Source: Mesoterricola silvestris
GTDB lineage: Bacteria > Acidobacteriota > Holophagae > Holophagales > Holophagaceae
Reading direction: 5' to 3'
DNA length: 64,000 nucleotides
Assembly: GCF_030295405.1 (NCBI RefSeq)
Contig: NZ_AP027080.1
Span: 496,001-560,000 of the forward strand
The position numbers and the translations under genes are program-made. A model generated the notes under the pieces. It was given only the letters and a program-made list of their open reading frames with translations, did not search any database and was not told where the DNA came from. Below, in pieces: positions 1 to 64,000 of the stretch (positions are counted from its first letter, which is position 1; each line of letters starts with the position of its first letter).

Positions 1-1407
1 AAGCCGGGGGAGCGCATCCCCGCCGACGGCCTCGTGGTGGCCGGCGCTTCCTCCGTGGACGAATCCGTCATCACAGGGGAATCGGAACTGCGGTCCCGGG
101 TCCCGGGGGACCCGGTGGTGTGCGGCAGCCTCAACGCCGCGGGGGTCCTGGAGGTGCGGGTCACCCACGCCAGCGCGGATTCCTCCCTGGCCCAGATCGT
201 CAAGTCGGTGGAGGGGGCCCTGGCCAACCGCAGCTCCCTGGAGCGCGCCGTGGACCGGGTCTCCCGGCTCTTCATCCCGGTGGTGCTGGCCATCGCCCTG
301 GGGACCCTCGCGGGCTGCCTCGCCCTGCGCCTGGGGCCCACCGTGGCCATGCTGCGGGCCATCGCCGTGCTGGTCATCGCCTGCCCCTGCGCCCTGGGCA
401 TCGCCACGCCCCTGGCCACCACCGCGGCCGTGGGCGCCGCCTCCCGCAAGGGCATCCTCATCCGGGACGTGGGCGTCCTGGAGACCTTCCGCCGGGTGGA
501 CGCGGTGGTGCTGGACAAGACGGGCACCATGACCGAGGGGGTCTTCAAGGTGCGGGGCGCGGCCCTGGAGCGCCTGGACCTGGCCGCGGCCCTGGAGGCC
601 TACTCCGAGCACCCCCTGGGCCACGCCCTGGTGGCCCATGCCCGGGAGCGGGGCATCGCGCCCGGGGACGCCGCCGATCTGGAGATCCATCCGGGACTGG
701 GCCTCGCGGGCCGGGTGGGCCCCCACCGGGTGGCGGTGGGCAACCGCCGCCTCATGGAACGGGAGGGGGCCGAACCCACCCCGGAGACGACGGCCCTGGC
801 TTCGGCCTGGCAGGCCGAGGGCTTCACCGTGGTCTTCGGCGCCGTGGACGGGGCGCCCACCGGGGCCCTGGCCTTCGGCGACGCCCCCCGCAGGGACGCC
901 GCCGACCTGGTGGCGGCCCTCAGGGCCCGGGGCGTGCGCACCCTCCTCCTCTCGGGGGACGCCCGGAGCACCACGGCGCACATGGGCCGGCGCCTGGGGG
1001 TGGACGAGTGCCTGGGCGAGGTGCCCCCCGCCGAGAAGGCCGAGGCCGTGCGGCGCCTGCAGGCCCGGGGCGCCGTGGTGGCCATGGTGGGCGACGGGGT
1101 CAACGACGCCCCGGCCCTGGCCGCCGCCGACCTGGGCATCGCCCTGGGCTCGGGCGCCGACCTGGCCATGCACGCCGCCCCCATCGTGCTGCTGGGGGGC
1201 GGCCTCCTGCGCATCGACGGGACCTTCCGCCTGGCGGAGCGGACCGTCACCATCATCCGGCAGAACCTCTTCTGGGCCTTCTTCTACAACGCCGTGGGCA
1301 TCAGCCTGGCCATCACCGGGGTGCTCAATCCCATCCTGGCCGCGGGGGCCATGGTGCTTTCGAGCCTGTCGGTGATCGGGAATTCCCTGAGGCTGGGCCG
1401 GGGCTGA
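1..1407 (+). CDS. Heavy-metal (copper-type) P1B translocating ATPase, 3' part
   Basis: C-terminal part of an inner-membrane cation pump; the reading frame is already open at the first base, so the N-terminus (metal-binding domain and first membrane helices) lies outside the window. Visible in order: the actuator-domain DGxVxxG...DESxxTGES segment right at the start, the intramembrane metal-binding CPC motif in IACPCALGIATP (near base 380), the phosphorylation motif DKTGT (near base 515), the P1B-specific HP dipeptide (SEHPLGHAL, near base 605), the hinge motif GDGVNDAPAL (near base 1090) and the two closing membrane helices. CPC with HP places it in the Cu+/Ag+ (CopA-like) group by family knowledge; the exact metal cannot be told from this part. 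No neighbour suggests a copper operon downstream: the next gene is convergent. Confidence 0.93.
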   Translation, partial: KPGERIPADGLVVAGASSVDESVITGESELRSRVPGDPVVCGSLNAAGVLEVRVTHASADSSLAQIVKSVEGALANRSSLERAVDRVSRLFIPVVLAIALGTLAGCLALRLGPTVAMLRAIAVLVIACPCALGIATPLATTAAVGAASRKGILIRDVGVLETFRRVDAVVLDKTGTMTEGVFKVRGAALERLDLAAALEAYSEHPLGHALVAHARERGIAPGDAADLEIHPGLGLAGRVGPHRVAVGNRRLMEREGAEPTPETTALASAWQAEGFTVVFGAVDGAPTGALAFGDAPRRDAADLVAALRARGVRTLLLSGDARSTTAHMGRRLGVDECLGEVPPAEKAEAVRRLQARGAVVAMVGDGVNDAPALAAADLGIALGSGADLAMHAAPIVLLGGGLLRIDGTFRLAERTVTIIRQNLFWAFFYNAVGISLAITGVLNPILAAGAMVLSSLSVIGNSLRLGRG

Positions 1408-1440
1408 GGGGGGGGTATTCCGCCAACCGGGGAAGGTCTT

Positions 1441-4400
1441 TCACTTCCCCTTTGCTTCCAGCTGCGCCACCAGGGCCGCCACGGCGGCCTCCAGCTGCTG
1501 GTCCCGGCCGCCGCTCATGGCCGCGGGTTCGTTGGCCACGTCGATGTCGGGTTCCAGCTGGTTGTTCTCGCAGAACTTGCCATCGGGGGTGCGCCAGCCG
1601 CCCTGGGGGATGCCGAAGACCAGGGTGGGGTCGATCTGGGCCTCCCACCACACGAAGGTGCCGGTGCCGGGCACGGGCTTGCCCACGGTGCTGCCCAGCC
1701 CCTTGAGCTTGTAGGCCACGGGGAAGAGGTGGGCGTCGGAGTAGTTGCCTTCGCTCATGAGGACGATGGAGGGCTTGACCCACTTGAGCAGGGGCTCGTG
1801 GCCGTAGGGGAGGCCCCGGGGGATGATGTCGAAGTACTTCCTGCCGCTCAGGAAGTCCGAAAGCTGTTCGTGGATGTTTCCGCCGCCGTTGAAGCGGGTG
1901 TCCACCACCAGGGCCTCCTTGCCGCTGTGGCGGCCCAGGGCCTCGTCCACCACGGTGCGCATGCTGGCGTCGTCCATGGACCGCACGTGGACGTAGCCCA
2001 GGCGGCCCTTGGACAGGCGCTCCGTCTCCGCGCGGTTCGCCTCCACCCAGCGCAGGTAGAGCAGTTCGTTCTCGCGGCCGGCGGGGATGGGCTTGACGGC
2101 CTCGTCGAAGGCGGCCCCGGCGTCCTCGAAGGTCAGGAGGGTGTTCTGGCCCGCGCGGCGGTTCAGGAGGCGCGCCACGCCCTCCGGGTCCTCCACGGGA
2201 ACCCCGTCGATGGCGGTGAGCACCTGGCCGGCCCGGACCTTGCTGGCGTCCAGGTCCAGGGGGCCGCCCTTGAGCACCTCGGCCACCTTCAGCCCCTTGG
2301 GGGCGGGTTCCAGGAAAAGGCCCAGGGAGGCGGTGGCGGGGGTGTTCACCTGGGGCGCGTTGTACCGGGCCCCGGTGTGGGAGGCGTTCAGCTCGCCCAG
2401 CATCTCGCTGAGGAGTTCCTGGAAGTCGTAGTTGTTGCGCACGGAGGGCAGGAAGCGGCGGTAGGCCTCGCGGTACTTCGTCCAGTCCACGCCGTGCAGG
2501 TCGGTGACGTAGAACTTCTTCTCCACCTGGCGCCACACGTGGTTGAAGATGTAGGCGCGCTCGGCGGCGGGATCCTGCATGAGCTCGGAGGCCGCGGGCA
2601 GGTCCTCGCGCTTGGAGGTCTCGGGGTCCACCTTCACCAGCTTGCCGTCGGCGAGCAGGAACAGGGCCTTGCCGTCGGGGGTGGCCTCCAGGCCCGCGCG
2701 CTGCGCGCCCAGCTTCAGGATGAGCTTGTTCTCGCGGGTGCGGAGGTCCACGGACCAGAGGTCGTAGCCCTTCTCGAACCGGGCCAGGTAGTACATCTTG
2801 TCCAGGGCCCGGGCGACTTCGAAGTCGGCCAGGGAGGTGCTGTGGCTGGAGAGCCTGGCCAGGCGGTCGTCAAGGCCGTTCCACTCGATGGCCACGGGCT
2901 CCGGCTTGGGCTTGGCGTCCTTGGTCTTCTCCTTGGCCTTCTCCTTCTCCTCCGCCTCCTCCTTCTCCTTGACGAGGGCGAAGTCCTCCTTGGAGAGGTT
3001 GAACCGGTCCCAGGCCTTGCGGGTGAGGAAGAGCCCGAAGACGTCCCGGGTCACCCCCTGCTGGGCGGCGTTGAGGCTGCCCTCCCGCGAGGAGGTCCAG
3101 TAGATCATCGAGCCGTTGCGGGCGAAACGCGGATCGCCGTTGCCGAAGCCGCTGTGGGAGATGTTCCGGGCCGGGCCGGAACCGTCGGCGGGCATCAGGG
3201 CGATGTCCCGGAGCCAGCCCAGGCCGCGGCTGCAGGCGTAGACGATCCACTTGCCGTCGGGGGACCACTGGTATTCCTGGTCCCCGTCGGCGTACGAGTA
3301 GTTCCGGCCCTCGGGCAGGAGGGTGCGGGTCTTGCCGGTGGCCAGGTCCGCGACCTTGATGGAGGTGCGCTCCTCCAGGTAGGCCACCTCCTTCCCGTCC
3401 GGCGAGAAGAGGGGCTGGAATTCGTCGGCCTTGGTGGCGGCCACGGCCTTCTCCTCCAGCTGGGTGGAGGCGAAGAAGCTGGGCTCCTCCTTGCGCACGA
3501 TGCGCTTGGTGAAGACGTCCCAGCTCCCGTCCCGCTCGGCGGCGTACACCAGGGTGCGGCCGTCGGGGCTGAAGCCGACGCTGCGCTCCTGCCCGGGCAG
3601 GCTCGTGATGCGGCGCGTGACCTTGCCGTCGGCGCTGGTGACGAAGATCTCCCCGCGCACCACGAAGGCGATCTCCTTGCCCGTGGGCGAGACCTTCATC
3701 TCGGTGATGGACCCGTTCACGGGCAGCACCCGCTCCAGGGAGCCCCTGCCGTCCACCTGGACCGACACCGACAGCTTGCGGGCCGCGGCCCCAGGGGCCT
3801 GGAGCCAGATCTCGCCGTCGTACCCGAAGCACAGGGTGTCGTTGCGGGCGGCGGTGAGGAAGCGCACGGGGTGGGTCTTGAAGCGGGTCACGGCCTCGGC
3901 CCGGTCCGGATGGGTCACGGAGCCGCGGAAGACGTTGAAGGAGCCGTCCCGCTCGCTGAGGAAGAAGAAGGCGTCCGGGTCGGAGCCGAAGGCCGGCTCC
4001 CGGTCCTCGCCCTTGAAGGAGGTCAGGCGGGTGAAGGCCCTGGACCCGGGCTGGAAGCTCCAGATGTCCCGGGTGACGGCGGAGGTGTGGTGCTTGCGGA
4101 AGGGGTCCTCGTAGCCCTTGACGTCCTGGTACAGGATGCGGGCGCCGGAGGGATCGTAGACGGCGTTCTCCAGGGTGATGTCCGTGAGGCGCCGGGTGCG
4201 GCCGCCTTCCCGGGACACGAGCCAGGTCTCCGGGAAGGAGCGCCCCGGGAACTGCCGGTCCGGGGCGGCGTGGCCCCGGGGGGACGTGAACAGGACCTCC
4301 TTGTCGTCCGGCGTGAACGCGAAGGGCAGGTCCGCCGCGGAATGCCAGGTGAGGCGCCGGGCCTCGCCGCCCTGGCTGGGCATGACGTACACGTCCAGGT

Positions 4401-4656
4401 TCCCCGAGCGGTCCGAGGCGAAGGCGATCCACTTGCCGTCGTGGCTCCACACCGGGCGGGAGCTGTACGAGCCGCCCACCGTCAGCGGGGTGGCCGTGCC
4501 GCCGGTGGCCGGCACCCGGTACAGGTCCCCCTGGTAGGAGAACGCGACGGAGGTGCCGTCGGGCGAGATGGCCGGGTAGCGCAGCCAAAGGGGCGGGGCC
4601 TGGGCCACGAGGGCGGCCGCGGCGGAGGTGAGAAGGAGCAGGCGAAGGGGACGCAT
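1441..4656 (-). CDS. Tricorn-like S41 protease, exported
   Basis: A 1071-residue tricorn-protease homologue. It starts with a signal peptide (MRPLRLLLLTSAAAALVAQ), followed by a long beta-propeller region of TolB/WD40-like SPDG blades (roughly residues 25-640; repeated SPDGK, SPTGK and TPDGK turns). A charged Glu/Lys-rich linker, a PDZ domain (around 740-850) and a C-terminal S41 peptidase core follow. The likely nucleophile is Ser973 in EGNYSDAH, the position where tricorn has its catalytic Ser. Family knowledge: these enzymes trim peptides; the signal peptide suggests a periplasmic role here. The start is supported by an AAGGAAG ribosome site 5 bases upstream. The gene is transcribed toward the metal ATPase gene and follows an NHL-repeat gene in the same direction, 53 bases away. 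Confidence 0.93.
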   Translation of the reverse strand: MRPLRLLLLTSAAAALVAQAPPLWLRYPAISPDGTSVAFSYQGDLYRVPATGGTATPLTVGGSYSSRPVWSHDGKWIAFASDRSGNLDVYVMPSQGGEARRLTWHSAADLPFAFTPDDKEVLFTSPRGHAAPDRQFPGRSFPETWLVSREGGRTRRLTDITLENAVYDPSGARILYQDVKGYEDPFRKHHTSAVTRDIWSFQPGSRAFTRLTSFKGEDREPAFGSDPDAFFFLSERDGSFNVFRGSVTHPDRAEAVTRFKTHPVRFLTAARNDTLCFGYDGEIWLQAPGAAARKLSVSVQVDGRGSLERVLPVNGSITEMKVSPTGKEIAFVVRGEIFVTSADGKVTRRITSLPGQERSVGFSPDGRTLVYAAERDGSWDVFTKRIVRKEEPSFFASTQLEEKAVAATKADEFQPLFSPDGKEVAYLEERTSIKVADLATGKTRTLLPEGRNYSYADGDQEYQWSPDGKWIVYACSRGLGWLRDIALMPADGSGPARNISHSGFGNGDPRFARNGSMIYWTSSREGSLNAAQQGVTRDVFGLFLTRKAWDRFNLSKEDFALVKEKEEAEEKEKAKEKTKDAKPKPEPVAIEWNGLDDRLARLSSHSTSLADFEVARALDKMYYLARFEKGYDLWSVDLRTRENKLILKLGAQRAGLEATPDGKALFLLADGKLVKVDPETSKREDLPAASELMQDPAAERAYIFNHVWRQVEKKFYVTDLHGVDWTKYREAYRRFLPSVRNNYDFQELLSEMLGELNASHTGARYNAPQVNTPATASLGLFLEPAPKGLKVAEVLKGGPLDLDASKVRAGQVLTAIDGVPVEDPEGVARLLNRRAGQNTLLTFEDAGAAFDEAVKPIPAGRENELLYLRWVEANRAETERLSKGRLGYVHVRSMDDASMRTVVDEALGRHSGKEALVVDTRFNGGGNIHEQLSDFLSGRKYFDIIPRGLPYGHEPLLKWVKPSIVLMSEGNYSDAHLFPVAYKLKGLGSTVGKPVPGTGTFVWWEAQIDPTLVFGIPQGGWRTPDGKFCENNQLEPDIDVANEPAAMSGGRDQQLEAAVAALVAQLEAKGK

Positions 4657-4709
4657 GGGGCTTCCTTGGGATGGATGGGATCCTTCCAGGGTAGCCCTTC
4701 CGTGCCGGA

Positions 4710-6713
4710 TTACTCCACGGTGATTTCCTCGGTGTGCTGCCGGGGCGCCCCGTCCGCGGTGACGCAGGTGAGCCGGAGCTTCACCCGGCCGGGCTTCCGG
4801 AACAGGAGCTCCGTCCGGCCGTGGTCGCTGCCGCGCTGGACGCCCTCCTTCCGGGGGAGGACGGGCCGGTCCTGGGCGTCCAGGACATCCAGGGTCCAGT
4901 GGTAGTGGGCGGGGCCCTCCCGGTCCAGGCGGGGCCAGGGGGCCGCCAGCTCCGGCCCGAAGAAGTCCACGGTCAGGGGCAGGCCCCGGGCCGCGGGGGT
5001 GCCCGGCAGGTACAGGAGCACCGGGGCCCGGCGCTGGAAGGTGACGGCGGGGGCGGAGAGGCGCGCGATGCAGGTGCCGTCCGCCACGACCAGGTCGCCG
5101 CGGGGGTCGGCCACCAGGCCCCGGGGGCCGTCCAGGGCCCCGAAGGCCTCGCCCAGGGGGCCCTTGATGCCCAGGCGGAGCAGGCCGAAGCGGGTGCCGG
5201 CCTCGGCGCGGTCCCCGGCCAGGATGCGCAGGTCGGCGCGCCCGTTGGCGGTGGGCCCGATGGCCAGGACGGTGCGGTTGCCCCGGTCCGTGACCATCAG
5301 GTCCTGCCCGTGGACCGCCAGGCTGTGGGGATCGTCCAGGCAGGGGATCCGGCCCGGGAGGGGGGAGCCGGGGGCGGTCTGGACGGAGGGGCCGGGCGTG
5401 GCGGGATCGCCGCAGAGGGTCGTGATTTCGCCCTGGACGATCCTGCGCACGCTGTGGCCGTCCACGGCGTAGAGCCCCGGGTGCCGGTAGGCCAGGCCCC
5501 GGAGGGCGCTGAAGGTGCCCTGGAGGCCGTCCTGGTGGCCGGGGACCCCCGGGAGGCCCGCCACCGTGGACACCTCCCCTCCGGGGGTGATGCGCCGGAC
5601 CACGTGGTTGCCCCGGTCCGCCACGAAGAGGTTCCCGCCCGGGTCCAGGGCCAGGCCCTGGGGGCTGTCGAACAGGGCCACGGCCGGCATGGCCGCGTCG
5701 CGGTGGCCCCGCAGCCCGGGCACCCCCGCCAGGAGGGTGACGGTTCGCCGGTCGGCCACGCCCAGGATGGCGTGGGCGCCCGGGTCGGCCACCAGGAGGG
5801 TCCCGTCGGGGCGGGCGGCCACGAAGGCCGGGGCGCGGAAGAGCTCCCCCCGCACCGTGGTGACCTCCCCGGCGGGGCTGACCAGGCGCAGGGCCCGGGC
5901 CTCGGGGTCCGCCACCGCCAGGGTGCCGTCCGGCAGAAGGGCCAAACCCTCCGGACGCCGGAAGCGCGCGGAGAGCCCGCGCCCGTCCGCGTCCCCGGGC
6001 CCGATGGGGTTGCCCGCGAAGGGCAGGAGGCCGCGCACGGTGATATCCAGGGGGTGGACGAGGCTGATCCATTCGCCCTGGGCGGTCCGTCCCAGGCGTT
6101 CCACCTGGGTGCGAGTGACCGCCGCGCGGGCCTGGATCCGGGTGCCCTGGCAGCCCGTGACGTCCCGGCGCACGGGCTCGTCCCCCTCCATCCAGCTCAG
6201 GAGCTGGGCGTCGGGGGCCACCCCCGGTGCGGGCCAGGTGACGGTCACGGGCATGCCGTAGCCGATGATGTCCCGCTGCGGGGAGCAGCTGCCCCGCAGG
6301 GCCGTCACCCGGGCGTCCGGCGGCCCCAGGCGCCTTCCGGTGACGAAGTCCAGGAAGGGCAGGGCCTCCGACCAGGCCGGGGCGAAGGCCTCCGGGCGGA
6401 TTTCGCCCACGGTGCGCAGTCCCGGGTGGTCGGGCAGCACCAGGACGCCGGTCTCGTCGCACTGGCCCGGATCCGCGAGGCTGGCCCCGCGCACGGTGTA
6501 CGACCCCGGCTCGCCCCGGAAGACCCCGTCGGGTCCGATGGATCCGCCCGGCCCCGCCACGGTCCAGGCGCAGGCCACCGGCAGCCCCCCGTGGGTGCGG
6601 GCCGTGAAGGCCTGGCTCCGGCCCGGTTGGAGGACGCAGTGGCGGGGCTCCACGAGGATCTGGGCCCCCAGGGGCTGGAGGGCGAAGGCAAGCAAAAGCG
6701 GGCGGAGGACCAT
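4710..6713 (-). CDS. Exported NHL-repeat (beta-propeller) protein
   Basis: A 667-residue protein of unknown specific function. MVLRPLLLAFALQPLGAQ is a clear signal peptide and decides the start; the frame is open further upstream but that stretch is not protein-like. An N-terminal Ig-like/all-beta part (about 20-250) is followed by several NHL blades. Their signature is GLALDPGGNLFVADRGNHVVRRI, here visible as repeated LAVADPEARALRLV, LLVADPGAHAILGV, LFVADRGNHVVRRI, LMVTDRGNRTVLAI and LVVADGTCIARL units (about 270-570). The C-terminus is another beta domain. NHL propellers usually bind proteins or carbohydrates or form a scaffold; nothing here gives a ligand. It lies directly upstream of the tricorn-like gene in the same direction and could be co-transcribed. 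Confidence 0.85.
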   Translation of the reverse strand: MVLRPLLLAFALQPLGAQILVEPRHCVLQPGRSQAFTARTHGGLPVACAWTVAGPGGSIGPDGVFRGEPGSYTVRGASLADPGQCDETGVLVLPDHPGLRTVGEIRPEAFAPAWSEALPFLDFVTGRRLGPPDARVTALRGSCSPQRDIIGYGMPVTVTWPAPGVAPDAQLLSWMEGDEPVRRDVTGCQGTRIQARAAVTRTQVERLGRTAQGEWISLVHPLDITVRGLLPFAGNPIGPGDADGRGLSARFRRPEGLALLPDGTLAVADPEARALRLVSPAGEVTTVRGELFRAPAFVAARPDGTLLVADPGAHAILGVADRRTVTLLAGVPGLRGHRDAAMPAVALFDSPQGLALDPGGNLFVADRGNHVVRRITPGGEVSTVAGLPGVPGHQDGLQGTFSALRGLAYRHPGLYAVDGHSVRRIVQGEITTLCGDPATPGPSVQTAPGSPLPGRIPCLDDPHSLAVHGQDLMVTDRGNRTVLAIGPTANGRADLRILAGDRAEAGTRFGLLRLGIKGPLGEAFGALDGPRGLVADPRGDLVVADGTCIARLSAPAVTFQRRAPVLLYLPGTPAARGLPLTVDFFGPELAAPWPRLDREGPAHYHWTLDVLDAQDRPVLPRKEGVQRGSDHGRTELLFRKPGRVKLRLTCVTADGAPRQHTEEITVE

Positions 6714-6828
6714 GGGGCACCGGGAAAGGGGGTGGGAAGAGACCTTCGGCTTCCCAGTGCGCCCCGGGGCTCGGGGAGTTCCGGGGGCCCCCACGATTTC
6801 CGTCCCCGGCGGGCCCTCCCGGGAATAC

Positions 6829-6843
6829 CATCGTATAACGATG
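6829..6843. promoter_or_regulatory. 15-bp perfect palindrome in the divergent promoter region
   Basis: CATCGT-ATA-ACGATG lies between the divergent NHL-repeat and M28 peptidase genes, ending 9 bases before the M28 start. It contains a TATAAC hexamer that could be a -10 box, but no convincing -35 is seen. Its symmetry and position fit an operator controlling one or both genes; no regulator can be named. Confidence 0.4.
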
Positions 6844-6852
6844 GAGATCGAA

Positions 6853-8433
6853 ATGAAGTGTTTGGGACTACTTCCCCTTGTCGCCCTGTGGACCCCCGGG
6901 CTGGCCCAGGAACCGGTGGACGCCGCCCTGAACGCCCGCATCCGGGCCGAGGCGCTGGAGCGGTCCCAGATCCTGGCGACCCTCCACCCCCTCACCGACG
7001 TGTTCAGCCCCCGCCTCACCGGGTCCCCCACCTACAAGGCCGCCGCGGACTGGGCCGTGGACCGGTTCCGGGACTGGGGGCTGGAGGCGCGGCTGGAGTC
7101 CTGGAATTTCGGCCATCCGGGCTGGGCCAACGAGCGTTGCGCGGCCCACGTGGAGGCGCCCTACAAGGCCCACCTGGGGGTGGAGGTGGTGGCCTGGACG
7201 CCCTCCACCCGCGGCACCGTCCGGGGCGAGGCCTACCTGCTGAAGGTGCCGGAGGAACCCACCCAGGCCGAACTCTCGGCCCTGTTCGAGGCCTCGCGGA
7301 AGGCGGTGCGCGGGCGGGTCGTGCTGGCGGGGGCGCCCCGGGAACTTCCCGCCCTCAACCCGTCCCCACGGCCCCCGCGCCTCACGGACGAGGCCCTGGC
7401 CCGGCGCTTCGATCCCGCGGCCCCGGAGCCGGGTCCCCGACCCCAGCCCACCCGGCGCGCCGGCGCCCTTCCGGCCCGGGAGGCGGAGGCACAGCTGGAC
7501 GCCTTCCTGGTGGCATCCAAGGCCCTGGCCCGGGTGAACGACGCGGGCCTGCGCAACGGCCAGGTGCGCGCCTTCCAGAACCGCGCCTACGACACCGCCA
7601 AGGCCGTGCCCACCCTCGTCATGCGCCACGAGGACTACGGCCGCATGTGCCGCGTGCTCGCGGACGGCCCCCGGGTGGAGCTGGCCCTGGAGATCGCGAA
7701 CCGGGAATCCAAGGGGGGCCTGGGCTACAACGTCATCGCGGACATCCCCGGCTCCACCCGGCCCGGGGAGGTGATCCTCCTGGGGGCGCACCTGGACGCG
7801 TGGCACACCGCCACCGGCGCCACCGACAACGGCGCCAGCGCGGCGGTGATGATGGAGGTGGCCCGGATCGTCAAGGCCCTGGGCGTCCAGCCCGCGCGCA
7901 CCCTCCGCTTCGCCCTGTGGGACGGGGAGGAGCATGGGCTCCTGGGCTCCATGGCCTACGTGGCGGCCCACTACGGCACCGCCGAGGCCCCGAAGCCCGA
8001 GTTCGGCCAGCTGGTGGCCTACGTCAACATGGACGGGGGCGCCGGGCAGGTCCGGGGGCTCACGATGTTCGGGCCCGCCCAGGGTTCCCGGGTGCTGCGC
8101 GAACTGCTGGCGCCCTTCCAGGACCTGGGCGTCCGGGGTGCCTCGGCCACCCGGAACCGGCCTCCCAAGGCCCTCACCGGGCCCTCCACCGACATGAGCT
8201 CCTTCACGTCCTCCGGCCTCCCGGCCATGGGCGTCGTGCAGGACGGGCTGGAATACTTCGAATACACCTGGCACACCGCCATCGACACCCTCGACCGGGT
8301 TCCCCCGGAGGACGTGAAACGCACGGCGGCGGTGCTGGCCTCCGTGGCCCTCCACCTTGCGCAGCGCCCCGGGCGGCTCCCCTTCTTCTCGAAGGAGACG
8401 CTGCCGCCGGCGCCGCCGGAGCCGGCCCGGTAG
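6853..8433 (+). CDS. M28-family zinc aminopeptidase, exported
   Basis: A 526-residue metallopeptidase with a signal peptide (MKCLGLLPLVALWTPGLAQ). After the prodomain-like N-terminus there is a PA-like insert (about 95-225) and then the M28 catalytic core. Zinc ligands are visible as LLGAHLDAWHTATGATDNGA (His and Asp), LWDGEEHGLLGS (the Glu-Glu pair), NMDGG (Asp) and WHTAIDTLDRV (His). Family members release N-terminal amino acids or dipeptides in the periplasm or outside the cell. An in-frame ATG lies 12 bases upstream, but GGAG 6 bases before the chosen ATG supports this one. Next to a tricorn-like protease, it suggests extracellular peptide degradation. Confidence 0.93.
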   Translation: MKCLGLLPLVALWTPGLAQEPVDAALNARIRAEALERSQILATLHPLTDVFSPRLTGSPTYKAAADWAVDRFRDWGLEARLESWNFGHPGWANERCAAHVEAPYKAHLGVEVVAWTPSTRGTVRGEAYLLKVPEEPTQAELSALFEASRKAVRGRVVLAGAPRELPALNPSPRPPRLTDEALARRFDPAAPEPGPRPQPTRRAGALPAREAEAQLDAFLVASKALARVNDAGLRNGQVRAFQNRAYDTAKAVPTLVMRHEDYGRMCRVLADGPRVELALEIANRESKGGLGYNVIADIPGSTRPGEVILLGAHLDAWHTATGATDNGASAAVMMEVARIVKALGVQPARTLRFALWDGEEHGLLGSMAYVAAHYGTAEAPKPEFGQLVAYVNMDGGAGQVRGLTMFGPAQGSRVLRELLAPFQDLGVRGASATRNRPPKALTGPSTDMSSFTSSGLPAMGVVQDGLEYFEYTWHTAIDTLDRVPPEDVKRTAAVLASVALHLAQRPGRLPFFSKETLPPAPPEPAR

Positions 8434-8516
8434 GGACTGTACCCCTCGGGATCCGGGGGCTGTACCTGTGCAGGACGGGGACCCGGGGCCAGACTGGATT
8501 CAATCCCGGAGGTCCC

Positions 8517-9551
8517 ATGAAACCCGCGCTCACCCTGCTGCCCTGCCTTGCCCTGCTGGCGCTCGGCTGCTCCAGTGGAACCAGCGACCGGGGCGTCCTC
8601 CCCCAGGCGCCCGTTTCGGTCCTGGTGGGGGGCAGCATCACTCGGGAGGACCGGACGGAAGCCCTCTACTGGAAGGATGGAACGGCGGTTCCCCTGGTGA
8701 ACGAGGCCGGAATCCATGCCCGGGTCACGGGCTTGGCCGCGTCGGGCTCGGACGTCTACGCCGTGGGCGGCCATTCCGGCCATCCCGCGGAGGGCGCCGT
8801 GTGGAAGAACGGGGTGCTGACGCTGGTGCAGCCCCCCCTGCATTCGCCGGACCCCTCCTTCACGGGGAACCCGGCCCTCGCCGGCATCGCGGTGGCGGGC
8901 CAGGATGTGTATGTCGCCGGAACCATCTTCACGAACTCCCCCTACAGCCTCGCGGTGGCCTGGAAGAACGGCGCCGGGACGGTACTGGGCGGGGGCTCGG
9001 TGGTGTCCAGGACCAGCGCCATCTTCGCGAAGGGTTCCGATGTCTACGTCGCCGGCTGGGACGGGAGTGCCCGGTACTGGAAGAACGGCGTCGCCCACGG
9101 ACTCGGCTCGTCCACCGGGATCGGCGAGGTGGAGGCGGTGGCCGTCACAGACGCCGGGGAGGTGCTGGCGGTGGGGTACACGGTCAGCACCGGCGGGGTC
9201 CAGATGGCCACCCTCTGGCGGAACGGGGAGCCCGTGTTCCTCTCCGACGGCCTCAAGGGGGCCTCCGCCGCGGCACTCGCCGTGGCCGGCACCGACGTCT
9301 ACGCGGCGGGCTACGTGGTGACGGGCACCACACGCAGGGCCGCGTTCTGGAAGAACGGCGTCCAGACCCTGCTTCCCGCCACCGCGGGGTCGAGCTCGGG
9401 GGCCTACGGCATCGCTCCCTATGGGTCCGACCTCTACATCGTCGGATACGAAGACCGCACCGCGGTCCTCTGGAAGAACGGCACGGAGATCCCGCTCACG
9501 GACGGGAGGGACTCCGCCTGGGCCTCGTCGATCTGTCTCGTGCATCCCTGA
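8517..9551 (+). CDS. WKNG-repeat lipoprotein, function unknown
   Basis: A 344-residue lipoprotein with signal peptide and lipobox LALGC (Cys18). The rest consists of about seven repeats of 40-50 residues, each with a SDVYVAGY-like strand followed by (Y/A/F/L)WKNG and a short strand. WK(D/N)G or WRNG occurs near residues 52, 96, 149, 188, 234, 278 and 319. This periodicity fits a seven-bladed beta-propeller. I do not recognise a characterised family function. GGAGG five bases before the ATG supports the start. The next gene, another lipoprotein, starts 12 bases after the stop, so the two are probably co-transcribed. Confidence 0.8.
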   Translation: MKPALTLLPCLALLALGCSSGTSDRGVLPQAPVSVLVGGSITREDRTEALYWKDGTAVPLVNEAGIHARVTGLAASGSDVYAVGGHSGHPAEGAVWKNGVLTLVQPPLHSPDPSFTGNPALAGIAVAGQDVYVAGTIFTNSPYSLAVAWKNGAGTVLGGGSVVSRTSAIFAKGSDVYVAGWDGSARYWKNGVAHGLGSSTGIGEVEAVAVTDAGEVLAVGYTVSTGGVQMATLWRNGEPVFLSDGLKGASAAALAVAGTDVYAAGYVVTGTTRRAAFWKNGVQTLLPATAGSSSGAYGIAPYGSDLYIVGYEDRTAVLWKNGTEIPLTDGRDSAWASSICLVHP

Positions 9552-9563
9552 ACTGGAGCCGCC

Positions 9564-11408
9564 ATGAAACCCATCCACCGCATCCTCCTGGGCCTTGTCC
9601 CCCTCGTACTGGGTTGCGCGTCGTCCTCCCGGGGCACCCACACCCTTCCCCCCACCACCGGGCTGGTCTCGGTGGGCATGACCAGCACCGGCTCCGAGGA
9701 CTGGGCGGAAATCGACGTGAAGATCGTGCAGGTGAGCCTCACCCCCCAGGGGGGCGGCGAGCCCTTGAACCTCCTGGCGCCCCAGGGCGAACCGCTTCCC
9801 GTCAACCTGGCGCTCCTGGGCGGGGCCACGCAGCTTTTGGGGAGCTTCGCCGCGCCCTTGGGCACCTACACCTCCGCGACGGTGACCCTGGCCACGGACA
9901 CCCGGGACATCGCCCTGACCTCCTCCTCCACGCCCTCCCCGGGGTTCCTCCAGGCGCCCCAGACCAACGTTTCGACCCTCGCGATCGTCGGCGCCGGCGG
10001 CAAGGCCACCCTGGCCCTGCAGGTGCCCCTCGGAGCCCCCCTGGTGGTCACCACCGACCGGAACTCCGTGCTGAACCTGGAATGGGATACCAGCCGCCCG
10101 GGCTTCATCACCGGCGCCAAGACGCCTTCGAACACCAACTTCTGGACCCTGAGCCTGGAAAACCCTGTCCGCCAGCGCGCGGTGGCCGACCCCGCCGCCA
10201 TGACCCTCCTGCCCCTGCGGGGCACGGTGTACAAGACCGACCCCTCCCGGCAGACCTTCCAGGTTTCGCCCGCCTTCCGGGCGGGCATCTTCCCCACCGG
10301 GTACCTGCCCCAGCTGGTGGGGGTCTCCCTGGACGCGGCGGCCGGAACCACCTTCTATGATGTGGATCTCGGGACCCGGCAGGTCATCAAGGACCTAGCC
10401 TCCGTGGGTGACGCGCTTCCCGGGAGACTGGTGTGCGTGGGCGGAGCCCTGCAGCAGGACGGGACCCTGCGGGCCACCCGCATCTGGGCCGGCAAAGGCG
10501 AGTTCCTGGGCACCCACATCCTGGGGCGGGTGGTGCGGGTCAACCCGGGCCTGGGGCTGGCGGCCTTCGACGGGGATTCCTTCACCGGCTTCAGCCTGGG
10601 ATCCGGCGGTTTCACGACCCCGGACACGATCTTCGCCGCGCCGGGCATGACGGCGGGCCCGGACTTCCTGGCCGCGGGCGACCTCTCCCTGGGCTTCACG
10701 GCCACCCCCTTCTTCCATTACCCCTCGCACGGGTCTCCCACCCTCGTGGCCGTGGAAATCGTCTCCCCGGATTTCAAGGGCGCGGTCACGGCCGTGGATG
10801 GGAATCAGGTGAGCCTCTCCTGCCCCTCGGGATCCGATGCCCCGGCTCTGAACCCGGCCCTGCCGTTCATCGCGCCAGGAACCGCCAACGGCTACGACGC
10901 CGCGGGCAAGCCCCTGCAGGGCTTCGTCTGGTGGGAGGCCGGCAGCCCCGATACCGTCCATGCGGGGACGGCGTCCTTCTCCGCCGCCGCGGCCGCGAAG
11001 GTGGACTTCGGCGGCACCCTGGGGGCCATCCCGGTCTCGGCCACGGTCCACGCCGCCTGGGGGAACGCCGCGAATCCGTCGGGCTGGAGCGCCCAATGGG
11101 CGGTGCTGGAGACCCTGACCCTGCCCGTGGGCACCGTGGCCGTGCCCTACGCGTCCACGGGCTTCGGCCTGGCCCTGCCCGGCGGCGACACGACGGTCCT
11201 GGTGGACATGGACGCCTCCACGGCCTGCTACCGGTTCAGCGTTCCCTCCGCGACCTGGTATGGGGTAAACCCCTGGCCCACCCTCACGGCCGTGGCCCCG
11301 TCGGCGGCCCTCACCCAGGGGGTGGCGGTGCAGGTCTTCGGGATTCCCCAGGCCAATGGCCATCTCAAGGCCCGGACCGTCTTCCAGTGCGTCTATTCTA
11401 ACTATTGA
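9564..11408 (+). CDS. Lipoprotein with DUF4382-like N-terminal domain
   Basis: A 614-residue exported lipoprotein with signal peptide and lipobox VLGC (Cys18). Residues about 30-180 resemble DUF4382 (a VSVGMTST...EIDVKIVQVSL start, then the NLALLGGATQLLGSF and LGTYTSATVTL segments, typical of that beta-sandwich). The remainder is Gly/Ala/Thr-rich beta sequence with repeated DUF5666-like modules (for example GTVYKTDPSRQTFQVS and GRVVRVNPGLGLAAFDG). Function unknown. GGAG just upstream of the ATG supports the start. It follows the WKNG lipoprotein by 12 bases. Confidence 0.75.
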   Translation: MKPIHRILLGLVPLVLGCASSSRGTHTLPPTTGLVSVGMTSTGSEDWAEIDVKIVQVSLTPQGGGEPLNLLAPQGEPLPVNLALLGGATQLLGSFAAPLGTYTSATVTLATDTRDIALTSSSTPSPGFLQAPQTNVSTLAIVGAGGKATLALQVPLGAPLVVTTDRNSVLNLEWDTSRPGFITGAKTPSNTNFWTLSLENPVRQRAVADPAAMTLLPLRGTVYKTDPSRQTFQVSPAFRAGIFPTGYLPQLVGVSLDAAAGTTFYDVDLGTRQVIKDLASVGDALPGRLVCVGGALQQDGTLRATRIWAGKGEFLGTHILGRVVRVNPGLGLAAFDGDSFTGFSLGSGGFTTPDTIFAAPGMTAGPDFLAAGDLSLGFTATPFFHYPSHGSPTLVAVEIVSPDFKGAVTAVDGNQVSLSCPSGSDAPALNPALPFIAPGTANGYDAAGKPLQGFVWWEAGSPDTVHAGTASFSAAAAAKVDFGGTLGAIPVSATVHAAWGNAANPSGWSAQWAVLETLTLPVGTVAVPYASTGFGLALPGGDTTVLVDMDASTACYRFSVPSATWYGVNPWPTLTAVAPSAALTQGVAVQVFGIPQANGHLKARTVFQCVYSNY

Positions 11409-11415
11409 TCGGGCA

Positions 11416-12861
11416 ATGACCGGGGGCGGCGTGGCAAAGGCAATGGACCTGGAACTTCGTCTGGAGCCCGGGTCCCGCGCCCCGCTCTACCTCCAGGTCG
11501 CCGGCGCCGTGGTGCGGGCCATCGCCCGGGGCCGCCTTCGGCCGGGCATGGCCCTGCCGGGGGTGCGGGAACTGGCGGCCCGGCTGGGGGTGACCGTCAA
11601 CACCATCCTGGCCGGCCTGCGAGAACTGCAGGCCCAGGGTTGGCTCACCTCCCAGGAACGGGCGGGGTTCTTCGTGTCCGGCACCCTGCCGGTGCCCAGG
11701 CGTGAAGGGGCCCAGGGCGCCGGCGGCGCCCCCGGGTTCGATGTGCCGGAGGGGCTCCCGCCGGTCACCAGCCCCGCGGGCGTGGTGATGGACCTCTCCG
11801 AGGCCTGCGCCGACGCGCGGCTCGCGCCGTTCCTGGAACTGGGGCGCGCCTACCAGCGGGGCCTGCGGCTCAAGGGGCCCGAACTCATGGGTTCCCGGGA
11901 CCCCATGGGCCTCCGCAGGCTCCGGGAGGTGCTCGCGGCGCACCTGGGGGTGAGCCGGGCCCTTCCGGCGGATCCGGGGCGGATCCTCATCCTCCACAGT
12001 TCCTCCATGGCCATCACGCTGGTGGCCCAGGCCCTGGTGGGGGGCCGGGGCGGAACGGTCGCGGTGGAGGATCCGGGCGATCCGGCCCTGTGGGAGACCC
12101 TCCGCCAGGCCTGCACGGCCCAGGTGCGCGGCCTGCCCGTGGACGCGGAGGGCCTGCGGGTGGAGCCCCTGGAGGCCCTTCACCGGGAGGGTTCCCTGAA
12201 ACTGCTGGTGCTCACGCCGGGGTGCCACTTCCCCACCGGGGCGCGCCTGTCGGATCCGCGCCGGGCCGCGATCCTGGAGCTGTCCCGGCGGGGGCGCTTC
12301 CCCATCCTCGAACTGGACCCCGAAGGCGAGCACCTGGACGCCCCGGAACCCCTGGCGGCCCTGGACCCCGGGCAGGTGCTCCACGCCGGGAGCCTTTCCC
12401 GCGTCTTCGCGCCGGCCCTGGGGGTGGACTACCTGGTGGTCCCGGAGGCCATGGCCGCCCCCCTGGCCAGGGCCCGGCAGCGCCTGGACTGGCAGGGGGA
12501 TCCCGCCACGGAGTGGGCCCTGTCCGAGCTGTTCCTGGACGGGGAGATGGAGCGCCTGATCCTGCGGGTGCGCAAGGCCTGCCTGGAGCGGGCCGAAGCC
12601 GTCCAGGACGCCCTGGGCCACGCCCTGGGGGACCGCCTGCGCTGGCGGGGCGGGGCCATGGGCCTCTGGATGGAGGGCCTGGGACCCCTGGGGGACCCGG
12701 CCACCTTCGGGGCCTGGATCAAGGGCTGCCAGGCCCAGGGGCTCAAGCTCCGTCAGGGCCGATACTACAGCTTCGCCGGGGCGGATCTCGCCGCGACCCG
12801 CCTGGGCTTTTCGGCCTTCACGCCGGAAGAGCTCCAGCGGGCGGTGGCCATGATGCGATAG
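11416..12861 (+). CDS. MocR-type (GntR/aminotransferase-like) transcriptional regulator with degenerate PLP site
   Basis: A 481-residue cytoplasmic regulator: an N-terminal GntR winged helix (about 5-80, with PLYLQVAGAVVRAIARGRLRPGMALPGVRELAARLGV) and a fold-type-I aminotransferase-like domain (about 110-480; HFPTG motif retained). In MocR proteins the PLP Schiff-base lysine sits in a G(T/S)(F/L)SK motif. Here the sequence is GSLSRVF, with Arg329 in place of Lys, and the usual E-D-D-Y segment reads ELDPEGE. So it probably does not bind PLP covalently. The start is uncertain: ATG at 11416, GTG at 11431 and ATG at 11443 are all in frame with weak ribosome sites. The 3' end overlaps the convergent kinase gene by 44 bases. 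Confidence 0.85.
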   Translation: MTGGGVAKAMDLELRLEPGSRAPLYLQVAGAVVRAIARGRLRPGMALPGVRELAARLGVTVNTILAGLRELQAQGWLTSQERAGFFVSGTLPVPRREGAQGAGGAPGFDVPEGLPPVTSPAGVVMDLSEACADARLAPFLELGRAYQRGLRLKGPELMGSRDPMGLRRLREVLAAHLGVSRALPADPGRILILHSSSMAITLVAQALVGGRGGTVAVEDPGDPALWETLRQACTAQVRGLPVDAEGLRVEPLEALHREGSLKLLVLTPGCHFPTGARLSDPRRAAILELSRRGRFPILELDPEGEHLDAPEPLAALDPGQVLHAGSLSRVFAPALGVDYLVVPEAMAAPLARARQRLDWQGDPATEWALSELFLDGEMERLILRVRKACLERAEAVQDALGHALGDRLRWRGGAMGLWMEGLGPLGDPATFGAWIKGCQAQGLKLRQGRYYSFAGADLAATRLGFSAFTPEELQRAVAMMR

Positions 12862-14386
12862 GGGCGAATCCGCGCAGGACCTCCAGGATCTCGGCGTCCC
12901 CGGGGCGCTCGCCGGGCGCCTTCCGCCCCAGGCGCGCGGCCAGGTCGCACAGGGCCCCGGGGGCGTCGGGGCGCAGGCTCCGCACCTCGGGCAGCGGTTG
13001 GGTGCGGTGGGCCTCCAGGATCTGGAACGCCGAGGAGCCGCTGAAGGCCTGCCGCCCCGTGAGCATCTCGAAGAGGATGAGCCCCAGGGCGTATCCGTCC
13101 GCCTCCGGGCCCACCTGGGGGTTCGCCAGGCATTCCGGGGCCGCGTACGACGGCGTCCCGATGAACATCGTGGAGGACGTGGCGGTGCCGTCCAGGACCC
13201 GGGCCACCCCGAAGTCCATGACCCAGGCGCCGGCCGCGTTGAGCATGATGTTGGCGGGCTTGAGGTCCCGGTGCACCACCTGCTGCGCGTGGGCGTGGGC
13301 GATGGCCTCGGCCACGTGGATGGCGATGGCGGCGGCCCAGGGCACCGGGAGGGCTCCCCGGTCCCTGAGGAAGGCCTCCAGGGTGGTGCCCTCGATGAAG
13401 GTCATGGCGATCCAGAGGTCCTCCTCGGAGGGCTCGGGGGTGAGGATGGGGACGATGTGCGGATGGTGGAGCCGCCCCCCCAGGGCGGCCTCCCGGCGGA
13501 ACCGGGCGCGGAACTGGGGGTCCTGGGCCAGGTGCCGGTGGGGGACCTTGAGGGCCACCGGCGCGCCCGTATCGCGGTGGACGCCCAGGTAGGCCGAAGC
13601 GCAGCCGCCGTCGCCCAGGAGGCGCAGGGGGCGGTAGGGGCCGAAGCTGCGCGCGAGGTTGGGATCGGCGGCCACGGGGGGCGGGGCCGCCGCGGGCCGC
13701 CTACGCAGGGCCAGCCCCAGGCCCAGGGCGGCGAGCCCCAGGCCCCCCAGGACCCAGCGCCGGCCGGATCCGGAGGGCGCGGACGGCGCCGGGACCGGGA
13801 CCGTCCGGATCACCGGAGCCGGGGAGGGTTCCTGGGGGGCCCTGGGGGTGGGCCGGGCCGGCTCCGGCCTGGATTCCCGGGGCGGGGTTTCCCGCGGCCC
13901 CGGATCGGGAGGCCGGGCCTCCGCGGGCCGTTCCGGGGCCGGCGCCCCGGGGGCGCGGACCGTGACCGGCGGCGGAACCGCGGCGGGCGCCGTTTCCGGC
14001 GGCGCCGCGGGGGGGGCCGGCTTGGGGGCGGCGGCGTGGAGGCGCTTGCGCAGGACCTCCCGTTCCGGCCCGGGCTCGATGCCGAAGCGCTCGGAAAGCC
14101 CCAGGGCCCGCTCCGCCCCGGCCCCGTCGCCCAGGGCGAGGAGGGCCTCCGCCAGCCTGAGGTACGGGAAATAGGACGGGATGAAGTTCAGGCCGTAGGT
14201 CTTCACCTGGCGGCCCGGGGTGGGTTCCAGTTCGATGGCCCTGGCGAAGGCCTTGGCGGCCAGGGCGTAATCGCCCCGCTTCTGGGCCTCGAGCCCGTCC
14301 TGGTAGGCGGTGTGGAAGGTGAACCAGGCCGGTGCCGCGACGGCGACGAGGATCGCCAGCGGCCCTGACGGGAGCATCCAGGTCAT
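12818..14386 (-). CDS. Membrane Ser/Thr protein kinase (Hanks type) with C-terminal kinase domain
   Basis: A 522-residue protein. An N-terminal hydrophobic segment (4-20) is followed by a TPR-like helical part (about 28-115), a Pro/Ala-rich linker (120-208), a transmembrane helix (WVLGGLGLAALGLGLAL, 211-227) and a complete kinase domain (about 248-505). Motifs: Gly loop LGDGGCASAYLG, Lys280 in VALKVP, HRDLKPAN with Asp374, DFG at 391-393 and the activation-segment GTPSYAAPE. The kinase is therefore active-looking and C-terminal to the membrane helix, the reverse of PknB. Its ATG overlaps the stop of the upstream outer-membrane protein gene (ATGA), so the two are translationally coupled. The 3' end overlaps the MocR-like gene on the other strand. 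Confidence 0.92.
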   Translation of the reverse strand: MTWMLPSGPLAILVAVAAPAWFTFHTAYQDGLEAQKRGDYALAAKAFARAIELEPTPGRQVKTYGLNFIPSYFPYLRLAEALLALGDGAGAERALGLSERFGIEPGPEREVLRKRLHAAAPKPAPPAAPPETAPAAVPPPVTVRAPGAPAPERPAEARPPDPGPRETPPRESRPEPARPTPRAPQEPSPAPVIRTVPVPAPSAPSGSGRRWVLGGLGLAALGLGLALRRRPAAAPPPVAADPNLARSFGPYRPLRLLGDGGCASAYLGVHRDTGAPVALKVPHRHLAQDPQFRARFRREAALGGRLHHPHIVPILTPEPSEEDLWIAMTFIEGTTLEAFLRDRGALPVPWAAAIAIHVAEAIAHAHAQQVVHRDLKPANIMLNAAGAWVMDFGVARVLDGTATSSTMFIGTPSYAAPECLANPQVGPEADGYALGLILFEMLTGRQAFSGSSAFQILEAHRTQPLPEVRSLRPDAPGALCDLAARLGRKAPGERPGDAEILEVLRGFAPIASWPPPAGALPA

Positions 14387-15795
14387 CCGAAGATCCAGGC
14401 CAGGGCCCGGTGCACGGGCCCGGTCTCGAACTGGTAGATGCAGGAGAGGTACAGCCGGTATTCCTCCAGGCGCTCCATGCCGTAGGCGGTGGAGGCGACG
14501 CCGCCGATGGGGGCGTCGGTGTTGTAGCGGGAGATGTACCGGTGATCGTGGGTGGCCTTGAGGGCCATGTCCAGGGTGAGGTTCCGGAGCTTGACGCCCG
14601 CGCCCACGGTCCATCCTTCCAGGATGCGCTGGGCCCCGGTGAGGGGGTCCACCAGGGGCTGGGGCTGGCGGAAGGCGCCGGCCCGCAGGGGGACCACCAG
14701 TCCGGGCCGCACCAGGGCCAGCCACTCCACCCCCACCTTCAGGTCGGTGGCCTTGGGGGTCTGGGACCGGGACTGGAGGTCGAACCAGTTGAGGCCGTCC
14801 AGGGAACCCCCGTGGAACCGGGCCCTGGACCAGGGGGTGAGGCTCCAGTCGGCGGTGACCAGGGTGCGGGAGCCCAGGTGGAGGCCCAGGCCCCAGGTGA
14901 GCGTCTCGGGCCAGTTGATGGCGGTGGACGTGGCGCCGCTGGTGGTGGTGGCGGGGATGCCGACCGCGTTGTCCAGGTAGGTGTAGGTGTTCGTGAAGAC
15001 GTAGGTGGCCTGGAACGGCGTGCGGTACGTGAAGCCCAGGTTCAGCCACTCCGAGCGCCAGATGAGGCCCAGGGTGGCGTTGAGGCCCTGGAAGGTGCTC
15101 TCCTGGGAAAGGTTCGAATCGAAGATGTGGTCCACGCCCGTGGTGGTCCGCTGGGAGAAGGAGGTGAACCCCGAATGCCCGGTCCAGCGGTTGACGGCCA
15201 GGCCCAGCAGGATGCGGCTGGAGACTTCGGCGCCCAGGGCCAGGGAATACTGGGAAACGCCTCCGGTCTGGCCCACGGTCTGGCCAATGGCCTGCGAAGT
15301 GGTCCCGCCGTTGGTGGAGGCGAGGTAGGACACGTCGCTGCGGTAGGTGAAATCGAAAACCTTCTGGTAGCTCAGCAGGAGCACCAGGTTGTGGCCCCCC
15401 AGCTTCCAGGGCACCGCCACCGAGGCGAAGCTCAGGGCGAGGTCCCGGTCCTTGTTGTAGGTGTCCTCGAAGGCCGTCCTCACCCCGGCCACGCTGCCCG
15501 TGAACCCCTTGAAGTCCAGGTTGCGGGTGAAGCCCTGGGCCACGGCGGAGACCTCGGGCCGCACCAGCTGGGCCAGGCCCGCGGGATTGTAGGACACGGC
15601 CGTGGCGTCGTCGGCGACGGCCGTGAAGGCGCCCCCCATGCCCATGGCCCGGGCCCCCGCGCCCTCCACCGTGAAGGCCGTGCGGGCCTGCTGGGTGAGC
15701 AGGAAATAGGGGGCCGCCGAAGGCTCCTGGGCCTGGGCGCGGAGGCCCAGGGGCCCCAGGGCCAGACCAGCCAGAAACCAGCGTCTCAAGGGCAT
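14383..15795 (-). CDS. OmpP1/FadL-like outer-membrane porin
   Basis: A 470-residue beta-barrel protein with a signal peptide (about 1-22) and the family's N-terminal signature GARAMGMGGAFTAVADDATAVSYNPAGLAQL. The rest alternates amphipathic strands and ends in an aromatic-rich C-terminus (ALAWIFG). FadL-family members carry hydrophobic compounds across the outer membrane; the substrate here is unknown. GGGGAG upstream supports the start. Its stop codon overlaps the start of the Ser/Thr kinase gene, an unusual coupling of an outer-membrane channel to a signalling kinase. Confidence 0.88.
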   Translation of the reverse strand: MPLRRWFLAGLALGPLGLRAQAQEPSAAPYFLLTQQARTAFTVEGAGARAMGMGGAFTAVADDATAVSYNPAGLAQLVRPEVSAVAQGFTRNLDFKGFTGSVAGVRTAFEDTYNKDRDLALSFASVAVPWKLGGHNLVLLLSYQKVFDFTYRSDVSYLASTNGGTTSQAIGQTVGQTGGVSQYSLALGAEVSSRILLGLAVNRWTGHSGFTSFSQRTTTGVDHIFDSNLSQESTFQGLNATLGLIWRSEWLNLGFTYRTPFQATYVFTNTYTYLDNAVGIPATTTSGATSTAINWPETLTWGLGLHLGSRTLVTADWSLTPWSRARFHGGSLDGLNWFDLQSRSQTPKATDLKVGVEWLALVRPGLVVPLRAGAFRQPQPLVDPLTGAQRILEGWTVGAGVKLRNLTLDMALKATHDHRYISRYNTDAPIGGVASTAYGMERLEEYRLYLSCIYQFETGPVHRALAWIFG

Positions 15796-15863
15796 CGGCT
15801 CCCCATCCAAATCACGTCGAGCGAGGTACCCATTTTGCGCTGGATGGGCGCCGGGCGCCAGCT

Positions 15864-17558
15864 TCAGTAGCCGGCGGCCTGGCCATCCTTGCGGCTTTCG
15901 CTGGCGCCGAAGTACACCCCGTTGCGGGGGTCGAGGCGGATGCCCTGGTAACCGCCGTATCCGCCCAGCATCCAGGCCACGCCGTGGCCCATGTCCATGA
16001 GCTTGCGCACGCTCTCCAGGGGGAAGCCGCTTTCCAGCTGCACGGTTCCCGGAAGGCGGCCCTTCTCGCCGGTGGGCTCGGGGGACCCTTCGTGGGCCCA
16101 CCGCGGCGCGTCGCCGGCCTCCTGGACGTTCATGCCGAAATCCACGATGTTCATGACGATCTGCACGTGGCCCTGGGGCTGGAACTCGCCGCCCATGACG
16201 CCGAAGCTCAGGAACGGCTCTCCGCCCCGGGTGATGAAGGCCGGGATGATGGTGTGGAAGGGGCGCTTTCCGGGGGCGTAGGTGTTGGCTTGCCCCGGCT
16301 CCAGGGAGAAGAGCTCCCCCCGGTCCTGGAGGCAGAAGCCCAGGTCCCCCGGGGTCATGCCGCTGCCCATGCCCCGGTAGTTGCTCTGGATGAGGCTGAC
16401 CATGTTGCCTTCGCCGTCGGCAACGGTGAGGTACACGGTGTCGCCGTCCTTCAGGGCGGGGTTGCCGGCCTCCAGGCGCCGCGCGGCCCGGTCCTCGCGG
16501 ATGAGGGCGCGGCGCCTGGCGGCGTAGGCCTTGGAAAGGAGCCCCTCCACAGGGACCTTCACGAAATCCGGGTCGGCGTAGTACCTGGCCCGGTCCTCGA
16601 AGACCAGCTTCTTGGCCTCCGCCACCAGGTGCAGGTGGCGGGGGCTGCCGAAGGGGATGGTGGAGAAATCGTAGCCCTCGAGGATGTTCAGCATCTGGAG
16701 GGCGGCGATGCCCTGGCCGTTGCCGGGCAGTTCCCACACGTCGTAGCCGCGGTAGTTGACGCTCACGGGGTCCAGCCAGTCCCCGTGGTGGGCGGCGAGG
16801 TCCTCGTAGGCCAGGAAGCCGCCCTGGGCCTTCATGTAGGCGTCGATCCTCCGGGCGATGTCGCCCTTGTAGAAGGCGTCCCTGCCCCCCGCGGCCACCT
16901 GGGCCAGGGTCCTGGCCAGGCGGGGATTGCGGAAGAGCTCGCCGGAGGCCGGGGCCCGCTGGCCGTCCACGGAGTAGGTCTCCCGGAAGCCGGGGTACTT
17001 CCCCAGCGAATCCATGCTGCGACCCATGTAGTAGGCGACGAGTTCGGAAACCGGGAAGCCTTCTTCCGCGTAGCGGATCGCCGGGGCCAGGAGGGCCGCC
17101 ATGGGCAGCTTGCCGAAGCGCCCGTGGAGCATGAACCACCCGTCCACCGCCCCGGGAACGGACACCGGCAGGGGCCCCGTGGGGGGGATGTGCCGGAGGC
17201 CCAGGTTCCGGAAGTGCTCCAGCGTCAGGGACTGCGGGGACCGGCCGCTGGCGTTGAGGCCGTGGAGCCGCTTCGCCTTGGCGTCCCACACCAGGGCGTA
17301 CAGGTCCCCGCCCATTCCCGCGCCGGTGGGCTCCATGAGGCCCAGGGCCGCGTCGGCGGCGATGGCCGCGTCCACGGCGGAACCGCCGGCCTTGAGGATA
17401 TCCAGGGCGATCTGGGTCACCAGGGGCTGGCTGGTGCAGGCCATGCCGTGCCGGGCCGCCACCTCGGACCGGGTGGCGAAGGCGCGTCCCGTCACCCGGT
17501 CGGCGGCCGTAACCGCGCCCGCCAGGCATAGGCAGAGGAGGGGCATTGTCCATCGCAT
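15864..17558 (-). CDS. ggt: Gamma-glutamyltransferase
   Basis: A 564-residue Ntn-hydrolase precursor with signal peptide (MRWTMPLLCLCLAGAVTAAD). It has the classic N-terminal segment DILKAGGSAVDAAIAADAALG...PTGAGMGGD. The autoprocessing site and nucleophile are DT(374)VYLTVADGEGNMVS, corresponding to the conserved catalytic Thr at the start of the small subunit. The downstream GSGMTP and PGKRPFHTIIPAF segments are also family features. It cleaves gamma-glutamyl bonds, such as those of glutathione, in the periplasm. It is transcribed divergently from the BMP-type binding protein gene; the gap to the porin gene is 68 bases. An in-frame ATG twelve bases downstream is an alternative start. Confidence 0.93.
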   Translation of the reverse strand: MRWTMPLLCLCLAGAVTAADRVTGRAFATRSEVAARHGMACTSQPLVTQIALDILKAGGSAVDAAIAADAALGLMEPTGAGMGGDLYALVWDAKAKRLHGLNASGRSPQSLTLEHFRNLGLRHIPPTGPLPVSVPGAVDGWFMLHGRFGKLPMAALLAPAIRYAEEGFPVSELVAYYMGRSMDSLGKYPGFRETYSVDGQRAPASGELFRNPRLARTLAQVAAGGRDAFYKGDIARRIDAYMKAQGGFLAYEDLAAHHGDWLDPVSVNYRGYDVWELPGNGQGIAALQMLNILEGYDFSTIPFGSPRHLHLVAEAKKLVFEDRARYYADPDFVKVPVEGLLSKAYAARRRALIREDRAARRLEAGNPALKDGDTVYLTVADGEGNMVSLIQSNYRGMGSGMTPGDLGFCLQDRGELFSLEPGQANTYAPGKRPFHTIIPAFITRGGEPFLSFGVMGGEFQPQGHVQIVMNIVDFGMNVQEAGDAPRWAHEGSPEPTGEKGRLPGTVQLESGFPLESVRKLMDMGHGVAWMLGGYGGYQGIRLDPRNGVYFGASESRKDGQAAGY

Positions 17559-17625
17559 GGGTATACCTCGTGTCAAGATACCTAAACGTACAGGATCGAC
17601 AGGGGGGCCGTCCAGGATCAAGGTA

Positions 17626-17641
17626 GGGGGATACATCCCCC
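17626..17641. promoter_or_regulatory. 16-bp dyad (GGGGGAT-AC-ATCCCCC)
   Basis: Perfect 7-bp inverted repeat with a 2-base centre, between the divergent ggt and BMP-binding protein genes and 32 bases upstream of the latter's ATG. The loop is too short for a stable hairpin, so a dimeric regulator site is the more natural reading. Regulator unknown. Confidence 0.4.
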
Positions 17642-17673
17642 AACCCACCCCGTATCCCGAACGGAGGAGAGCC

Positions 17674-18765
17674 ATGAACCGACACTCGCTTGTGCAGAAG
17701 GCCCTCGGCGCGGCGGCCCTGATCGCCTCCGCCGCCCTCCCGGGAGCCCCGCCCGCCGCGGCCCCCGCGAAGATCGGCTTCGTCTACGTGGGCCCCGTGG
17801 GCAACGCCGGCTGGACCTTCCAGCACGACGTGGCCCGGCGCCAGATGGAGAAGGAGATGGGCGGCAAGGTCACCACCACCTTCGTGGAGAACGTGCCCGA
17901 GGGCGCCGATTCCGAGCGGGTCATCCGCGAGATGGCCCGGTCCGGCTGCAAGGTGGTGTTCTGCACCTCCTTCGGCTACATGAACCCCACCCTGGCCGTG
18001 GCCAAGGCCTATCCCAACACCGTGTTCATGCACGCCACCGGCTACAAGACCGCCCCCAACGTGGGGGTCTACAACGCCCGGTTCTACGAGGCCCGGTACC
18101 TCTGCGGCGTCATGGCCGGCAGGCTCACCCGGTCCCACGTGGCCGGCATCGTCGCCGCCTTCCCCATCCCCGAGGTGGTCATGGGCATCAACGCCTTCAC
18201 CCGCGGCATGCGCAGCGTGGATCCCAAGGCCAGGGTCAAGGTCATCTGGACCAATTCCTGGTTCGACCCCGGCAAGGAACGGGAGGCCGCCCTCACCCTC
18301 ATCACCCAGGGCGCGGACATGATGACCCACGACACGGATTCCACCGCCGTGATCCAGGCCGCGGAGGAAAAGGGCGTCGGCGTGTTCGGCTACAACTCCG
18401 ACGAGGCGAAGTTCGGCCCCCGGGCCACCCTCACCAGCCTGGTGCACCTCTGGGGCAACTATTACACCCGCACCGTCAAGGCCGCGCTGGCCGGCACCTG
18501 GAAGCCCGAGAACGTCTGGGGCGGGTTCAACCAGGGCATGATCGCCCTGGCCCCCTTCGGCCCCAAGGTCCCCAAGGAGCTGGGCGCCTCCATCCTGAAG
18601 CTGCGCGACCAGATCAGCGCCGGCAAGTTCCACCCCTTCGCCGGCCCCGTGGTGGACCAGGCCGGGACGGTGCGCGTTCCCGCCGGGAAGACGATCTCGG
18701 ACGCGGACCTGGACAAGATGAACTATTACGTCGAGGGGGTCGACGGGGTCATGCCCAAGGCTTAA
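17674..18765 (+). CDS. BMP-family (basic membrane protein/PnrA-like) periplasmic substrate-binding protein
   Basis: A 363-residue exported binding protein. The signal peptide (about 1-30) has no lipobox. The mature part follows the PF02608 pattern: KIGFVYVGPVGNAGWTFQHD, then VRIIxxMARSGCKVVFCTSFGYM-like, HATGY, NVGVYNARFYEARYLCGVMAG and GVFGYNSDEAKFGP. Family members bind purine nucleosides or related ligands for ABC importers. No permease or ATPase gene is adjacent, so its transporter must be elsewhere or it acts as a sensor protein. GGAGGAGA four bases before the ATG decides the start over an upstream in-frame ATG. An adenine deaminase gene about 2.5 kb away is compatible with purine scavenging, but this is only inference. 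Confidence 0.9.
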   Translation: MNRHSLVQKALGAAALIASAALPGAPPAAAPAKIGFVYVGPVGNAGWTFQHDVARRQMEKEMGGKVTTTFVENVPEGADSERVIREMARSGCKVVFCTSFGYMNPTLAVAKAYPNTVFMHATGYKTAPNVGVYNARFYEARYLCGVMAGRLTRSHVAGIVAAFPIPEVVMGINAFTRGMRSVDPKARVKVIWTNSWFDPGKEREAALTLITQGADMMTHDTDSTAVIQAAEEKGVGVFGYNSDEAKFGPRATLTSLVHLWGNYYTRTVKAALAGTWKPENVWGGFNQGMIALAPFGPKVPKELGASILKLRDQISAGKFHPFAGPVVDQAGTVRVPAGKTISDADLDKMNYYVEGVDGVMPKA

Positions 18766-18800
18766 GGCAAGCTATTAGGCGGGCAAGCATGAAATCGAGA

Positions 18801-18830
18801 TTGGGACGCAGGGGCGAATTCGGATAGAGT
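18801..18830 (+). promoter_or_regulatory. Candidate sigma-70 promoter for the hybrid histidine kinase gene
   Basis: TTGGGA, 18 bases, TAGAGT. Located about 60 bases before the chosen ATG of the histidine kinase, in the 124-base gap after the BMP gene. Both boxes deviate from consensus. Confidence 0.3.
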
Positions 18831-18889
18831 ACCTGTCCTGGAGGCCCCATCATGCCTTTCGGCTGCTGGGGCGCGGTGAGAAAAATCCG

Positions 18890-21055
18890 ATGCTTTCGCT
18901 GCTGTCGCCACGCTGGAAAGGGATGCCCTACGGCCTCGGAGCGGCTCTGGCCCTCCTCGCCGCCCTGGCCGGCGCCGCGGTCCTCGGGGGACCCCGGGGC
19001 CTGGCCCTCCTCCTCGCCGTCGCCGCGGTGCTGGCCGGCCTGGGGGAGGCCGCCCGGAGAAGCCGCGCCCGCCGGCGCCGCGCGGAAGCCGATCGCGACC
19101 GCTTCTTCACGCTGCCCCTGGACATGCTGTGCATCGTGGGCCCCGACGGCCGCTTCCGGCGCCTGAGCCCGGCGTTCACCGAGACCCTGGGCTGGAGCCT
19201 GGAGGAACTCCTGGCCCGGCCCTTCCTCGAGTTCGTGCACCCCGGGGACCGGGACGCGGCGCGGCGGGAGGCGGAACGCCAGGCCCGGGGCGCCGGGACG
19301 GTGTTCCAGTACGAGAACCGGTACCTCCACAAGGACGGCTCGTGGCGATGGCTCTCCTGGCGCTGCGTGCCCGAAACCGACGGCTCCACGTACGCCACGG
19401 CCCGGGACATCACCCTCTTCAAGGACGCCGAGGCCGCCCTGCACCTGAGCCAGGAGGCCCTGGTTGAGAGCGAGCACCTCCTGCGCTCCCTCAACTCGGA
19501 ACTGGAGCGGCGCGTGGAGGCGCGCACCGCGGAGGTCCGCCAGGCCCTGGCGACCCTGGACGCCACCGAGGACGGCGCCTTCATCTTCGAGCCCGGGAGC
19601 CTGCGCTTCACCTACGTCAACGAAGGCGCCGTGCGCCAGACGGGATTCACCCGGGCCGAGCTCCTGGGCAGGACGCCCCGGGACCTGCTTCCCGGGGACC
19701 AGGGCGAGGGGTTCGAGGGATTCCTCGCCCTGGTGGCCGGGGGGGGCTCGCGCCAGATCACCACCACCCACTGGACCAAGGACGGGCGCGAGGTTCCCGT
19801 GGAGATCAACGTGCAGTACATCGCCTCCGCGGAAGGCCCACCCCGCTTCATCTACGTGGCCCGGGACATCACGGAGCGCCGCCAGCAGGATCTCGCCGCC
19901 CACCGCTCCCAGCGGATCGAGGCCCTGGGCACTCTCGCCGGGGGCGTGGCCCACGACCTGAACAACGCGCTCACGCCCATCCTCATGGGCGTGGAGGCGC
20001 TGAGGGAGCAGTTCCCGGACGCGGCCCCCGGCATCGTGGACCTGCTGGAGGCCAGCGCCCGGCGAGGGGCCGCGCTGGTGCGCCAGCTGCTGGCCTTCGC
20101 CCGGGGCACGGAGGGGAGGAAGGAGCCCCTCCTGAGCCGCCTCCTCCTCACGGAGCTGGCCACCCTCCTGAGGAGCACCTTCCCCAAGAACATCGAGGTG
20201 GAGCTCCTCTGCCCGGAGGACCTGCCGCCCCTGTGGGGGGACGCCACCCAGATCCACCAGATCCTCCTGAACCTCAGCGTGAACGCCCGGGACGCCATGC
20301 CCAACGGGGGCAGGCTCACCCTCGAGGCGCGCGCCGCGGAGATCACGGGCCCGGTCCCCGGCGCCCTTCCCGCGTCGAGGCCGGGGCCCTGCCTGGTGGT
20401 GGAGGTGCGGGACACCGGCACCGGCATTCCCGAGGGACTGCTCACCAAGATCTTCGATCCCTTCTTCTCCACCAAGCCCATCGACAAGGGCACGGGCCTG
20501 GGCCTGGCGACGGTGGTGGCCATCCTGAAGGGCCACGAGGGCTTCCTGCAGGTGGAGACCGTGCCGGGCCGCGGCACCACGTTCCGGATCCACCTTCCCC
20601 TGGCCCGGGCCGGCCTCAGCCCGGGCCAGCACCAGGATCCCGAAGGCGAGCTCTCCGGGGAGGGGAGGACCCTGCTGGTGGTGGACGACGAGCCCGCCGT
20701 GCTCACCATGGCGGCCATCGTCCTCCGCCGCCTGGGCTTCGAGGTGGTGGAGGCCGTGGACGGCGTGGCCGGCCTGATCCGCGCGGAGGACCACCGGGAG
20801 CGCCTCTGCGGCGTGATCACCGACCTGCACATGCCCGCCCTGGACGGCCTGGATTTCGTGCGCTCCCTGCGGCGGATCCTGCCGGCCATCCCCATCATCG
20901 TCTCCAGCGGCAGGCTGGACGAGGAGGCCCGGGAGGCCTTCGGGAACCTGGGCGTGGGGGCCTACCTGGACAAGCCCTTCTCCGAAGGGCAGATCCGCGA
21001 GGTGCTCCGGGAGGCGGGGCTCCTGGGAAGGAAACGGAAGAACCTGAAAGTCTAG
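18890..21055 (+). CDS. PAS-containing hybrid sensor histidine kinase
   Basis: A 721-residue membrane sensor. There are one or two N-terminal membrane segments (about 12-55), PAS domain 1 (about 70-185, ending ATARDITLFKDAEAAL), a coiled coil (190-220), and PAS domain 2 (about 222-335, ending VARDITERRQQ). The HisKA-type dimerisation segment has GGVAHDLNNAL with His355, followed by an HATPase_c domain with N box NLSVNARDAM, G1 DTGTGIP and GTGLGLATV (about 440-585). A C-terminal receiver domain (about 600-715) has phospho-acceptor Asp645 in ITDLHMPALDG and a conserved Lys in YLDKPF. All catalytic motifs are intact. No partner response regulator is adjacent. The start is weakly supported; an in-frame ATG at 18923 is an alternative. 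Confidence 0.93.
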   Translation: MLSLLSPRWKGMPYGLGAALALLAALAGAAVLGGPRGLALLLAVAAVLAGLGEAARRSRARRRRAEADRDRFFTLPLDMLCIVGPDGRFRRLSPAFTETLGWSLEELLARPFLEFVHPGDRDAARREAERQARGAGTVFQYENRYLHKDGSWRWLSWRCVPETDGSTYATARDITLFKDAEAALHLSQEALVESEHLLRSLNSELERRVEARTAEVRQALATLDATEDGAFIFEPGSLRFTYVNEGAVRQTGFTRAELLGRTPRDLLPGDQGEGFEGFLALVAGGGSRQITTTHWTKDGREVPVEINVQYIASAEGPPRFIYVARDITERRQQDLAAHRSQRIEALGTLAGGVAHDLNNALTPILMGVEALREQFPDAAPGIVDLLEASARRGAALVRQLLAFARGTEGRKEPLLSRLLLTELATLLRSTFPKNIEVELLCPEDLPPLWGDATQIHQILLNLSVNARDAMPNGGRLTLEARAAEITGPVPGALPASRPGPCLVVEVRDTGTGIPEGLLTKIFDPFFSTKPIDKGTGLGLATVVAILKGHEGFLQVETVPGRGTTFRIHLPLARAGLSPGQHQDPEGELSGEGRTLLVVDDEPAVLTMAAIVLRRLGFEVVEAVDGVAGLIRAEDHRERLCGVITDLHMPALDGLDFVRSLRRILPAIPIIVSSGRLDEEAREAFGNLGVGAYLDKPFSEGQIREVLREAGLLGRKRKNLKV

Positions 21056-21098
21056 TGTTTGTTCGAAATTTTTGGACGGGGATGGCTTGAACCTCGGC

Positions 21099-21223
21099 CG
21101 ATCGGCACATCGCGCGTGGCGAATGCAAGGTACGTGTCTTGGCATGGCACGAACCTTTTGCGGCGGTGAACCCCGGGGAAAGGATCAAACGCTGGGGCGC
21201 AGAGGTCTCGCTGGGGCGCTGGG
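21099..21223 (+). repeat. Dispersed intergenic repeat, copy A
   Basis: Begins with CGATCGG and ends with a 37-base core (21187-21223) that contains two GCTGGGGCGC boxes separated by AGAGG(N)CTC. The core differs from copies B (35483-35519) and C (35624-35660, inverted) at a single base. The flank upstream of the core is also recognisably similar to copy B (CGATCGG, CAAGG, TCTTGGCA and CACGAAC landmarks in the same order). It fills the 225-base gap between convergent genes for the histidine kinase and adenine deaminase. Confidence 0.75.
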
Positions 21224-21280
21224 AGTTCAACCCGGGGTGGGAAGGGCCGGCGGGTCACGACTGCTTGCTGACCCGGATGC

Positions 21281-22279
21281 TTACAGAGCCGGGCTCCGGA
21301 CCAGCCATGGCGCGCGCTCCTCGTCCGTCACGAAGCTGGCGAGGAGGCTGTTGCGGGCCACGGTGGCCAGGTCCTTCCGGGTCAGGCCCAGGCCTTCCGC
21401 GGTCTCCAGGTAGTTGCGGGCCACGTAGCCGCCGAAATAGGCGGGGTCGTCGGAGTTGATGGTGACCCGCAGGCCCGCGTCCAGCATGCGCTTGAAGGTG
21501 TGATCGGCCATGGTGGGGAAGACCCGGAGCTTCAGGTTGGACAGGGGGCAGACCGTGAGGGGGGTCTGGTCCCGCGCGAGGCGCGCCACCAGGGCGGGGT
21601 CCTCCAGGCAGCGCACGCCGTGGTCCACGCGCTCGGCGCCCAGCAGGTCCAGGGCCTCGGTGATGTAGGCCGCCGGGCCCTCCTCGCCGGCGTGGGCGAC
21701 GGCGTGAAGCCCCAGCTCCCGGCACCGCGCGAAGACCCGCGCGAATTCGGACGGGGGATGCCCCGCTTCCGAGGAATCCAGGCCCACCCCGTGGATGCGG
21801 GCCAGGTGGGGCCGGGCCTCCTCCAGGGTGGCGAAGGCCCCGGCCTCGGGCAGGTGGCGCAGGAAGCAGAGGATGAGCCTGGAGGAGATCCCCAGCTCCT
21901 CCCGGGCCCGGGCCGCGGCCCGCTCCAGGCCGTCCAGCACCGTGGCGAAGGGGACGCCCCGGGCCGTGTGGGTCTGCGGATCGAAGAAGAGCTCCGCATG
22001 CACCACCCCGTCCTCCGCGGCCCGGCGGAAGTAGGCCCACGCCAGGTCGAAGAAGTCCTCCTCCCGCACCAGGACCGCCGCCCCCGCGTAGTAGATGTCC
22101 AGGAAGGACTGCAGGTCCTGGAAGGCGTACGCGGCCCGGGTGGCCTCCACGCTGGCGAAGGGCAGGGCCACCCCGTTGCGCCGGCCCAGCTCGAACATCA
22201 TCTCCGGCTCGAGGGTCCCTTCGATGTGCAGGTGCAGTTCGGCCTTGGGCAGGGCCCGGATGTACGTCGCGAGATCCAT
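21281..22279 (-). CDS. Adenine deaminase (adenosine deaminase superfamily)
   Basis: A 332-residue cytoplasmic zinc hydrolase. Metal ligands are His15 and His17 in AELHLHIEGTLE, His in AVAHAGEEG and Asp in NSDDPAYFGG. The acid/base Glu lies in HAGEE. The segment HAELFFDPQTHTARGVPF is typical of the adenine-deaminase subgroup rather than adenosine deaminase, so conversion of adenine to hypoxanthine (purine salvage) is the better call; adenosine deaminase is the alternative. AAGGAAGG seven or fewer bases upstream fixes the start at the second in-frame Met. Confidence 0.9.
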   Translation of the reverse strand: MDLATYIRALPKAELHLHIEGTLEPEMMFELGRRNGVALPFASVEATRAAYAFQDLQSFLDIYYAGAAVLVREEDFFDLAWAYFRRAAEDGVVHAELFFDPQTHTARGVPFATVLDGLERAAARAREELGISSRLILCFLRHLPEAGAFATLEEARPHLARIHGVGLDSSEAGHPPSEFARVFARCRELGLHAVAHAGEEGPAAYITEALDLLGAERVDHGVRCLEDPALVARLARDQTPLTVCPLSNLKLRVFPTMADHTFKRMLDAGLRVTINSDDPAYFGGYVARNYLETAEGLGLTRKDLATVARNSLLASFVTDEERAPWLVRSPAL

Positions 22280-22340
22280 GGTGCCTTCCTTCGGATTTTC
22301 TCCCCCCATGATCCCTGATCCCGCCCCAGATTCCTAGCCT

Positions 22341-22870
22341 GGCCAAGAGGGGGTACGTGTCCCGGACCTTCGCCACTGATTCGCTGACGCAGGCAAGCTG
22401 CGTCAGCGGAGGGCCCACGGCGGGAGGTTGAGCGGAAGTGTTGGCACACTCCGGCTTCGATGATGATTGCGGGCATAGGGAGAGGGGGGCTCTCCTGGGG
22501 GGCCTATGTTCCGGCGACACGCTTCAAGTGATCCGGGATGGAGGCCGGTTCGCGCCGACGCTGATCACCTTCGGCTTCATGGCTGGGGAGGTCGGGGCGA
22601 AATCGAGCGTGCGAAAAATAGAAGTGTGTGAGGGGTGCGGACTGATCAACGTCGGCGCGAACGGGTCTCCATCCCGGATCACTTGAAGCGTGTCGCCGGG
22701 ACATAGGCCCCCCCGGGGAGCCCGGGTTCCCACCGGGCCCGGACCGTCCATCGAAGCCGGAGTGTGGCAACACTTCCCCCTAACCTCCCGCCTTGGGCCC
22801 TCCGCTGACGCAGCTTGTCTGCGGCAGCGAATCCCTAGCGCAGGTCCGGGACACGTGCGCCCGCTTGGAA
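22341..22870. repeat. Large imperfect palindrome (two ~228-bp inverted arms)
   Basis: The left arm (22341-22568) and the reverse complement of the right arm (22642-22870) align almost end to end at roughly 80-85 % identity, around a loop of about 73 bases. Landmarks in both arms are ACGTGTCCCGGACCT, GGGCCCA.GGCGGGAGGTT, CACACTCCGGCTTCGATG, GGGGGGCCTATGT and TTCGCGCCGACG. Each arm also holds a nested hairpin: CGCTGACGCAG (22382-22392) with CTGCGTCAGCG (22398-22408), perfect over 11 bp, and the matching one at 22803-22829 with one mismatch. It fills the 596-base gap between adenine deaminase and the cytochrome operon, ending 5 bases before the latter's last stop. No transposase is present. Short open frames inside it look non-coding. 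Confidence 0.85.
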
Positions 22871-22875
22871 AACGT

Positions 22876-23763
22876 CTACCGATGGCAGGTGGCGCAGGAT
22901 TCCAGGCCCTTGGCGGGGCTGCGAAGGTAGACGGCGTCCTCGCCGCCGAAGGCCTTCCGCTCGGCTTCGGGGATGCGCGGCCAGTAGAGGGAGAAGGCCT
23001 GGGTGCCGTCGGCTTTGGCCTCCCGCATGTAGAGGGGGCCGGGGGAGCCGTTGGCATCGGTGCTCATGACGGCGTAGGCGCCGATGGGCAGGGGCTTTCC
23101 GGCGGCCAGGGCGTCGCTGCCGGAGGCGGTGACCCAGGTGCGTGCCAGGCGGCCGCCGTGGGCGCGGCTGCGGAAGGGGGCGGGGCGCAGGGGTTCCAGG
23201 CTGGCGTAGTCCAGGGCCCGGACGGGGAGCTCGGCTTCGGCGTCGTTCTTCCGGGCGTCGATGGCTTCCTGGGCGGCCTTGTTGGTCTCGGCGTTGCCGA
23301 AGACCATGACCCCGCCCAGGCGGCCCACGTAGCCCCAGGTTCCGGCCCAGAGGATGGTGCCCGCCAGGCACGCGGTGGTCCACCGCATGCGGTCCGGCTC
23401 GTGGTAGGACTTGCGCAGCAGGAGGAGGTTCAGGACCCCCACCCCGAACCCGGCCAGGGCGGTGAGCTCGTGGAGGCGCAGCACCCGCTGGAGGGCCTGC
23501 CCCCGGGAGGCCACCACGGGCACATAGCCGTCCGACGGGATGAGGCTCAGGAGCCGGGCCCAGTAGAAGCCGCTCAGCAGCGTGAGCAGGCTGCCCCCCA
23601 GGGCCAGGAGGCCCACCCGGAAGGCCATCCGCCGCCAGGTCTGGGGGTACCGGGAGCGGTGGGCGGCCACCAGCATGATGGGCAGGACCACCACCATGCC
23701 CAGGGGCACGTGCACCAGGGCCGGGTGTTCCCGGGAGAACAGCTCGAAGAGCGCCGCACCCAT
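22876..23763 (-). CDS. Four-helix membrane protein with C-terminal c-type heme motif
   Basis: A 295-residue protein. The first half has four hydrophobic helices (LVHVPLGMVVVLPIMLVAAH; FRVGLLALGGSLLTLLSGFYW; LTALAGFGVGVLNLLLL; TACLAGTILWAGTWGYV) with histidines near the ends of the helices, resembling DUF2231-type membrane cytochrome domains. The second half is soluble and ends with SCATCHR, a CxxCH heme site only one residue from the C-terminus. It is probably an inner-membrane electron carrier. It is the last gene of the operon with the beta-barrel, monoheme and multiheme cytochrome genes; the gap to the preceding gene is 2 bases. The exact family is not certain. Confidence 0.75.
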   Translation of the reverse strand: MGAALFELFSREHPALVHVPLGMVVVLPIMLVAAHRSRYPQTWRRMAFRVGLLALGGSLLTLLSGFYWARLLSLIPSDGYVPVVASRGQALQRVLRLHELTALAGFGVGVLNLLLLRKSYHEPDRMRWTTACLAGTILWAGTWGYVGRLGGVMVFGNAETNKAAQEAIDARKNDAEAELPVRALDYASLEPLRPAPFRSRAHGGRLARTWVTASGSDALAAGKPLPIGAYAVMSTDANGSPGPLYMREAKADGTQAFSLYWPRIPEAERKAFGGEDAVYLRSPAKGLESCATCHR

Positions 23764-23765
23764 GG

Positions 23766-24548
23766 CTAGAAGGTCCGGGCGACGTTGAACCCCAGGGCCC
23801 ACTGGCCCGTGGAGCGCGCCCCGCCTCCGTAGTCCCCCGACAGGACCTGGTTGGTGGTGGTGCCCGTGGCGTTCGTGGCCACGAGGGTGAACCGGTGCTT
23901 GAAGGTCTTGTAGGTGAACCCCGCGGAATAGCCGGGCCTGAAGGTCCGGTCGACCTTCGAGGGGCGCGGGTAGTACTCGCCCACGAACCCGAGCTTGTCC
24001 GTGATGTCCACGCGCAGCCCCGCCCCGGCCGTGAAGACCGGCTTCTTCTGGGTGGTGGTGCGGCTGAGGTAGGTGGGCACCACGGACAGGACCGCGAAAT
24101 CCCCGAGGAAGAATTCCGTGGGCAGCTGGTAGGCCCCGCCGTTGATGCCCACCGTGCCCACGGGGGTCTCGGCGCGCTTGACTACCTCGTCGAAGCGCTC
24201 GGCGCGGAGCGACATGCGCACGTAGTCGCCGTTGAGGATGCGCTGCTGGAGGGCGAAGGTGAAGGTCTTGTTGTCGGCGGTGCGGTACAGGATGACGTTC
24301 AGGCCCTTGACGGGCTTGATCCCGAAGTCCACCCCCAGCCCGGGGTAGGCGTAGCCGTCCAGGCCGTAGGCGTCCTTGCCGTGGCCCGAGGCGGGGGTGG
24401 AGAACCGGTGGGTGAAGGCGATCCCCATGTCCCAGAACTGCATCATGTCGCCCGTGGGCAGATTGACGGCCAGCGGGTATTCCGAGGACTCGGCCAGGAG
24501 GAGGGCCGGGGCCAGGCACAGGGCGGCGGTTCGCAGGTTGGCGATCAT
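23766..24548 (-). CDS. DUF5777-type outer-membrane beta-barrel
   Basis: A 260-residue protein with a signal peptide (MIANLRTAALCLAPALLLAES) and continuous amphipathic beta-strands. It shows the DUF5777 pattern PTGDMMQFWDMGIAFTHRFS, YPGLGVDFGIKPVKGLNVILYRT and GYSAGFTYKTFKHRFTLVATN, and ends with ALGFNVARTF (terminal aromatic residue, as in barrel proteins). Genes of this family are often found beside cytochromes. In this operon it would be the outer-membrane pore partner of the surface multiheme cytochrome; that role is inference. Confidence 0.8.
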   Translation of the reverse strand: MIANLRTAALCLAPALLLAESSEYPLAVNLPTGDMMQFWDMGIAFTHRFSTPASGHGKDAYGLDGYAYPGLGVDFGIKPVKGLNVILYRTADNKTFTFALQQRILNGDYVRMSLRAERFDEVVKRAETPVGTVGINGGAYQLPTEFFLGDFAVLSVVPTYLSRTTTQKKPVFTAGAGLRVDITDKLGFVGEYYPRPSKVDRTFRPGYSAGFTYKTFKHRFTLVATNATGTTTNQVLSGDYGGGARSTGQWALGFNVARTF

Positions 24549-24560
24549 GGGAACTCCTGG

Positions 24561-24914
24561 TCAGTGCCGGGCGCCGAAGGGCCGGATGATATCGGTGACC
24601 ATCTTCTGGGCCTGCTCGGGGGTCAGCTTGCCCTTGAAGGCGGGCATCTTCTCCTTGCCTTCCAGGGTGATGCGCACCCAGTCGGAATCCTTCTTGCGGC
24701 CCGCCTTGCGGCTGTCGGTGAAATCGAAGCCATTGTCGGGCAGGGGGCTGCCGGCATTGTCGCGGCCGTTGCCGTTCACCCCGTGGCACCGGGCGCAAAC
24801 ATCCAGCCAGTACTTGGGATAGTCCCCCCCGAAGGGCGGGGGCTCCTTCTTGGGCTGGGCCGCCAGGGTGGCGCCGCAGAGCAGGACGGCAAGGGCGAGG
24901 CGTGGAATGGACAT
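24561..24914 (-). CDS. Small monoheme c-type cytochrome
   Basis: A 117-residue periplasmic cytochrome. The signal peptide (MSIPRLALAVLLCGATLAAQ) is followed by one heme site CARCH (40-44) and a plausible axial Met in KEKMPAFKGKLT (about residue 89), i.e. the class-I cytochrome c layout. It lies between the multiheme cytochrome gene and the DUF5777 gene with gaps of 20 and 12 bases, consistent with a soluble shuttle between inner and outer membrane. Confidence 0.9.
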   Translation of the reverse strand: MSIPRLALAVLLCGATLAAQPKKEPPPFGGDYPKYWLDVCARCHGVNGNGRDNAGSPLPDNGFDFTDSRKAGRKKDSDWVRITLEGKEKMPAFKGKLTPEQAQKMVTDIIRPFGARH

Positions 24915-24934
24915 GATCTCTCCGAGGTGGGGGC

Positions 24935-27586
24935 CTACCAGGCCCGGTTGTTGTGGTTCTCGCCGTGGCAGGTGAGGGTGCAGGTGCGGTTGGCGGCGTT
25001 GTAGACGGAACGGCTGCCCAGGTACTGGATGGTGTCCCCGGCCGGGCCTTCCATGGCGGGCGTGTTGAGGTGGGTGAAGTGGGCCAGGGCTCCGGGCGTG
25101 CCGTTGGCCATGCCGTGGCAGTCGGTGCATTGGGCGGCCACCTCCGACCCCAGGTGCTTGCCGTGCTGGCCCGAATAGTAGCTGTTGCTCTCGGGCACGC
25201 CCAGGGCCGTGCCCCGGGAATGGCAGGCGCGGCATCCCGCGTCCCCGGAGGTGCCGGCGGAGTCCAGGGTCCCGGTCCGCCAATTGGGCGAGGGCAGGGC
25301 CCCGTGGCAGCTCACGTTGGAGCAGGTGAGGGTGGCGGGCGCGAACGCCGCGGCGCCGGCCTTGGCGTTGTAGGTGCCCGAGAACCCCGTGGGCGCCGGG
25401 GGAACCCGCAGCGCGTCCGCGCCGGGGCGGGCGTTGGCGTGGGCGTAGTGGCTCTGGGTCCCCGCATCGGAGTTGGTGTGGCAGACCCCGCACTGGGCGG
25501 CCACCCCCGCGAGGGCATTGTGCCTCGCGTGGGCCCCGGCCACGTCGGGGAAGGCCGAGCCCGCCGGAGGATTGCCGTGGCAGGAGGCGCAGTTGGCCAC
25601 CGTGAGCGGGGACCCCGCGGTGTGGCAGACGGTGCACAGGGGCGCCGTGGCCACCGGCGAACTCCCGGTGACGGCGTGGCAGCTGGAGCAGGTGGCGTTG
25701 AAGGCCGTCGCGGTGCCGGCGCCGGTGTGCCCCGTGCCCAGGTAGGGCACCGGGTGGCTGGGCCCGCCCTTCCAGGAGGAGGCGGTGTGGGCGTGGCCGT
25801 GGCAGGTGACGGTGCAGTTCTGGTTGGCCTTGTCGTAGACGTTGGCGGTGCTGCCCAGCAGGAGGATGGTGTCGCCGGCGGGCCCCTCCATCTGCGGGGT
25901 GTCCAGGTGGGCGAAGTGGTTGGCGGCGCCCGGGGTGCCGTTGGTCATGCTGTGGCAGTCGGTGCACAGGGCCCCCACGCCCGCGGCCAGGTGGAAGCCG
26001 TGGAGGCCGGACCAGGCGGCATTGTTCTCGGGGGTGGCCTGGGCGGTGCCCACCTGGTGGCACTGGCGGCAGCCTGCGTCCGTGTTCACCGCGATGGTGC
26101 CCTGGCCCCAGGCCGGCGTGGGGATGCCGCCGTGGCAGCTCACGCTGGAGCAGGTGAGCACGGTGGGATCCAGGGCCGCCGTTCCGGCCTTGGCGTTGAA
26201 GTTCCCCAGGAGCGCCACCGGGGCGGGCCGGGTGGCGGTGCCCATGCCGGGGCGCGCATTGGCGCGGTTGTAGTGCTCCAGGGAGCCGGAGTCGAAGGTG
26301 TTGTGGCAGGTGGAGCACAGGCCCGTCACTCCGGCCAGGGTCTCGTGGGCGGCGTGGGAGCCCGCGATATCCGGGAAGGCCGTGCCCGCGGGGGGCTTGC
26401 CGTGGCAGGAGGCGCAGGAGGTCAGGACCAGGGGCGAGCCGGCCTGGTGGCAGGTGGCGCAGGTGGGGGCGCCCGCCAGGGGCGAGGTGCCGGTGACGGC
26501 GTGGCAGGTGGCGCAGCCCGCGTTGAAGGTGGCCTGGGTGGCGGCGGTGTGGAGGGACCCCTGGAAGGGCACCGGATGGTCGGGTTGACCGGGGCCGTTG
26601 GCGTGGCAGGCCACGGCGTTGGAGGAGCCCGCGAAGCAGCTGGGGGCCGCGGGAAGGGGGGCGGTGCGGCCCTTGGTGTAGTCGTGGCAGACCGGGCAGG
26701 CCAGGTCCCGGTTCTGGGCGTTGCGGTGGGAGGGCGTGTAGCCCGGGAAGGTGTCCACGGGCGCGGCGCTCCACACGGTGGAATGGGCCCCCGCCGCGGT
26801 GTGGCAGGAATCGCAGGCCGTGGAGACGGAGCCCCCGCCGAAGGAGGTCGTGCCGGGAGTCCCGTGGCAGGACTGGCAGTAGAGGAGGTTCTGCTTGGCC
26901 TGGAAGCCGTGGAAGGCGCTGCTGGTGGCCTCCCGCCACGCCGCCCCCAGGGGGTGGGGCGCCGCGGCCGGCCCGTGGCACATCGTGTTGTTGAAGCAGG
27001 AGGGCACGGCCCCGGCGGCGGCGGATTGGGCCGGGTGGCCCGGGGGATTGCTGGCGGAGCCCGCCAGGTGGCACCGGGCGCAGAGGGCGGCGTTGGAGGG
27101 ATCGGTGGTGCTGTGGGTGAGCCCGGCCGGATCGTTCCAGGGCCGGGCCGGGTGCGGGGCCGGCACGCCGTGGCAGCTGGCGCAGGACACGGCGGAACCC
27201 CCTCCGGCGAAGTCGGCGCCGTGGCAGGTGGCGCAGGATGCCAGGCCGCCGCCGCTGGCGTCCTGGGCGGATTTCGCCCGGAGGCCGTGGGAGGCCGCGA
27301 GGCTGAAGCCCGGCACCGTTCCATGGTGGCAGGCCGCCGTCATGCAGTTGGGGATCCCGCTGCCCACCTTCAGGACGGTCATCTCGTGGCAGGTCCTGCA
27401 CTGGTCCAGGCCGGCCAGGGCCTGGCCCGGGTGCACATCCAGCCAGCCCTTGGGGTGGTGGTTCCCCTTGGAGGCTCTGGATCCCCCGCCACAGCCCACG
27501 AGGAGGGCCGCCGGCAGGAGGAGGCCCAGGGAGAGCCCCCGCCGGAATGATTTAAACATAACTGCCAAGCGCGAGGATCGCCCCAT
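24935..27586 (-). CDS. Outer-surface multiheme (about 26-heme) c-type cytochrome lipoprotein
   Basis: An 883-residue lipoprotein with signal peptide and lipobox LLVGC (Cys32; Cys23 if the second Met is used). I count 19 CxxCH sites, three CxxxxCH sites (CMTAACH, CSSVSCH, CSNVSCH), two CxxxCH sites (CTVTCH, CTLTCH) and two looser C...CH pairs (CFNNTMCH and one with nine residues between). That makes up to 26 hemes. The C-terminal half consists of two copies of a unit of about 250 residues (CATCHAVTG ... MEGPAGDTI ... TCHG). The CxxxxCH...CxxCH pattern is known from Geobacter-type cytochromes. It probably carries electrons at the cell surface. AAGGAG upstream supports the first Met. It is the first gene of a four-gene operon. 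Confidence 0.93.
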   Translation of the reverse strand: MGRSSRLAVMFKSFRRGLSLGLLLPAALLVGCGGGSRASKGNHHPKGWLDVHPGQALAGLDQCRTCHEMTVLKVGSGIPNCMTAACHHGTVPGFSLAASHGLRAKSAQDASGGGLASCATCHGADFAGGGSAVSCASCHGVPAPHPARPWNDPAGLTHSTTDPSNAALCARCHLAGSASNPPGHPAQSAAAGAVPSCFNNTMCHGPAAAPHPLGAAWREATSSAFHGFQAKQNLLYCQSCHGTPGTTSFGGGSVSTACDSCHTAAGAHSTVWSAAPVDTFPGYTPSHRNAQNRDLACPVCHDYTKGRTAPLPAAPSCFAGSSNAVACHANGPGQPDHPVPFQGSLHTAATQATFNAGCATCHAVTGTSPLAGAPTCATCHQAGSPLVLTSCASCHGKPPAGTAFPDIAGSHAAHETLAGVTGLCSTCHNTFDSGSLEHYNRANARPGMGTATRPAPVALLGNFNAKAGTAALDPTVLTCSSVSCHGGIPTPAWGQGTIAVNTDAGCRQCHQVGTAQATPENNAAWSGLHGFHLAAGVGALCTDCHSMTNGTPGAANHFAHLDTPQMEGPAGDTILLLGSTANVYDKANQNCTVTCHGHAHTASSWKGGPSHPVPYLGTGHTGAGTATAFNATCSSCHAVTGSSPVATAPLCTVCHTAGSPLTVANCASCHGNPPAGSAFPDVAGAHARHNALAGVAAQCGVCHTNSDAGTQSHYAHANARPGADALRVPPAPTGFSGTYNAKAGAAAFAPATLTCSNVSCHGALPSPNWRTGTLDSAGTSGDAGCRACHSRGTALGVPESNSYYSGQHGKHLGSEVAAQCTDCHGMANGTPGALAHFTHLNTPAMEGPAGDTIQYLGSRSVYNAANRTCTLTCHGENHNNRAW

Positions 27587-27768
27587 GGCCGTGGAACTCC
27601 TTCAAAGATGGTATGAGAAGCTGATCGGAATTTTAGGATCGTAGCATAAGCAAAATCGGGAATTGGTTTGAAATTTCACGTTCCGGCCAGGCATTAGGTG
27701 TTTAAACATGTATATAAAGATGATTTAAGTCATATTATTTCAAGATTCATTTTGAAGATGAGTAGATC
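27587..27768. promoter_or_regulatory. AT-rich intergenic region upstream of the multiheme cytochrome operon
   Basis: 182 bases that are strikingly AT-rich in a 70 % GC window, especially 27640-27780. On the minus strand TTGAAA (27739-27744 complement) is followed after 19 bases by TTTATA, a possible but poorly spaced promoter for the cytochrome operon. A small dyad TTCAA/TTGAA (27739-27756) is present. The composition fits the main promoter region of the operon; exact boxes are uncertain. Confidence 0.35.
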
Positions 27769-28527
27769 CTATTTTTGAACCACGAAGAACAGCCTTCGGA
27801 AGGGCAGGAGAAGGCTCCCGTCCGCGCAGAGGGGGAAGGCCTCCCGGACCCCCTCCAGGACCCGGTCCTTGAAGAAGGCCTGGTCCCCGGGGTCCAGCCG
27901 TTCCAGGTAGGGGCGCATGCCGGTGGTCTCGAACCATTGCACGACGGCTTCGGGGCCGGGCAGCACGTGGTGGTAGGTGGTCTCCCAGAGGTCCACCCCG
28001 GAGGCCAGGGGGGCCAGCGTCTCGTAGTAGAAGCGGGGATCCTTGAAGGTGAGGGTCGATTCCTCCGAGGGCAGGCGTCCCCCGAAGCGCGGGTGGGCGG
28101 CGGCCTTCTCCATGGCCAGGCGGGCCGGGGAGTCCTTTCCGGTGGGCATCTGCACCGCGAGGAATCCTCCCGCGGCCACCCGGTCCATGAGCCGGGGCAG
28201 GAGCCGATGGTGGTCCGGAAGCCACTGGAGCACGGCGTTGGAGAAGATGACGTCGAAGGGGCCGCCCTCGAAGGTGGCCAGGTCCCCCACCACCCAGTGG
28301 CCTCCGGGATGGCGCTTGCGGGCCGCTTCGATCATCTCGGGGGCCTTGTCCAGGCCGGTGATCCGGGCGCCGGGCCAGCGCTCCCTCAGCACCTGGGTGC
28401 TGTTGCCGGGGCCGCAGCCGGTGTCCAGCACGGTGGCGGGGGCGGCGGCGGGAATGCGCGCGCACAGGTCCCGGGAGGGGCGGGTGCGCTCCTGTTCGAA
28501 ACGGAGGTAGGCGTCGGGGTTCCACAT
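27769..28527 (-). CDS. tam: Trans-aconitate 2-methyltransferase-like SAM methyltransferase
   Basis: A 252-residue class-I methyltransferase. The N-terminus MWNPDAYLRFEQERTRPSRDL is the Tam signature. Motif I VLDTGCGPGNST binds SAM, followed by ITGLDKAPEMI and the motif with FDVIFSNAVLQWLPDH. Length and ends match the Tam family throughout. Tam methylates trans-aconitate formed spontaneously from cis-aconitate. The gene is 10 bases downstream of the FAD-oxidase gene stop and may be the last cistron of the glycerol-type operon, though it has no evident functional link. Confidence 0.88.
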   Translation of the reverse strand: MWNPDAYLRFEQERTRPSRDLCARIPAAAPATVLDTGCGPGNSTQVLRERWPGARITGLDKAPEMIEAARKRHPGGHWVVGDLATFEGGPFDVIFSNAVLQWLPDHHRLLPRLMDRVAAGGFLAVQMPTGKDSPARLAMEKAAAHPRFGGRLPSEESTLTFKDPRFYYETLAPLASGVDLWETTYHHVLPGPEAVVQWFETTGMRPYLERLDPGDQAFFKDRVLEGVREAFPLCADGSLLLPFRRLFFVVQK

Positions 28528-28537
28528 GGCGAGGATT

Positions 28538-30244
28538 CTACCGCCGCTGGTCCTCCGGGAGGTCCAGGCCCAGGGTGCCCCCGGGATTCATGATGCCGCC
28601 CGGGTCGCAGTGGCGCTTGAGGGCCCGGAGCAGGTCCATGTGGGCGGGGCCCAGCTGGCCCTCGATCCAGGGCGCGGTCATGCGCCCGATGCCGTGGTGG
28701 TGGCTGAGGGCGGCGCCCTGGGCGCGGATGGCGTCCAGGATCCCGGCCTGGTAGGCCAGGTAGTCGGCCTTGGCGTCCATGCGGGTGATGAAGATGAAGT
28801 AGAGGTTGGCCCCCTGGGGGTAGCCGTGGGACATGTGGGTCATGCAGAGGGTGCCGGGACGGGCCTTGCAGAAGGCCCGCACCTCCCGGTGCACCCGCTC
28901 GAGGCTGTCCCAGGTGACCGAGCATTCCAGGGTGTCGGTGAGGATGCCGAAGTCCTGCAGGTCCTCCCGCAGGTAGGGATCCCGGAACCGCCCATGCTCC
29001 CAGGCCCGGGTCACCAGGCCGGTGATGGGCAGGGCCCCGTGGCGCCGGGCGACGCGGGCCACATTCCGGCGGACGTTGCGGGCGTAGCCCCTTTCGCCGT
29101 CGCTGGAGCCCAGCAGAAGGCAGCGCTTGCCTGGGCGCAGGCCCCGCAGGCCCAGGAGGGCGTCGGCGGCGGGGCCGTCGACGCCGTACAGCTTGAGGGC
29201 CACGTCGGTCTCCTCCGGGTCCGACAGGCGGAAGACCGATGGGAACCCGGCCTCTCCCTGGAGGATCTCCCGGGCGGCGCGGCAGGCCCGGGGCCAGTCC
29301 GGGAACATGTAGCCGAAGCGCAGGCGGTTCCCGGGCAGGTGCCGGAAGATGCGCAGGGTGATCTCCGTGACGACCCCCAGGACGCCTTCGCTGCCCAGGA
29401 GCAGCTGGTCCAGGTCCGGCCCCGTGGCCGCGGCGGGGTGGACCCCGGTGCGCAGGACGCCCGCGGGGGTGACGCACTCCTGGGCCAGCACCAGGTCCTC
29501 GATCTTGCCGTAGTAGGTGGAATTCTGCCCGGCGCCCCGGGTCACGGCCCATCCGCCCACGGTGGAGAATTCGAAGGACTGGGGGAAGTGGCCGCAGGTG
29601 AAGGGCCGGGAGGCGCCGAAGAGCTCCGGGGCGGCGTTGAGGAGCTTCTCCAGCTCGGGCCCGTACATGCCGGCCTCGACGGTGACGGTCTGGTCGGCCT
29701 CGCTGAAGGCGACGACCTTGTGCATGTGCCGGGCGAGGTCCAGGGAGACCCCGCCCCGGGGGCACTCCAGCCCGCGTGTCACGGAGGATCCGCCGCCCCG
29801 GGCCGTGACGGCGATGCCCCGCCGGGCGCAGAGTTCCACGATGCGGGCCACCTCGTGGCGGTTGCGGGGGTAGAGCACGGCATCCGGGAGGTGCTCCGCG
29901 AGGCCCTCCCGCAGGCGCAGGAGGTCCAGCATGGTCTTGCCGCTGGCCGCCGCGATGCGGGTGAAGGTGTCCGTGGCCACGCCGCCCTCCCCCAGGAGGG
30001 TCCGCAGGGTAGCCAGGTCCCCGGATCCGAGGCGGCAGGGCAGGGCCAGGTCCACCGGGGCCTCGCCAGTGCGGGAAGGCGCCCGGAAGTCCTCGTCGCC
30101 CATGGCGAAGGCGCGCTTCATGAGGCGGAAGAGGCGGGGGTTGGGGTGCTTGAATTCGCCGGGCGCGCCCCACTTGAAGAGGGAGCGCCAGGAGCCCGGA
30201 GGCGGCGCGGCGTGGATCCAGGGGGGCTGGGGTTCAGTCTTCAT
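28538..30244 (-). CDS. FAD-binding oxidase, alkyldihydroxyacetonephosphate synthase-like
   Basis: A 568-residue VAO-family flavoprotein. The FAD-binding PCMH domain has YPRNRHEVARIVELC and TARGGGSSVTRGLE (about residues 120-165), STVGGWAVTRGAGQNSTYYGKIEDLV and LGSEGVLGVVTEITLRI. The C-terminal part has SHHHGIGR, matching the His motif required in alkylglycerone-phosphate synthase (AGPS). AGPS makes the ether bond in ether lipids from acyl-DHAP. Its ATG lies inside the end of the FGGY kinase gene (11-base overlap), and GlpD is in the same operon, so a role on glycerol-3-phosphate/DHAP-derived lipids is plausible. Alternatives are other FAD oxidases (for example D-lactate or glycolate type), which normally lack the HHH motif. 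Confidence 0.8.
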   Translation of the reverse strand: MKTEPQPPWIHAAPPPGSWRSLFKWGAPGEFKHPNPRLFRLMKRAFAMGDEDFRAPSRTGEAPVDLALPCRLGSGDLATLRTLLGEGGVATDTFTRIAAASGKTMLDLLRLREGLAEHLPDAVLYPRNRHEVARIVELCARRGIAVTARGGGSSVTRGLECPRGGVSLDLARHMHKVVAFSEADQTVTVEAGMYGPELEKLLNAAPELFGASRPFTCGHFPQSFEFSTVGGWAVTRGAGQNSTYYGKIEDLVLAQECVTPAGVLRTGVHPAAATGPDLDQLLLGSEGVLGVVTEITLRIFRHLPGNRLRFGYMFPDWPRACRAAREILQGEAGFPSVFRLSDPEETDVALKLYGVDGPAADALLGLRGLRPGKRCLLLGSSDGERGYARNVRRNVARVARRHGALPITGLVTRAWEHGRFRDPYLREDLQDFGILTDTLECSVTWDSLERVHREVRAFCKARPGTLCMTHMSHGYPQGANLYFIFITRMDAKADYLAYQAGILDAIRAQGAALSHHHGIGRMTAPWIEGQLGPAHMDLLRALKRHCDPGGIMNPGGTLGLDLPEDQRR

Positions 30245-31799
30245 CGGAGGCCCTCGCGGGATAGTTCACGATGGACCGGATCTCCTGGTACAGGGGCTTG
30301 AGCCTGGCATAGAGCCGGCGGTAGACCCTCCGGTAGAGCTGGTCGTAGAGCGCGGCCTCGGCGGGGCGCGGGCGGTAGGTGCGGCCGTGGCGGACCATGG
30401 CGGCGACGGCGTCGGGCAGGGCCGGGTAGAGGCCCACGCCCACGGCGGTGATGGCGGCCGCCCCCAGCCCCGCGGTCTCGAAGGTCTCCCCGGCGGTGAG
30501 CTCGCGGCCGAGGATGTCGCAGGTGAGCTGGCAGATCTCCCCCGACTGGGTGGCGCCGCCGGAGATGCCGATGCGGGATATGCGCACGCCCCCGGCCTTC
30601 TCGATCCGCTCCAGGCCCTCCCGCAGGCCGAAGGCCAGGCCCTCCAGGAAGGACCTGTAGATGTAGCCGCGGGTGTGCACGTCCCCGAAGCCGACCATGG
30701 AGCCCTTGGTGCCGGGCATCTTCAGGCTCGGGCCCCAGTGGGGCAGGGTGACCAGGCCCATGGAGCCCGGGGGCACGTCCCGCAGGAACCGGTCCAGGAT
30801 CACTTCCGGGGGCACGCCGCTCCGCCGGGCCTCGTCCACCTCCGCCGGCGCCAGCTCCCGCTTGAACCAGGAGATCATCCAGTACCCGCGGAAGATCTCC
30901 ACCTCCGGGTTGTGGTGCCCGGGCATGGCCGCGGGGTAGGGGGGCATGAAGGCCACCGGCTCGAAGTACCTCGGGGAGCTGGTCTGGACCGTGGCGGTGG
31001 TGCCCAGGGAGAGGCTGGCCATGTCCTCCCCCACGCAGCCGATGCCGATGGTCTCGGCCCCCTTGTCCGAGGCGCAGGCCACCACGGGAAGCCCTTCCGG
31101 GAGCCCCGTGGCCCGGGCCGCGTCGGCCGTGACGGTGCCCAGGACCGTGCCCGCGGGCACCAGCTCGGGGAGCAGGCCCCGGTCGATGGGAAAGAGGAGG
31201 GCGGGCAGCTCTCCCTTGCGGGCCCAGCGCATCTTCTTGTAGTTGAATGGGATATGCCCTATCTGATTGGCGACGGAATCCCGGAAGGCGCCCGTGAGGC
31301 GATGGTTCAGGAACCCGGAGACCTGGAGGACCTTGGTGGTGCGGGCCCACACCTCGGGCTGCTCCTGGCGCACCCAGCTGGCCCGGCACTCCTTCTGGGT
31401 CTTCTGAACCGCCTCCAGCATGCCCACGGCCCAGAAGGCAAGGCGCTTGAACCATACGGGCCGGTACACGGTGCGGGCCTTGCGGGTGTCCAGCCAGGTG
31501 ATGGCGGGGCGCGCGGGAGCGCCGGCGCGGTCCAGGAAGACCAGGGTGTCGCGCTGGGTGGTGACCCCCACGCCGCGCACGGCGTCGAAGGCCTCCCGGG
31601 CCTCGAGCTTCAGGGTGCCCACGGCTTCGCAGAGGCTGGTCCAGTACAGCTCGGGATCCTGCTCGGCCCAGCCGGGGCGGGGGCTCCGGTAGGGCTCGTA
31701 CTCGATCTTCACCTTGTGCAGGAGGGTGCCGTCCTTGGCGAAGAGCATGGCCCGGAGGCTCTGCGTTCCGCAATCCAGGGCCAGAAGCGTGTCGTCCAT
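30234..31799 (-). CDS. FGGY-family carbohydrate (glycerol-type) kinase
   Basis: A 521-residue kinase. The N-terminal ATP/sugar-binding lobe begins LLALDCGTQSLRAMLF. The middle has GVGVTTQRDTLVFLD and WLDTRK. The C-terminal lobe has LSLGTTATV, the phosphate-2 region, and GISGGATQSGEICQLTCDILG, the FGGY C-terminal signature. It is probably a kinase for glycerol or a related polyol; the sequence is not a typical GlpK (DCGTQ instead of DQGTTS). It lies 10 bases after the glpD stop and overlaps the AGPS-like gene by 11 bases. The start is the Met directly before the first strand; a longer frame upstream is out of character. Confidence 0.85.
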   Translation of the reverse strand: MDDTLLALDCGTQSLRAMLFAKDGTLLHKVKIEYEPYRSPRPGWAEQDPELYWTSLCEAVGTLKLEAREAFDAVRGVGVTTQRDTLVFLDRAGAPARPAITWLDTRKARTVYRPVWFKRLAFWAVGMLEAVQKTQKECRASWVRQEQPEVWARTTKVLQVSGFLNHRLTGAFRDSVANQIGHIPFNYKKMRWARKGELPALLFPIDRGLLPELVPAGTVLGTVTADAARATGLPEGLPVVACASDKGAETIGIGCVGEDMASLSLGTTATVQTSSPRYFEPVAFMPPYPAAMPGHHNPEVEIFRGYWMISWFKRELAPAEVDEARRSGVPPEVILDRFLRDVPPGSMGLVTLPHWGPSLKMPGTKGSMVGFGDVHTRGYIYRSFLEGLAFGLREGLERIEKAGGVRISRIGISGGATQSGEICQLTCDILGRELTAGETFETAGLGAAAITAVGVGLYPALPDAVAAMVRHGRTYRPRPAEAALYDQLYRRVYRRLYARLKPLYQEIRSIVNYPARASDED

Positions 31800-31809
31800 G
31801 GGCTTCCTG

Positions 31810-33492
31810 CTAGAAGAAGATGGTTTTCCGGACGTAGTCCAGGTAGGCGGAGATCTCGCGCTGCGTGCGGGGGGCGTCCCAACCGTAGAAGGTTCCGGCG
31901 ACGGCCGCAACCCTGGAGGCCAGGACGGCCTGGAGGCGGTGGGAGACGGTGAGCTGCATTTCCGTGCGGCGCAGCATCAGGTCCATGAGGGTGGGGGCGT
32001 TCTCGAATTCCAGGATGTGGCGGATCTCGGCCCCGCAGAAGGGGTGGCCCTCCAGCAGGGGCAGGCCCGAGGCCGGGTCCGCCTTGATCTCCGCCAGGAT
32101 GGCCACGGCTCCGTGGCCGTACTGCTGGTGGAGGTGGCGCAGCGTGGCCTCCGGCACGAGGCCGTCCAGGCGCATGGCTTCGAGTACCTTGGCGAAGGCC
32201 TCCCAGGTGATGCCCGCCTTCAGGGGGCGGCGGGTGAAGTGGCGGCCCCTCTCCCGGCCCCGCAGGGGGCGCAGGTAGCCCATGCGGGAGCAGTGGGACA
32301 GGACGTCCCAGCCCATGAGGCGGAAGGTGGTGAGCTTGCCGCCGGCGATGGCCACCAGGCCCGTGCCGGGGTCCCGGATGACGTGCCTCCGGGACACGGA
32401 CGAGGCCGCTGCGCCCCCGTCCTTCACCAGGGGCCGGATGCCGGCGTAGGTGGAGAGGATGTCGTCGTAGCCGATGTCGGCGCCGGGGAAGCGGATGTTC
32501 ACGGTGCGCAGCAGGTAGTCCGCGTCCTCCCGGGTGCAGAAGGGGGAATCCAGGGGCCCCTGGTAGTCGGTGTCGGTGGTGCCGATGAGGCTGATGTCCC
32601 CCCGGCGCAGCACGAAGAAGTTCCGGCCGTCGTCCAGGGACCGGAGGATGAAGGCCTCCCGGTTCCCCAGGCGCGCGTTGGGGATGGCCAGGTGGACCCC
32701 CTTGGTGGGCCGGGTCTCGGGGCCCGCGAGCTCCCCCGTCCAGATCCCGGTGGCGTTCACCACGCAGGCGGCCCTCACCGTGAAGGCCCGGTCCGAGAGG
32801 CGGTCCCGCACCTCCACGCCCCGCACCTTCCCGCCCTCCTGGAGGACGCGGACGGCCTCGGCGTAGTTGAGGGCCACGGAGCGGCCCCCGCTGAAGTCCC
32901 GGGCCTCCTTGAGCACCTCCACCACGAGCCGGGCGTCGTCCACGTTGGCGTCGTAGTAGAGCCCGGCCAGGACCATGCCCTCGGAGCGCACCCGGGGTTC
33001 GCGCTCCCTCAGCTGGGCGGGGGTGAGGATCCGGTGCCGCCGGATGCGGTAGCGGGAGAAGGCGTTGGAAAGGAGGTCGTAGAGCCTCAGGGCCGCCTTC
33101 ACCCGCCCCGGGCTGTCCTTGCTGCCCAGGTAGGCGCAGTAGTGGAAGCCCAGGGGCCGGACCAGGTTGGGCAGGGCCGAAAGGAGCCAGTTGCGCTCCG
33201 TGGTGCTCTCGCGCACCAGCTTCCACTCCCTCTGGGCCAGGTAGCGCATGCCCCCGTGCACCAGCTTGGAGGAGCGGGAGGAGGTGCCGAAGGCGAAGTC
33301 CTCCCGGTCGAGCAGGAGGAAGGTGATGCCCCGCAGCGCGGCCTCCCGGGCGACGCCGGCGCCGGTGATGCCGCCGCCGATGATGACCAGGTCGAAATCC
33401 AGGGTGGCGGCCCGGTCCAGGACCCCGGGGCGGTCCAGGGCGGACCAGGAAAGGTGCGTGCCCTCCGTGTGGAAGTCGTCGGCCCGGCTCAC
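31810..33492 (-). CDS. glpD: FAD-dependent glycerol-3-phosphate dehydrogenase
   Basis: A 560-residue membrane-associated flavoenzyme oxidising sn-glycerol-3-phosphate to DHAP and passing electrons to quinone. Dinucleotide-binding motif DLVIIGGGITGAGVAREAALRG (about 33-54), SSRSSKLVHGGMRYLAQ (about 70-86), LIGTTDTDYQGPLD and IAGGKLTTFRLMGWDV are all characteristic of GlpD/GlpA. The C-terminal DAO_C domain ends with the REISAYLDYV region. It starts with GTG, which overlaps the stop codon of the GntR repressor gene (GTGA), so expression is translationally coupled to the repressor. Confidence 0.93.
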   Translation of the reverse strand: MSRADDFHTEGTHLSWSALDRPGVLDRAATLDFDLVIIGGGITGAGVAREAALRGITFLLLDREDFAFGTSSRSSKLVHGGMRYLAQREWKLVRESTTERNWLLSALPNLVRPLGFHYCAYLGSKDSPGRVKAALRLYDLLSNAFSRYRIRRHRILTPAQLREREPRVRSEGMVLAGLYYDANVDDARLVVEVLKEARDFSGGRSVALNYAEAVRVLQEGGKVRGVEVRDRLSDRAFTVRAACVVNATGIWTGELAGPETRPTKGVHLAIPNARLGNREAFILRSLDDGRNFFVLRRGDISLIGTTDTDYQGPLDSPFCTREDADYLLRTVNIRFPGADIGYDDILSTYAGIRPLVKDGGAAASSVSRRHVIRDPGTGLVAIAGGKLTTFRLMGWDVLSHCSRMGYLRPLRGRERGRHFTRRPLKAGITWEAFAKVLEAMRLDGLVPEATLRHLHQQYGHGAVAILAEIKADPASGLPLLEGHPFCGAEIRHILEFENAPTLMDLMLRRTEMQLTVSHRLQAVLASRVAAVAGTFYGWDAPRTQREISAYLDYVRKTIFF

Positions 33493-34223
33493 AGGACCCC
33501 CTCCCCGGTCCTGCCGGGCAACTGGATGAATTCCAGGGGATGGAGATCGGTGCGCAGGGTGAAGCTCACGGCGTAGTACACCTCCCGCTTCAGCACCAGG
33601 GCCCGCTCCACCCGGATGGCCTGGCGGCTGCCCAGGGCCCGGGCCGCCTCTCGCTCTTCCTTGATGCGGAAATCCAGGGCGTGGAAGCGGTTGCGCACCC
33701 GGTCCGGGGCCAGGCCGTAGCGCCCGTTCATGAGGGCGTGGAGGGAGCCGGTGAGGTCCTCCGCGTCGATGCCCGGGAAGTCCGCCTCGCGGAAGTACGA
33801 GGTCTCCACCGCCAGCACCTCGCTCCTCACCAGGCGCAGGCGCCTGGCCTGGTAGACCCGGGGGGCCCCCTCGAAGAAGCCCCGGAGGAAGGTCGAGGAG
33901 ATGCGCTCCGGGGCGATCCAGCCGGCTTCCAGGACCGTGTTGCGCACCGGGTGCCGGTTGCGGGCCAGTTCCTCGGTGATGGAGAGGGTCCCCGAAAGCG
34001 GATTGAAGCTCATGGGCGCCTCCACGAAGGTGCCCTTGCCGTGCATGCGGTAGATGAGGCCCTCGGCCTCCAGCATCCCCAGGGCCTTGCGCACCGTCTC
34101 GCGGCTGGCCTCGAAGCGCCGGACCAGTTCGGGTTCGGAGGGCAGGCGGTCCTCCCAGGCGCCTTCGGCGATCCGGGCCCGCAGATCGTCCCGGATGCTG
34201 GCGGCGAGGGTCTTCCTGATCAT
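33489..34223 (-). CDS. GntR-family (HutC/UbiC-like) transcriptional repressor
   Basis: A 244-residue regulator. The winged helix-turn-helix (about 5-72) has LPSEPELVRRFEASRETVRKALGMLEAEGLIYRMHGKGTFV, the HutC-type recognition region. The UTRA ligand domain (about 90-240) follows, with YQARRLRLVRSEVLAVETSYF. GGAGGAG eight bases upstream fixes the start at MIRKTL; a longer frame upstream exists but would run through the operators. It is the first gene of the operon with glpD, the kinase and the AGPS-like gene. Two TTGTnnnnACAA sites just upstream indicate autoregulation; the inducer is probably an operon metabolite. Confidence 0.9.
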   Translation of the reverse strand: MIRKTLAASIRDDLRARIAEGAWEDRLPSEPELVRRFEASRETVRKALGMLEAEGLIYRMHGKGTFVEAPMSFNPLSGTLSITEELARNRHPVRNTVLEAGWIAPERISSTFLRGFFEGAPRVYQARRLRLVRSEVLAVETSYFREADFPGIDAEDLTGSLHALMNGRYGLAPDRVRNRFHALDFRIKEEREAARALGSRQAIRVERALVLKREVYYAVSFTLRTDLHPLEFIQLPGRTGEGVL

Positions 34224-34241
34224 GGCGGGGGCTCCTCCAGG

Positions 34242-34268
34242 TTGTACGGACAAGTGTTGTATAGACAA
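34242..34268. promoter_or_regulatory. Tandem HutC-type operators
   Basis: Two 12-bp dyads, TTGTACGGACAA (34242-34253) and TTGTATAGACAA (34257-34268), 15 bases apart centre to centre. The TTGT-N4-ACAA half-site pattern fits HutC-subfamily GntR repressors, and the site lies between the repressor ATG and its promoter. Confidence 0.75.
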
Positions 34269-34294
34269 GTTAGTCCCTTCCCGGAAACCGTCAA
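34267..34294 (-). promoter_or_regulatory. Sigma-70-like promoter of the repressor-glpD operon
   Basis: On the minus strand TTGACG (34289-34294 complement), 16 bases, TAACTT (34267-34272 complement). The -10 overlaps the distal operator by two bases, and the expected start point falls inside it, which would explain repression by steric block. Confidence 0.6.
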
Positions 34295-34339
34295 TGGAAT
34301 TCACGGGCCGCGGCGTACACTGGGGGAAAAGGGTCCGCC

Positions 34340-35362
34340 ATGCACACGCTCATCGGGGAGAACGGGAAGGTCGGGTACGGCTGCCTGGACGGCCCGGTGC
34401 GGTTCAATCACGAGGCCTTCCCCCTGCGCACCTTCTTCGGGCGGAAGGCGGGGGCCCTGCGCCGGCGCATGGCCCTGGGGGCCTTCAGCTACCTGGGCAT
34501 CCTGGGCGACGGCTTCGTGGCGGGCCTGGCGGCGGTGCGCCTGGGCTACGTGGCCAACGTCTTCGGGTTCTTCTTCGATTCCGGCACGGGGGCCTACTGG
34601 GAGCGCTCCGTGAAGGACCGGCCTGGCCGCCTGGTCTTCCCCCTGGACCCCGACGCCTGCGCCATCCACTACGAAAGCCGCGGCTGCGGCCTGGATCTGG
34701 CCAAGTCCCACGACCGGGAGCGGCTGGAGGTGGAGGCCCGCTTCGGCGAGCGCCTGGTCGTCAAGGGCCTCTTCCCCTACGGCTTCAGGCACCACCCCCT
34801 GCGGGTGGTGAACCCCAGTTGCGGGGACCCCAACCGCTTCACCTTCACCGAGAAATGCGCCCCCCTCCTGCCGGAGGCCCTGTCCGTGACCTTCGACGGC
34901 GTCGAACGGGCCGGGGACCTGGGCCGGGTGGCCGCTGTCTACGATTGGTCCGCTGGCTTCTTCAACCGGAACAGCAATTGGCTCTGGTCGGCCCTGGCCG
35001 GCGTCCTACCGGACGGCACCCCCGTGGGCGCCAATTTCGCCGCCCTGGTCAACGAGTCCTTCTACCCCGAAAACGCCTTCTGGGTGGGCGGCAAGCGCAT
35101 CCGCCTGGCCCAGGTGGTCTTCGATTACGACCCGGAGGATCCCAGGCGGGAGGACTGGCGCATCTTCACCGAGGACGGACAAGTGGAACTGCGCTTCCGG
35201 CCCCTGGGGGAGCGGGGGGAGCGCACGCGGCTTCCCTTCCTGAAGGTGAATTTCCGCCAGTTCTTCGGGGAGTACACCGGCTGGCTGCGCGACCCGGGTG
35301 GCAGGTCGGTGCGCCTGGAACGGCTTATGGGGGTGGCGGAAATTCATCTATCTGTTTGGTAA
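34340..35362 (+). CDS. DUF2804 family protein
   Basis: A 340-residue protein without signal peptide or membrane helix, matching the DUF2804 family along its length: an N-terminal (MHTLIGENGKVGYGCLDGPVRFN), a central VKGLFPYGFRHHPLRVVNPSCGDPNRFTFTEKCAPL-like segment, DWSAGFFNRNSNWLWSAL, and a C-terminal LKVNFRQFFGEYTGWLRD. The fold is expected to be two lipocalin-like/AttH-like beta barrels; function unknown. It is divergent from the glycerol-type repressor operon and shares its regulatory region; TACACT (34316-34321) is a possible -10 without a good -35. Confidence 0.85.
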   Translation: MHTLIGENGKVGYGCLDGPVRFNHEAFPLRTFFGRKAGALRRRMALGAFSYLGILGDGFVAGLAAVRLGYVANVFGFFFDSGTGAYWERSVKDRPGRLVFPLDPDACAIHYESRGCGLDLAKSHDRERLEVEARFGERLVVKGLFPYGFRHHPLRVVNPSCGDPNRFTFTEKCAPLLPEALSVTFDGVERAGDLGRVAAVYDWSAGFFNRNSNWLWSALAGVLPDGTPVGANFAALVNESFYPENAFWVGGKRIRLAQVVFDYDPEDPRREDWRIFTEDGQVELRFRPLGERGERTRLPFLKVNFRQFFGEYTGWLRDPGGRSVRLERLMGVAEIHLSVW

Positions 35363-35396
35363 GGCCGGTATCTTTGGGCAGGTGGTGGCTAATGCC

Positions 35397-35519
35397 CGAT
35401 CGGTTCGGCGCATGGTGGGGCCAAGGAAGGGTCTTTGGCAATGCACGAACGCATGGCGCCACGAAAACCAGGCAGAAAAATCAAACGCTGGGGCGCAGAG
35501 GACTCGCTGGGGCGCTGGG
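35397..35519 (+). repeat. Dispersed intergenic repeat, copy B
   Basis: Same element as copy A: starts with CGATCGG, keeps the CAAGG, TCTTTGGCA and CACGAAC landmarks, and ends in the 37-base core (35483-35519) with the two GCTGGGGCGC boxes. Located downstream of the DUF2804 gene in a 388-base gap that holds no gene. Confidence 0.75.
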
Positions 35520-35623
35520 GGAACAGATTCCGGTGTGAACGACGCGACGGATCCGGCCATCCCGGTCGCGTGGACCCCATCGGAAGACCCCGCCGCCAGT
35601 CCCCCCCAGGTTCACCTTCTTTT

Positions 35624-35660
35624 CCCAGCGCCCCAGCGAGCCCTCTGCGCCCCAGCGTTT
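35624..35660 (-). repeat. Dispersed intergenic repeat, copy C (core only, inverted)
   Basis: Reverse complement of the 37-base core of copies A and B, identical apart from the one variable position. Together with copy B it forms an inverted pair with 36 of 37 matches around about 104 bases, so a long hairpin is possible between the converging DUF2804 and YtfJ-like genes. Confidence 0.75.
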
Positions 35661-35665
35661 AATCC

Positions 35666-35751
35666 TTTCCCTGGTCCCGCCGAATCGCCCCGTTCAGGCC
35701 GGTCACACCCTTCCCCAACCAGTCTTTTCCCTGGTCCAGCCGAATCGCCCC
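35666..35751. repeat. Pair of 26-bp direct repeats
   Basis: TTTCCCTGGTCC(C/A)GCCGAATCG followed by CCCC occurs at 35666-35691 and again at 35726-35751, one mismatch in 26, exactly 60 bases apart. The second copy runs into the stop codon of the YtfJ-like gene, so duplication probably started from that gene end. Confidence 0.7.
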
Positions 35752-36308
35752 TACCTGCCCAGGCGTTCCTGGATGATCCCCACCGCCATGCGGATTTCCT
35801 CCGGGGAAAGCCGGCCCTCCTTGAAGAAGAGCACGGTCCCGTCCCGGTCCAGGACGATGACCGCCGAGGTCCCCGGGGCCAGGCCCCAGGCGGCCCGGGC
35901 CGCGCCCTTCTCGTCGGCCACGAAGAGGGCGTAGGGGGTGTCCCGCTGATTCTTCTCCAGGCGGCTCACCCCGATCCCATGGGTGACCCAGTTGGCCTCG
36001 GAGAGGTTCAGGACGGTCACCGTCTTGTAGGGGCTGTCCGGGAGCCGCTCCGGGAGCTTGGCGGCGATGAGGGCGTCGATGTACGGCTTGTTGATGTCGT
36101 CGATGCCCATGCGCGCCGCGAGGTGGTAGATGGTGCGGACCCGGCCGTTGGTGGCGGAGGCCTTCCAGGGGTGGTACGTGACGGCCTTGCCGTCCAGGAC
36201 CAGGAGGCCCTTGTCGGCCACGTGGGCCTCGGGGAGCCGGGTCCCGACGGGGATCCCGGCGAGGATGGGACCCAGGGCGAGGAGGGCGAGGGCGGCGGCG
36301 CGGATCAT
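35751..36308 (-). CDS. YtfJ-like thioredoxin-fold periplasmic protein
   Basis: A 185-residue exported protein with signal peptide (MIRAAALALLALGPILAG). It shows the YtfJ family pattern: RTIYHLAARMGIDDINKPYIDALIAAKLP, KTVTVLNLSEANWVTHGIG, and DTPYALFVADEKGAARAAWGL followed by SAVIVLDRDGTVLFFKEGRLS. The fold is thioredoxin/peroxiredoxin-like, but no CxxC is present, so redox activity is doubtful. Its ATG overlaps the stop of the preceding hydrolase gene (ATGA), so the two are translationally coupled. Confidence 0.82.
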   Translation of the reverse strand: MIRAAALALLALGPILAGIPVGTRLPEAHVADKGLLVLDGKAVTYHPWKASATNGRVRTIYHLAARMGIDDINKPYIDALIAAKLPERLPDSPYKTVTVLNLSEANWVTHGIGVSRLEKNQRDTPYALFVADEKGAARAAWGLAPGTSAVIVLDRDGTVLFFKEGRLSPEEIRMAVGIIQERLGR

Positions 36309-37069
36309 GGGACCTCCCGGGCCAGGCGCGTGAAGAACGCGATGCACCGGTCGGCGATCAGCTCCTTGTCGTGGTCCATGGTGGCCACGTGGTAGGAGTG
36401 CTGGAGCCACACCAGCTCCTTGTCGGCGGAGCCGGCTTCCTGGAGCGTGAGGGGGGCGTTGCGGGCCGGGAGCACGTGGTCCTCCCTGGACTTGAAGATG
36501 AGCAGGGGCTGGCGCAGGGAGGGCAGGGCCGCCCTGGCCTCCCGGGCGAGGCGGTACACCTGCTCCACCCCCGCCGTGGGGGTGCGGTCGCAGGCGGGTT
36601 CACTGATGCCCGAATCCAGGATGTCGGAAGCGATGCCGGGGGTGGAGGGCACCAGGTGCTTGAGCAGGAAGGCCAAGGGAACCAGGGGATGGCCGAAGAC
36701 CAGCGCGTGGTTCACCAGGGCCACGCCTCGGATGGCCGGATCGGTCTCGGCCAGGCGCAGGGCCAGGGTGCCCCCCATGGACAGCCCCGCCACGAAGACG
36801 GGCCCGCCGCGGGCCTTGAGGCGCTCCAGGGCCGCGCGCAGATCCCGAAGCCAGTCCTCCCGCGTCGCCTTGGCCAGCTCGCGCCAGGCGGGGCCATGGC
36901 CCGTGAGCCGGGGGCACTCTACGTTGAAGCCCGCCTCGGCCAGGCGCCGGGCCAGGTGGATCACGCTGGCGGGCCCGCCGGTGAAGCCGTGGGAAACCAG
37001 GACCCCCGCGCCGGTTCCAGGGTAGGCGGAAAACGGTTGCCAGGCCGATTCGGGATCGCGCAGCGCCAT
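36305..37069 (-). CDS. Alpha/beta hydrolase, carboxylesterase/monoacylglycerol-lipase type
   Basis: A 254-residue cytoplasmic hydrolase. VLVSHGFTGGPASV forms the oxyanion region, GLSMGG carries the nucleophile Ser, SREDHVLP the Asp and LQHSYHVATMDHDKE the His, exactly the Est30/YvaK carboxylesterase layout. It probably hydrolyses medium-chain esters or monoacylglycerols. Coupled to the YtfJ-like gene by a four-base overlap. The start is the first Met compatible with the fold; the longer open frame upstream is not protein-like. Confidence 0.87.
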   Translation of the reverse strand: MALRDPESAWQPFSAYPGTGAGVLVSHGFTGGPASVIHLARRLAEAGFNVECPRLTGHGPAWRELAKATREDWLRDLRAALERLKARGGPVFVAGLSMGGTLALRLAETDPAIRGVALVNHALVFGHPLVPLAFLLKHLVPSTPGIASDILDSGISEPACDRTPTAGVEQVYRLAREARAALPSLRQPLLIFKSREDHVLPARNAPLTLQEAGSADKELVWLQHSYHVATMDHDKELIADRCIAFFTRLAREVP

Positions 37070-37157
37070 GGGGCCTCTCGGGCAGGGGGACTTCCCGGAT
37101 TCTGGGAGCTGCGGGCGGACGGCGTCAAGGGGAAAGCGCGCCCGGCCAAACAATGAT

Positions 37158-37186
37158 TTGACGGGCCGTGCGGGCAGGTCTAGCAT
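37158..37186 (+). promoter_or_regulatory. Sigma-70-type promoter of the FadL-like porin gene
   Basis: TTGACG, 17 bases, TAGCAT. Good match and ideal spacing, about 110 bases upstream of the ATG, in the divergent gap between the hydrolase and porin genes. Confidence 0.6.
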
Positions 37187-37298
37187 CCCCCCACAACCCC
37201 GTTTTCCCATGACCGTCCGAAGGCGGGCCTCCGTCTGCCCTCGAACCGGAATCCCGTCCCCACCCAGGTCCCAGGAACCCCCCACTGGAGGTACGTAA

Positions 37299-38750
37299 AT
37301 GAAGAGAGCCCTGCTCCATTCGTCCTTGATCCTGGCCCTGGCCCCCCCGGCCGCCGCGGGCGGCATCTTCTACAACAGCAACCAGAGTGCCGAATACATC
37401 CGCATGTTCGACCGGAACAGCGCCATCGACAACGCGGACATCGTGTACTACAACATGGCCGGCACCCCCCGGCTCCGGGACGGCTGGACCTTCAATTTCA
37501 GCGACCAGATGATCTTCCAGAAGGCCACGGTGCGCACCATCGGGAATCCGGCGGTGGGCGACCGCACCTACACCTCCGACAACCCGGTGCTCATCGTCCC
37601 CAATTTCTACCTGGCGTACAAGAAGGACACCTGGTCGGCGTTCCTGGGCGTGGAGACCCTGGGGGCCACGGCCATCCGGGAATGGAAGGGCGGGCTGCCC
37701 ACCCTCGATCTCATGGGCAAGCAGCTGGCGGGCTACGGCCAGACCGAGTACTCCCAGGTCATCGGCGCCGACGCCATCGCCGCGGCCCTGGCCGGGGGCG
37801 CCACCAGCGCCCAGGCCCAGGCCGCGGGCCTGGCGGCGGGGCTCGGCACCTCCTCCTTCCCCTCCAATTCGTACCTGAAGGGCTCATCCAGCTACATCGC
37901 CCTGCGCATCGGCGGGGCCGTGCAGGTCAATCCGGGCCTCTCCCTGGCCCTGGCGGGGCGCTTCGTCACGTCCCAGCAGGCCACGGTGGGGAGCGTGGAC
38001 GGCTATTGCACGTACAACCAGTTCAACCACGATCTCAGGACCCACAACCGGCTGGTCATCGACAAGGTGGACAGGGCCACGGGGTTCTCGGCGGAATTCG
38101 GCCTCAACTACTGCCCCAACGACAAGGCCGTGGTGAACCTCACGTACGAAATGGGCACGTCCCTGGATTTCAAGACCACCGTCCACGACGGCAAGGACGG
38201 CGGCGGCCTCTTCCGGGACGGCGCCAGGGCGCACCTGGACCTGCCCCAGGTGGTGCGCTTCGGCTTCGGCTACCAGCTGACCCCCGCCCTGCGGCTCTCC
38301 ATGGGGGCCAACGCCTACCTGGAGAAGAACGTGGACTTCGGCATGCTGGACAACGCCCAGTTCGGCGTCAAGGCCTCCCAGGCCTACCGCAACACCTACG
38401 AGGAATCCGCGGCCTTCGAGTACCAGATCAATCCCCGGTGGCTCTTCAGCTTCGGCATCAACCTGAACCAGATCGGGCAGCGCCAGGAATCCACCATGGA
38501 CATCAGCGTCCCGGGCGCCCATGCCAACTACATGTCCGAAGGCGTCGGCTTCCAGTTCGCGGCCACGCGGCGCATGAAGGTCAATGTGGGCCTCGCCCAC
38601 ACGGCCTTCCAGAACAAGTACAGGAACGCGGACGCCGGGGACCGGCAGCTGGCGGCTTCGTACGCCGCGCAGGGCGTCACCATCGCGCCCACCAAGGAAT
38701 ACAACAAGGAATACTACATCCTCGCCCTCGGCGTCGATTTCCATTTCTAA
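37299..38750 (+). CDS. OmpP1/FadL-family outer-membrane transporter
   Basis: A 483-residue beta-barrel protein with signal peptide (MKRALLHSSLILALAPPAAAG). The family's N-terminal hatch segment reads GIFYNSNQSAEYIRMFDRNSAIDNADIVYYNMAGTPRL. Many amphipathic strands follow and the last residues are ILALGVDFHF with terminal Phe. FadL-type proteins take up hydrophobic substrates such as long-chain fatty acids. GGAGG is near the ATG. The next gene, a 5'-nucleotidase-like lipoprotein, starts 16 bases after the stop. Confidence 0.87.
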   Translation: MKRALLHSSLILALAPPAAAGGIFYNSNQSAEYIRMFDRNSAIDNADIVYYNMAGTPRLRDGWTFNFSDQMIFQKATVRTIGNPAVGDRTYTSDNPVLIVPNFYLAYKKDTWSAFLGVETLGATAIREWKGGLPTLDLMGKQLAGYGQTEYSQVIGADAIAAALAGGATSAQAQAAGLAAGLGTSSFPSNSYLKGSSSYIALRIGGAVQVNPGLSLALAGRFVTSQQATVGSVDGYCTYNQFNHDLRTHNRLVIDKVDRATGFSAEFGLNYCPNDKAVVNLTYEMGTSLDFKTTVHDGKDGGGLFRDGARAHLDLPQVVRFGFGYQLTPALRLSMGANAYLEKNVDFGMLDNAQFGVKASQAYRNTYEESAAFEYQINPRWLFSFGINLNQIGQRQESTMDISVPGAHANYMSEGVGFQFAATRRMKVNVGLAHTAFQNKYRNADAGDRQLAASYAAQGVTIAPTKEYNKEYYILALGVDFHF

Positions 38751-38766
38751 CGGACAGGAGCCATCC

Positions 38767-41235
38767 ATGCCAAGGAATATCGCCACGCTGGCCGCCGGGA
38801 GCATCCTCACCGTACTGCTCGTAGGCTGCTCTCTTTCCTCCCCCGAGAAACTCGCCGGTCCCGCCCCCCTCGCCGGGGACGCCAAGGTGGTCATCCTCCA
38901 GACCACGGACGTCCATGACCACGCCAACGGCATCGGACCCATGTCGGCCACCAGCCCGGCCCCCCTGGGGTCCTACGCGCGGGTGGCGGCCTACGTGAAT
39001 TCCGTGCGGGCCGGCGCCGCCTCCGGCACCTCCGTGGTGCTGGTGGATTCCGGCGACTGGAGCATGGGCACGCTGTACGACCTGACGCTGGGGTCCCAGC
39101 CCCTGGCCACCTTCTTCATCGACACGCTGCGCTACGACTGCGTGACCCTGGGCAACCACGAATTCGACTACACGCCCCTGGGCCTCGCCACGGCGCTCTC
39201 CCTCTCCCAGTCCAAGTTCGGCTACCACACCCCCATCGTCGCCTCCAACACGGTGCTCAACGGGAACAAGGACCTGGCCCCCTTCATGGGCACGGCCATC
39301 ACCCCCACCTACACGAAGACCTACCCCTCGGGGCTCAAGGTCGGGTTCATCGGCCTCATGGGCACCGAGGCCGCCGCCGCCGCCCCGGCCTCGGCCCCGG
39401 TGACCTTCACCGACTACAGCCGGAACTACGCCCTGGTGCAGTCCCTGGTGGACACCCTGCGCAACACGGAGGGCTGCCACGTGGTCGTCGCCCTCTCCCA
39501 CGCGGGGACGGATTCCTCGGACATCACCGCCGTCAAGGGCGAGGACGTGAACCTGGCCAAGAACACCACCGGCATCGATGTCATCGCCTCCGGCCACACC
39601 CACAACGCCTTCCCGGATGCCCAGGCGAGCTTCGCCCAGAAGAGCGCCGTGGCCGGCAAGACCTGGACGACCCAGATCATCTGCGCCGGGGCCTACACCA
39701 CCAACGTGGCGCGCATCGACCTCACCTACAACGCCGCCTCGAAGACCACCACCCTGGTGTCGGCCTCCAACAAGGCCATGACCGACGCCAGCCTCGCGGC
39801 CCTGGGGGTGAACCCCGTGCGCGACCCCGCCCAGTCGGTCTTCGTGGCCCAGGCGGATTCCCAGCTCAACTACGGGCTGGGTTCCCTGTTCACCACCCTC
39901 TTCGGATCCCAGGCGGGCTACGTCTTCGATTCCACGGACCTGACCACGGGCGTCTACAAGGTGGTGGGCTCCACCCCCCAGGAGATGCGCTCCAACGACC
40001 AGAACCCCGTGCGCTGCCCCAACGGCATGGGCGACCTCGCCGCGGATGCCGTGCGGAACGTGCCCAACGGCATCATCTCCGCCGCCATCGCCCAGACCAT
40101 GAGGGCCAAGGGCCTGACCCAGGACCAGGCCGTGTTGGCCCTCGCGACCGCGGGCTTCAACCCCATGTTCTTCACGGCCGGAATCGTGCCCACCGGCGTC
40201 ATCCGCGACCACCTGGCCGCGGGCCCCATCTCCTTGGCCAACGCATACAACGTGCTTCCCCTGGGCATCTCCCCGGACACGACCCAGGCCATCCCGGTGG
40301 GCTACCCCCTCATGTCCATCTACCTCACCACCGAGGACCTGAAGAAGGTGTGCGCCCTGCAGCTCCTGAGCCAGTGCAACCTGACCCCCTCGGACTACTA
40401 CCTGAACATTTCAGGGCTGAGCTACGCGCTGGACGGGCCGGGATCCTACCTGTACTTCAAGTACGCCACCGCCGCCGCCGTGCTGTCGGTGGTGCAGTCC
40501 AAGGCCGCCACGGTCGCCGCCGCCGGCGCCGCCTACCAGGCCCTGGCCACCCTGGGCTCCACCGGCGATCCCGCGGCGCTCCTGGCCGCCATGGCGGGCG
40601 GCAATCCCTACGCCACCGCCATGGTCGCCCTGAACGATCCCCCCGCCACGCTGGACGCCACCCAGACCGGCACCAACCTGCAGGTCCTGGGGGACGTTGC
40701 CGCCAAGGGGGCCGCCGACGCCGCCACGGGCGGCATCACCCTCAACACCAAGATTTTCACCATGGCCATCGGCGCCATCGGCCAGATCTCGGCGTTCGAC
40801 GCGGCCGACGCCATGTGCACCGGCCCCACCACGCTGGACCTCGTTCCCGCCACCCGCTACCGCGTGGCCGGGGACCTCTACGCGGTGATGATGATGGGCG
40901 CGGCCAAGTCCAAATTCGGAGTGGACATCACCGCGTACGCCGGTAACACCCGAATGGACGCCACCACGGTTTCCGCCGCCGACCTGGCCGGGGCCATGAA
41001 GTACCGGATCAACGCCGCCGGCCCCGTACTCCCGGTGGTGGAGCTCAAGGAATGGATGGCCCTGGTGCAGTACATCGGCGCCCTGGGCGGCACCGTCCCG
41101 CCCCAGTACCTGTCCACCCCCGCCTTCACCGATTTCGCGGTGGGGGGGCGATGGGGAACGGCGGTCACGGTGCGGAACCAGACCTACCCCCTCGCGCCCA
41201 TCGGGGCGATGATGACGACGCTCGCGGGCCTGTAG
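38767..41235 (+). CDS. 5'-nucleotidase/UshA-like metallophosphoesterase lipoprotein
   Basis: An 822-residue exported lipoprotein, lipobox LLVGC (Cys21). The N-terminal calcineurin-like phosphoesterase (about 40-330) has TTDVHDH, DSGDW, LGNHEFDY, SHAGTDSS and GHTHNAF, i.e. all dimetal ligands. The C-terminal part (about 360-790) corresponds to the 5'-nucleotidase specificity domain, with insertions rich in Ala/Gly that make it longer than UshA (about 550). It probably releases phosphate from nucleotides or related esters outside the inner membrane. AGGAG upstream supports the start. Likely co-transcribed with the FadL-like gene. Confidence 0.88.
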   Translation: MPRNIATLAAGSILTVLLVGCSLSSPEKLAGPAPLAGDAKVVILQTTDVHDHANGIGPMSATSPAPLGSYARVAAYVNSVRAGAASGTSVVLVDSGDWSMGTLYDLTLGSQPLATFFIDTLRYDCVTLGNHEFDYTPLGLATALSLSQSKFGYHTPIVASNTVLNGNKDLAPFMGTAITPTYTKTYPSGLKVGFIGLMGTEAAAAAPASAPVTFTDYSRNYALVQSLVDTLRNTEGCHVVVALSHAGTDSSDITAVKGEDVNLAKNTTGIDVIASGHTHNAFPDAQASFAQKSAVAGKTWTTQIICAGAYTTNVARIDLTYNAASKTTTLVSASNKAMTDASLAALGVNPVRDPAQSVFVAQADSQLNYGLGSLFTTLFGSQAGYVFDSTDLTTGVYKVVGSTPQEMRSNDQNPVRCPNGMGDLAADAVRNVPNGIISAAIAQTMRAKGLTQDQAVLALATAGFNPMFFTAGIVPTGVIRDHLAAGPISLANAYNVLPLGISPDTTQAIPVGYPLMSIYLTTEDLKKVCALQLLSQCNLTPSDYYLNISGLSYALDGPGSYLYFKYATAAAVLSVVQSKAATVAAAGAAYQALATLGSTGDPAALLAAMAGGNPYATAMVALNDPPATLDATQTGTNLQVLGDVAAKGAADAATGGITLNTKIFTMAIGAIGQISAFDAADAMCTGPTTLDLVPATRYRVAGDLYAVMMMGAAKSKFGVDITAYAGNTRMDATTVSAADLAGAMKYRINAAGPVLPVVELKEWMALVQYIGALGGTVPPQYLSTPAFTDFAVGGRWGTAVTVRNQTYPLAPIGAMMTTLAGL

Positions 41236-41259
41236 GCGCCCCTTTTCCGTGGAGGATCC

Positions 41260-42057
41260 ATGACCCGCCTGCGCGGCTCCCACGTGCTCATCACCGGCGC
41301 CGCCAGCGGCATCGGGCGCCTCATGGCCCAGGAGGCCCGGGTGCGGGGGGCCCGGCTCACGCTCCTGGACCGGGACGAGGCGGGGCTGCGCTCCGTCCTG
41401 GCGGAGCTGGGGGGCGATACCGCCATATACACCGTGGACCTCTCGGACCGCGCCCGGATCCAGGCCACGGCCGCCCAGGTCCTCAAGGCCCGGGGGGCGG
41501 TGGACGTGCTCATCAACAACGCCGGCATCGTCACCGGCAAGCCCATCCTGGAATGCACGGACGAGGCCATCGAGCGCACCTTCCAGGTGAACACCCTGGC
41601 CCTGTTCTGGATGGCCCGGGCCTTCCTGCCGGCCATGATCGAGCAGGGCCGGGGGCACCTGGTCACCGTGGCCAGCGCCGCGGGCCTTTCGGGCACCTCC
41701 CGGCTCACCGACTACTGCGCCTCGAAATTCGCCGCCGTGGGCTTCGACGAATCCCTGCGCCTGGAGCTCCGGCGCCTGGGCCACCCCGTGCGCACCACCG
41801 TGGTGTGCCCCTACTACATCGACACCGGCATGTTCCGCGGCGTGAAGACCCGGTTCCCCTGGCTCCTGCCGATCCTGGACCCCGCCTACGTCACCTTCCG
41901 CATCCTGGACGCCATCGAGAAGGACCGGGCCCGGCTCATCCTGCCCCGGTTCGTGGTGGCCGTGCTCATGATCAAGTTCCTGCCGGCGGCCCTGTTCGAC
42001 GCGATCACGGGCTTTTTCGGGGTGAACCGGTCCATGGACGAATTCAAGGGCAGGTAG
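41260..42057 (+). CDS. Short-chain dehydrogenase/reductase (retinol-dehydrogenase-like)
   Basis: A 265-residue classical SDR. Cofactor motif TGAASGIG (12-19), Asp37 after beta-2 (LLDRDE, NAD preference), NNAG (86-89), and catalytic Ser139, Tyr152 and Lys156 (YCASK). The C-terminal region PRFVVAVLMIKFLPAALFDAITGFFGV is hydrophobic, as in membrane-associated SDR16C/RDH-like enzymes acting on lipid or retinoid-type alcohols; the substrate is unknown. It starts 24 bases after the nucleotidase stop with GGAGG at good distance. Confidence 0.9.
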   Translation: MTRLRGSHVLITGAASGIGRLMAQEARVRGARLTLLDRDEAGLRSVLAELGGDTAIYTVDLSDRARIQATAAQVLKARGAVDVLINNAGIVTGKPILECTDEAIERTFQVNTLALFWMARAFLPAMIEQGRGHLVTVASAAGLSGTSRLTDYCASKFAAVGFDESLRLELRRLGHPVRTTVVCPYYIDTGMFRGVKTRFPWLLPILDPAYVTFRILDAIEKDRARLILPRFVVAVLMIKFLPAALFDAITGFFGVNRSMDEFKGR

Positions 42058-42067
42058 GAGGATCGGC

Positions 42068-42086
42068 CGGGCATCCGTTTTTTTTG
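42068..42086 (+). terminator. Possible terminator downstream of the SDR gene
   Basis: A short G/C-rich partial dyad directly after the SDR stop is followed by eight T residues (about 42078-42085). The stem is weak (GGAT/ATCC outer pairs only), so the call is tentative. Confidence 0.3.
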
Positions 42087-42151
42087 CTAGGATAGGGCCA
42101 GGGAACCACCGGTCTCCTGCCCGTGTGGCCCCTCCTTGTGTGAGAGCGTCC

Positions 42152-44569
42152 ATGACCCTTAGCTCGCCCGCCCGTTCTCTGCGCTTCGCGCGGTGGGCCG
42201 CGTTCGGGATCCTGGCGTGGGGGAGCTGCCTGGGGGCCGCGGGCCTGCAGGCGATCCGCACCACCGGGCGCATCCGTCTGGACGGGGGCATGCGGGAGCC
42301 CGACTGGAAGCGCGCCCCCGCCGCCACGGGGTTCCGCACCTCCTGGCCGGACTTCGGGCAGGAAGCCGCCACCCCCACCGAGGTGAAGGTCCTCTACGAC
42401 GAAGACTACCTCTACGTGGGCGCCCACATGGGGCTGCCCCGGGGGGTCCGCCCCGTGCGCCGCGTGCACCGCCGGGACCAGGAAAGCACCAGCGACTGGT
42501 TCGGGGTGTACATCGACAGCGCCCGGGACCGGCGCACCGCCTTCGGGTTCCTCGTCAACGCCGCGGGGGTCCAGCGGGACGCCCTCTATGCCGGGGATTC
42601 CATGACCGGCGATTCCTCCTGGGACGCCGTGTGGGAAAGCCAGGTGAAGTCGGGCCCCGGGGGCTGGACCGCCATCCTCAAGATCCCCCTCTCCGTCCTG
42701 CGCCTCCGGGGCGGCGACGGGGTGTGGGGCATCAACTTCAGCCGCACCGATTCCGGGGCCATCCGGGAATCCAGCTACTGGGACCTGCCCCCCCGGGGGG
42801 AGAACGCCTTCGCCAGCCGGTTCCCGGACCTCACGGGCATCAAGGGGGTCACCCCCCGGCTCCGGCGGGAATGGATCCCGTTCTTCACCTTCACGGACAA
42901 ATTCCACACGGCCAAGGCGTACGATGACCGGCGGCGGAAGGGGAACGCCGGCGTGGATGCCCACCTGGGCCTGACCCCCGCCTCCCAGCTGGATCTCACC
43001 GTGCGCCCGGACTTCGCCCAGGTGGAGGTGGACCAGGCGGTGCTGAACCTGTCCACGGTGGAGACGGTCTTTCCCGAAAAGCGCCCCTTCTTCCTGGAGG
43101 GCATGGAGATCTTCCAGTTCCCGGGGGTGCGCCTCTTCTACAGCCGCCGCATCGGCCGGAGCCTGGCCAGCCCCTCCCTGGACACGGGGCAGACCCTCCT
43201 GGACGGGCCCCCCACCGCGGAGATCGCCGCGGCGGCGAAGTACACCGCCAAGCTGGACACGGGCCTGACCCTGGGCTCCCTGGCCGCGGGGGTGGAGAAC
43301 GCCCGGGGCGTGGTGGGCACGGAGGACGGCGGGCGCCTGAACCGGTCCATCGCCCCCTACGCCACCTACGGGGTCGTGCGGGCCATCCAGACCCTGGACC
43401 ACCGGGGCAGCACCCTGGGGGGCTTCGCCTCCATGGTCCGGGAGGCCGATCCCGCGGGCCGCTCCGCCCGGGTGGGGGCCATGGACGCCGTCCTGAAGAG
43501 CTCCGACCGGTCCTCCCAGGTGGACCTGAGCACGGCCTGGAGCCAGGCGGGGACCCGGGGATCCGAGGTGGACGGGTTCTGGGGCTACGGCCGGTTCTTC
43601 AAGCGCTGGAATTCCGGGTGGCGGTTTGAGGTGAACGGGGACAACGCCAGCCGGAATTTCAATCCCAATGATCTGGGCTACCAGGCCAGGGCGGACGAGC
43701 AGCGCGGATACATCGGTGTCGCCCGCCACTGGGACCAGCGGTTCCTGTGCCTGCGCAACTGGGAGTGGGGGGCCGATTTCGCCCTGGCCCGGGACCAGGA
43801 AGGCAAGGTGTTCCAGAGGACCGCCAGCGCCTGGGCCAGCACGGACTTCACGAATTTCTGGTCGGTGTGGGGCAACGCCCACGTGGCCCTGCCCGTGGAC
43901 GACGACCGGGAACTGCGGACCTATTCCGATCCCGTGAAGAAGTACCTCCACCGGGGCTCCATCCCGGGCGTGGGCCTGGGCTTCGACACCCCGGGAAATC
44001 GGCCCTGGTACGTGCGCATCACCGCCAGCCGTTCCTTCTGGCCCGAAGGCCCCACCTCCGACGCGGGGTGGTACCAGTCCATCAAGCTGGGTCCGGCCAT
44101 GGAGATCCAGTCCGACACCTCCGTCACCCGCAACGAAGGCGAACTGCGGTACCTGGAGACCCAGGGCACCACCCCCGTGGTGGGGCTGCGCCGCATGACC
44201 CAGTTCAACGAGACCCTGCGCCTGGCCTACGCCATGACCCCGCGCCTGAGCCTCCAGGTGCTGGGGCAGTGGCTCATGGCCAACTGGGATTTCCGCAACC
44301 TCCAGAGCTACGTGGACGACGCGACCCTCGCCCCCGGCGCGGCCAGCGCCACCACCTCCTTCTCGGACCGGGTCTGGAACCAGAACGTGATCGTGCGGTG
44401 GGAATTCAACCCCGGATCCACGGCGTTCTTCGTCTACACCCACGGCGTGGCCACCGACGCCCTCATCAACGACCGCGGCAGCCTCAGCCCCCGCGCGGAC
44501 GTGGCCGTGCTCTCCCGGCTTCCCTCCGACGACGCCTTCCAGGTGAAGGTGAGCTGGATGTTCCGTTAG
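42152..44569 (+). CDS. DUF5916 outer-membrane protein with CBM9-like N-terminal domain
   Basis: An 805-residue protein. A signal peptide (hydrophobic WAAFGILAWGSCLGAAG, about 15-31) is followed by a CBM9-like sandwich (about 35-230; RLDGGMREPDWKRAP and VKVLYDEDYLYVGAHM), then a DUF5916 barrel-like C-terminal part with VRPDFAQVEVDQAVLNLSTVETVFPEKRPFFLEG near 285-320, a hallmark of the family. The chain ends VSWMFR. The family is common in Bacteroidetes and Acidobacteria; its function is unknown. A GTG nine codons upstream is an alternative start. TAGGAT (42088-42093) could be a -10 box, without a clear -35. Confidence 0.85.
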   Translation: MTLSSPARSLRFARWAAFGILAWGSCLGAAGLQAIRTTGRIRLDGGMREPDWKRAPAATGFRTSWPDFGQEAATPTEVKVLYDEDYLYVGAHMGLPRGVRPVRRVHRRDQESTSDWFGVYIDSARDRRTAFGFLVNAAGVQRDALYAGDSMTGDSSWDAVWESQVKSGPGGWTAILKIPLSVLRLRGGDGVWGINFSRTDSGAIRESSYWDLPPRGENAFASRFPDLTGIKGVTPRLRREWIPFFTFTDKFHTAKAYDDRRRKGNAGVDAHLGLTPASQLDLTVRPDFAQVEVDQAVLNLSTVETVFPEKRPFFLEGMEIFQFPGVRLFYSRRIGRSLASPSLDTGQTLLDGPPTAEIAAAAKYTAKLDTGLTLGSLAAGVENARGVVGTEDGGRLNRSIAPYATYGVVRAIQTLDHRGSTLGGFASMVREADPAGRSARVGAMDAVLKSSDRSSQVDLSTAWSQAGTRGSEVDGFWGYGRFFKRWNSGWRFEVNGDNASRNFNPNDLGYQARADEQRGYIGVARHWDQRFLCLRNWEWGADFALARDQEGKVFQRTASAWASTDFTNFWSVWGNAHVALPVDDDRELRTYSDPVKKYLHRGSIPGVGLGFDTPGNRPWYVRITASRSFWPEGPTSDAGWYQSIKLGPAMEIQSDTSVTRNEGELRYLETQGTTPVVGLRRMTQFNETLRLAYAMTPRLSLQVLGQWLMANWDFRNLQSYVDDATLAPGAASATTSFSDRVWNQNVIVRWEFNPGSTAFFVYTHGVATDALINDRGSLSPRADVAVLSRLPSDDAFQVKVSWMFR

Positions 44570-44592
44570 TCCACGTTCTCGACCCACCCAAG

Positions 44593-44745
44593 CTATCCCC
44601 TTGATCCCATCCATCCGATTCATCCCTGTTCCGCAGGGCCAGCGATGAGGTGGGGCGGCGCGTCGCTGATCTGCATGCGCCAACCCATCCCTGCTTTGGC
44701 CCTGCGGGAACAGGGATGGAATAGATGAACGGGATGAAGGGGATG
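44593..44745. repeat. 153-bp imperfect palindrome between convergent genes
   Basis: The left arm 44593-44640 and reverse complement of 44698-44745 match at about 40 of 48 positions (ATCCCCTT.ATCCC and ATCCCTGTTC.CGCAGGGCC in both), and the pairing continues inward (GGTGGG and GGCGC blocks) toward a centre near 44669. It lies in the 215-base gap between the converging DUF5916 and thioredoxin-like genes. Position and symmetry suggest a bidirectional terminator or a REP/BIME-like element. Confidence 0.7.
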
Positions 44746-44784
44746 AAAGGGGGGGGCGAGGGCGGGGTGGGTCGGCGCGTGGGT

Positions 44785-45354
44785 TCAGGGTTCGGTGCAG
44801 GCTGCGGTCTCGATCAGGGCCATCAACTCCCGCTGGGTCTCCCGGCCCGCGGGGTCGGCCTCGTAGCGGGCGGAGACCTTCCGGCGGGCGGCGGCCACGT
44901 CGCCGCAGGCCTTGCCCCGGGCGATGAGGTCCCTCAGGGCCGCGGGCATGGGGCCCCAGTTGCCGCATTCCACCCAGGCTTCGGAAAGGAAGATGAACTT
45001 GGGGATGGCCTCCCCGCCGTTGGTGAGGAAGCGGGCGAAGACCTGGGGGTGCTGCTCCCGAGAAACGAAGCGCACCTGGAGATTCGGGGCGGCCTGGGCC
45101 AGGCGCTGGAGCACCGGCACGTGCCGGACCACGTCCCCGCACCAGTCCTCGGCGATGGCCACCACCCGCACCGGCCGGGGAAGGGCCCCCAGCCAGGCCC
45201 GTGCCTGGGGCTCCAGCTGGGCGGAGCCCAGGATCTCAGCCATGCGGTCCCGGTTGGCCGGATGGGTGCCTTGGGTGATCCATTGGGAATAGGGCAGGCC
45301 GGACTCGAAAACGGATTTCCAGTCCAGGGCGGGAAGGATGGGGGGCATGGGCAT
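44785..45354 (-). CDS. Thioredoxin-like protein with single active-site cysteine
   Basis: A 189-residue cytoplasmic protein of the thioredoxin-9-like family: VVAIAEDWCGDVVRHVPVLQRLA replaces the usual WCxxC with WCGDV, so only one Cys is left, as is common in this family. IPKFIFLSE with cis-Pro is preserved. Function unknown; dithiol redox chemistry is not possible with a single Cys. GGAGG eight bases before the second possible ATG decides the start; a Met seven codons upstream has no ribosome site. Confidence 0.8.
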   Translation of the reverse strand: MPMPPILPALDWKSVFESGLPYSQWITQGTHPANRDRMAEILGSAQLEPQARAWLGALPRPVRVVAIAEDWCGDVVRHVPVLQRLAQAAPNLQVRFVSREQHPQVFARFLTNGGEAIPKFIFLSEAWVECGNWGPMPAALRDLIARGKACGDVAAARRKVSARYEADPAGRETQRELMALIETAACTEP

Positions 45355-45545
45355 GGCGGGAACCTCCGCTGGCATTCTGCACGAAGTAGGTTTTTTAGCG
45401 TATATCGGCCCCCGTCATTTCCCCCTAGGATTCCCTAGGTGAAGGCCCCGGAAAGCCCGGCCGACACCATGAATAATTGTTTGAGTTGAACCGATCATAC
45501 AAAACCTTGCGCAATGGAGGAATTGGGAGAACATCTCCACCAATC

Positions 45546-45572
45546 TCAACCTCTGAACCGCCCTGCCGATAA
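45546..45572 (+). promoter_or_regulatory. Sigma-28 (FliA)-like promoter of the chemosensory operon
   Basis: TCAA, 15 bases, GCCGATAA. The -10 is an exact match to the sigma-28 consensus GCCGATAA, the spacing is exactly the consensus 15, and the -35 has three of four core bases of TAAA. It lies 55 bases before the ATG of the first mcp gene. It would tie the operon to the flagellar/motility regulon. Confidence 0.6.
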
Positions 45573-45627
45573 GCCATTCGAATCGCAGCTGGCCCCACTT
45601 CCCCCACGGAACTGAAAGGAGAATCTC

Positions 45628-47247
45628 ATGGCTTTCCTGGCGAATCTTCGCTTGACCGCCCGTCTTCTACTGGCCTTCCTGGTGGTCTCCATCATCACGG
45701 TGCTGGTGGGGCTGTACGGGCTGAACGGGACCTCCACCGTCGCCGACCGCATGCACTCCGTGTACCAGGACAATGTCCTGGGCCAGAAGTACGTGGCCAA
45801 CACCCTGGTGTCCCTGGCGGCCCTCCAGCAGCGGGTGGTGTACATGGCCCTGGCCGTGGACGCCAAGGGGCGCGCGGAGGAAATGGCCGTGATCGAGGAC
45901 GGCAAGAAGTCCGTCCTGGACTGGATGGCCAAGGAGCGCTCCAGCGCCATGAGCGACGTCGAGGCCGGGATGTGGAAGGAATTCGACGCCAAGTGGGCCA
46001 CGTACACCGATGCCATCAAGCGGGCCGAGGGCCTCCTCAACTCCACCAAGCATGAGGATGGCCGGCTCCTGGTGGTGAACGAGACCCGGCCCATGTACAA
46101 GGATCTCCGGGCCCTGGTCATGAAGATCTTCGAGGACAACGGCCGGGTGGCGGAAGAGGGCGACAAGGCGGGGGCAGCCGTCTACGCGTCCCTGCGCCGC
46201 AATATCATTCTCATCATCTTCGCGGCCTTCGGTCTGGCCATGGGCCTGGGCTTCCTGGTGATCCGGGTGATCAAGCGGCAAGTGGGCGGCGAGCCGGCGG
46301 ATGCCGCCCTCATCGCCCAGCAGGTGGCGGCGGGGGACCTGGCAGTCGCCGTGAACCTCATGCCCGGCGACACCACCAGCATGATGGCCTCCATCAAGAA
46401 CATGGTGGAGAAGCTCGCCTCCGTGGTGGGGCAGGTGCAGGATGCCGCCCAGTCCCTGGTGGGGGCTTCGGAACAGCTCAGCTCCACGGCCCAGTCCCTG
46501 AGCCAGGGCGCCAGCGAACAGGCAGCGAGCGTGGAGGAGACCAGCGCCTCCGTGGAGGAAATGAGCGCGTCCATCGCCCAGAACAACGAGAACGCCAAGG
46601 TGACCGGGGATATCGCCATCAGGACGGCCAAGGAGACGGTGGACGGGGGCCAGGCGGTGAAGGAGACCGTGGGGGCCATGAAGCAGATCGCCCAGAAGAT
46701 CGCCATCATCGACGACATCGCCTATCAGACCAACCTGCTCGCCCTGAACGCGGCCATCGAGGCGGGACGGGCCGGCGAGCACGGCAAGGGGTTTGCCGTC
46801 GTGGCGGCCGAAGTGCGGAAGCTGGCCGAGCGAAGCCAGGTGGCGGCCGAAGAGATCAGCGGGCTGGCCTCGGGCAGCGTGGATCTGGCGGAACGGGCGG
46901 GCAAGCTGCTCGACACCATCGTGCCCTCCATCCAGAAGACCTCGGACCTGGTCATGGAGATCGCCGCGGCCTCCGCGGAACAGAATTCCGGGGTGGGCCA
47001 GATCAACGCGGCCATCGGGCAGATCAGCCAGACCGTGGCCCACAGCGCCGCCGCGTCGGAGGAACTGGCCTCCACCTCCGAGGAGGTCAACGCCCAGGCC
47101 CTGGAGCTCCAGTCCACCATGGAATTCTTCCGCCTGGCCCGGGCCGCCGCCCAGACCCGGAAACGCAGCGCCTCGCGGCCTTCCGCGCCGGCGCGCAGGA
47201 CCGCGGCCCCGCGGGAGGCGGAGGAGGGGGAATTCTCCCGCTTTTGA
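45628..47247 (+). CDS. Methyl-accepting chemotaxis protein (transmembrane)
   Basis: A 539-residue receptor. TM1 about 10-32, periplasmic four-helix-bundle (4HB_MCP-like) sensor 33-190, TM2 about 192-213 ([21 protein letters not shown]), a HAMP-like linker ([20 protein letters not shown]), then the cytoplasmic signalling domain. The hairpin tip reads [46 protein letters not shown]-like (conserved). A flexible Arg/Ala/Pro tail ends in the pentapeptide EFSRF, matching x-[aromatic]-x-x-[aromatic] CheR/CheB tethers. AAAGGAG upstream supports the start. It is the first gene of the chemosensory operon. Confidence 0.94.
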
Positions 47248-47303
47248 TGGCGGGTCCATGGGGAGGTAGAATCCACTCTATCGTGATGCCCCCCGCAAAC
47301 TGA

Positions 47304-48488
47304 ATGACCCATCCTTTCCGCGCGGCCCCCCGCGCCCCGACCAGGAGACCAGACCCCTTGGAATCCCCAGCCCGTGGAACCCACCTTTCCCTCCCCCCGC
47401 AGCTGGAAGCCTACGGCCTCCCCGCCGTGGTCTTCCTGGCCCCATGGCTCGCCTCCGGGTTCTCCTGGAAGGGCGGGGTCCTGGGCCTCGCGGCCCTGGG
47501 GTGCCTCCTCCTGGCCCGGCGTCCGAAACCCGCGGATCCCGTCCCGGAGGCGCCGGCGCCCGTGGAGGCAGCCCCCGCGGGCCGCCCCGGCATCGAGCAG
47601 GTCGCCGGCGCCGTGGTTCCCCTCTGGGCGGGCCAGACCACCCAGGCCCGGGCGGAAATGGAGGAGGCCATCACGGCCCTCACCGGGCGCTTCTCGGCCA
47701 TGCAGCGCAACCTCAAGGAGGCCGTCCACTCCGCGGGGCTCGACACCAACCGCAGTCTCCAGGCCACCATCGAGGGGGGCGCGGCCGCCCTGCACGGGGT
47801 GGTGGAGGACCTGGAGGCCGGCGCCCGGGCCCGCAACGCCGTGCTGGAGAAGATCCAGGACCTGGCGGCCATCACCGAGGAACTGCGGACCATGTCCGAG
47901 GAGGTGGCCGCCATCGCCAACCAGACCAACCTCCTGGCCCTGAACGCCGCCATCGAGGCCGCCCACGCCCGGGAACTGGGCCGGGGCTTCGCGGTGGTGG
48001 CCGACGAAGTGCGCAAGCTGAGCATGCGCTCGGGCACCACGGGCAACGCCATCACCTCCAAGGTGGCCTGGGTGAACAAGTCGCTCCTGGACACCCTGGC
48101 CGCCACCCAGGCCTTCGCCACCACGGACGCGGAAATCGTCCAGAGGGCGGACGCCACCATCAAGAAGGTGGTGGAGGACATCCAGGAGGGCGTCACGCTC
48201 CTGTCCGAGTCCGCCCAGCGCTTCGAGGGCGTGGGCAGCCACCTGGGCCAGGAGATCTCCGGGACCCTGGTCCACCTGCAGTTCCAGGACCGGGTCGGGC
48301 AGATCCTCCAGAGCGTCGTGGCCGACATGGAGAAATTCAGCCACCGCCTCGAGCACCACCCTTCCGGCCTGGAGGTGGACCAGTGGCTCGCCGAGCTCGC
48401 CACCACCTACACCACCGCCGAGCAGCTCGCCATCCACCGCGGCGAGCAGACCTCCCAGGACTCCGATTCCGACATCACCTTCTTCTGA
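47304..48488 (+). CDS. Membrane-anchored MCP-like signalling protein without sensor domain
   Basis: A 394-residue protein. A hydrophobic N-terminus (about 38-70, one or two membrane helices) is followed by a Pro/Ala linker and a short MCP signalling domain with [43 protein letters not shown]-like hairpin (about 205-250). No HAMP or ligand domain is present. The C-terminal helical part ends with DSDSDITFF, an acidic-plus-FF tail. A TTG at 47358 has a better ribosome site (AGGAGA) than the ATG used here and would remove 18 doubtful residues. It sits between the first mcp and cheY. Confidence 0.85.
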   Translation: MTHPFRAAPRAPTRRPDPLESPARGTHLSLPPQLEAYGLPAVVFLAPWLASGFSWKGGVLGLAALGCLLLARRPKPADPVPEAPAPVEAAPAGRPGIEQVAGAVVPLWAGQTTQARAEMEEAITALTGRFSAMQRNLKEAVHSAGLDTNRSLQATIEGGAAALHGVVEDLEAGARARNAVLEKIQDLAAITEELRTMSEEVAAIANQTNLLALNAAIEAAHARELGRGFAVVADEVRKLSMRSGTTGNAITSKVAWVNKSLLDTLAATQAFATTDAEIVQRADATIKKVVEDIQEGVTLLSESAQRFEGVGSHLGQEISGTLVHLQFQDRVGQILQSVVADMEKFSHRLEHHPSGLEVDQWLAELATTYTTAEQLAIHRGEQTSQDSDSDITFF

Positions 48489-48497
48489 GTGGAACCC

Positions 48498-48866
48498 ATG
48501 GCAAAAACCATCATGATCATCGACGATTCCGTGAGCCTCCGCCAGGTGGTGGCCATCGCCCTGGCCGGCGCGGGCTATGACGTCATCGAGGCCTGCGACG
48601 GCCAGGACGCCCTCGCCAAGCTCACGGGGCAGAAGATCCACCTGATGATCTGCGACGTGAACATGCCCAACATGGACGGCATCACCTTCCTCAAGTCCAT
48701 CCGGGTGCACCCCTCCTACAAGTTCACCCCGGTGATCATGCTCACCACCGAAGCCGGGGAGGACAAGAAGCGCGAGGGCCAGGCCGCCGGGGCCCGGGCC
48801 TGGGTGGTCAAGCCCTTCAAGCCCGAGCAGCTCCTCGTCGCCGTATCCAAGTTGATCCTTCCCTGA
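48498..48866 (+). CDS. cheY: CheY-type single-domain response regulator
   Basis: A 122-residue receiver domain with acidic pair IIDDS, phospho-acceptor Asp in MICDVNMPNMDG (about residue 54), Thr in MLTTEAG and Lys in VVKPFKP. Length and motifs fit CheY, the diffusible output of CheA. It starts 9 bases after the MCP-like gene stop; an in-frame GTG three codons upstream is an alternative. Confidence 0.93.
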   Translation: MAKTIMIIDDSVSLRQVVAIALAGAGYDVIEACDGQDALAKLTGQKIHLMICDVNMPNMDGITFLKSIRVHPSYKFTPVIMLTTEAGEDKKREGQAAGARAWVVKPFKPEQLLVAVSKLILP

Positions 48867-48875
48867 GGCACGGCC

Positions 48876-49187
48876 ATGATCGCCTTCGAACGCTCCCAGC
48901 ACACCCTCCTCCTCTCCGGCGAACTCACCATCTATCACGCCGCCGAGGCGCGCCAGCGCCTCGGGGAGGAGCTTTCCGCCGATCCGGCGCTGGAGCTGGA
49001 CCTTTCGGGCATCGAGGAGATCGACACCGCCGGCGCCCAGGTGCTGCTCTGGCTCAAGCGCGAGGCCCGGTCCCTGGGCCTGGCGCTGCCCTACACCAGC
49101 CACAGCCCCGCCGTCCTGGACGTGCTCGACCAGCTCAACCTGGCCGGCGCCTTCGGGGACACCCTGCTCATCGCTCCCAACGCCTGA
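48876..49187 (+). CDS. STAS-domain protein
   Basis: A 103-residue STAS domain of the anti-sigma-antagonist type: LLLSGELTIYHAAEARQRL and LELDLSGIEEIDTAGAQVLLWLKREA. The usual phosphorylatable Ser of SpoIIAA is replaced by Thr/Ala in DTAGAQ, as common in chemosensory STAS proteins. It lies between cheY and cheA (gaps 9 and 7 bases); probably an adaptor in the array. The role is inferred from context only. Confidence 0.88.
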   Translation: MIAFERSQHTLLLSGELTIYHAAEARQRLGEELSADPALELDLSGIEEIDTAGAQVLLWLKREARSLGLALPYTSHSPAVLDVLDQLNLAGAFGDTLLIAPNA

Positions 49188-49194
49188 GGCAACC

Positions 49195-51333
49195 ATGGAC
49201 ATGGACCAGGTCAAGCAGACCTTCATCATCGAATGCCGGGAATTGCTGGCTTCCATGGAAGAGGCGCTCCTCACCGTGGAGGACCAGCCCGACGCCACCG
49301 AATCCATCAACGCCATCTTCCGCGCCGTGCACACCATCAAGGGCTCCGCGGGCCTTTTCGGCCTGGACCCCATCGTGCGGTTCGCCCACACGGTGGAAAG
49401 CGTCATGGACCGGGTGCGGGGAGGGCGGATCACCCTGAGCCCCGACCTGGTGGGCCTGTTCCTGGAATGCCACGACCACCTGGTGCGCATGCTCGCCACC
49501 GTGCGGGAGAACGCCCCCGAGCCGCCGGAGGTGGCGGAGGAGGGCGAACGCCTGCTGTCGGCCCTGGTGCCCTGGCTGGAAGGGGGCGTGGAGACCGTGG
49601 CCGTGGCGGTGCACCCGGAGGTGGCCCGCCCCCGCGGCACCGGCGGCGACCACTGGCACATCTCCGTGCGCTTCGCGCCCACGGTGCTCCAGAACGGCAT
49701 GGATCCCCTGTCCTTCGTGCGCTACCTGCGCACCCTGGGCCGCATGACGAGCCTGCACTCCCTCCTGGAGAAGCTCCCCGCGGGCCCGGCCTTCGATCCC
49801 GAACTGTGCTACCTGGGCCTGGAAATGGACCTGGAGACCGACGCGGACCGCGCCACCCTGGAAGGGGTCTTCGAGTTCATCCAGGACGACAGCCGCATCC
49901 GGCTGATCCCCCCCCATTCCCGGGTGGAGGAGTACCTGGCCCTCATCCAGGCCATGCCCGACGAGGAGCACTACCTCGGGGAGATCCTGGTGGCCGGAGG
50001 CTGCATCACGGCCCGGGACCTGGAGGAGGCCCTGCGGATCCAGAGCGAGGAGGAATCCGCCCGCAAGATCGGCACCATCCTGGTGCAGGAGCAGAGCGTG
50101 CCCACCCCGGTGGTGGCCGCCGCCCTTGAGAAGCAGAAGCGCTTCCAGGACAAGCAGGCCCATGAGATGAAGGTGGTGAAGGTCGCCGCGGAGAAGCTCG
50201 ACAAGCTTGTGAACCTCGTGGGCGAACTGGTCATCGCCGGGGCCAGCGCCCAGGTCCTGGCCAGCCAGGCCAAGGAGACCCGCCTGGCGGAGGCCACGGC
50301 CACCTTCAACAAGCTCGTGGAGGAGATCCGGGACAACGCCCTGAGCCTGCGCATGGTGCAGATCGGGGAGACCTTCAGCCGGTTCCGCCGCATCGTCCGG
50401 GACGTGAGCCGGGAGCTGGGCAAGGAGATCGAGCTGGAGATCCAGGGCGCCGACACCGAGCTGGACAAGACCATCGTGGAGAAGATCGCCGATCCGCTCA
50501 TGCACATCGTGCGCAACTCCATCGACCACGGCATCGAATCCGCCGAGGTGCGCATCGCCCGGGGCAAGCCGGCCACGGGCTCCCTGTCGCTCAACGCCTT
50601 CCACGAATCCGGCAGCATCGTCATCGAGGTGGCCGACGACGGCGGAGGCCTGGACCGCGCGCGGATCCTGGCCAAGGCCGTGGAGCGGGGGCTGGTGGCC
50701 GCCGGGGCGGACCTCTCCGACAGCGAGGTGCACGCCCTGATCTTCGAGCCGGGGTTCTCCACGGCCGCGAGCGTGAGCAACCTCTCGGGCCGCGGCGTGG
50801 GCATGGACGTGGTGCGCCGGAACATCGACGAACTGCGGGGGACGGTGGAGATCGAGAGCTACGAGGGCTCGGGCACCACCATGCGCATCCGGCTCCCCCT
50901 GACCCTGGCCATCATCGACGGGTTCCGGGTGGAGGTGGCCGGCACCTGCTACGTCATCCCCCTGGACACCGTCATCGAATGCCTGGACCTGGGGCCCTTC
51001 CTGGAGTCCGAGGAGAACCACCTCATCAACCTCCGGGGCGAGGTGCTGCCCTTCCTCCGGCTCCGGGAGGTGTTCTCGGCCCCGGGGGACAGGCCCGCCA
51101 AGGAGCGGGTGGTGGTCATCCAGTACGGGGAGATCCGCGCCGGCATCGTCGTGGACAAGCTCCTGGGCGAATTCCAGACCGTCATCAAGCCGCTGGGGGA
51201 GCTCTTCCGGAACCTCAAGGGGGTGGGCGGCTCCACCATCCTCGGCACCGGCGAAGTGGCCCTGATCCTCGACGTGCCCCAACTCGTGCAGCTCGCCACC
51301 CGCAGGGGCCGGCAGACCCCCGTCCTTTCCTAG
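49195..51333 (+). CDS. cheA: Chemotaxis histidine kinase CheA with an MshEN-like insertion
   Basis: A 712-residue kinase. The HPt domain carries phospho-accepting His46 in [11 protein letters not shown] region of about 125-250 is found in alternative CheA proteins ([22 protein letters not shown]). Then at about 256-318 come two short [18 protein letters not shown] and KIGTILV...V..AALEKQ modules like MshEN/T2SSE_N. The dimerisation domain starts near 322, and the HATPase has N box [13 protein letters not shown] (about 436), G1 DDGGGLD and GRGVGMDVV (about 530). A CheW-like regulatory domain (about 570-705) follows. All catalytic motifs are intact. It phosphorylates CheY and CheB. Confidence 0.94.
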
Positions 51334-51350
51334 TTCAAGGGAGGTACCCC

Positions 51351-52973
51351 ATGCAATGGTTCAAGCAGCTCCGTCTCGCCACCCAGCTCATCCTGGCCTT
51401 CGTCCTGGTCGCCCTCATCGCCGGAGGCGTGGGCGCCATCGGGATCCTCAACCTCGGCAAGCTCGCCGAAAGCGACCGCTTCATGTTCGATTCCGCCACC
51501 GCGCCCATGAAGAACCTGGACGCCATCAACGGGAACTTCCAGCTGGTGCGCAACTCCCTGAGCAAGACCATCGCCGCTCCCGACAAGGAGAAGCTCGCCA
51601 TGGTGCTCACGGCCTACGAGAAGAACTGGAAGATCATGCAGGACGCCATGACCGCCTACGCCAAGCAGGCCACCACGGCGGAGGAGAAGGCCAACCTGGC
51701 CCGGCTCAAGGAACTCACCGTCACCTATGACCGGGAAGTGGCCCAGCCCATGATCCGCTTCCGGAACGAGAACAAGATCGCCGATTCCGTGGCCGTGTCC
51801 TACAGCGCCAACGTCGGCAAGATCACCAACGAGCTCAACGGCGTCATCGAGAAGATGATCCGCGAGAACGTGGAGGCGGCCGAGTCCATCGCCACCGCCA
51901 ACGCCCAGACCGCGCGCTCGGCCTCCATCCAGATGACCGTGGCCATCGGGGTGGGCATGCTCCTGGCCGTGGGCCTGGGGCTCCTGGTGACCTCCCTCAT
52001 CAAGCAGCAGGTGGGGGGCGAGCCCGGCTACGCGGCGTCCATCGTGCGCCAGGTGGCCGAAGGCAACCTCGCCCTGGAGGTGGTGACGGCCCAGGGCGAC
52101 ACCGGGAGCGTGATGGCCTCCATCAAGGTCATGGTGGAAAAGCTCTCCGACGTGGTGGGCCAGGTGCAGGAATCCTCCGATATGCTGGTGGGCGCCTCGG
52201 AGCAGCTGAGCTCCACGGCCCAGTCCCTGAGCCAGGGCGCTAGCGAACAGGCTGCCAGCGTCCAGGAGACCAGCGCCTCCATGGAGGAGATGAGCGCCTC
52301 CATCGCCCAGAACAACGAGAACGCCAAGGTCACCGGGGACCTGGCCTCCCGCACCGCCGTGGAGACCCTGGACGGCGGCAGGGCGGTGAAGGAGACTGTG
52401 GGGGCCATGAAGCAGATCGCCCAGAAGATCGCCATCATCGACGACATCGCATACCAGACGAACCTCCTGGCCCTCAACGCCGCCATCGAGGCGGGCCGGG
52501 CCGGGGAGCACGGCAAGGGCTTCGCCGTGGTGGCCGCGGAGGTGCGCAAGCTGGCCGAGCGCAGCCAGGTGGCGGCCGAAGAGATCAGCGGGCTGGCGTC
52601 GGGCAGCGTGGAACTGGCGGAACGGGCGGGCGCCCTGCTGGACACCATCGTCCCGTCCATCCAGAAGACCTCCGACCTGGTCATGGAGATCGCCGCCGCC
52701 TCCGCGGAACAGAATTCCGGAGTGGGCCAGATCAACGGCGCCATCGGCCAGATCAGCCAGGCCGTGGCCCAGAACGCCGCGGCCTCCGAGGAACTGGCCT
52801 CCACCTCCGAGGAGGTGAATGCCCAGGCGCAGGAGATGCAGAACACCGTCGCCTTCTTCCATCTGGCGGGCATGCGCTCCCAGGCCCGGAGGAAGCCCGC
52901 GCCCCAGCCCGCCGCCCGGGCCCCCCGGGCCCGGGGACCCGTCGCGGACGAACGTGAATTTTCCAGGTTCTGA
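51351..52973 (+). CDS. Methyl-accepting chemotaxis protein (transmembrane), second copy
   Basis: A 540-residue receptor with TM1 about 11-32, four-helix-bundle sensor, TM2 about 193-213 and HAMP-like linker. Its cytoplasmic signalling domain is almost identical to that of the first MCP of the operon, while the sensor halves differ; this suggests recent duplication or gene conversion of the 3' half. The tail is Arg/Pro-rich and again ends EFSRF. AGGGAGG nine bases before the ATG supports the start. Placed between cheA and cheW. Confidence 0.94.
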
Positions 52974-52988
52974 GGGAAGGAGGCGCAT

Positions 52989-53528
52989 ATGGCGGAATCC
53001 ATGCAGGTCAACAAGCGCACCCGGGCCGCGGTGGAGAGGGCCCAGGTGGAGAAGAAGGACCAGTTCCTGGCCTTCGTGCTGGGCGGGGAGCATTTCGCCA
53101 TGGACATCCGGTCCATCAAGGAGGTGATCCAGTACGGGTCCCTCACGGAAGTGCCGCTCATGCCGGATTTCATCCGGGGGGTGATCAACCTGCGGGGCGC
53201 GGTGGTGCCGGTGATCGACCTGTCGGTGCGCTTCGGCCGCCCCGCCACCGAGGTGGCGCGGCGCACCTGCGTGGTGATCCTGGAGGTGGAGCAGGCCGGG
53301 GAGGTGGTGGAACTGGGCGTCATCGTGGACCACGTGAGCGAGGTCCTGGAGATCGGCGCCTCGGAGATCGAGCCGGCCCCGTCCTTCGGGAGCACCCTGC
53401 GCAGCGAGTTCCTGGCGGGGGTGGGCAAGGTGGGCGGGAAGTTCGTCATCCTCCTGGACGTCAACCACGTCCTTTCCATCGAAGAGATGGCGGCCCTGGG
53501 GGCCGGCGCCAGGACGGAAGCTTCGTGA
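52989..53528 (+). CDS. cheW: Chemotaxis adaptor CheW
   Basis: A 179-residue CheW-like domain: QFLAFVLGGEHFAMDIRSIKEVIQ, LTEVPLMPDFIRGVINLRGAVVPVIDLSVRFG, and GVIVDHVSEVLEI. It bridges receptors and CheA. The N-terminus has about 25 charged extra residues. The stop codon overlaps the cheR GTG start (GTGA), indicating coupled translation. GGAGG upstream of the ATG supports the start. Confidence 0.94.
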   Translation: MAESMQVNKRTRAAVERAQVEKKDQFLAFVLGGEHFAMDIRSIKEVIQYGSLTEVPLMPDFIRGVINLRGAVVPVIDLSVRFGRPATEVARRTCVVILEVEQAGEVVELGVIVDHVSEVLEIGASEIEPAPSFGSTLRSEFLAGVGKVGGKFVILLDVNHVLSIEEMAALGAGARTEAS

Positions 53529-54370
53529 CCCTGCGCCCGACTCCGCCCGCATCGCCGCTGACGCCCGGCTCCCCGGCCATCTCCGACCAGGAGTTCGGCC
53601 GCATCCGGACCCTGGTCAAGCAGCTCACGGGCATCAACCTGTCGGACCAGAAGAAGGCCCTGGTGGTGGGCAGGCTGGGCAGCCGGCTCCGCCACCGGGG
53701 CCTGGCTTCCTTCGGGGCCTATTTCAAGATCCTCCAGGACCCCTCCGAGAAGGCCGAACTGCAGACGGCCATCGACCTGATGACCACCAACGAGACCTCC
53801 TTCTTCCGGGAGCCCGAGCACTTCCGCATCCTCGCCGACCACATCCGCGCCCTGCGCCCCGTGCCCTTCCCCTTCAAGGTGTGGAGCGCGGCCAGCTCCA
53901 GCGGGGAGGAGGCCTACACCATCGCCATGGTCCTTTCCGAGGTGCTGGGAACCGCCGACTGGCAGGTGCACGGCACCGACATCAGCACCCGCGTCCTGGA
54001 GCGGGCCCGGACCGGCCTCTACCCCATCGAGCGCAGCGCCGGCATCCCCAAGGACCTGCTCCACGCCCACTGCCTCAAGGGGGGCGGCAAGCAGGAAGGC
54101 ATGTTCCTCATCGGCAAGCAGCTCCGGCAGCGGGTCACCTTCACCCAGGCCAACCTCATCCAGCCCCTGCCCAGGCTGGGGCCCTTCGACGTGGCCTTCC
54201 TGCGCAACGTCCTCATCTACTTCGAGCCTCCCCAGAAGAAGCAGGTGGTGGACGCCGTCGCCGCGCAGATCAAGCCGGGGGGCCTGCTCATCGTCGGACA
54301 CTCCGAGAGCCTCACCGGCCTCGACCACAGCCTCGTCCCCCTTCGCCCGACGGTGTACCGTGTCCCCTGA
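53525..54370 (+). CDS. cheR: Chemoreceptor methyltransferase CheR
   Basis: A 281-residue SAM-dependent methyltransferase with GTG start overlapping the cheW stop. The N-terminal helical domain (about 20-80) is followed by the SAM fold with [42 protein letters not shown] and [14 protein letters not shown], all CheR signatures. It adds methyl groups to receptor glutamates, and with the EFSRF receptor tails, tethering via the beta-subdomain is expected. It overlaps cheB by 11 bases. Confidence 0.94.
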
Positions 54371-55409
54371 CCCCATCAAAGTCCTGATCATCGACGATTC
54401 CGCGGTGGTGCGGCAGGCCCTCACGGAGATCCTGGGCAAGGACCGGGGCATCAAGGTCATCGGCCAGGCCATGGATCCGCTTTTCGCCATGGAGAAGATG
54501 AAGAAGGAATGGCCCGACGTCATCCTCCTGGACGTGGAGATGCCGCGCATGGACGGGATCACCTTCCTGCGCAAGATCATGGCCGAGCACCCCACGCCCG
54601 TCATCATCTGCTCCTCCCTCACCGCCAAGGGCGCAGAGACCACCATGCAGGCCCTGGCCGCCGGCGCCTTCACGATCTTCACCAAGCCCACCATGGGCGT
54701 GAAGAACTTCCTGGAGGACAGCTCGGGCGACCTGGTCGTGGCCGTGCGGGCCGCGGCGGGGGCCCGGGTGAACCGGGTGCTCAAGCCCGTCCCCCCCAAG
54801 GCCAACGCCGACATCGTCCTGCCCCCCGGAGGGGAGTCCATGGTGGTCACCACGGAGCGGTTCACCGCCATCGGCACCTCCACCGGGGGCACCCAGGCCC
54901 TGGAATTCGTCCTGGCCTCGCTGCCCCGCACCTGCCCAGGCATCGTGGTGGTCCAGCACATGCCCGAGAAGTTCACGGCCGCCTTCGCGGCCCGGCTCAA
55001 CAGCATCTGCGAGATCGAGGTGCGGGAGGCCCGGACCGGGGACCGCGTCCTGGCCGGCCGCGCCCTCATCGCCCCCGGCGGGAAGCACCTCGTGGTGCGC
55101 CGCAGCGGCGCCCAGTACGTGGCCGAGGTGGTGAGCGCGCCCCCCGTGAACCGGCACTGCCCCTCCGTGGACGTGCTGTTCCGCTCCGTGGCCAAGTACG
55201 CCGGCCGGAACGCCCTGGGGGTGATCATGACCGGCATGGGCGACGACGGCGCCCGGGGCCTCCTGGAGATGAAGCAGGCCGGAGCCCACACCCTGGCCCA
55301 GGACGAGGAGAGCTGCGTGGTCTTCGGCATGCCCAAGGAGGCCATCAAGCTCGGCGCCGCCGACAAGGTCGTCCCCCTCTCCATGATCCCCGAACTCATC
55401 GCCCGCTGA
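54360..55409 (+). CDS. cheB: Chemoreceptor methylesterase/deamidase CheB
   Basis: A 349-residue two-domain response regulator. The receiver domain has IDDS and Asp58 in [12 protein letters not shown]. The esterase domain (about 160-345) has the triad residues Ser174 in [11 protein letters not shown], His in VVQHMPEKF and Asp in [11 protein letters not shown]. It removes methyl groups or deamidates receptors after phosphorylation by CheA. It starts with GTG within the end of cheR. Confidence 0.94.
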
Positions 55410-55425
55410 CTTCCGGAGCGCACCC

Positions 55426-56655
55426 ATGGAGACCCAGGAAACCCTTCTCATCATCGACGACGACGCGGGGCTCAGGCGGGCCCTGCGGGCCTTCCTGGAG
55501 GGCATCGGCCTGCGGGTGCTGGACGCCCCCGACGGGGTGCGGGGCCTGGACCTGGCCCGGAGGGAGGGGCCGGTCATGGTCCTGCTGGACCTGACCATGC
55601 CCGGCATGAGCGGGTTCGAGGTGTGCCGGGAGCTGGCGGCCCTGCCCGGGGACCACCATCCCGTGGTGATCGTCATGAGCGGCCTCCTGGGCACCACCCA
55701 GCGCATGAAGGCCTTCCACGCCGGCGCCGTGGACTGCCTGGCCAAGCCGGTGCAGTACGAGGAGCTGGAGGTGCGGGTGCGCACCCACCTGGCCATCCGC
55801 AGGAACACGGCGGCCCTGAGGGAGAGCCGGGACAAGCTGGGCAAGGCCCTCCACGATTCCGGCGCCATGAACCGCAACCTCCTGGCCCTCAACGAGAAGC
55901 TCCAGCGCTCCGAGGCCGTGAAGACCCGGTTCCTGGCCCTCATGCGCAACGAGATCTACAACCCCCTCAGCGACATCATGGGCCTGGCCGACGGCATCGC
56001 CGACCCGTCCCTGCCCCCCGGCAAGGCCCAGGAGCTCGCGGCCCGCATCAAGCACGAGGCCTTCCACCTGGACTGCCAGATCCGCAACGTCTTCACCGCC
56101 GCCGAGGTGGAGGCCGGCGAGTCCAGTCCCTTCGTCACGAAGGTGGACGTGGCGTCGGTGGCGGAGGACGTGGTGGCCTCCTTCGCGCCCATGGCCAGGA
56201 CCCGGGGCATCACCCTGCGCATGGATCTCCAGGGCCTCGGGGCGGACTTCCCCACCGACGCGGACATGCTCCACCACATCCTGGCCAACCTCCTTTCCAA
56301 CGCCGTGCAGCACGGGGCGGGCGTCGCGGAGCTGCGCGCCACGGAGACGGAGGCCGGCCTGGTGCTGGAGGTGCAGGACGCCGGGCCGGGCATCGCAGGG
56401 GCCTCCCTCAAGGCCATCTTCGAGCCCTTCCGCCACGCCGACGGCCCCTTCAAGGTGGCCCGGGGCCAGGGCCTGGGACTGGTGGTGGCGAGGGCCCTGG
56501 TGGACATCCTGGACGGCCGGCTCGACGTGGAAAGCGAGCCGGGCCAGGGGAGCCTGTTCCGGGTGACCCTGCCCAGGACCACGTCCCTGGCCAACCCCGA
56601 CGCCCACGCCCAGGACGACAACATCATCTTCTTCGACGAGCCCCAAGCGTTCTGA
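55426..56655 (+). CDS. Receiver-histidine kinase-like protein with Asn in the H-box
   Basis: A 409-residue cytoplasmic protein. The receiver domain (about 5-120) has IDDD and Asp55 in VLLDLTMPGMSG. A coiled coil (about 125-160) is followed by a HisKA-like helix KTRFLALMRNEIYNPL in which the phospho-accepting His is replaced by Asn175, then an HATPase_c domain with N box HILANLLSNAVQHG, DAGPGIAG and GQGLGLVVARA (about 260-385). The ATP-binding lobe is intact, so it may act as an ATP-binding or phosphatase-type pseudokinase. The C-terminus has DDNIIFFDEPQAF. It lies between cheB and cheD (gaps 16 and 2 bases). Confidence 0.88.
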   Translation: METQETLLIIDDDAGLRRALRAFLEGIGLRVLDAPDGVRGLDLARREGPVMVLLDLTMPGMSGFEVCRELAALPGDHHPVVIVMSGLLGTTQRMKAFHAGAVDCLAKPVQYEELEVRVRTHLAIRRNTAALRESRDKLGKALHDSGAMNRNLLALNEKLQRSEAVKTRFLALMRNEIYNPLSDIMGLADGIADPSLPPGKAQELAARIKHEAFHLDCQIRNVFTAAEVEAGESSPFVTKVDVASVAEDVVASFAPMARTRGITLRMDLQGLGADFPTDADMLHHILANLLSNAVQHGAGVAELRATETEAGLVLEVQDAGPGIAGASLKAIFEPFRHADGPFKVARGQGLGLVVARALVDILDGRLDVESEPGQGSLFRVTLPRTTSLANPDAHAQDDNIIFFDEPQAF

Positions 56656-56657
56656 CC

Positions 56658-57173
56658 ATGGAACCGCCCCTGGAGAAGATCCCCACACACTACCTCTACC
56701 CCTGCATGGTGTTCGCCCACCGGCAGGAGTTCGAGGTGTCCACGGTGCTGGGATCCTGCGTCGCCGTGTGCCTCTGGGACCCGGGGATCCAGATGGGCGG
56801 GATCAACCACTACATGCTGGCCCTGTGGAACGGGGACGGCCTGCCCACCCCCAAGTACGGCAACATCGCCATGGAGAAGCTCCTCCGGGCCATGTTCGAC
56901 CGGGGCTGCACCCGGGAGCGCCTGGTGGCCAAGGTCTTCGGCGGGGGCAACGTCATCGGCAACAGCCAGGGCGCGGTCACCGTGGGCGAACGCAACATCG
57001 CGGTGGCGCGGGAACTGCTCCAGGACGCGGGCATCCCCATCGTGGCTTCGGACGTGGGCGGGGACGTGGGGCGCAAGATCATCTTCAACACCCGCACCGG
57101 CACGGTGCTCATGTCCCGCCTCAAGCGCATGGACGGCAAGCCCCTGGATCTCCCCGACGGCAGGCCGCGGTAG
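56658..57173 (+). CDS. cheD: Chemoreceptor glutamine deamidase CheD
   Basis: A 171-residue protein with the CheD signature VLGSCVAVCLWD (catalytic Cys) and GGINHYMLAL (catalytic His), followed by KVFGGGNVIGNSQ and GRKIIFNTRTGTVLMSRL. CheD deamidates receptor glutamines and, in some bacteria, partners CheC; no cheC or cheX gene is seen here. Last gene of the chemosensory operon. Confidence 0.94.
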   Translation: MEPPLEKIPTHYLYPCMVFAHRQEFEVSTVLGSCVAVCLWDPGIQMGGINHYMLALWNGDGLPTPKYGNIAMEKLLRAMFDRGCTRERLVAKVFGGGNVIGNSQGAVTVGERNIAVARELLQDAGIPIVASDVGGDVGRKIIFNTRTGTVLMSRLKRMDGKPLDLPDGRPR

Positions 57174-57182
57174 AATCGTTCC

Positions 57183-60100
57183 ATGGAGGACAGGGACTGG
57201 ATCGAGGTGAAGGCCGCGCGGGAGCACAACCTGCGTGGCGTGGACGTCAGGATTCCCCGGGGCCTCCTCACCGTCGTCACCGGCGTTTCCGGCTCCGGGA
57301 AGTCCTCCCTGGCCTTCGACACCCTCTTCCGGGAGGGCCAGCGGCGGTTCCTGGAGACGCTCCCCTCCTTCTCCCGGCAGTTCACCGGCGGCCTGGCCCG
57401 GCCCGACGTGGCCTCCATCGGGGGACTGGGCCCCGCGGTGGCCGTGGGCCAGCGCGCGGCCCTGGCCAATCCCCGCTCCACCGTGGGGACCCTCACCGAG
57501 GTGTGGGACCTGCTCCGGCTCCTCTTCGCGCGGCTGGGGAAGGGCCCGGTCCCGGCCACCCGGGGCCTCTTCTCCTTCAACGGCCCCGAGGGGGCCTGCC
57601 CGGCCTGCGCGGGCCTGGGGGTGGAGGACCGCCTGGACCTGGACCTGCTGGTGGCCGATCCGGCCCTCACCCTGCGCCAGGGCGCCCTCCACGTGAGCAC
57701 TCCCAACGGCTACCTGATGTACTCCCAGGTGACCCTGGACGTGCTGGACCAGGTGCTCCGGGCCCACGGCGGCTCCGTGGACATCCCCTGGCGGGACCTG
57801 GGGGAGGAGGCCCGGCACGTCGTCCTCCACGGCTCCGACCGCCTGCGGGTGCCCTACGGCAAGCATCCCCTGGAATCCCGCCTCAAGTGGACCGGCATCA
57901 CCGCCCGGCCCCGCCAGGACGGGTTCTACCGGGGCCTGGTGCCCGTCATGGAGGAGATCCTCCGGGGAAAGCGCAACGATTCCATCCTGCGGTACGTGCG
58001 CACCACGCCGTGCTCCGCCTGCCGCGGCGCGCGCCTGCGCCCGGAGGCCCTGGCGGTGCGGTGGCGGGACCTGGGCATCACGGACCTGGCGGGCCGGACC
58101 GCCTCGGAGCTCCACGCCTTCTTCGCCGGCCTGGACCTCGCCGGCGCCGAGGCTCCGGTGCTGGCCCCCATCCGGGAGGACCTCCTGGCCCGCACGGCCC
58201 TCATGGCCGAACTGGGCCTTGGGTACCTGGCCTTCCACCGCCCCGCGCCCACCCTCTCCCTGGGCGAGGCCCAGCGCCTGCGCCTCCTGACCCTCGCCCT
58301 GGGGGAGCTGAGGGGCCTCCTGCTGGTGCTGGACGAACCCTCCGCCGGCCTCCATCCCGGGGACTCGGCCCGGCTCCTGGGCGTGCTGCGGCGCCTGCGG
58401 GACCAGGGCCAGACGGTGGTGGTCACGGAGCACGACCCCGTCATCGCCCTGGGCGCGGACTGGATCGTGGACCTGGGCCCCGGCCCGGGGCGGGACGGGG
58501 GCGCCGTGCTCTACAGCGGCCCCCCTTCGGGCCTCCTGGAACCCGGCGATTCCCCCACCCGCACCTGGCTCCGGGGCGGGTTCAGGCCCGGGCCCCGGAC
58601 GCCCCGGGAAGGCCCCCGCACCCGCATGGAGGGCCTCGCCCGCAACAACCTCCGGGACCTCGCCATCGACCTGGTGGAAGGCGGCCTCAACGTCATCACC
58701 GGCGTCTCCGGCGCCGGCAAGACCTCCCTGCTGCAGGAGGCCGCCCTGCGCCGGCCCACGCTCCTGGTGGACGCGGCCCCCATCGGCCGCACCCCCCGGT
58801 CCAACGCCGCCACCTACACCGGCGCCTTCGACCTGATCCGGAACCTCTTCGCGGCCACCCCCGAGGCCCGGGCCGCGGGCCTGGGCAAGGGCCACTTCAC
58901 CTTCAACACCCCCGGGGGCCGCTGCGAGACCTGCGAAGGGGCCGGGGTGCTGGAGGTGGGCATGAAGCACCTGGGCGCGGTTTCCGTTCCGTGCCCCGCC
59001 TGCGCCGGCCTCCGCTTCCACCCGGAGGTGCTGGCCGTGCCGTACCGCGGCCGCAGCATCGCCGAGGTGCTCGCGTGCAGCGTCCAGGAGGCCGCCGCCC
59101 TCTTCGGCGACCAGCCCCGGCTGGCCCGGATCCTTTCGGCCCTCCTGGACTGCGGCCTGGGGTACCTCCCCCTGGGGCAGCCCGCCACCACCCTCTCGGG
59201 GGGCGAGGCCCAGCGGGTGAAGCTGGCCACGGAACTGGCCCGGGCGGGGAAGGGCGCCTCCTTCATCGCCCTGGACGAGCCCACCACGGGCCTCCACGCC
59301 GCCGACACCCGGGTGCTCCTGGGGGCCTGGGCGCGCCTGGCCGAGGCGGGGCACACGCTCCTGGTGGTGGACAACGACCCCGGCGTGATCCTGGCCGCCG
59401 ACCACGTCATCGATCTGGGCCCCGGCAGCGGCCCCGAGGGCGGCCGCGTCGTGGTGGCGGGTCCTCCCGCCGCGGTGGCCGCCTGCGAGGCCTCCCTCAC
59501 GGGGGCGGGCCTGCGGGGGTTCCCGCCGCCCGCGCCGTGCCCCCCGGCCCCCGGGGCCCCCCCGCCCATGGAACTCCTGGGCGTCACCACCCACAACCTC
59601 CGGGACCTGGACGCCGCCTTCCCGGCCCGGGGCCTCACGGTGGTCACCGGCCCCTCGGGCTCCGGCAAGAGCTCCCTGGTCTTCGACACCCTCCTGGCCG
59701 AGAGCCGGAACCGCTTCAACGACCTGGTGGCGCCCTGGGCGCGCCGGCTCCTGCCCCGCAAGGGGGGCGCCGAATTCGTGGCGGCGCGCTCCCTCCAGGC
59801 CGCCGTGGCGGTGCCCCAGGCTTCGGGCCGGCGCAACCCCCGCTCCCGGGTGGGCACGGTGACGGAACTGGACGAGCTCTACCGGATGCTCTACGCCCGG
59901 GCCGGGTCCGAGCGGCTCCCGGCCTCGGCCTTCTCCCCCAACGCCGAGGCCGGCGCCTGCCCCCGGTGCAAGGGCCTGGGCTTCCTCCAGGCCTGCGATC
60001 CGGACCGCCTGGTGTCCCGCCCCGACCTGCCCCTGGGCGCGGGGGCCATGGACGGGACCCGCTTCGGCGCCTACCTGGGCGAGCCCGACGGCCGGTACGT

Positions 60101-61925
60101 GGCCACCCTCCTGGCCGCGGGGCGGGAGCTGGGCCTGGACTTCACCGCGCCCTGGCGGGACCTGGACCCCCGCGCCCGGGCCGTGGCCATGCGGGGCTGC
60201 GAGGGGGTGCTGGAGGTGGAATGGGCCTACCGCCGGGGCGGCCGCGAGGGGATCCACCGGCTCTCCACCCCCTGGGAGGGCTTCGCCACGCTGGTGGACA
60301 GGGAATACGAGCGGGTGCACCTGGAGAAGGGGGAGGACCTGGAGGAGCTCCTGGGCGAGGCCCCGTGCCCCGGGTGCGCCGGGGAGCGCCTGAACCCGCG
60401 GTCCCGCCGGGCCACCTTCGCCGGCCTGCGCCTGCCCGAGCTGGCCCGCAGGACCGCCGCCGAGGCCCGGGCCTGGTTCCGGTCCCTGGACCTGGACGGC
60501 GCCGCCGCCTTCCTGCGGGAGGACATCCTGGCCCGCCTCGGGGCCCTGGAGGACGCGGGCCTGGGCCACCTGGCCCCGGACCGGGAATGGGCGAGCCTCT
60601 CGGGAGGCGAGGCCCAGCGGGTGCGCCTGGCGGCGTCCCTGGGCTCGGGCCTTGCGGGCGTCACCTACGTCCTGGACGAACCCACCCTGGGCCTGCACCC
60701 CCAGGACACCGCGCGCCTGGCGGGGGTGCTGCGGCGCCTGGCCGACGCCGGCAACGCCGTGGTGGTGGTGGAGCACGACCCGGCCCTGGTGGCCCGGGCC
60801 GACCACGTCCTCGAACTGGGGCCCGGCGCGGGCCCGGAGGGGGGCCGGCTCACGGGGCAGGGGGCCCCGGGCTCCTTCCCCCCCGCCTCCCACACCGGGC
60901 GGATCCTCGCCCAAAGGCCCCCCGCGGCCTTCGCCCCGGCCCGGGCCCTGGACCCCGGCGTCTCCATCCGCGGCGCCAGCCTCCACAACCTGCGCGGCCT
61001 GGACGTGGACCTGCCCTGCGGGGCCCTGGTGGCGGTGACGGGGGTCTCGGGCAGCGGCAAGTCCAGCCTGGTGCGGGGCGTGCTCGCGGCCTCCCTGCGC
61101 TCGGCCCTGGCCGGCCGGGGCCCGGTGGGCTGCGCGGAGCTCCGGGTCCACGTCCCCATCCGGCGGTTGGAGGTGCTGGACCAGGGGGGGCCGGGCCCGG
61201 GCTGGGCCACCACCGTGGCCACCGCCGCGGGCCTCGCGGAACCCCTTCGCAAGCGCTTCGCCGCCACCCCCCGGGCCCGGGCCCTGAAGCTTGGGGCCCG
61301 GCACTTCTCCACGGCCTCCCCCGGGGGGCGCTGCGAGGCCTGCCAGGGCCGGGGCGCCCTCACCGTGGCCATGGACCTGCTGCCGGACGTGACGGTGGGG
61401 TGCGAAGTCTGCGCCGGCGCCGGGTTCCGGCCCGAGGTGCTGGAATGCCTCCTGGGGGGGCGGTCCATCGCGGAGGTGTTCGCCGCCACGGTGGAGGAGG
61501 CCCTGGCCCTGTTCCCCGCCGACGCGGCCCTGGCCGGGCCCCTGGAGGCCCTGGCCCGGGTGGGCCTGGGCTACCTGCGCCTGGGCCAGCCCGGCTCCGG
61601 CCTTTCCGGGGGCGAATGGCAGCGCCTGCGCCTCGCCACCCTCCTGGCCGCGCCCCCCCAGGGCGCCGCCGTGCTCCTGGACGAGCCCGCCCGGGGCCTG
61701 GGCGCCGCGGATGTGGAGCGCCTGGCGGCGGCCCTGAAGGGCCTGGCCGCGGGCGGCGCCCTGGTGGTGGCGGTGGAGCACCACCTGGACCTGGTGCGGG
61801 CCGCCGATTGGGTGGTGGACCTGGGCCCCGGGGGCGGCCCCGAGGGTGGCGCGCTGGTGGCCGCCGGAACGCCGTCGCAGCTCCGCGCCTGCCCCGCTTC
61901 GGCCACGGGCCGGGCCCTCTCTTGA
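57183..61925 (+). CDS. Tandem (double-length) UvrA-like excinuclease ATPase
   Basis: A 1580-residue protein, about 1.7 times UvrA (about 940), made of two consecutive UvrA-like halves and therefore four ABC ATPase units. Walker A: GVSGSGKSS (34-42), GVSGAGKTS (about 506), GPSGSGKSS (about 823), GVSGSGKSS (about 1288). Signature: LSLGEAQ (357), LSGGEAQ (670), LSGGEAQ (1139), LSGGEWQ (1475). Walker B: DEPSAGLHP, DEPTTGLH, DEPTLGLHP, DEPARGLG. Zinc-finger CxxC pairs recur in each half (CPACAG, CSACRG; CETCEG, CPACAG; CPRCKG, CPGCAG; CEACQG, CEVCAG). UvrA dimers use four ATPase sites, so one chain could act as a covalent dimer. A DNA-repair or drug-resistance role is inference. Confidence 0.9.
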   Translation: MEDRDWIEVKAAREHNLRGVDVRIPRGLLTVVTGVSGSGKSSLAFDTLFREGQRRFLETLPSFSRQFTGGLARPDVASIGGLGPAVAVGQRAALANPRSTVGTLTEVWDLLRLLFARLGKGPVPATRGLFSFNGPEGACPACAGLGVEDRLDLDLLVADPALTLRQGALHVSTPNGYLMYSQVTLDVLDQVLRAHGGSVDIPWRDLGEEARHVVLHGSDRLRVPYGKHPLESRLKWTGITARPRQDGFYRGLVPVMEEILRGKRNDSILRYVRTTPCSACRGARLRPEALAVRWRDLGITDLAGRTASELHAFFAGLDLAGAEAPVLAPIREDLLARTALMAELGLGYLAFHRPAPTLSLGEAQRLRLLTLALGELRGLLLVLDEPSAGLHPGDSARLLGVLRRLRDQGQTVVVTEHDPVIALGADWIVDLGPGPGRDGGAVLYSGPPSGLLEPGDSPTRTWLRGGFRPGPRTPREGPRTRMEGLARNNLRDLAIDLVEGGLNVITGVSGAGKTSLLQEAALRRPTLLVDAAPIGRTPRSNAATYTGAFDLIRNLFAATPEARAAGLGKGHFTFNTPGGRCETCEGAGVLEVGMKHLGAVSVPCPACAGLRFHPEVLAVPYRGRSIAEVLACSVQEAAALFGDQPRLARILSALLDCGLGYLPLGQPATTLSGGEAQRVKLATELARAGKGASFIALDEPTTGLHAADTRVLLGAWARLAEAGHTLLVVDNDPGVILAADHVIDLGPGSGPEGGRVVVAGPPAAVAACEASLTGAGLRGFPPPAPCPPAPGAPPPMELLGVTTHNLRDLDAAFPARGLTVVTGPSGSGKSSLVFDTLLAESRNRFNDLVAPWARRLLPRKGGAEFVAARSLQAAVAVPQASGRRNPRSRVGTVTELDELYRMLYARAGSERLPASAFSPNAEAGACPRCKGLGFLQACDPDRLVSRPDLPLGAGAMDGTRFGAYLGEPDGRYVATLLAAGRELGLDFTAPWRDLDPRARAVAMRGCEGVLEVEWAYRRGGREGIHRLSTPWEGFATLVDREYERVHLEKGEDLEELLGEAPCPGCAGERLNPRSRRATFAGLRLPELARRTAAEARAWFRSLDLDGAAAFLREDILARLGALEDAGLGHLAPDREWASLSGGEAQRVRLAASLGSGLAGVTYVLDEPTLGLHPQDTARLAGVLRRLADAGNAVVVVEHDPALVARADHVLELGPGAGPEGGRLTGQGAPGSFPPASHTGRILAQRPPAAFAPARALDPGVSIRGASLHNLRGLDVDLPCGALVAVTGVSGSGKSSLVRGVLAASLRSALAGRGPVGCAELRVHVPIRRLEVLDQGGPGPGWATTVATAAGLAEPLRKRFAATPRARALKLGARHFSTASPGGRCEACQGRGALTVAMDLLPDVTVGCEVCAGAGFRPEVLECLLGGRSIAEVFAATVEEALALFPADAALAGPLEALARVGLGYLRLGQPGSGLSGGEWQRLRLATLLAAPPQGAAVLLDEPARGLGAADVERLAAALKGLAAGGALVVAVEHHLDLVRAADWVVDLGPGGGPEGGALVAAGTPSQLRACPASATGRALS

Positions 61926-61947
61926 ACCGTTAATACCCCATTCTTGC

Positions 61948-61984
61948 TATATTCTAGGGGACACGGGGCCGCATTGGGGCGGCC
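61948..61984 (+). promoter_or_regulatory. Possible promoter and GC stem in the purL leader
   Basis: TATATT (61948-61953) is a possible -10; the nearest -35-like TTGAAC is 20 bases upstream, too far for a good match. It is followed by the stem GGCCGC-ATTGGG-GCGGCC (61967-61984) and GTTCTGTTTTG, terminator-like, 23 bases before the purL ATG. This could be the uvrA-like gene terminator or an attenuator of purL. Confidence 0.35.
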
Positions 61985-62007
61985 GTTCTGTTTTGACAGG
62001 GACCCCC

Positions 62008-64000
62008 ATGCCCGCCATCCGCCGCCTTTTCGTGGAGAAGAAGCCCGAGTTCGCCGTGGAGGCGAAGAAGCTCCGCCACGACCTGCAAGAGCAGCTGGGG
62101 ATCCGGGGCCTGGAGGGCGTGCGCCTCGTGGTGCGCTACGATGTGGAGGGGCTTTCCGAGGCCCACCTGGAGGCGGCGCGGTGGACCGTGTTCGCCGAGC
62201 CCCCGGTGGACCTGGTGTTCGACGAGGAGCTGCCCCTGGCGCCGGACGAGACGGCCCTGGCCGTGGAGTACCTGCCCGGCCAGTACGACCAGCGGGCCGA
62301 CAGTGCCGCCCAGTGCCTCCAGCTCCTGTCCCACGGCGCCCGGCCCGCGGTGGCCGGGGCCCACGTGTTCGTGTTCCGGGGCGCCCTGGAGCCCGGGGCC
62401 CTGGACCGCATCCGCGCCTTCCTCATCAATCCCGTGGACAGCCGGGAGGCCGCCTGGCCCAAGCCCGCGACCCTCGTCCCCGTCCTGCCCGAGCCCGCCG
62501 AGGTGGCCGTGCTGGAGGGCTTCAACGACGGGGGACGCCCCTTCCTGGAGGCCCTCCACGCGCGCATGGGCCTGGCCATGACCCTGGCGGACCTGGAGCA
62601 CACCCGCACCTACTTCCGGGGCGAGGGCCGCAATCCCACCGAGACCGAGCTGCGCCTCCTGGACACCTACTGGTCCGATCACTGCCGCCACACCACCTTC
62701 CTCACCCGCGTGAAGGACGTCTCGGTGGACGACGGCCCCATGGCCCGGCCCATCCGGCGCGCCTACGGGGCCTACCGGGACCTGCGGTCCCAGGTCTTCG
62801 GGGAGGACCTGGCCGAGCGGCCCGAGTGCCTCATGGACATCGCCCTGCTCCCGGCCCGGGCCCTGCGCAAAGCCGGCAAGCTCGACGACCAGGAGCTCAC
62901 CAGCGAGATCAACGCCTGCTCCGTGGTGGTGGACGTGGACAACACGGCGGCCCCCGGCGGGCGCGAGCCCTGGCTCCTGATGTTCAAGAACGAGACCCAC
63001 AACCACCCCACCGAGATCGAGCCCTTCGGCGGGGCCGCCACCTGCCTGGGCGGGGCCATCCGGGACCCCCTCAGCGGGCGCTCCTACGTGTACCAGTCCA
63101 TGCGCGTCACGGGCTCCGGGGACCCCCGGGTGCCCCTGGACGCCACGCTTCCCGGCAAGCTGCCCCAGCGCAAGATCACCCAGGAGGCGGCCCAGGGCTT
63201 CGCCTCGTACGGCAACCAGATCGGCCTGTGCACGGGCCAGGTCACCGAGTACTACGACCCCGGCTTCGTGGCCAAGCGCATGGAGATCGGCGCGGTGGTG
63301 GGCGCCGTGCCCCAGGCCCAGGTGCGCCGGGAGGAGCCCGCCCCCGGCGACGTGATCATCCTGGTGGGGGGCCGCACCGGAAGGGACGGCATCGGCGGCG
63401 CCACGGGCAGCTCCAAGAGCCACACCGAGGAGTCCATCGGGACCTGCGGCGCCGAGGTGCAGAAGGGGGATCCCCCCATGGAGCGCAAGCTCCAGCGCCT
63501 GTTCCGCGCCCCGGAATTCTGCCGGCTGGTGAAGAAGTGCAACGACTTCGGCGCGGGCGGCGTGGGCGTGGCCATCGGCGAGCTGGCCCCGGGCCTGGTC
63601 ATCGACCTGGACGTGATCCCCCGGAAGTACGAAGGGCTCAACGGCACCGAGCTGGCCATCGCCGAAAGCCAGGAGCGCATGGCCGTGGCCGTGGCCGCCC
63701 AGGACGCGCCGGAGGTGCTGCGCCTGGCCGCGCTGGAGAACCTGGAGGCCACCCTGGTGGCCCGGGTGACGGAAGAGCCGCGCCTGCGCATGACCTGGCG
63801 GGGCCGCACCATCGCCGACCTCTCCCGGGAGTTCCTGGACACCAACGGCGCCGCCCAGTTCACCACGGTGCGCATCGAGGCGCCCGCCGCCGCCACCCCC
63901 TTCGCCGCCCCCGCGGTGGCCCCGGAGGACCTGGAGCGCCGCTGGCTGGAGGGCCTGGCGGACCTGAACACCTGCAGCCAGCGGGGCCTGGGCGAGAAGT
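62008..64000 (+). CDS. purL: Phosphoribosylformylglycinamidine synthase PurL, clostridial-type single chain, 5' part
   Basis: The first 664 residues of a large purine-biosynthesis enzyme (FGAR to FGAM, fourth step); the frame runs off the window end. The N-terminus MPAIRRLFVEKKPEFAVEAKKL and the arrangement without a separate PurQ/PurS are typical of the TIGR01857-like clade found in Clostridia and Bacteroidetes. YWSDHCRHTTF carries the family's DHCRH motif, and KNETHNHPTEIEPFGGAATCLGGAIRD forms the ATP/FGAR site; NQIGLCTGQV, GGRTGRDGIGGATGSS and NDFGAGGVGVAIGEL follow. A glutaminase domain is expected beyond the window. Start ATG is 23 bases after a GC stem; no other start is near. Confidence 0.93.
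   Translation, partial: MPAIRRLFVEKKPEFAVEAKKLRHDLQEQLGIRGLEGVRLVVRYDVEGLSEAHLEAARWTVFAEPPVDLVFDEELPLAPDETALAVEYLPGQYDQRADSAAQCLQLLSHGARPAVAGAHVFVFRGALEPGALDRIRAFLINPVDSREAAWPKPATLVPVLPEPAEVAVLEGFNDGGRPFLEALHARMGLAMTLADLEHTRTYFRGEGRNPTETELRLLDTYWSDHCRHTTFLTRVKDVSVDDGPMARPIRRAYGAYRDLRSQVFGEDLAERPECLMDIALLPARALRKAGKLDDQELTSEINACSVVVDVDNTAAPGGREPWLLMFKNETHNHPTEIEPFGGAATCLGGAIRDPLSGRSYVYQSMRVTGSGDPRVPLDATLPGKLPQRKITQEAAQGFASYGNQIGLCTGQVTEYYDPGFVAKRMEIGAVVGAVPQAQVRREEPAPGDVIILVGGRTGRDGIGGATGSSKSHTEESIGTCGAEVQKGDPPMERKLQRLFRAPEFCRLVKKCNDFGAGGVGVAIGELAPGLVIDLDVIPRKYEGLNGTELAIAESQERMAVAVAAQDAPEVLRLAALENLEATLVARVTEEPRLRMTWRGRTIADLSREFLDTNGAAQFTTVRIEAPAAATPFAAPAVAPEDLERRWLEGLADLNTCSQRGLGEK

Follow-up and report, generated by a model that had tools for sequence, protein, structure and literature searches.

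The porin-cytochrome conduits described so far employ a multiheme periplasmic cytochrome (PMC6148476), and the barrels have 16 strands in Cyc2 and 26 in MtrB (PMC8406198). Two reports treat Geothrix as an electrogen equipped with genes for extracellular electron transfer (PMC12285243, PMC6344600); the second also reports homologs of OmbB-OmaB-OmcB together with new, unnamed putative conduits. Homologs of extEFG are expressed by a Holophaga (PMC11748539). The 64,000-nt stretch of DNA analysed here (the window) belongs to a soil-type Acidobacteriota genome made up of a single contig of 4.99 Mb; Geothrix and several Holophagaceae MAGs are among its relatives. It contains a compact operon of four genes, A to D, which we are slightly inclined to regard as a family-specific route by which electrons leave the inner membrane and travel through the envelope, from D to B and on to C and A.

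Gene order and conservation of the operon

All four genes lie on the minus strand (22876–27559), separated by gaps of 20, 12 and 2 bases; an earlier note on this DNA had described them as same-strand genes spaced by 2–20 bases. Pfam and NCBIfam matches, as well as motif counts, agree with the kinds and order of genes given there. In the order of transcription, from A to D, they are:

24935..27559, minus strand: gene A, lipoprotein multiheme c-type cytochrome, 874 aa (TIGR01904 and Cytochrome_C7 family)
24561..24914, minus strand: gene B, monoheme cytochrome c with signal peptide, 117 aa (PF13442, 3.7e-9)
23766..24548, minus strand: gene C, DUF5777 outer-membrane beta-barrel, 260 aa, with C-terminal Phe (PF19089, 2.6e-22)
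22876..23763, minus strand: gene D, DUF2231 four-helix membrane protein with a C-terminal cytochrome P460-like heme domain, 295 aa

The lipoprotein signal of A (MFKSFRRGLSLGLLLPAALLVG followed by C) is obtained when the ATG at 27559 is taken as the start; position 27586, previously given as the operon end, is an in-frame ATG upstream of this lipoprotein start. Rfam searches found no RNA in the window. Around the operon, no promoter-like match was found, and terminators were at chance level. In Geothrix (L115, L116 and L118), sensor-kinase-like and response-regulator-like genes are divergent from A, and none were seen at the window locus.

On the 3′ side of D lies an imperfect palindrome (22343–22868; about 500 bp). 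Its arm has 61 matches in the same genome, mostly as inverted pairs, the arms being about 76–79% alike; 15 of the 20 pairs read sit between convergent genes, usually 10–50 bases from the stops. This family is nearly missing from 30 relatives (one match in G004 and three in G005).

The conserved co-occurrence of the four genes, which the earlier note had proposed as a check, is borne out. Contiguous, same-strand A-B-C-D units were found at 24 distinct loci in Holophagaceae and Geothrix (28 rows, four of which repeat a contig already counted; the remaining loci are cut by contig ends or gene calls), a recurrence that led to chance adjacency being rejected. A query with D of named genomes gave 26 loci, all of them in Holophagaceae, in Geothrix or in MAGs labelled simply as Acidobacteria. 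The flanks vary, with alanyl-tRNA synthetase-like and purH-like genes in Geothrix and adenosine-deaminase-like and methyltransferase-like genes in the window. The A-B-C-D order being kept while the flanks change, the four genes form a functional unit. Among 396 Acidobacteriota genomes, the D family was limited to the Holophagaceae/Geothrix family, bar one marginal match. Across 77 genomes of this family, the operon-type barrel and the A module mostly co-occurred, and A modules were also found without the barrel; both were missing from several genomes of the genus Geothrix, a point that counts against a conduit.

The modular lipoprotein A and its counterparts

The heme-type sites of A comprise, by motif count, 19 CXXCH, two CX3CH, three CX4CH, one CX5CH and one CX9CH, that is, 25 CX2-5CH sites plus the CX9CH, those other than CXXCH being candidate heme sites only. 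The figure of up to 26 c-type heme sites proposed earlier can thus be kept as 19 CXXCH plus six or seven candidate variants. A further 34 histidines lie outside CH motifs and are available as second ligands. The score of A against TIGR01904 (CxxxxCH/CxxCH domain) was 35.6 bits, above the NCBIfam cut-off of 27; no sequence relative of A was found in the PDB. The protein is divided into a head and two modules:

26585..27559, minus strand: head of A, lipoprotein signal and nine CX2-5CH sites (pattern 242225222), plus the CX9CH site
25760..26584, minus strand: octaheme module 1 of A (pattern 22224223)
24938..25759, minus strand: octaheme module 2 of A (pattern 22224223)

The two modules share 158 of 274 residues, with a Smith-Waterman score of 872 compared with 197 ± 20 for control shuffles that hold Cys and His fixed. 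For the A genes of relatives, open frames were extended past the gene calls before hemes were counted, and lengths are open-frame lengths. A constant head (242225222) is followed in these proteins by one to five copies of 2222422(3/4), the totals being 17, 25, 33, 41 and 49 sites for one, two, three, four and five modules, respectively; the A protein of the window has two. In other Geothrix A proteins the modules are partial or altered, giving 18, 20 or 30 sites, and one copy with 39 sites reads as a head duplication. The genus Geothrix also contains giant A paralogs with 71, 54 and 54 heme sites (L192 6939–14009, L193 7060–13296 and L194 6962–12262, respectively), beside which no barrel was recognised.

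A-like proteins were also found outside the operon. In four sister genomes, an A-like lipoprotein with 31 sites comes after a porin of ∼455 aa and a pentaheme lipoprotein (L195, L196, L202 and L201, the porin being only partly called in the last). The porin is 44% identical to that of the window's own genome, where a cluster (L185 8106–13564, about 4221.6–4227.1 kb) contains a porin, a pentaheme lipoprotein, an A-head-like protein of 196 aa (score 286 versus 118 ± 18) and an OmcA/MtrC-family decaheme protein (TIGR03507, 2.3e-138). These arrangements resemble the ExtEFG layout of Geobacter, namely porin, pentaheme lipoprotein and larger cytochrome, and also the reported swapping of the exposed cytochrome (PMC6148476). 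The A-like cytochrome in the large-cytochrome slot counts in favour of a conduit. However, this slot is that of ExtG, which is predicted to be periplasmic in Geobacter (PMC6148476), so synteny does not fix the side on which A lies. With its lipobox and 25–26 heme sites, A is a candidate for the outer-membrane lipoprotein with redox cofactors expected of a porin-cytochrome system.

A might instead face the periplasm, serving as a lipid-anchored, periplasm-spanning wire or electron store; C would then be a mere anchor or a channel for small redox compounds, and electrons would go to an OmcA/MtrC-type conduit encoded elsewhere without crossing the outer membrane here. The periplasmic prediction for ExtG, the synteny counterpart of the A-like proteins, is in line with this, as are the separate porin-cytochrome cluster of the same genome and the lack of an obvious heme path over the membrane in a monoheme B and a small C. 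Nevertheless, conservation of C goes with that of A at all four-gene loci, and the cluster just described pairs its A-head-like lipoprotein with an OmcA/MtrC protein, a member of a surface family. A periplasmic A is considered unlikely, though far from negligible.

The barrel C, its partner B and the membrane protein D

The match of C to DUF5777 (PF19089; 79.7 bits) is well above the gathering cut-off of 23.1 and, together with its signal peptide, C-terminal Phe and barrel model, indicates integral outer-membrane beta-strands. The AF2 model, built with 17 sequences, has about 12 strands at low confidence (pLDDT 64), and its best fold matches were OmpG and KdgM-type porins. No sequence relative of C was found in the PDB, and a literature search found no paper that mentions DUF5777. 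The domain is present in 88 of 297 Acidobacteriota genomes. When 20 loci from outside Holophagaceae were read, a heme-site protein was fused to DUF5777 or encoded just upstream of it in about 15, and a cupredoxin-like protein in two. An N-terminal heme-site domain is fused to the barrel in L153, L154, L155, L156 and L168, and a cupredoxin in L167; Pfam confirms these domains for L153 and L156 (cytochrome or PSCyt1) and for L167 (cupredoxin), the heme part in L154, L155 and L168 being recognised by motif only. A single CXXCH is present in each of the 15 B orthologs that were aligned. Judging from the one-heme or copper domains fused or adjacent to DUF5777 across the phylum, B is tied to C, and this tie of DUF5777 to one-heme domains also counts for a conduit. 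The window's own genome encodes a second trio consisting of a monoheme cytochrome, a small DUF2231 protein and a DUF5777 protein, without a multiheme protein (L025 4994–6605, about 1368.9–1370.5 kb) and close to genes for Rieske and CHRD proteins. This suggests that the core unit is a cytochrome plus DUF2231 plus DUF5777, with A, and on D a P460-like tail, apparently added in the window operon.

A one-heme domain together with a barrel, the two being fused in other Acidobacteriota, is also the layout of Cyc2 (PMC8406198). B and C could in principle be a split Cyc2 that oxidises a dissolved donor, e.g. Fe(II), at the outer membrane, with electrons running inwards to D. This is rather improbable: no match to a Cyc2-type barrel family was seen in the operon, C is smaller than the barrel of Cyc2, a large multiheme lipoprotein is encoded alongside, and the relatives have been studied as reducers.

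D can be divided as follows:

23299..23763, minus strand: membrane domain of D, aa 1–155, with conserved His13, His18 and His98
22879..23199, minus strand: cytochrome P460-like domain of D, aa 189–295
22882..22896, minus strand: CXXCH motif of D (CATCH), aa 290–294

In the AF2 model of D (pLDDT 79), four long helices are accompanied by a mixed domain at the C-terminus, and the protein ends in CATCHR, as expected from the earlier description of a four-helix inner-membrane protein with a terminal heme site. Its DUF2231-like nature, also proposed there, holds by a narrow score (PF09990, 7.5e-6; 26.5 bits for a cut-off of 26.4); 21 of 22 D orthologs matched DUF2231 at E ≤ 1. Cytochrome P460 (PF16694) was matched by 12 of the 22 orthologs, the best at 4.2e-4, the window D itself being unmatched. 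Foldseek gave zero PDB matches for D at E ≤ 0.001, which counts against a conduit; a cytochrome c′ beta structure appeared in the fold search below significance. The conserved His13, His18 and His98 could bind heme b or quinol. A literature search combining DUF2231 and cytochrome found only unrelated work. Solitary paralogs of D (DUF2231-like with a CXXCH tail; L101 9314–10321 and L102–L120) occur in most Holophagaceae, including genomes without the operon. They were rejected as members of a second operon, as they stand alone, often near a gmhA-like gene.

The P460 match among the orthologs and the weak resemblance to cytochrome c′ beta would also fit detoxification, with the P460-like domain binding or converting a small molecule such as NO or hydroxylamine while A supplies or stores electrons. 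We regard this as very improbable, since the domain match is weak, 17–49 heme sites far exceed the need of a detoxification enzyme, and the P460-type paralog without A to C in most genomes of the family indicates that the operon form has another purpose.

Proposed electron route and comparison with known systems

In the outward route favoured here, D would take electrons at the inner membrane, perhaps by oxidising quinol, with the conserved histidines as ligands, and pass them on to its own P460-like heme domain. B would ferry them over the periplasm and dock on C, the small barrel. They would be received, through or alongside C, by A, a lipoprotein wire made up of its head and octaheme modules and probably placed outside, which would deliver them at or beyond the outer membrane to an acceptor, perhaps the Fe(III) or humics suggested in the earlier note. 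The conduit reading of the earlier note stands as regards the conserved operon and a redox chain of inner-membrane, periplasmic, barrel and lipoprotein parts. The classical geometry of a multiheme cytochrome inside a large barrel is not directly transferable to a monoheme B and a small barrel model; with about 12 strands in C (pLDDT 64), no heme chain is visible across the membrane. The operon encodes no multiheme periplasmic cytochrome such as characterises described conduits (PMC6148476), B and D having one CXXCH each. Given this and the small barrel, the operon, which most likely works like a porin-cytochrome conduit, is regarded as a variant and not as a member of that family. More tentatively, it may represent a conduit class of its own: instead of a multiheme cytochrome inside a large porin it would use a one-heme cytochrome with a small DUF5777 barrel, its lipoprotein would grow by octaheme steps from 17 to 49 sites, and a new DUF2231-P460 quinol oxidase would act as driver.

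New here are the head and one to five octaheme modules of A, the P460 match of the D tail, the link between DUF5777 and redox domains and the A-like proteins in an ExtEFG-like cluster. DUF5777 and DUF2231, both of unknown function, are given a position in envelope electron transfer that can be tested, and the parts list for extracellular electron transfer is extended in Acidobacteriota, where conduits are poorly known. The natural length variants of one multiheme wire (17–49 sites) would allow heme-chain length to be tested against electron transfer.

Among known systems, the CxxxxCH/CxxCH cytochromes (TIGR01904) are matched by A above the model cut-off; A differs from them in its modular head and its one to five octaheme repeats within an operon. 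The putative porin-cytochrome clusters of Geothrix MAGs (He et al. 2019, PMC6344600) come from the same genus-level group and were found via gene organisation, the genes being unnamed in the available part of that report. Cyc2 shares the combination of one heme domain and one barrel, fused in some other Acidobacteriota. It is, however, a monoheme cytochrome fused to a 16-strand porin, whereas B and C are separate genes, the barrel is of the DUF5777 type with about 12 strands in a low-confidence model, and a large multiheme protein is added. With Shewanella MtrCAB, the operon shares a proposed inner-to-outer electron path via a barrel and multiheme cytochromes, but no match to the MtrA, MtrB or MtrC families occurs in it, and the 26 strands of MtrB compare with about 12 modelled for C. 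Finally, ombB-omaB-omcB and extEFG of Geobacter likewise combine in one cluster genes for a barrel, for a cytochrome of the periplasm and for a multiheme lipoprotein cytochrome, and in relatives A-like proteins stand where an ExtEFG-like cluster has its large cytochrome. Unlike the Geobacter conduits, the window operon has a monoheme periplasmic partner and a smaller barrel of another family, includes the inner-membrane protein D, and builds its large cytochrome from repeated octaheme modules.
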